Origin: a virus | DNA: 22,131 nucleotides | IMG/VR virus record: IMGVR_UViG_3300020445_000091 | Span: 1-22,131 of that record | Direction: 5' to 3' (one strand) | Shown: positions 1 through 22,131 of the stretch, piece by piece | Position numbering within the stretch: the stretch's first letter is position 1 | Layout of the letters: each line of letters starts with the position of its first letter | Notes under the pieces: model-generated | Seen by the model: only the letters and a program-made list of their open reading frames with translations | What the model was told of the DNA's origin: nothing | The model's database searches: none | Translations under genes and position numbers: made by a program

Positions 1-123
1 AAATCCTCTGGTAATTGTGTTATTCCTACTCACAAGAATTACGGCACAAAGACTATTAATAGAATACAAAGAATAGTTAATGATATATTTACAGAAGGAC
101 ACCACACAACCGCATACTGCTAG
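1..123 (+). CDS. 3' end of an unidentified gene (partial)
   Basis: Frame 1 is open from the first base of the window and stops at a TAG at 121-123, giving the last 40 residues of a protein. The tail is basic and polar with several Thr, Asn and His residues and ends in HHTTAYC. I do not recognise the family and the start lies outside the window. It is followed by a short non-coding leader with a hairpin, so this is probably the end of the preceding transcription unit. Confidence 0.5.
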   Translation, partial: KSSGNCVIPTHKNYGTKTINRIQRIVNDIFTEGHHTTAYC

Positions 124-128
124 TGACA

Positions 129-156
129 GTCCGCAAAGTGTCCACTTTATGCGGAC
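129..156 (+). other. Hairpin in the leader before the 104-aa gene
   Basis: GTCCGCA (129-135) is complementary to TGCGGAC (150-156), and AAGTG (136-140) to CACTT (143-147), with TA bulged out at 148-149. This makes a strong 7+4 bp stem. No T-run follows, so it is not a simple intrinsic terminator. It may be an RNA processing or stability element at the end of the upstream gene. A TATAAT hexamer lies just downstream at 174-179 but without a convincing -35 box. Confidence 0.45.
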
Positions 157-231
157 AATGTGCGGAGATCGGTTATAATAAGTATATCGGAAGCAAAGCA
201 ACCGATTTTTCACCTCAATCATTTTTCAAAC

Positions 232-546
232 ATGCGTAAAATCGAAACTCAAATGAATTCTGCAATTGCTAACAGAGAAAACTTTTCTAAAGCAAACACC
301 ACAGTTTCAATTGATGATCGTGTTGCTAGTGTTTACTTACATGGCAATCTAATTGCTAGAGTTGGTGACAATTTTGTCCAAATCCTTGATGGAGGTTGGC
401 AGTCAGTCACTACAAAATCTAGATTAAATGCACTTCTATCAGCAGTCACACCAGATGGAGGAGTATTTCAAAAGGATTTCACATGGTATTATAACAGCAG
501 CAAAGCAGGAACAGTCCCATTCTTCTCAGGCATGGAAGCAGTGTAA
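232..546 (+). CDS. Conserved small phage protein, 104 aa, function unknown
   Basis: The frame opens at 160, but I place the start at ATG 232, giving an N-terminus MRKIETQMNSAI. The upstream 24 residues do not resemble the family I recall, and they overlap a TATAAT-containing leader. The protein has an N-terminal helix of roughly residues 1-20, followed by a beta-rich core. That core contains VYLHGNLIARVGD and LDGGWQSVTTKSRLNALL, a pattern I remember from small proteins found repeatedly in marine T4-like and podoviral genomes. No catalytic motif is visible. It has no clear Shine-Dalgarno sequence. It is the first of a series of small genes in the same direction. Function is unknown and the family match is from memory. 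Confidence 0.75.
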   Translation: MRKIETQMNSAIANRENFSKANTTVSIDDRVASVYLHGNLIARVGDNFVQILDGGWQSVTTKSRLNALLSAVTPDGGVFQKDFTWYYNSSKAGTVPFFSGMEAV

Positions 547-570
547 CCCACTGCTACCACTGCCTTTTTT
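537..570 (+). terminator. Possible intrinsic terminator after the 104-aa gene
   Basis: AGCAGTG (537-543) pairs with CACTGCT (549-555) around loop TAACC, overlapping the stop codon. A second CACTGC copy at 558-563 could pair with the same 5' arm and would place the stem one base before a run of six T (565-570). The alternative pairing makes a terminator plausible but not certain. Confidence 0.35.
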
Positions 571-677
571 ACTGGCATTTGTTACACCTTCAAGGTGAGA
601 TTCAATTCTCTTTAATTCGAACTTAGGTCTAAGTTAACATTGTAAGTCCAGTATTTCCGTCCCTTTGCTATCATTTA
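547..677. other. Non-coding gap between two small genes
   Basis: This stretch of about 130 bases has no credible reading frame. It contains the possible terminator at its left edge and a short perfect inverted repeat CACCT-TCA-AGGTG at 585-597. I looked for a tRNA here because of TTCGAAC at 617-623, but no cloverleaf forms. No good promoter is visible. Confidence 0.4.
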
Positions 678-785
678 ATGTCACAATCTGTCGCTCTTAA
701 TTTCCTAGTTGAATCACTATCACGTGCAGAAACTGGTAATGAATTAATCGCACTAATTGACACATACCTTGAAAATCAAGGTTAA
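678..785 (+). CDS. Small hypothetical protein, 35 aa
   Basis: The ATG at 678 opens a 35-residue frame ending at TAA 783-785. The product begins MSQSVALNFLVESLSRA and ends in an acidic amphipathic helix (ELIALIDTYLENQG). It looks all-helical and soluble, with no Cys and no motif. Very small helical proteins of this type are common in the small-gene clusters of cyanophages, and this sequence resembles such proteins as I remember them. There is no strong Shine-Dalgarno sequence. A GC-rich hairpin follows 12 bases after the stop codon, which supports the gene boundary. Confidence 0.6.
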   Translation: MSQSVALNFLVESLSRAETGNELIALIDTYLENQG

Positions 786-797
786 TTAAATAACAAT

Positions 798-816
798 GAG
801 GGGTGCAATTCCCCTC
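798..816 (+). terminator. GC-rich hairpin, terminator-like
   Basis: GAGGGG (798-803) pairs perfectly with CCCCTC (811-816) around a 7-base loop, TGCAATT. The following bases are T-rich but interrupted (TCATTCTTT), so termination may be weak. The hairpin covers the GTG at 803 that would otherwise extend the next gene, which is a reason to start that gene at 836. Confidence 0.45.
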
Positions 817-835
817 TCATTCTTTACATTCAATC

Positions 836-1012
836 ATGCTATCTTCACTCTCTGATTTACTAGAATCGTGGTGTAATAGTCAGCAATTAGAGTTTCTTAG
901 TGCTGATGATTTACTACATGGTTACTATCAACAATTAACCATAGATCAACGTGATTGGTTAAACAATTACATTGAAATATGGGACAAAACACAACAATTT
1001 GAGGTAAATTAA
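836..1012 (+). CDS. Small acidic hypothetical protein, 58 aa
   Basis: I start this gene at ATG 836, not at the in-frame GTG 803, because the GTG lies in a stable hairpin. The 58-aa product begins MLSSLSDLLESWCNS and continues with ADDLLHGYYQQLT and RDWLNNYIEIWDKTQ. It is predicted to be mostly helical, with a Trp- and Tyr-rich C-terminal half. No known domain is visible. The stop codon is one base away from the ATG of the next gene at 1014, so the two are probably translationally coupled. Function unknown. Confidence 0.65.
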   Translation: MLSSLSDLLESWCNSQQLEFLSADDLLHGYYQQLTIDQRDWLNNYIEIWDKTQQFEVN

Positions 1013-1013
1013 C

Positions 1014-1184
1014 ATGAAAACTTATCACATAGAGTGCATGGAAACTAATACATTTGTTGTAGAAGTTGAAGCACAAAATGAAGATGAAGCAAGAGAATTA
1101 GCACATAATGATATTAATTCTTTTGAAGTTGTCAAGGAATTTGTATCAGATTGGGAGATCAATTTAGTTGAGGAAGTATTATGA
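1014..1184 (+). CDS. Small hypothetical protein, 56 aa
   Basis: ATG 1014 to TGA 1182-1184 gives 56 residues. The start is MKTYHIECMETNTFVVEVEA, followed by NEDEARELAHNDI and a second beta strand, DWEINLVEEVL. The beta-helix-beta layout with the D/EARELA helix is typical of small phage ORFs whose first strand matches the last. It is acidic with a single Cys. It starts one base after the previous stop and its TGA overlaps the next ATG (ATGA at 1181-1184), so it sits inside a coupled operon. I do not know its function. Confidence 0.7.
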   Translation: MKTYHIECMETNTFVVEVEAQNEDEARELAHNDINSFEVVKEFVSDWEINLVEEVL

Positions 1185-1426
1185 AAGATCTAACAAATGA
1201 GCAAAGAGATGAATTAATAGATCAATATGTTGATCTACATGTTGATAGTATGGATCACAAAGATCTCGTGCAATTTGTTACTTTGACTCTTAAAGAGGAT
1301 TATCATTCTCTATCAGATGAAGAGTTACAATGTGAAATAGAATGCACACATGATGAGGATTTATATAAAGAATTGGTTGATAATGTTACATGTATGCAAA
1401 CATTTATTCCAGGATTCCATGACTAA
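1181..1426 (+). CDS. Acidic hypothetical protein, 81 aa
   Basis: The start ATG at 1181 overlaps the previous stop by 4 nt and has a GAGG Shine-Dalgarno-like sequence about 9 bases upstream. The product (81 aa) is strongly acidic and helical. It begins MKDLTNEQRDELIDQYVDLH and later has LSDEELQCEIEC and DEDLYKELVDN. Two Cys in CEIEC and one further on are visible, but no zinc motif forms. Its 3' end overlaps the next gene by 8 nt. Function unknown. Confidence 0.7.
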   Translation: MKDLTNEQRDELIDQYVDLHVDSMDHKDLVQFVTLTLKEDYHSLSDEELQCEIECTHDEDLYKELVDNVTCMQTFIPGFHD

Positions 1427-1613
1427 ATCATCATTGCCAAAGAAATTAGCATTGCTATGTGATGCTTACGATACAGGTAATTTACCTGAAGATTTACAAG
1501 TAGAAATGGCACAGTTCTTGATAGATTGTGACCTACACAATGAGTTAACACAATATCAAAAATTGTGTGACTATTTTATACTTGAAGGACTATGTTATGA
1601 GGTTGCAGTGTAA
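1419..1613 (+). CDS. Small helical hypothetical protein, 64 aa
   Basis: The frame is open from an ATG at 1350, but the extra upstream residues are read inside the preceding gene and look like out-of-frame translation. I therefore use ATG 1419, which overlaps the previous gene by 8 nt. The product starts MTKSSLPKKLALLCDAYDTG, then NLPEDLQVEMAQFLIDCDL, and ends in CDYFILEGLCYEVAV. It is helical and contains four Cys with no recognisable metal-binding spacing. It belongs to the same run of coupled small genes. Function unknown. Confidence 0.65.
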   Translation: MTKSSLPKKLALLCDAYDTGNLPEDLQVEMAQFLIDCDLHNELTQYQKLCDYFILEGLCYEVAV

Positions 1614-1616
1614 ACA

Positions 1617-1952
1617 ATGGAAGTCATAATAACACCAGATAATGTTACATTAACTCACTATTCTTCTAAGGAGACTAACAACGTGCCAACACTAAATCCT
1701 CGTCCTGTTTATCAACAATCAGCAAATCCTAATGCCACTAATAGTGAATTAGATGCTAAGGTTGTTGTTAATCATGCCAACAAATTACCTAGATTAAATG
1801 AAACTGAGTGGGACATAATATTCTCACAAATTGATAACAAATACAAGGTAATCATTGACAAATTAAAAGCATATAAGAATGAAGATGAAATTGTCAATAG
1901 ACTTTGTGACACTAATTTAAGTGCATACGATAAGATCCCATCACGCTATTAA
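1617..1952 (+). CDS. Hypothetical protein, 111 aa
   Basis: ATG 1617 lies 3 bases after the previous stop. The 111-aa product begins MEVIITPDNVTLTHYSSKET, continues through a Pro/Asn-rich segment (roughly residues 25-45), and ends with a helical domain containing LNETEWDIIFSQIDNKY and IIDKLKAYKNEDEIVNRLC. An internal ATG is absent near the N-terminus, so the start is reasonably fixed. The layout suggests a flexible N-terminal arm and a compact helical C-terminal part. I do not recognise a family. Confidence 0.65.
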   Translation: MEVIITPDNVTLTHYSSKETNNVPTLNPRPVYQQSANPNATNSELDAKVVVNHANKLPRLNETEWDIIFSQIDNKYKVIIDKLKAYKNEDEIVNRLCDTNLSAYDKIPSRY

Positions 1953-1991
1953 TACGTTATAATTAACATAACAAACAAATTAAAACACTTT

Positions 1992-2129
1992 ATGACACAA
2001 ACTCCAAGACAATTCACTGCTAAAGTTGAAGTAATTGGTCAACCAAATCATCCCTACAATCATACAATTAAGGTTGACAATCCTAAAACTTATGTTTACA
2101 AACCCTATCGCACACTAAACAACTATTAA
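1992..2129 (+). CDS. Small hypothetical protein, 45 aa
   Basis: ATG 1992 to TAA 2127-2129 encodes 45 residues starting MTQTPRQFTAKVEVIGQ and ending VYKPYRTLNNY. It is basic, rich in Tyr, Asn and Pro, and probably forms a small beta sheet. No domain is recognised. A TATAAT hexamer lies upstream at 1958-1963, but the position 17 bases further up (ATCCCA) is a poor -35, so I do not call a promoter. The stop is followed immediately by the strong Shine-Dalgarno of the next gene. Confidence 0.55.
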   Translation: MTQTPRQFTAKVEVIGQPNHPYNHTIKVDNPKTYVYKPYRTLNNY

Positions 2130-2134
2130 GGAGG
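2129..2134 (+). promoter_or_regulatory. Strong Shine-Dalgarno sequence for the 75-aa gene
   Basis: The sequence TAAGGAGG overlaps the previous stop codon, and its GGAGG core (2130-2134) lies 10 bases before ATG 2145. It is the best ribosome binding site in the window. Most neighbouring genes have only A-rich leaders. Confidence 0.7.
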
Positions 2135-2144
2135 ACAATTAAAC

Positions 2145-2372
2145 ATGTATAGTTCTGATTCTTTTGGACGAATATTCTGGATTGATGATAATCTAGATTT
2201 CAAATCATGCCCCTTATGTGTTAACGGCACAGGTGATTTTTCAGTTGAAGATTATGTATCAGACTGGACAGATTGGGAGGGAGTTAACTTCAGTTTGCTC
2301 TTTCAGATTCACCGCACTTGTTTACATTTAAAACAAGATCATGCAAACTCAGTTTCACTCAAAGGACTCTAA
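2145..2372 (+). CDS. Hypothetical protein, 75 aa
   Basis: The start is fixed by a strong GGAGG 10 bases upstream. The 75-aa product begins MYSSDSFGRIFWIDDNLDFK, then has CPLC at about residues 22-25 and an acidic aromatic stretch (DYVSDWTDWEGVNF). It ends in a His/Lys-rich segment, HRTCLHLKQDH. The CPLC pair with a later HxxC-like HRTC could form a small zinc site, but this is inference. The strong ribosome binding site suggests higher expression than its neighbours. Function unknown. Confidence 0.7.
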   Translation: MYSSDSFGRIFWIDDNLDFKSCPLCVNGTGDFSVEDYVSDWTDWEGVNFSLLFQIHRTCLHLKQDHANSVSLKGL

Positions 2373-2396
2373 TTCACCCAACTAATTAACAACATT

Positions 2397-2726
2397 ATGA
2401 CACAACTTTCATCCCTAGTTAATGACATTAACGACACACAAGTTATAGAAGAAAATGTATATAAACTTGCCGAATATGTTAAAAATGATTATCATTCAAG
2501 AGGTTATACTTCTGAATACAATGTAACAGTTAGTAAGGGAAGAAAGTATTACAAAGTTATTACTGACAATTCAGTACATTGCTTTGTAGATGTAAAGAAT
2601 GGAAATGTATTTAAACCTGCTAGTTGGAATAAACCTGCTGCAATCGTCCGTTATAACTTATTAACTAACGCACAAGATTGTTATAATAGAGTAGATTGTA
2701 ATGGATCATATTTGTATATACGTTAA
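2397..2726 (+). CDS. Conserved phage protein with a KPASW motif, 109 aa
   Basis: The 109-aa product has a helical N-terminal half (residues 1-45), then a beta hairpin (SKGRKYYKVI, SVHCFVDVKNG), followed by NVFKPASWNKPAAIVRYNLL and a C-terminal GSYLYIR. The pattern 'VHCFVD..NG.V.KPASW..PA...R.N' followed by Gly-Ser-Tyr-Leu is one I recall from small proteins found across tailed phages of marine bacteria. No biochemical role is known to me. ATG 2397 is preceded 5 bases upstream by the 11-base element ACTAATTAACA (2381-2391), which recurs in this window. Confidence 0.75.
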   Translation: MTQLSSLVNDINDTQVIEENVYKLAEYVKNDYHSRGYTSEYNVTVSKGRKYYKVITDNSVHCFVDVKNGNVFKPASWNKPAAIVRYNLLTNAQDCYNRVDCNGSYLYIR

Positions 2727-2763
2727 CACAAACTATGCCCCTAATTGCTCTCACTAATTAACA

Positions 2764-2958
2764 ATGAAAACACTCTTTCTTTCAGACGGTAAATGTTATC
2801 GAAACAAACGATTTAACAAACCTAGACTATCAACAAGAGATCGTAATTACCTATACAAAACAACATTTTACAAAGATAAGATCTGGACATTCTTTTCACA
2901 TATAGAGACAGATTTCAGACTGCTCGTTAACACCCCACTTATACAATTACATCACTAA
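2764..2958 (+). CDS. Small basic hypothetical protein, 64 aa
   Basis: ATG 2764 directly follows the element ACTAATTAACA (2753-2763). The 64-aa product is basic and aromatic: MKTLFLSDGKCYRNKRFNKP, then DRNYLYKTTFYKDKIWTFF. The C-terminal part (ETDFRLLVNTPLIQLHH) is more hydrophobic. There is no signal peptide or predicted membrane helix of convincing length. I do not recognise it. It is the last gene before the DnaA-box region. Confidence 0.5.
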   Translation: MKTLFLSDGKCYRNKRFNKPRLSTRDRNYLYKTTFYKDKIWTFFSHIETDFRLLVNTPLIQLHH

Positions 2959-2979
2959 GTAACAACAATGCCAAACAGA

Positions 2980-3023
2980 TTATCCACACGTTTTCCACAC
3001 TTAGCGGACATACTTGTGGAAAA
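2980..3023 (+). promoter_or_regulatory. Cluster of three DnaA-box-like sites with inverted arrangement
   Basis: Three 9-mers fit DnaA boxes: TTATCCACA at 2980-2988, TTTTCCACA at 2991-2999, and TGTGGAAAA at 3015-3023 (TTTTCCACA on the minus strand). The second and third form a 10-bp perfect inverted repeat (2990-2999 and 3015-3024) with a 15-base spacer. TTATCCACA is the bacterial consensus; TTTTCCACA is the form reported for cyanobacteria. An AT-rich stretch follows (about 3025-3080), as expected of an unwinding region. Use as an origin is inference. Confidence 0.5.
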
Positions 3024-3138
3024 CAGTGTATATTTAAAAGGGTTAATTAAACATAAGTATGTGTTATTTAACGATTGTAATATGGACTCTAGTTAGTGTT
3101 ATCTTAGAGCGTAACATAGCGAGATTTTTTTGTCAACA

Positions 3139-3185
3139 ACTGTGAGGAAATATGTCAATCCTCGGTAATACATTGACATCACAGT
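3139..3185. repeat. Nested inverted repeats overlapping a promoter -35 box
   Basis: Three dyads overlap: ACTGTGA (3139-3145) with TCACAGT (3179-3185); ATGTCAAT (3152-3159) with ATTGACAT (3172-3179); and GAGGA (3144-3148) with TCCTC (3159-3163). The 8-bp arm ATTGACAT contains the TTGACA box of the promoter. This is where an operator would be expected. The binding protein is unknown. Confidence 0.45.
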
Positions 3186-3201
3186 ATTTCTCCTATATAA
3201 T
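3173..3201 (+). promoter_or_regulatory. Consensus sigma70 promoter
   Basis: TTGACA at 3173-3178 and TATAAT at 3196-3201 are both perfect hexamers and are separated by exactly 17 bases. Transcription would start near 3208 and read into the 56-aa gene at 3224. A host-type promoter this close to consensus suggests early expression by host RNA polymerase. The surrounding dyads suggest it may be controlled. Confidence 0.8.
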
Positions 3202-3223
3202 AACAATGTAAGCACATATTACA

Positions 3224-3394
3224 ATGGGAAGATCTTACAAACGTAATGACCCTTATTCATCAAATAGGGCGAAGAGTTTGCGAGAAAAGAGAAAACAATC
3301 AAAGACAAAGTATAGAAGGGAAAATGATAAGAATTCCACAACATATGTGGAAAACTATCAACAACCCCGCACAGATTACCCCCACCCCGCATAA
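3224..3394 (+). CDS. Small, very basic protein, 56 aa
   Basis: The 56-aa product starts MGRSYKRNDPYSSNRAKSLR and continues EKRKQSKTKYRRENDKN, ending in a Pro-rich tail (QQPRTDYPHPA). About one third of the first 35 residues are Lys or Arg, so nucleic-acid binding is plausible. It lies about 16 bases downstream of the predicted start of a perfect sigma70 promoter, the strongest in the window, and is probably an immediate-early gene. It has no Shine-Dalgarno sequence. Two DnaA-box-like sites lie inside its coding sequence (3332-3354). I do not recognise the family. Confidence 0.65.
   Translation: MGRSYKRNDPYSSNRAKSLREKRKQSKTKYRRENDKNSTTYVENYQQPRTDYPHPA
3332..3354 (-). promoter_or_regulatory. 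Additional DnaA-box-like sites inside the 56-aa gene
   Basis: TGTGGAAAA at 3346-3354 is an exact TTTTCCACA on the minus strand. It is opposed by AATTCCACA at 3332-3340 (7 of 9 matches), so TTCCACA (3334-3340) and TGTGGAA (3346-3352) form a 7-bp inverted repeat. They echo the cluster about 320 bases upstream. Confidence 0.4.
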
Positions 3395-3415
3395 CATTTA
3401 ATCTCTCTAATTACT

Positions 3416-3586
3416 ATGACTAAAGTATCAACAATTCAGACAAATCCTCCTGTAGATGTAAAGATATGGGAGACACGTAGGAAATACTTTTGGGCGTATA
3501 ATTACCCACTATGTAATAAGAATGGTCCGTTTAAAAGCGAGAAGTTAGCATTACTTGATGCAACACAATATTCAAGCGATTCTTAA
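3416..3586 (+). CDS. Small hypothetical protein, 56 aa
   Basis: ATG 3416 lies 21 bases after the previous stop. The 56-aa product begins MTKVSTIQTNPPVDVKIWET, then RRKYFWAYNYPLCNKNG and ends in SEKLALLDATQYSSDS. It looks like one beta sheet with a short C-terminal helix; the spacing of aromatic residues (W, YFW, Y) recalls DNA-binding integrase-arm folds, but this is only an impression. It is probably cotranscribed with the upstream basic protein from the promoter at 3173. No Shine-Dalgarno sequence. Confidence 0.6.
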   Translation: MTKVSTIQTNPPVDVKIWETRRKYFWAYNYPLCNKNGPFKSEKLALLDATQYSSDS

Positions 3587-3777
3587 CAACAACTGTGCAT
3601 GCACTATGTGTTAATTAGTATGTGTATATTAGCATGCACTAATTAACACAAACTGTATATACACTAAATGTTAATTAACAGTTATTAACTTTTCGAGTTT
3701 GTGTAACCTACAAAAGTATAGGATCGAGAGAGAAATAAAAAAATTCCCAGTATAAAAAAATCCCCCATAGGTTTTTT
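3587..3777. other. Non-coding palindrome-rich region before the virion genes
   Basis: About 190 bases with no gene. The left half (3595-3680) is a dense set of palindromes and inverted repeats. The right half is A-rich and ends in A-run/T-run sequence around 3752-3777 directly before ATG 3778. TATAAAAA at 3751-3758 resembles a degenerate T4 late promoter 20 bases before the start codon, but the match is weak. Confidence 0.5.
3595..3680. repeat. Cluster of palindromes built on ACTAATTAACA
   Basis: The parts are GTGCATGCAC (3595-3604, palindrome); TGTGTTAATTAGT (3607-3619) inverted against ACTAATTAACACA (3638-3650), a 13-bp perfect repeat with an 18-base spacer; GCATGC (3632-3637); GTATATAC (3655-3662); and TGTTAATTAACA (3669-3680, a perfect 12-bp palindrome). 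The sequence GCATGCACTA also occurs twice in direct orientation. It could form a cruciform or RNA hairpin, or bind a dimeric protein. Confidence 0.65.
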
Positions 3778-4266
3778 ATGTCCATAGCAAATGAAAACGA
3801 GAGAGAAATTCGCAAGAGAGAGTTAGAGGAAGAATTCGCAGACCTCATCGGACTCCCTTGGTCTGGTAGGAGATATCCAGGTTGCTATGGAATTGTCCAG
3901 AAATATGCCCAGACACGCCTTGGAAGGTCTCTGAAGGACTTCTCAGGGTTATATACATCTTTTATGAATGAGGCGGTAGCAGAAGAGGATGGGGTATGGA
4001 TTGACAGACCAACATGGGGAGAGGAGTTAGACATGTCTCTGTTAAAGAAGAGTGATCTCCTATTGTTTAAGGTATACGACACAGTTATGGGAGACAAGGC
4101 AAAGTTTGACGAGAGAGCACCCAATCACGGTGGGGTTTACTTAGGTGATGGATTCTTACTTCATCAGTTATGGCAAGAGAATAGCAGTATCATAGACATG
4201 CGTAGAGGGGTCTATAAGAGATACCAGACATGCTGTGTAGGTATAGTTAGGGAAAACACTACATAA
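3778..4266 (+). CDS. NlpC/P60-like peptidase, probable tail-tip cell-wall hydrolase, 162 aa
   Basis: This protein resembles the NlpC/P60 papain-like fold of phage tail proteins that cleave peptidoglycan stem peptides during entry. The visible core is LIGLPWSGRRYPGCYGIVQ with the likely catalytic Cys36. NHGGVYLGDGFLLHQL follows, with His117 as the likely second catalytic residue and His129 or a nearby polar residue as the third. The length suits a single catalytic domain. No signal peptide is present, as expected for a virion protein. It is the first gene after a palindrome-rich gap and precedes the structural genes, so a place at the hub or tip is likely. The start codon lies in an A/T run without a Shine-Dalgarno sequence. 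Family call is fairly sure; virion location is inferred. Confidence 0.8.
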   Translation: MSIANENEREIRKRELEEEFADLIGLPWSGRRYPGCYGIVQKYAQTRLGRSLKDFSGLYTSFMNEAVAEEDGVWIDRPTWGEELDMSLLKKSDLLLFKVYDTVMGDKAKFDERAPNHGGVYLGDGFLLHQLWQENSSIIDMRRGVYKRYQTCCVGIVRENTT

Positions 4267-4285
4267 GACAGATATAGTATTGCTT

Positions 4286-4447
4286 ATGAAACGATTTACA
4301 CTAACCATAGAGGAAGATGAGTATGGGGATAATTATATACACATCCCTGAAGATGTTATGAGAGATTGTGGATGGATCATTGGCACTGTGCTAGAATATG
4401 AAGAAGAGACCGATGGGTCTGTTATATTACACAAGGTAGACGAATGA
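4286..4447 (+). CDS. AbrB/MazE-like small protein, 53 aa
   Basis: The 53-aa product begins MKRFTLTIEEDEYGDNYIHI, then PEDVMRDCGWIIGTVLEYEE and ends DGSVILHKVDE. The order beta strand, 'IPEDV+..GW..G..L...', and a C-terminal 'DGS..L.K' strand matches the swapped-hairpin AbrB/SpoVT/MazE fold seen in antitoxins and transition regulators. Such short versions are frequent in marine phages. No toxin gene is adjacent, so an ordinary toxin-antitoxin pair is not supported. It could be a DNA-binding regulator or a repurposed structural fold. It lies 19 bases after the hydrolase gene and before a separate promoter. Confidence 0.55.
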   Translation: MKRFTLTIEEDEYGDNYIHIPEDVMRDCGWIIGTVLEYEEETDGSVILHKVDE

Positions 4448-4464
4448 GATACAATCAGATATGC

Positions 4465-4493
4465 TTGACCTTATTGGTTATATGCAATATAAT
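4465..4493 (+). promoter_or_regulatory. Near-consensus sigma70 promoter before the structural gene chain
   Basis: TTGACC (4465-4470) and TATAAT (4488-4493) are separated by exactly 17 bases. Only one base differs from the consensus. Transcription would begin near 4500 and read into the gene at 4533 through an A-rich leader. A host-type promoter is unexpected for virion genes, which in T4-like phages normally use late promoters. Confidence 0.65.
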
Positions 4494-4532
4494 TAACTTA
4501 ATAAAAAATTAGCGTTAAAAAAATCGAAAAAA

Positions 4533-4838
4533 ATGGCGAGTGAAACTCCAAAGTTTAAAAGTGATGAAGAATTCATTGCTTGGGCATTTGAAAATATAAG
4601 CACTGCACTGAGAAATTTAACAGATAGGGTAGAGAAATTAGAGATAGCAATACAAAAAATTCCTCCCCCAGGTGCTGAGATGATGAAATATAGACCTGAG
4701 GGAAAGAAAGACTATCTTAATATGAAAGAGTTATTCGATGATATCTACTCTGCCGATGGTCCTGTTGCTTATAAGGGACATAATATAAAAGTGTTAGAAG
4801 ATAGACTAAATAAGTTAGAAGATCATTTTAGTCAATAG
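4533..4838 (+). CDS. Coiled-coil protein, 101 aa, probable virion or assembly protein
   Basis: ATG 4533 follows an A-rich leader (CGAAAAAAATGG) with no Shine-Dalgarno sequence. The product has a helix with heptad spacing at about residues 15-43 (ENISTALRNLTDRVEKLEIA). A Pro-rich break (IPPPGAEMMKYRPEG) follows, and a second heptad helix lies at the C-terminus (IKVLEDRLNKLEDHFSQ). It is probably an oligomeric coiled coil. Its stop TAG overlaps the GTG start of the following 1371-aa gene by one base, so the two are translationally coupled and may act together, for example as adaptor or chaperone. No family is recognised. Confidence 0.7.
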   Translation: MASETPKFKSDEEFIAWAFENISTALRNLTDRVEKLEIAIQKIPPPGAEMMKYRPEGKKDYLNMKELFDDIYSADGPVAYKGHNIKVLEDRLNKLEDHFSQ

Positions 4839-7800
4839 TGCCAGCCTATATTCAAGAAACAGGCAGGAGTTATCCTAATCCGATAAAAACTGGTGCCTTC
4901 ACTCAAGGGTTTAAACGACCTGCTAGTGGAGACTATGATACCTCATCAGATTATCCTGGTGTTGGCACTGGGATGGATTACAATATAACTTTTGATGGTG
5001 GTGGACCAGGGAGTATGCCACTAGGGAAAGATAATGTACATTATATCGGTGATGAAGAGAATACTAATGTAAGTAATAATGGTAATGAGAGGCAAGGTGT
5101 ATACAGGTGGTATAGGGGAAGTAAAGACGATCACATGTATACTAGGGATCCACAGATCCATAAAGTTAATCTAGGATGTGAGAATGAGAGTTGGGAAAGG
5201 GCAGCGAAAGGATATAACCCAGAGCCTAGACAAGGAAGACCAGTATTCTATGTGATGTCTACTCAGGTAGAGAATAGTGTACCTCTTAAGGCATGGTATT
5301 CCTATTGGCCTGATGATACACAACTCTGTGTAGGAACTAATACACCTAATGTGACAGGTTGTGGTAGAGACAAATACTTGGAAGTGCAGACTCTAGGATA
5401 TGTCTTCACTACAGAAGCACATGCTAATGCATATTGTTCACCAGGAGAGACATGTAAACCCCTCTATGAGTATCTACATCCCGATCCTGATCATTTCTAT
5501 ACTACGGAACCTGAAAAGGAAGTTAATCTACAGGGTATAGCAGAGGGTGCTCCAGTAGACCCCGCACGTAGTCACGGTAAAGAGTATGTGTATCAGGGGA
5601 TACTATGCTATGCTTTCCAGACTCGTGCTCTGGATTCTCCTACCGATACTATTGTAGATCTAGGTAAAATTGGTCCCACTGGACAGTGCGTTGATAAGTC
5701 TGGTTGGTATGACTATACTAATGATGCTCAACAGGATTATGATGAAGATAGTGGTGGATGGTCTGAGTTCATGTATCGCCAACAGAGGGACTCTAGTGGT
5801 GCTAGTACTGAAGGTCCACCTAATATTAATGGTTGGGGATGGCCTGATAATGTAGACGTATTAGATAACGAAGCACTATTCGAGTGGAGTTACGGTCTGA
5901 GTGGTGCTGTAAAGGGTGCCATACCTCGCTATTTGGGATTCGAGGATATGTATGACTCCCAGTTTGTATTTTACCTTTATGATACTACTAACCCTTGGAA
6001 TGGTCCTATATTCTCTACTCAGTATATCCTAAGTAATGCTCAGTGTTGTCCTAACACTACCGACCCTGAAGGATGCCCTCATTGTGCTCCTGTATGGTCG
6101 TATCATTCACACTTCTATGAGATTAATGCAGATGTGTGGAATACTACTAAGACTAAACTATCAATACATGACCAGAGTAGCGTTGGTGTAAATGAATCCT
6201 TCTGGACTATTGATACTGAGACACATATGATATTCTTCCGTTACACCACTAGGACTGGTGACTTTAATAGCGGAGAGAAGATCAATGGATGGGATATAGT
6301 TAACTGTTATTACTTCGGAGATGAGCTCAAGTGTGGAATAATGGAGCTCACTTGGGATAACAGTAATGATAATAAGTGGTATGTTAACCCTGCTTGTATG
6401 GCGTGGCGTATTACTAGCACGGCAGGTGCAGAGGTAACTAACTCAAAAGCAGAAAAAGGTGCGTGGGTTGAGATAGGTACACCTACTAATACCGCAGTAC
6501 CATGGTCACAGCACATGAAGGACTACGGAATATACACTAGTAAACCTGCTGATGACGTAATAGATCCGCATATTGGTGTATGGCAAATACATACTGCCTC
6601 ATTCACTATCGCAACTGCGGGTGACTATTCACTCAGAATAGAGTCTGATAACTATGGATACATCAAGATTACGGATTCTGGTAATACTGTCCTCATGGAT
6701 AGAGCAGTTACATACCTAGGTGGTATGGGAAAAGAGACTATACCTATGACACTTGGTCCAGGTACTTACACTATAGAGACTAGAGTGCAGAATATAGACA
6801 GAGTAGTAGATCCTCCTATATTCACTTATCAAGAGCAATTCACTTCAACTGATGATGGTACAGCAGAGGTATTAGCTGGATACGGTATACCTAATAAGTC
6901 TGCATTCTGTGGTACATACGAATTCCCTAAGAAGATCTCCTACTGGAAAGTTGAGATCGATCCTAAGGCGTTGATACCGCACCGCAAGATGGATGAGGCA
7001 AAACTAGAAGCGGTAGTAGGAGATGATGGTACTATAACTGATGTGGTTGTTATTAACGGTGGTTGTGGGTACGTAGATCCCCTTATCAAAGTAATGGATC
7101 CACGGGCGATGGACAGTTTCTCCTCTAATGATACAGCAGAGTTTATGGAAGATAGACTCACAATGGATCCTGATTACAATAAGGCAATTGGAGATCCGAT
7201 AAAAGATGAGGGATATCAACTAAGAGAGGTGCAGAGTGCTGGTCGTAAGTGGGGCACACTTGACGGTATTGTCAGTGCGGATAAGGATAATGAGTTTATG
7301 ACTCTTAAGACAGCAGAGGTTGAGATATCACTATTGGATGAGAGAGGTGTAATTAAAGCAGTAAGAGTAGTAGATGGAGGATCAGGATATAATCAGGCGA
7401 ATATACCCATAGTGCATGTTGTGGATCCTGAGAAGATTAGGTATAGGGGTACGGGTGGTACCGCAGCAGAAGAGCGAGAAGCAATGCACGGAAAGATGGA
7501 AGATGCGTGGAATCATAAGTTTGAAAAAGAGGATGCAGTATATTCCTCTGCAAGAGTAGAGCAACCTCAGTATGAAGTAGCTACTATTGGTGAGAGTATG
7601 GATGCTGAGAGTATGGGGTATGTTAAGTCTTCTATGGGAATACAACCTCAAGAGGGTCACTTTGGTAACTCACCTAGTAACGTATACGCTGAGGTACCAG
7701 ACAGTTATATCAGGGCAGCAGCAGATGGTATAGATGATGATGTAACTAAGATATGCATGAATTTACCAGAGTCCTGTATTGATGTTAATGCTAGGGGTAT

Positions 7801-8953
7801 GATTGCTAATGGTGTGCCAGATGGTACACAGTTTGAGGTTATGTCTAGTTTAGACAATACTAAAGACGGTGGTGGTATTATAGGGTTTGAGCAGAATGTG
7901 ATGCCTTATGTGTACACTGGTGCACAATCAGTAGATGTATTCGGTGAGAATATGTCTGGACTATACGGTGCGGTTGGTGGTGAGAGGTGTATAACAGTTG
8001 CACAACCTAGACTCTATAACATTACTCGTTGGTTTGATATGCCGTGTGCATACCTCTCTGCTAACGAGGAAGGTGAACAAAAAGCATTCGGATGGTTACC
8101 GTATAAGTATTGTGCTTCTGAGCAGAAGGAAGCATCCTTCAGAGTATCAATGGAAATAGAAGGATATGTAGGCGGTAGTCAAGGACCAGCATTTATGGAA
8201 TTCCTCAGGAATATGCCAGTGCCTTTCCTACAGCAGAAGAGAGATATACCAGGTAACTCTGGAGAGAGGACATGGGCGTGTAAGAGGAGTAGTATAGATG
8301 GTAGATGTTACAGAGATCCTCAGGATGCTGGTAATATAGTCTTTGTTCCTGTCGGGTTAGATGAAAACACTTACGACTACAATAGATCTCAGTATACAGA
8401 AGTAGAGCAATTGCAGATGTGGGCTGGGTCTAATATCACTGCTTCATCAGCAGTGCAGACATGGTTAGGTCACCCTACGGCAGGAGATCCAGCAGGTACA
8501 CCTCACTCTGTAGATTATACTGCTATCAGTGTAGCTACTTGCACTAATGGAGTACCTCCTAATGAATGTTGGGATACTTATGTGCGTAACATAACTGCTA
8601 ATGATGGACCTCTTAGTGTATACTGTGGATATGATGCTAATGGTAATCCTATAGCAGGTCAAACCTTCTGTCAGACCAGTGAGTTATATGATTCCTGTGT
8701 AGCACTAGATAAAGTTATGGATGCGTCTATTGCAATACCACCGAATAGGATTATAGAGAGTGAATCTAACGCTAGGTTGATTATGGGAACATATAATGGT
8801 ACCATGGTAGTAAGAAACTACCTCACTGGTGGAGTTATAGCCCTGGGTAGGGCGTTGCGTAACTACGGTAATCCATTCTTTGATGAGTGTAGTGAAGAAG
8901 GATCTTGGACAGATGGACAAGAAGTCAACGATATCATAGAACCTAGAAGATAA
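4838..8953 (+). CDS. Large modular virion protein, 1371 aa, with DUF5648-like and carbohydrate-binding-like modules
   Basis: The start is a GTG inside the previous stop (TAGTG), giving MPAYIQETGRSYPNP. At residues 86-260 there are two DUF5648-like units: VYRWYRGSKDDHMYT and PLYEYLHPDPDHFYTTEPE. The fold is of unknown function but is found in cell-surface and secreted proteins. At about 577-655 a PA14- or CBM-like beta sandwich is suggested by FTIATAGDYSLRIESDNYGY and GPGTYTIETRVQN. Two GGxGY units lie at about 733-753 and 836-865 (INGGCGYVDPLIKV, VDGGSGYNQANIPI), of the same kind as in the giant protein downstream. Many Cys residues are present. Its TAA overlaps the PAAR gene start (TAATG). 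I infer a tail or baseplate surface protein that contacts host glycans. It has no counterpart in T4 that I recognise. Confidence 0.75.
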   Translation: MPAYIQETGRSYPNPIKTGAFTQGFKRPASGDYDTSSDYPGVGTGMDYNITFDGGGPGSMPLGKDNVHYIGDEENTNVSNNGNERQGVYRWYRGSKDDHMYTRDPQIHKVNLGCENESWERAAKGYNPEPRQGRPVFYVMSTQVENSVPLKAWYSYWPDDTQLCVGTNTPNVTGCGRDKYLEVQTLGYVFTTEAHANAYCSPGETCKPLYEYLHPDPDHFYTTEPEKEVNLQGIAEGAPVDPARSHGKEYVYQGILCYAFQTRALDSPTDTIVDLGKIGPTGQCVDKSGWYDYTNDAQQDYDEDSGGWSEFMYRQQRDSSGASTEGPPNINGWGWPDNVDVLDNEALFEWSYGLSGAVKGAIPRYLGFEDMYDSQFVFYLYDTTNPWNGPIFSTQYILSNAQCCPNTTDPEGCPHCAPVWSYHSHFYEINADVWNTTKTKLSIHDQSSVGVNESFWTIDTETHMIFFRYTTRTGDFNSGEKINGWDIVNCYYFGDELKCGIMELTWDNSNDNKWYVNPACMAWRITSTAGAEVTNSKAEKGAWVEIGTPTNTAVPWSQHMKDYGIYTSKPADDVIDPHIGVWQIHTASFTIATAGDYSLRIESDNYGYIKITDSGNTVLMDRAVTYLGGMGKETIPMTLGPGTYTIETRVQNIDRVVDPPIFTYQEQFTSTDDGTAEVLAGYGIPNKSAFCGTYEFPKKISYWKVEIDPKALIPHRKMDEAKLEAVVGDDGTITDVVVINGGCGYVDPLIKVMDPRAMDSFSSNDTAEFMEDRLTMDPDYNKAIGDPIKDEGYQLREVQSAGRKWGTLDGIVSADKDNEFMTLKTAEVEISLLDERGVIKAVRVVDGGSGYNQANIPIVHVVDPEKIRYRGTGGTAAEEREAMHGKMEDAWNHKFEKEDAVYSSARVEQPQYEVATIGESMDAESMGYVKSSMGIQPQEGHFGNSPSNVYAEVPDSYIRAAADGIDDDVTKICMNLPESCIDVNARGMIANGVPDGTQFEVMSSLDNTKDGGGIIGFEQNVMPYVYTGAQSVDVFGENMSGLYGAVGGERCITVAQPRLYNITRWFDMPCAYLSANEEGEQKAFGWLPYKYCASEQKEASFRVSMEIEGYVGGSQGPAFMEFLRNMPVPFLQQKRDIPGNSGERTWACKRSSIDGRCYRDPQDAGNIVFVPVGLDENTYDYNRSQYTEVEQLQMWAGSNITASSAVQTWLGHPTAGDPAGTPHSVDYTAISVATCTNGVPPNECWDTYVRNITANDGPLSVYCGYDANGNPIAGQTFCQTSELYDSCVALDKVMDASIAIPPNRIIESESNARLIMGTYNGTMVVRNYLTGGVIALGRALRNYGNPFFDECSEEGSWTDGQEVNDIIEPRR

Positions 8954-9486
8954 TGGCATTTGGATACCTATTACCAGTTTCATCTCTAAACGGACTACCT
9001 TGTAGTGGTCATGGATTGTGTTTACCATCCACTGTGCACTCTGTACAGGCGTGTGGCACCCCTCCTATCCCCTACAGCATAGTCATTAAAGAGTTTACCT
9101 GTTGGTGGCCTCCTCAACCCTTAATTCCTATATTCCCTGTTACTCCTTATAGAGCAACTGTGCAGGTGAATAGGATTCCTATCATGTTATTGGGTGATAC
9201 CTTTACACCACATATAGCGGTATGTACTAATATTGTTGTGTACATGTGTCCTTGTGGTAAAGCAATGTGTCCAACGCCAACTCCAATCCCTTGCAGTGTC
9301 CTTACAATCGAAGATGGAGGTGGTGTGGGGCATACTAGGATTGTTATGGCAACAACTTTAACAGTATTTGCTCTGAAATTGCCTATTGCAAGGATATTAG
9401 ATCCACTAGGAGTAGGATTTCCTGGTTGGAGTTACCCTTGTTCATCTGTGGTTGCCTGGGGGCATGCAACTGTGCTATCATCATAG
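8953..9486 (+). CDS. PAAR-like baseplate spike tip protein, 177 aa
   Basis: PAAR proteins form the sharp, metal-bound tip of phage spikes and type VI secretion systems; T4 gp5.4 is the phage example. Two PAAR-like strands are visible: QVNRIPIMLLGDTF (residues 71-84) and FALKLPIARILDPLG (139-153). His/Cys residues that could bind metal lie in CSGHG (17-21), H87, GVGHTR (124-129) and WGHA (169-172). There are ten Cys residues and a Pro-rich middle (CWWPPQPLIPIFPV). It is longer than T4 gp5.4 (97 aa), suggesting extra loops or a duplicated motif. Its ATG overlaps the previous stop by one base. The order PAAR, (25), 6 matches T4's 5.4 next to 6. The family call is moderately sure. Confidence 0.65.
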   Translation: MAFGYLLPVSSLNGLPCSGHGLCLPSTVHSVQACGTPPIPYSIVIKEFTCWWPPQPLIPIFPVTPYRATVQVNRIPIMLLGDTFTPHIAVCTNIVVYMCPCGKAMCPTPTPIPCSVLTIEDGGGVGHTRIVMATTLTVFALKLPIARILDPLGVGFPGWSYPCSSVVAWGHATVLSS

Positions 9487-9503
9487 TAGTTTATTAACCA
9501 AAA

Positions 9504-9641
9504 ATGGCATTATACGGTTCAAATGGAGATTATGTTGCTCCACCAGCAAAGAAAACGAGACAAGGAAACTCGAAAAACACAAAAATTGCTGCCACTTCAC
9601 GTAACGCAGCTAAGAAAAGGTATAGGGGTCAAGGAAAATAG
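9504..9641 (+). CDS. Small basic conserved cyanophage protein, 45 aa
   Basis: ATG 9504 in the context CCAAAAATGG encodes MALYGSNGDYVAPPAKKTRQ, then NSKNTKIAATSRNAAKKRYR, and ends GQGK. It is strongly basic and probably disordered. I remember very similar proteins of this length at this place, next to gene 25, in T4-like cyanophages; their function is unknown. A DNA-binding or assembly role is inference. It lies 17 bases after the PAAR gene and before the late promoter of gene 25, so it belongs to the upstream transcript. Confidence 0.7.
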   Translation: MALYGSNGDYVAPPAKKTRQGNSKNTKIAATSRNAAKKRYRGQGK

Positions 9642-9652
9642 TCGGGAAACCC

Positions 9653-9660
9653 TATAAATA
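9653..9660 (+). promoter_or_regulatory. T4-type late promoter before gene 25
   Basis: CTATAAATA at 9652-9660 contains TATAAATA, the full T4 late promoter element recognised by gp55 (with gp33/gp45) in T4-like phages. It lies 40 bases before the gene 25 ATG, with transcription expected to start near 9666. It is the only full copy in an intergenic position in this window. Confidence 0.8.
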
Positions 9661-9661
9661 A

Positions 9662-9682
9662 AAGATATTAGCTAAATATCTT
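9662..9682. repeat. Perfect inverted repeat at the late promoter start site
   Basis: AAGATATT (9662-9669) and AATATCTT (9675-9682) form an 8-bp perfect dyad around AGCTA. It begins one base after the late promoter element and spans the expected start point. It has no following T-run. It may be a hairpin in read-through RNA or a protein site. Confidence 0.5.
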
Positions 9683-9699
9683 GGTAATAGTAGTCAAAA

Positions 9700-10113
9700 A
9701 TGGCTTCTTATAGGTTCAGATCGGAAAAATATGTCTCCAGGGGATTTAAAGACTTAGCAGTCTCATTTAATTCTAATCCTAATACTGGAGATTTTGGTGT
9801 GGTTAAGAATGAAAACGCTATCAAACAGTCTGTTCGTAATTTAATTATGACAATGTTTGGTGAAAGACCCTTCCAACGTAGCATTGGATCTAAAGTTAAG
9901 GCACTTTTGTTTGAACCATGGGATCCATTTGCAGTGGATACTATTAAAAGTGAAATTTATAACTGTCTAACAAGACTTGAACCCCGTATTAAAGTAACTG
10001 GGGTCCAACTTCGTGATGATTCTGAGGTTAATTCCGTGCAAATAGGTATAGATTATACCATTGTAGGTGAATCAGAAACCCAAAACGTCGAATTTCTCCT
10101 AGAGAGAGCATAA
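9700..10113 (+). CDS. 25: Baseplate wedge protein gp25
   Basis: A 137-aa protein of the GPW/gp25 family. In T4, gp25 is a wedge subunit that joins gp6 and gp53 and holds the start of the sheath. The N-terminus is MASYRFRSEKYVSRGFKDLA. The central segment, KNENAIKQSVRNLIMTMFGE then RPFQRSIGSK, is typical of the family. The core LEPRI (E94-P95-R96) is the conserved EPR motif, followed by the beta strands VTGVQLRDD and VQIGIDYTIV. The length fits T4 gp25 (132 aa). It is preceded by a late promoter and lies one base before gp6. The ATG context is CAAAAATGG with no Shine-Dalgarno sequence. Identification is secure. Confidence 0.93.
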   Translation: MASYRFRSEKYVSRGFKDLAVSFNSNPNTGDFGVVKNENAIKQSVRNLIMTMFGERPFQRSIGSKVKALLFEPWDPFAVDTIKSEIYNCLTRLEPRIKVTGVQLRDDSEVNSVQIGIDYTIVGESETQNVEFLLERA

Positions 10114-10114
10114 A

Positions 10115-12238
10115 ATGGCAGCAATTCCTTCACAATTAACGTCCTTAGACTTCTTTGAGATCAAAGAATCCATCAAATCGTACCTTCGGACTAGAAAAGA
10201 GTTTACCGATTACGATTTTGAGGGTAGCTCAAGCTCATATCTGATCGATATACTAGCATATAACACATATTATACTGCCTTTAACGCTAACATGGCGTTG
10301 AATGAAGCATTTTTAGAGACTGCAACGGTCAGAGATAACATTGTAAGGATCGCAAAGCAGTTAAATTACACTCCAAGGTCAATAAAAGCACCTAGAGCAG
10401 GTGTAAAGTTGGTTGCACAGACAACAGTTGGTCTAAATGGCACCACTTTCCCAGAATTTGCCACTGTTAGGAAGGGTGATGTCTTTGTTGCAGACAATGA
10501 AAACGATAGTTATACCTTTGCACTCACTCAAGACGTTCAAGTATCAGTAGATCCTTCTACTGGACAGGCAATTTTTGAGTGTATCCCTGTTTATCAAGGT
10601 AATTTACTTACTGCAAACTATACAGTTGACTATACTAGGAAACAAGACTTCATTATTCCTGATGAAAACGTAGATACTGGTCTTTTAACCGTAGATATCT
10701 CTCCAAGTGCTCAATCATCAGAGACTGATACCTATAGTCTTGCTGCAAACGTCACAAATGCCAATGCAACTTCCAGAATTTACTACTTGGAAGAGACAGA
10801 TGACATGAGATACCGTCTTGTTTTCGGAGATGGGTCAATTGGACGTAAATTAATTGATGGTGAATACATCAGAATCACATATGTGACCACTGATGGGGTT
10901 GAAGCTAACGGTGCAAGAGGTTTTGACTTCGTTGGTCAGGTTGTTGACAGTGATGCAAGGGTTATTTCACCCAATGCTATAAAGTTAACTACTAAAGACC
11001 ATGCTCAAGACGGTGAAGACCGTGAAACATCACTCTCAGTCAAGTTTAGAGCACCTAGAGCGTATGCAACTCAGAATAGAGCAGTCACTGAGAATGACTA
11101 TGAGCATATAGTCTCTGAAATATACCCCCAGGCAGCGTCTGTGACCGCCTACGGAGGCGAGAAACTGACTCCCCCTGTATATGGTAAGGTTTATGTTGCA
11201 ATTAGACCAAAAACAGGAAATAAACTCAACGCAACTACAAAACAAAAGATTAAAAAGGACTTATTGAAGTATTCTATTGCTTCAATCGATCCTGTTATCA
11301 TTGATCCTACAAGTTTCTACATTATTCCGAAATCTTACGTTTATTATAACGGAAATGACACTAATTTAACTGGATCTCAACTCGGTACTAAGATTTTACA
11401 AGGAATTGACCAGTGGAATAAGGCAGGTATCAATAATCGCTTCAATGGACGCATAGATGGGTCTAAATTTGGTTCGATGGTTGATAGTAGCGATCCTAGC
11501 ATCTCTGGTAACGTCACTCAAATGACTTTAGGTCAAAATCTTGACCAATTCACCTTTGGTAACGTGTTTACTCAGTGTTTAGACTTCGGTAACCCACTTT
11601 ATGACCCTTCAAACTTCGCAGGTAGTCCAAAAGACGATGATGGAGGTGGTGATGACGATGGAGATGGAGATGGAGGCACTAGTAAGTGTAAACCATCCTT
11701 CTCAACAGTAAAATCAGGCACATTCTATGCAACTGGTTATACTGAAGACCTAGTTAACCTAACTTTGACCGATGGAGCGACTGCTGTGGCAGTTTCTTCT
11801 CCTGGATTGTCAACAAATCAAACTAATCAGGTTTTGGTTCCTGTAAATATAAGAGATGACGGTCAGGGTAACCTAATTCTTGTTACAACAAGGGATGAAA
11901 CCGAATTAACATTAAATCCGTCCGTTGGAAGTGTCGATTATGCAAATGGTAACGTTTGTGTAGGTCCGATAGCGATCCAAGGCACTCCAGATGACACTGA
12001 GAGATTGCCTATCCAGGTTTTACCTGCTGGTGGGTCAATTGCGGTACCACCTGGCGTAGATCCATCGGTCTTTAACCCCACAGTCAATCCAATTGACTAC
12101 ACAATCAATGATGTAGCAATCCCCACCTTCGATCCTAATAACTTTAATGGTTATAATTTTGGTGACCTAGGGGGTATAAATATCATTGACTATCCAAGTG
12201 ACTCATTCACTTATCCAGTTAGCGATTCCTGTTTCTAA
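10115..12238 (+). CDS. 6: Baseplate wedge protein gp6
   Basis: The 707-aa product starts MAAIPSQLTSLDFFEIKESI and continues with SSYLIDILAYNTYYTAFNAN, the hallmark of T4-like gp6. gp6 forms the iris ring of the baseplate and contains a baseplate J-like core. The typical segments MALNEAFLETATVRDNIVRI and FRAPRAYATQNRAVTENDYE are present. It is longer than T4 gp6 (660 aa). An acidic Gly/Asp linker (GGGDDDGDGDGG, about residues 505-522) separates the conserved part from a C-terminal beta-rich domain of about 185 residues. That domain has two similar segments (NLTLTDGATAVAVSSPG and a Pro-rich stretch). The gene starts one base after gp25, with a weak GAGAG upstream. Identification is secure; the C-terminal domain is unassigned. 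Confidence 0.92.
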   Translation: MAAIPSQLTSLDFFEIKESIKSYLRTRKEFTDYDFEGSSSSYLIDILAYNTYYTAFNANMALNEAFLETATVRDNIVRIAKQLNYTPRSIKAPRAGVKLVAQTTVGLNGTTFPEFATVRKGDVFVADNENDSYTFALTQDVQVSVDPSTGQAIFECIPVYQGNLLTANYTVDYTRKQDFIIPDENVDTGLLTVDISPSAQSSETDTYSLAANVTNANATSRIYYLEETDDMRYRLVFGDGSIGRKLIDGEYIRITYVTTDGVEANGARGFDFVGQVVDSDARVISPNAIKLTTKDHAQDGEDRETSLSVKFRAPRAYATQNRAVTENDYEHIVSEIYPQAASVTAYGGEKLTPPVYGKVYVAIRPKTGNKLNATTKQKIKKDLLKYSIASIDPVIIDPTSFYIIPKSYVYYNGNDTNLTGSQLGTKILQGIDQWNKAGINNRFNGRIDGSKFGSMVDSSDPSISGNVTQMTLGQNLDQFTFGNVFTQCLDFGNPLYDPSNFAGSPKDDDGGGDDDGDGDGGTSKCKPSFSTVKSGTFYATGYTEDLVNLTLTDGATAVAVSSPGLSTNQTNQVLVPVNIRDDGQGNLILVTTRDETELTLNPSVGSVDYANGNVCVGPIAIQGTPDDTERLPIQVLPAGGSIAVPPGVDPSVFNPTVNPIDYTINDVAIPTFDPNNFNGYNFGDLGGINIIDYPSDSFTYPVSDSCF
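12175..12182 (+). promoter_or_regulatory. Possible internal late promoter
   Basis: TATAAATA occurs inside the 3' end of gene 6, 62 bases before the giant gene's ATG. It matches the late element exactly and is placed usefully. It also encodes ordinary residues of gp6 (the Ile-Asn-Ile of GGINII), so chance is possible. Confidence 0.4.
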
Positions 12239-12243
12239 GATAG

Positions 12244-15200
12244 ATGCCGATTACGAAGAATATTAACGTCTCTGATAGGGTCGAAAATCAGTTACCTGAG
12301 TTTATTCGTCAGGAAGACAGACAATTAGTCAACTTCTTGTTTGAATATTATAAGTCTCAGGAAAAAACAGGTAGACCGTACGATATACTCAACAATTTAC
12401 TGAGATATCTTGATCTTGATAGTTACACCTCTGAAGAGTTATCAAGTTCAACTAAACTGCTGAACGAAATTGGTTTATATGACAAAAAGATAGAAGTTGA
12501 GGAAATAGACGGATTCCAGCGTCAGAATGGATCCTTGATGATCGATAATGAGGTAATTTACTACGAATCGGTTACTCGTGGTCCTGATGTCATCATTACT
12601 CCAGGAATTTCCTTTCCACAGTTTAATAAGAAGAAGCAACAGCTAGAAAACCCCTTTACACTGTTTGATGGTGTTGAAAACAACTTTCAACTAAGCTTTT
12701 TAGGTACTCCAGTCGCTCCTCCTTCAGCAGAGCACTTAATTGTGATTACCTACAACACAATGTTGGTGCCAGACGTAGATTACTTCATTGAAGGGTTTAA
12801 TATACGTTTTGATAGTCCACCTAGAGATAGAACTGGTGCAGATGATTCAGAATTCACTAGATTAACATATTTGGTCGGATATTCCGATCAAACCATCACT
12901 GTAACGGATTCTATTCCATATCAGGAGTGGCAAAACACAAAAGAGTATCCATTACGAGTAAATGGAAGTTCATACACCCCAACTTCCGAAATTGGACTAA
13001 TAATTAATAAAAATGGTCGTTTACAAGTCCCTTATGAGGATTTTACCGTTTTTGAAGATAGAGTTGTTTTCAAAAATGAAATTGGAGCTGCTGATGCTAT
13101 CCATATTAGGTCTGTTGAATATATTGCTCCTTCTTACGGTTCAGGAGCAACCGCAATTGCTAAGGTTGCTAATGATGGCACAATTGGGGCATTAATCCCT
13201 AAAGATGGTGGATCTAAGTACAGATTAGACTTTGCACCCAAAGTTACCATCACAAGTAACGATGGTAGAGGTTCAACTGCCAGATCTTTGATTGGTGGTA
13301 TTAAAGACATCAATTTAATCGATGGTGGTCAAGGATACAATTCATATAACCCTCCAATCCCAATTGTAGCGTCTCCAAACGATCCTAATGGAACTGCTGC
13401 ACAAATAAGTCTTACAGTTAACGATACTACTGGAATGGTCGATAGTTTGACCATTACTAACAGTGGTAGCGGTTATGACTTCATTCCAGCGATCTCATTT
13501 AAGAATCCTGGTGGAGCAATCATAACTCAACCAACAATTGACAGTGAAGGACGTGTTAACGTTGATACTATCACTGTTTCTACTATGGGTAGTGGATATA
13601 GTAATCCCCCTCTTGTTTATATCGATCAAGCACCTGATGGTGGTATTAATGCTCAAGCAATCGCTAAAATCAACCAGGATGGGCAAGTTTACGAAATTCA
13701 GATTACCAACCGTGGTAGAGGGTATCTGACCCCTCCTAGGACTAAAATAATCGATCCTATCGGTGCTCAGGTCTTAGACGTTACTGTAGCATCTGGATCA
13801 GTCACAAATATCGAAATGTTGACTGGTGGACAGGGATATACCGATGCACCTTCAGTTTATATTGTAGATGACAGAAAAGATGGATATGGAGTGCCAATTG
13901 GAGGTACAGGTGCTTTAGCACAAGCAACTATCTTTAATGGCGAAATAACAGACATTAATATCATTAATTTTGGTACTGGTTACTCTGAGACAGAACCTCC
14001 CAAGATATACATCGCAGAACCTCGTGCAGCAAGAGCATCGGTAGATGTTGGGTTTGATCAGGTTACTGGATTTGCTATTATCGAAGAAGGAGCAAATTAC
14101 TCTCCTAGTGCGTTTTTAGGATGTGCTAGAGGTGTATCTGGTCCTGTAGCTTACGATAACCTTCATAATGAGATATATGCTGGTGAAGCTGCTCTAAGAC
14201 AATCAAATCACCCAGCAGGGTCTTATGTAACCAATTTAGACTCTTTATTCATTAAAGAAGTCTTTGATAAGTTTAGAAGGCAGTATTTGCCTACTTTGGA
14301 TATTGATTTTTCCAAAGTTAACCCAGTACAGGTAATTAAGAATATTACCGACTTCTATATCTCCAAAGGAACCAAATTAGCAACTCAATACCTCTTTAAG
14401 ATTCTATTTGGTGAAGATGTTGATCTTTACTATCCAAAAGACGAAATTATAAGTCCATCTCATGCTACTTGGGTTGTAGACACTATTTTACGTGCTGAGT
14501 TAATAGAAGGTGATGCTGCAAACCTTATTGATTCTCAAATCAACCAATATGCTGATGAAGTAGACACTAGTGTTACCAATGCATCTGCGTTGATTGAAAA
14601 CGTCATTACCATTATTGAAGGTACTGATACCATCTATGAATTAGCAATATCCGAAGAAACCTTAGTTGGTAAGTTTATTATTCCATATAAGACTCGTCTT
14701 GTTGAGCCTCTTAGTCTAGACGGTCAAATCCTAACAGTTGACAGTACTATTGGATGGCCCGAGAGAAACGGTACTATAAGGGTCAATGATGAGGAAGAAG
14801 TCCAGTATAAGGAGAAGTCCCTAAACCAGTTCATAGAGTGTACTAGGTCTAAGAATGGAGTCGTTGAAGATTGGGATCCTGGTACCATAGTCCAGTCAGA
14901 CATCTATGTTTACGTTAATAGAGGTACTTCAACAGAATGTAAGTTAAGAGTGTTAGGTATCGCTGAAGCAGGTACTACAGTTCTTAATGATACTGGGTCA
15001 TATTACCTTCAAGGAGATAAACTAAAGGTAGCAAACCTTGGATCTACTGCTGAAGAATTAAGACTTCAATCTTGGTTATACAACGTTAAGAAACTGATTC
15101 AGGTTAATAACATTACTCCTGGTGGTGTTAATAACCAGACTGCTACTGTAGTTTGTGATAACCCTCACGGTCTACTAGTTTCTGACCAAGTTACAATATA

Positions 15201-18200
15201 CGGTGCTAACCCTGTTGTATACAACGGCACATTCACTGTAACATCAAGAATTGATCAGTTTACATTCTCATATGTAATAGCAGTACCAACGGAGATAGTA
15301 CCTGGTGGTAATATCTTATTATCAGTTGACCTCAACAGAGGTAAATCTGATATCACATCCATTAATAAGGTTGTAAGTGAATTTACTACTAATATACAGA
15401 ATGCATTCTTCAACGATAACTATGTTTATGTTGCTGCTTCTGGTCTACCCAATTATAAGATTGGTCCTTTCACTGGGTCTGCTCTCATCCCAGGAAACCA
15501 AAGAAAACTCTTAAGATTCCCCAGACTAGTCCAGACAATCTCAGAACGTAAGACAGTTGATCCAGGAACACCTATCGGTGCTTGGATTAACGGTGTTTCT
15601 ATATGGTCTTACAAATCAAGAGAATTTATCCAATATGGTCCTTTAACATCTATCACTGTCACCAATTCAGGTATAGACTATGATGCTGGTGCTAAACCTA
15701 ATGTAGAGATTACAGGTGGTGGAGGAACAGGTGCTACTGCTGAGGTTATCGTTAATGGTAGTTTAGACTCCTTTGAGGTAACTGAGGGTGGATCTGGATA
15801 TACATTCTCACCACTAGTTTCTATTGTTGGTGGTAATGGTAGCGGTGCTACTGCACAGGCAGTTATTACTGGTGGTAGAGTAACAAGAATTCTAGTAGAG
15901 CAACCAGGTAAAAATTATACTACTCAACCCCTAGTGTCTATCACAGGTGGTGGCGGTAGCGGGGCAACTGCAACTGCTAACGTTAGAGGTACTATTCAGA
16001 GTGTTAACGTAACAAACTTTGGTAGTGGTTATACTTCACTTCCTTCTATTAAGGTTAACTCTGGTGAAGGTGCTCTAGCACAACCAATCGTTATTAATGG
16101 CAGAATAGTTTCTATCGCTATTATTAACTCTGGTGAATCATATACAACTGCACCTACTGTAATCATTAATGGTGATGGTTTCGGTGCTATTGCTAAAGCA
16201 ACTATTGGCACGATTGGAGAAGACAAAGGTCGTGTATTAGGAATAACTATCACCAACAAGGGTATTGGGTATACACAAGGTTTAACCACCGTTAGACTCG
16301 AAGCAGTGGGTCAATTAGCGACCTTTACACCTACTGTGTATCAGTGGAATAAGAACCTTGAATATGATCTTGACACTAAATTTGATAATGCAAGAGGTTA
16401 TGTATTCACTGGATATAACAACCAGTTTGGTGGTGAATATGCTCACCTATCAGATCCTAAGGAATTGAGATATGTTGTTGGTGACAACGTATTCCTAGAT
16501 CCTGTAACACAGACATTTAAAGAATTAGAATCTAACTATCAACACTCACCTATTATTGGTTGGGCGTTTGATGGTAACCCAATATATGGTCCTTATGGAT
16601 ACATTGATCCTACTGATGCAAATAGTGGTATCAGAAGGATGCGTACTTCCTTTAAATTAAAGACAAACGTTGTATATGATGAGATAACCAATCCTGACCC
16701 TGCTAGGGTAGATGGTCCTCCTATTTCAACATACCCTGCTGGTACCTTTGTTGATGACTACTATTATGATTTCCAGTCTGGTGACCTAGACAATTATAAT
16801 GGTCGTTTCTGTAAGACACCAGATTATCCAGATGGCACATATGCTTACTTTGTAACTATAGACGCTAGTGAATCAGGTCTTCCAGAATATCCATACATTT
16901 GTGGTCCTCAGTTTAACTCACTTCCAGATGACTGGAACTTCTCTCAGATAGCAACACAGGAGAATATTCCTGATGGTGTTGTCCGTTATAGAGATCCATA
17001 TACTGATGTTGATATCGATGTAGATCGTCAACCAAACCAAGAGGCAGATGTCTTTACTACTGAGATTGAAGGTTATCCTATAATCTTTGAAATACAAGAC
17101 TCTAATAATGATGGTTTGATTGATGCTAATGAGCAGCAAGAATTACTAGAGATGTCTGAAGAGGCAACTCTACAAATCTATGATTACTTCCCTAAAGTAT
17201 CAGAAGAGTCTAGAGTTGATATAGAAGTTGAGACAACTACACAGTTTGAGAATGCTCAGATAGATGGATTCGTTGTTGAGAACCCAGGTGAGTCTTATCA
17301 GGTCAATGATACCGTATTCTTCGATAATGAAGGTACTGGTGGATTTGGTGCATCTGCTCTTATTGAATCTGTACAAGGTCAAAGAATTATTGGTTATCAG
17401 AAAGAGATAATTGGTGACCGTCCTTACGGTGTAATTACCACTGCTGAAGGTCATGAATTAAGACAGCAAGATGAGATCATTGTAAACTCCCGTCCTGTTA
17501 TCGATAATACCAGTAAGATCTACAGAATGAAGGTTGTTGCTGGTGTTGAAAGAATTGATATTACTCAAGCAGGTACTGGATATAATCTTGACATTCCACC
17601 TACATTTGAATTGATTACTGCATCTGGTCAAGATGCTGAGTTATCTCTACAACTAGAAGGTACTGGTCAGATCAATGCTGTTAATATCATTAACTCTGGT
17701 AATGGATATGACGATGATAATCCTCCACAGATTAGAGTATCTCATCCACAGCAATTTAAGAAAACTCGTTATTGGTTAACTGAATATAAGGAAGCAGCTG
17801 GTCAAGTTACTATACATCACTCAATAACTACTGCACAACGTTATACTTACATTTGTGGTAGTGTGCTTGAGGCAGATGGTGATCAAGCAGCAATTCTTGC
17901 TAAATTTGATGACCTAGGCCAGCTTATCTGGGAAAGAGACTTAATCCCTGTTAATGGTGGTACTAAGAAGGCAGAATTCGTCAAGATGCATATTGATGAT
18001 GCTCCTGAGAATGATATCATATATGTTGTTGGTCAAAGTTATGATCCTAACAATTCACAGTATAATCCTGATGTTTGGTTAGGTAAGTATGAATCAGGGT
18101 TTAATAATGCAAATGCACCTGATGGTGTCTTACTATGGCAGAAGTCAATTGCAGGTATCTCAGGTCTTTCTAGAAGGGACTGGGTAACAGGAATAGACCT

Positions 18201-21200
18201 AGACCAAGATGGTCGTATTTACCTTTGTGGTTATACTGATAGTAACTCACCTGATCCTAACGATATGTGGGTTATTCAGTGTAGTATTGATGGTGACCTT
18301 GTAGAAAAACGTAAACTTGCTTCTGCTGATGATTCAGAAGAAATGCATCAAATTAAGTGGATCTCAGATGATAGATTCATGTTTGTTGGTGTAAATGACC
18401 AAAACGATGACTGTATCTTCGGTGTATTCTTCTATGATGGTGCAAACATTGAAATTGACTGGATTAGGCAAATTCCTACAGTTGGTGGATATGTAAGAGA
18501 CCCAAGATTTATTATTGACAATTATAATGATGTTGTACTGATTTGGAACGTTTATAACTCTGCTACTTCCAAATGGGAGAAAATACAGATTAATAAGTTC
18601 CCAGTTGCAACTGCTAACACTGCATGGACTTGGAGTAAGACAGTTACTATTTCTGGTAATGTAGATTCCATCAAACACGCTGGAATCAGTTTAGACGTGT
18701 TTGGTAACTATACATTAGTAACTGATATTATAGAATCTCAAAATCAAAGATATTCAGTAATTCATTACCTCAAGTATGATGGTACTGTAATTAAAGAGAC
18801 TAAAGTTGATGATACTGCTAATATTGGATTCCAGACTAAGTGGCATACTGTTGACAACTCTGGAGACTGTATTCTTGCTGTAGATCGTAGACAATCAGAT
18901 CAGATAGCATCATATCGTTTTAATAACGATACTGCTAGAGATGAGGATACTACTAAGCAGAATTTATCAACAATGGCATTCCATACTACTGCGAATGCAT
19001 GGGTTGATACATCTATTCAAAAGTTTGGTGTTGGATCACTTAAGTTAAGTGGTATCTGCCCCTTTAAACTTCCTGCTTTAAATCTTACTGGTAAGGAGTG
19101 GAGTTATAGAGCATGGTTCTCTATGGCAACTGCTCAACAGACTGCACAGAATACTAAACCATTATTCTTTGATATAACACCTGTTGCTGGTGATAGTATA
19201 CAAGTAGAATTGGATGGTGATAGCACTAGTGGTAACTATGAGAAGTTTGTTATTTACGTTAACTCAGTAGAAGTTGCTTCTTCTCCTGTTGCTACTAACT
19301 GGACTACATTTGGTGGTGCTGCATGGTGTCATGTAACTTTCCAGAAGAGAGAAGAGTCTCTTGGATTGTATCAGTATGAGATATTCTTAAATGGAAACCT
19401 AGTCTGTAACTATCAGTCTACATCTGATATTAGCGTTGCTGATGCAACCTTTGCTGGTAAGTATTCTGGTCCTAATTCAGGTAATTCATTCATTGGTTGG
19501 ATAGATGATCTTGTAGTTGATGATATTGCACCATATACTACTGCATATACTTTACCAGGAGAAGAGATTCCTGTTACTACATCTATTTCAGATTCTGCTT
19601 TAATCAAGTTTGATAGACTCCATGATAAGAGAGCATCTTATACTCTTACTGGAGTATCTAAGTGGTCAACTATAGAGTTTACTGATATTGAAACTCCTAC
19701 TACTTGGGCTGATCTGAACATATCTGCATTTAGTCCTTGGGATCTAGGTGCTGGTGGTCTTCAGATCTTGGATATGTCACAGGTTGCTGCAACCTTTATA
19801 CCTGGCACATATTCATTTACTACAACTAAGTCTGAGTATGCAACTAAGACTTCTACAGTTCCATCACCACTAGGTAAGACATTAGAGATTAGTGCTGACG
19901 TAATTAGTAAGTTCTATATTCGTGATGCTCTATATCAGAAGATTGATAATGTCCTTGAGTTTACATTTAACCAAGATGTTAAGTTAACTAAGGGTGCTAT
20001 CATACAACAATTTAATAGTGCTGGAGTTACTCAAGCATACGGCACAATCGTAAAAGTACCTGAGGGCACTTTACTTAATCCTGGATTCGGCAATAAGTAT
20101 CAAGTCGGTAAAATGTATGGTACATTTAACGATGATGACAGGTTTAGAACTGACGTTGCTGATGTAAACCAAATAGCAGGTCAATATTTCAATATTGATG
20201 AACCAGAGAGTCCTTGGCAAGCTGCTACAGTATATGCTCAAGGAGATAGAGTATACTATGATAAGAAGATATATGAAGCACTAGGTGCTGGTACATCTGG
20301 TACAATTCCACCAACTCATACTGCTGGTCAAGCAAGTGATGGTAATATAAACTGGGTATTCATTGATGATGCAGGTAAGTTTACTCTTGACCTAACACAA
20401 CATCCATATCCAATGCCACAATATCAGGGTGGTGATATGCCTGAGTGGGACAACAACCTATTATATGTTGTTGGTCAGAGAGTAAGACATAAGTTAAATG
20501 TATATGAGGTAGCAAGTGGTGGTGCTGGTGTATCTGGTACAACTGCTCCAGTTCATACTACTGGTGATGCTTCTGATGGAAGTGTAACTTGGACATTTAT
20601 ATCAACCTCTGAGCCTATCAGTGATTACGCTAGAAACCTAGGATATGACTTAGGTAACAACTATACAGTACAGATTATAGAGATACATCCTGGTTCACTA
20701 TACATCCCAGAAGATGTTATTAGTGTTAATGCTGGTAATATAACTGTTGCTGAAGATGAGAAGAGTGTAGTTGTTGGTGGATTAGCATCTGTTAAGAAGA
20801 TTCGTGTTACAGCACGTTTAGAGAAAGATATTATTAGGACTGCAACTGCTCGTACCAAGTACGTTTATTGCACATCAAATAGTGCTCATAACTTTGATGC
20901 TGGTAGTATTATCTTTACTGAAGGATTCACTGGTACACAGTTTAATGGATCATTCTTTATTGATCAGGTAATTGGATCTAGAGAGTATACATTTGGTATT
21001 AGAGATGTTGCTGTAAGTGACCCTGCATTTAATAACAATGCTATTAATAGTGTTAACATCTATGCCAAGCATCCAACATTAGAATTTACTAGAAATCATC
21101 AGTATGTCTTTGATGTATCTGATACTTCTAACTTCGGTTATTACCTATCATTCTCTCAGGATAACCAATACAAACTAGAATATTCATTTAACAATATTGA

Positions 21201-22131
21201 GAGATCTGGCACACCAGGTGTTCCTTTAGGTGCTGGTCAATATCCGTTTGTTAAATTCTCTGTATTAGGTGATGTAACTAATATCTCTTACTACTTCGAT
21301 CCATCCAGGACTGGCACTGACTCTCCTGTTGGACCTCTATCCTTCATTGATGTTATTACTACTCCATTTGAAGGCACATTTGCTGTTACCGAAGTACCAA
21401 CAGATACTAGTTTTAAATTCCAATTATTAAAAGAGCCAGAGAGAAACAACGCTGAAGTTGGCACTGATGAATTTGATCAAGTCTATTCATACTATTCAAC
21501 TACTTCCACAAGAGCAGTTGGACCTATCAATACAATTCAATTGGTTTCTCCAGGTGGATTCTATCAGAAGTTACCTATCATTAGTGATATTGCATCCTTC
21601 AGACAAGTTGAGAAGGTTGTAATTCTTGATGGAGGTACTGAGTATGCTCCAGGTGTTTACTATGACGTACCAATTGCTGGAGACGGTGAAGGTGGTAAAG
21701 TAACTATTACTGTTGAAGTTGATGATGAGGTTGGATCAGGTACTCTTACTAATGCTCAAGTAGCAGACCCAGGTAAAGGATATACTATTGCATCTGTTGA
21801 TATTGATGCTATTCCTGGAATCTTAGGTCAGACACTTGCAGGTTCTGGTGGTGCTGTTAGTGTTGTTATTCCTGCTGAAGGTACTGGTGCATCTGTATTC
21901 TTAACAGGTAATAATATTGGTAAGATTAAGAGACTGAAAAATAATGAATTTGGTTTCGGTTACTCACATGACTATACCTTAAAACCAGAGATTACATTCC
22001 CTGTTAACCTACAACTCTTTAATACATCAATACTAAGTCAGATTAAGATAACCAACCCAGGTGCTGGTTATACTTCAACTCCTGCTGTTGTAATTGAAGG
22101 TGGTGGTGGATCTGGTGCTGAGGCAGAAGCA
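12244..22131 (+). CDS. Giant modular virion protein in the gene 7 position (partial, more than 3,296 aa)
   Basis: ATG 12244, 5 bases after gp6, opens a frame with no stop to the window edge. It lies where T4 has gene 7 (1032 aa); N-terminal homology to gp7 is not proven. Approximate order: helical segment 1-60; beta repeats with GxGY 350-625; helical segment 655-745 (VIKNITDFYISKGTKLATQY, YYPKDEI) of a type I recall from marine T4-like virion proteins; NGTIRVNDEEEVQY around 840; HGL module 968-1020; second GxGY array 1134-1357; YHYH-like HSPIIGWAFDGNPIYGPYGY near 1430-1455; EF-hand loop 1619-1630; more GxGY; propeller-like 1860-2140; LamG-like 2245-2430; two carbohydrate-binding-like units 2656-2706 and 2733-2783; GxGY repeats at the edge. 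I infer a peripheral baseplate or fibre protein binding host surface sugars. Confidence 0.8.
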   Translation, partial: MPITKNINVSDRVENQLPEFIRQEDRQLVNFLFEYYKSQEKTGRPYDILNNLLRYLDLDSYTSEELSSSTKLLNEIGLYDKKIEVEEIDGFQRQNGSLMIDNEVIYYESVTRGPDVIITPGISFPQFNKKKQQLENPFTLFDGVENNFQLSFLGTPVAPPSAEHLIVITYNTMLVPDVDYFIEGFNIRFDSPPRDRTGADDSEFTRLTYLVGYSDQTITVTDSIPYQEWQNTKEYPLRVNGSSYTPTSEIGLIINKNGRLQVPYEDFTVFEDRVVFKNEIGAADAIHIRSVEYIAPSYGSGATAIAKVANDGTIGALIPKDGGSKYRLDFAPKVTITSNDGRGSTARSLIGGIKDINLIDGGQGYNSYNPPIPIVASPNDPNGTAAQISLTVNDTTGMVDSLTITNSGSGYDFIPAISFKNPGGAIITQPTIDSEGRVNVDTITVSTMGSGYSNPPLVYIDQAPDGGINAQAIAKINQDGQVYEIQITNRGRGYLTPPRTKIIDPIGAQVLDVTVASGSVTNIEMLTGGQGYTDAPSVYIVDDRKDGYGVPIGGTGALAQATIFNGEITDINIINFGTGYSETEPPKIYIAEPRAARASVDVGFDQVTGFAIIEEGANYSPSAFLGCARGVSGPVAYDNLHNEIYAGEAALRQSNHPAGSYVTNLDSLFIKEVFDKFRRQYLPTLDIDFSKVNPVQVIKNITDFYISKGTKLATQYLFKILFGEDVDLYYPKDEIISPSHATWVVDTILRAELIEGDAANLIDSQINQYADEVDTSVTNASALIENVITIIEGTDTIYELAISEETLVGKFIIPYKTRLVEPLSLDGQILTVDSTIGWPERNGTIRVNDEEEVQYKEKSLNQFIECTRSKNGVVEDWDPGTIVQSDIYVYVNRGTSTECKLRVLGIAEAGTTVLNDTGSYYLQGDKLKVANLGSTAEELRLQSWLYNVKKLIQVNNITPGGVNNQTATVVCDNPHGLLVSDQVTIYGANPVVYNGTFTVTSRIDQFTFSYVIAVPTEIVPGGNILLSVDLNRGKSDITSINKVVSEFTTNIQNAFFNDNYVYVAASGLPNYKIGPFTGSALIPGNQRKLLRFPRLVQTISERKTVDPGTPIGAWINGVSIWSYKSREFIQYGPLTSITVTNSGIDYDAGAKPNVEITGGGGTGATAEVIVNGSLDSFEVTEGGSGYTFSPLVSIVGGNGSGATAQAVITGGRVTRILVEQPGKNYTTQPLVSITGGGGSGATATANVRGTIQSVNVTNFGSGYTSLPSIKVNSGEGALAQPIVINGRIVSIAIINSGESYTTAPTVIINGDGFGAIAKATIGTIGEDKGRVLGITITNKGIGYTQGLTTVRLEAVGQLATFTPTVYQWNKNLEYDLDTKFDNARGYVFTGYNNQFGGEYAHLSDPKELRYVVGDNVFLDPVTQTFKELESNYQHSPIIGWAFDGNPIYGPYGYIDPTDANSGIRRMRTSFKLKTNVVYDEITNPDPARVDGPPISTYPAGTFVDDYYYDFQSGDLDNYNGRFCKTPDYPDGTYAYFVTIDASESGLPEYPYICGPQFNSLPDDWNFSQIATQENIPDGVVRYRDPYTDVDIDVDRQPNQEADVFTTEIEGYPIIFEIQDSNNDGLIDANEQQELLEMSEEATLQIYDYFPKVSEESRVDIEVETTTQFENAQIDGFVVENPGESYQVNDTVFFDNEGTGGFGASALIESVQGQRIIGYQKEIIGDRPYGVITTAEGHELRQQDEIIVNSRPVIDNTSKIYRMKVVAGVERIDITQAGTGYNLDIPPTFELITASGQDAELSLQLEGTGQINAVNIINSGNGYDDDNPPQIRVSHPQQFKKTRYWLTEYKEAAGQVTIHHSITTAQRYTYICGSVLEADGDQAAILAKFDDLGQLIWERDLIPVNGGTKKAEFVKMHIDDAPENDIIYVVGQSYDPNNSQYNPDVWLGKYESGFNNANAPDGVLLWQKSIAGISGLSRRDWVTGIDLDQDGRIYLCGYTDSNSPDPNDMWVIQCSIDGDLVEKRKLASADDSEEMHQIKWISDDRFMFVGVNDQNDDCIFGVFFYDGANIEIDWIRQIPTVGGYVRDPRFIIDNYNDVVLIWNVYNSATSKWEKIQINKFPVATANTAWTWSKTVTISGNVDSIKHAGISLDVFGNYTLVTDIIESQNQRYSVIHYLKYDGTVIKETKVDDTANIGFQTKWHTVDNSGDCILAVDRRQSDQIASYRFNNDTARDEDTTKQNLSTMAFHTTANAWVDTSIQKFGVGSLKLSGICPFKLPALNLTGKEWSYRAWFSMATAQQTAQNTKPLFFDITPVAGDSIQVELDGDSTSGNYEKFVIYVNSVEVASSPVATNWTTFGGAAWCHVTFQKREESLGLYQYEIFLNGNLVCNYQSTSDISVADATFAGKYSGPNSGNSFIGWIDDLVVDDIAPYTTAYTLPGEEIPVTTSISDSALIKFDRLHDKRASYTLTGVSKWSTIEFTDIETPTTWADLNISAFSPWDLGAGGLQILDMSQVAATFIPGTYSFTTTKSEYATKTSTVPSPLGKTLEISADVISKFYIRDALYQKIDNVLEFTFNQDVKLTKGAIIQQFNSAGVTQAYGTIVKVPEGTLLNPGFGNKYQVGKMYGTFNDDDRFRTDVADVNQIAGQYFNIDEPESPWQAATVYAQGDRVYYDKKIYEALGAGTSGTIPPTHTAGQASDGNINWVFIDDAGKFTLDLTQHPYPMPQYQGGDMPEWDNNLLYVVGQRVRHKLNVYEVASGGAGVSGTTAPVHTTGDASDGSVTWTFISTSEPISDYARNLGYDLGNNYTVQIIEIHPGSLYIPEDVISVNAGNITVAEDEKSVVVGGLASVKKIRVTARLEKDIIRTATARTKYVYCTSNSAHNFDAGSIIFTEGFTGTQFNGSFFIDQVIGSREYTFGIRDVAVSDPAFNNNAINSVNIYAKHPTLEFTRNHQYVFDVSDTSNFGYYLSFSQDNQYKLEYSFNNIERSGTPGVPLGAGQYPFVKFSVLGDVTNISYYFDPSRTGTDSPVGPLSFIDVITTPFEGTFAVTEVPTDTSFKFQLLKEPERNNAEVGTDEFDQVYSYYSTTSTRAVGPINTIQLVSPGGFYQKLPIISDIASFRQVEKVVILDGGTEYAPGVYYDVPIAGDGEGGKVTITVEVDDEVGSGTLTNAQVADPGKGYTIASVDIDAIPGILGQTLAGSGGAVSVVIPAEGTGASVFLTGNNIGKIKRLKNNEFGFGYSHDYTLKPEITFPVNLQLFNTSILSQIKITNPGAGYTSTPAVVIEGGGGSGAEAEA

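Follow-up and report, generated by a model that had tools for sequence, protein, structure and literature searches.

Described origins and the cyanophage locus

Origins oriF and oriG of bacteriophage T4 are defined by a promoter and a downstream AT-rich unwinding element, and oriE comprises an early promoter and iterons (PMC3016281). For the cyanophage Syn9, a single theta origin has been predicted (Weigele 2007, cited in PMC2984593). In the literature accessible to us no established replication start of T4-like cyanophages was found, only this predicted Syn9 origin. A search for reports on cyanophage DnaA boxes or a mapped origin likewise found none, a weak negative as most subscription papers fell outside its coverage.

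The window analyzed here is a complete viral record of 22,131 bases and represents a 22-kb piece of a T4-like cyanophage genome. An earlier sequence-only reading had called the phage T4-like, and this was borne out by a gp25 gene (PF04965) at 9700-10113 followed by a gp6-type gene. The locus under study, hereafter the element, resembled T4 oriF and oriG in its sequence signature, with an AT-rich element following the promoter within ~100 bp, and in its T4-like phage background with the same replisome genes. Unlike oriF and oriG, its promoter was of the host early type with a full TTGACA -35 rather than a MotA middle promoter, and it carried host DnaA boxes. One such locus is conserved family-wide in cyanophages, whereas the T4 origins have no common motif. 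As in oriE, short repeated sites clustered beside an early promoter, but the iterons of T4 are direct repeats of 12 nt whose role is unproven, while the element repeats the host DnaA box and does so in both orientations. The T4 genome contained only five copies of TTWTCCACA, which were scattered. Cyanobacterial oriC upstream of dnaN shares with the element TTTTCCACA boxes beside AT-rich DNA, and one Prochlorococcus origin resembles S-WAM1 in its adjacent tandem boxes; in contrast to oriC, the element lacked dnaN and a CTA-repeat (DnaA-trio-like) run and had two strong divergent promoters. Syn9, a T4-like cyanophage for which the cited prediction likewise claims one origin, carried the element at 52.57-52.78 kb. 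We consider the element a candidate origin-like element of the T4 plan, to which host initiator sites would have been added.

Boxes, AT-rich motif and divergent promoters in the window

The features of the element are listed in Table 1. When the sequence was re-read, all box coordinates given by the sequence-only reading were found to be correct, including that of the degenerate box, which reads exact TTTTCCACA in one relative (L118). Both inverted pairs it had described were real, the second as TTCCACA-N5-TGTGGAA at 3334-3352. It had also stated that the record held no other exact copy, and no exact TTWTCCACA was found in the 22,131 bases beyond boxes a to d. Clustering beyond chance was upheld: dinucleotide shuffles of the record gave a mean of 0.67 exact TTWTCCACA versus four found, and at this rate the chance of four boxes within 375 bp is ~2e-7. 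One-mismatch boxes showed no excess in the window (19 matches versus 15.6 expected), and the signal thus lies in the exact boxes and their clustering. Equally dense clusters elsewhere in the genome had been named as evidence that would count against the claim, and none was seen: a 199-kb relative (G001) had four boxes, three of them at the element. The 9-mer TTTTCCACA is a documented cyanobacterial DnaA box (PMC4674748).

Table 1. Sites, putative promoters and small genes of the element, in window coordinates
Feature	Position	Strand	Description
DnaA box a	2980-2988	+	exact TTATCCACA
DnaA box b	2991-2999	+	exact TTTTCCACA
DnaA box c	3015-3023	-	exact TTTTCCACA; forms inverted pair with box b
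AT-rich motif	3032-3055		ATTTAAAAGGGTTAATTAAACATA; candidate unwinding element
Leftward sigma70-type promoter	3108-3136	-	TTGACA-N17-TACGCT; TG one base before -10
Rightward sigma70 promoter	3173-3201	+	TTGACA-N17-TATAAT, 12/12 match; conserved in relatives
Small gene	3224-3394	+	MGRSYKRND..., 56 aa; early-type, conserved, behind rightward promoter; carries box d
Degenerate box	3332-3340	+	AATTCCACA; left arm of second inverted pair
DnaA box d	3346-3354	-	exact TTTTCCACA
Next small gene	3416-3586	+	phrog_24597, function not assigned; also after the element in P-TIM40

The AT-rich DNA and the consensus promoter that had been noticed next to the boxes were both present. In most families the box pair had the AT-rich motif beside it, and isolates without boxes retained the motif. 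A second, leftward promoter had been missed; its start is predicted from the sequence signature near 3101, and its block was the most conserved part of the element in relatives. In 26 of 31 elements, TTGA(C/T) and a following TA were separated by exactly 17 bases, versus 9% at other such sites, a contrast whose significance is overstated since the 31 elements are mutually related; none of the 31 had the same signature at spacings of 16 or 18. The anchor TGTCAA was picked by eye from the alignment, the 17-base spacing was not, and Syn9, which has no TGTCAA, was excluded from the count. TG stood one base before the -10 in 25 of the 31 elements, and at least three different -10 hexamers occurred at the same 17-base spacing, which argues for a promoter.

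The two divergent sigma70-type promoters sit between the box pair and box d, an arrangement that would also suit a transcription switch, in which host DnaA regulates the two early promoters, or forms a roadblock at them, and replication does not start there. Early expression of the phage would then be tied to the cell cycle of the host; regulation of transcription by DnaA at boxes other than those of oriC is known (PMC7198777). Both promoters are conserved; however, the box pair adjoins the AT-rich motif in the window and does not lie over the promoters, being ~80-120 bp past the leftward start and at least ~150 bp from the rightward promoter. Moreover, in S-WAM1, P-TIM40 and Syn9 no leftward gene is annotated downstream of the leftward promoter that could be regulated; the genes around the element all run rightward, and a leftward transcript would therefore be non-coding. 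Boxes are also missing in some isolates that keep both promoters (P-TIM40). We rank the switch as the main rival and judge it unlikely.

With respect to the genes behind the rightward promoter, the 56-aa gene had codon periodicity values of 0.15, 0.13 and 0.28 in relatives and a homologue in P-TIM40, and its protein had no family match. Further on, at 3778-4266, a 162-aa protein is predicted, with a sub-threshold NlpC/P60 match and weak matches to tail-protein PHROGs. Wherever both the element and gene 25 could be located (the window, S-WAM1, Syn9 and twelve contigs), they had the same orientation, with the element upstream at a distance of 2.8-7.7 kb.

Conservation in relatives and isolates

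A search with the gp6-type protein yielded 80 related viral contigs. Most relatives with a homologous stretch carried plus-strand TTTTCCACA, followed 23-35 bp on by TGTGGAAAA (or TGTGGATAA), and a distal box, another TGTGGAAAA, 329-332 bp beyond the second. Conservation in close relatives over the same interval, a test named by the sequence-only reading, was strong: in an alignment of 25 sequences (the window and 24 relatives, chosen for having boxes) the three boxes recurred, the boxes being constant and the flanks variable. The slots of boxes a and b, 11 bp or one helical turn apart, interchanged among relatives, and three relatives (L045, L056 and L061) had two plus boxes with box c broken.

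The frame at 2968-3096 over the boxes was open in 25 of 25 sequences. Codon periodicity was absent from a 60-base part of it (0.23, 0.25 and 0.30 in relatives), and the 9-mer of box c was intact in two frames of the overlapping small ORF, read as LVEN or, after a one-base shift, LWKS. Coding was rejected on these grounds as the reason for the conservation of boxes b and c; the frame may still encode a small protein. At box d, the valine codon was GTG in 25 of 25 sequences against 7.5% of valine codons in large ORFs, and the preceding codon encoded six different residues with a third-base T in every sequence, counts that are not independent as the sequences are mutually related and were selected for box d. 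Because the surrounding codons change and the 9-mer does not, this pattern points to selection on the DNA.

The comparison of relatives showed that the box sites are conserved at the DNA level, and that neither protein code nor RNA structure is what is kept. That the inverted pairs form stem-loops or terminators in a transcript is by now scarcely credible and already largely refuted. TTTTCCACA-N15-TGTGGAAAA could pair in RNA, and there was one weak terminator-like match at 3352-3334, but S-WAM1, Syn1 and S-SM2 have their boxes as direct repeats only, box c is broken in the relatives that keep two plus boxes, and the 9-mer is invariant rather than covarying. No consensus RNA structure was found in the core, and Rfam gave no match.

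A gapped pattern scan for three boxes at these spacings found 51 viral contigs, some of them with 6-9 boxes; the contigs formed eleven groups between which no DNA similarity was detectable. The same anatomy was seen in about ten sequence-divergent groups, marine and freshwater, a spread that the sequence-only reading had missed. In one freshwater element (L123), the repeat part matched repeats in the unrelated phages Klebsiella S16a/S16c and Microvirus mar31. Since the scan selects for boxes, isolates were fetched instead by accession or core similarity. A direct BLAST of the region against isolates returned only one short stretch, in P-TIM40, which has no boxes. Whole-genome counts of TTWTCCACA in isolates were 1-10, with two or three boxes grouped at one place in Syn9 (52565, 52589), S-PM2 (19231, 19244, 19256), S-SM2 (58064, 58085) and S-WAM1 (48559, 48580, 48589), and further in S-CREM1, P-SSM7, S-SM1, S-SSM5, Syn1, Syn33 and S-ShM2. 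The site of the group in these isolates bore the same core sequence as the window element. Six of 19 isolates kept the core with no exact box (P-TIM40, Sf-CH1b, S-RSM4, S-SSM7, P-RSM4 and P-HM1); DnaA thus cannot be essential everywhere, and in these isolates it would be optional or replaced, at most accessory.

In the S-PM2 record (L344), several tRNA genes are annotated at 17.4-19.4 kb, two of them over DnaA boxes and the AT motif. The tRNA annotation over the element was not supported, ARAGORN finding none in 15-25 kb.

From 21 sequences, a model based on sequence alone was built that begins at the AT-rich motif and extends to the rightward promoter, and 20 records were searched with it. 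All ten held-out T4-like cyanophage isolates (S-RSM4, P-HM1, P-SSM7, S-SM1, S-SSM5, S-SSM7, Syn1, Syn33, S-ShM2 and P-RSM4) were matched at E<1e-8, weak partial matches were obtained in P-SSM2, P-SSM4, S-CRM01 and S-TIM5, and T4, the T7-like P-SSP7 and the Microcystis phage Ma-LMM01 gave no match. Beside the ten held-out matches lay 13 exact boxes versus 0.02 expected, the model being not fully blind to boxes as a few of its sequences include box letters at the edge. At least two exact boxes accompanied the match in six of the ten; S-RSM4, S-SSM7, P-RSM4 and P-HM1 scored with no exact box. In S-SSM7, the right half of the model matched many more places at 41-51 kb, probably other early promoters with a common upstream motif.

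There is good support for reading the boxes as cyanobacterial-type DnaA sites within a functional element, be it origin-like or for early control. This support comes from nucleotide-level conservation, site turnover by a helical step, the host-type 9-mer, and the fact that in many lineages the boxes occur together with early promoters and AT-rich DNA. The 9-mer could instead be the target of a phage-encoded protein, its likeness to a DnaA box being coincidence or mimicry, and T4-like phages do have many uncharacterised early proteins. This we regard as improbable: in marine as well as freshwater groups the 9-mer is letter-identical to the DnaA box of the host, its main variant is TTATCCACA, and phage proteins would be expected to drift together with their sites. 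No phage-encoded DnaA C-terminal domain (PF08299) was detected in the relatives and other contigs tested, mostly fragments. The sequence-only reading had proposed an origin or early switch that recruits or titrates host DnaA; its DnaA-type sites in a functional element stood, its description of the element lacked the AT-rich motif as such, and binding of host DnaA at the candidate boxes, with replication, regulation or titration as the outcome, is what we infer from the sequence.

Candidate early origin and the host side

The combination of the T4 oriF/oriG plan with host DnaA boxes favors reading the element as an early origin of replication that takes its primer from the leftward transcript and is helped by host DnaA, and we assign this a probability of about one half. 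Host RNA polymerase would start at the leftward promoter right after infection, and the transcript would cross the AT-rich motif ~45-70 bases downstream and reach the DnaA boxes at ~80-120 bases. There, box-bound DnaA may help to open the AT-rich DNA, may halt the polymerase, or both, and the RNA 3' end or R-loop left behind would give the phage replisome its primer for the leading strand. The rightward promoter would drive early genes, and box d could allow DnaA to bridge the element. T4-like phages load their own helicase, which we counted against a need for DnaA. More tentatively, at somewhat less than even odds, T4-like cyanophages would use a hybrid origin, in which an early-promoter RNA primer is opened or bounded by host DnaA and the timing of phage replication is tied to the host initiator.

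The element is a strong, testable candidate for the replication start of T4-like marine and freshwater cyanophages, and offers a short, conserved and exact target in culturable phages (Syn9, S-PM2, P-SSM7, Syn1 and S-SSM5). It predicts directly that host DnaA takes part. If true, the timing of infection would be linked to the host cell cycle, and a T4-like phage would be borrowing the host initiator.

As to the host, the 199-kb relative had a psbA closest to Prochlorococcus. In four Prochlorococcus genomes, ~3-5 boxes with no more than one mismatch directly preceded dnaN; most of these were one-mismatch forms, whereas the phage boxes are exact consensus. After these boxes came a CTACTACTA run, which we take to resemble a DnaA-trio; the DnaA-trio-like repeat CTACTACTACTAA was present upstream of Prochlorococcus dnaN and absent from the phage element. 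The exact consensus of the phage boxes would suit titration, in which they soak up host DnaA as phage copies build up and so halt host replication. This is decidedly improbable: there are 2-4 boxes per phage genome versus 18-25 exact TTTTCCACA per host genome examined, and titration needs no fixed place, spacing or partner sequences. All four Prochlorococcus genomes (L286-L289) also shared an inverted pair of exact TTTTCCACA whose starts are separated by 44 bp; this pair, intergenic in the one genome inspected and not beside dnaN, is possibly another host DnaA site.

Cumulative GC skew, another test named by the sequence-only reading, showed no origin-type minimum and no turning point that would speak decisively for or against an origin. 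The detrended maximum lay 5-11 kb to the left of the element in four of five genomes, and skew at fourfold sites was flat. In the 199-kb relative, GC content was 0.32-0.35 over the ~20 kb directly upstream of the element (~122-141 kb), compared with ~0.40 in most of the genome.
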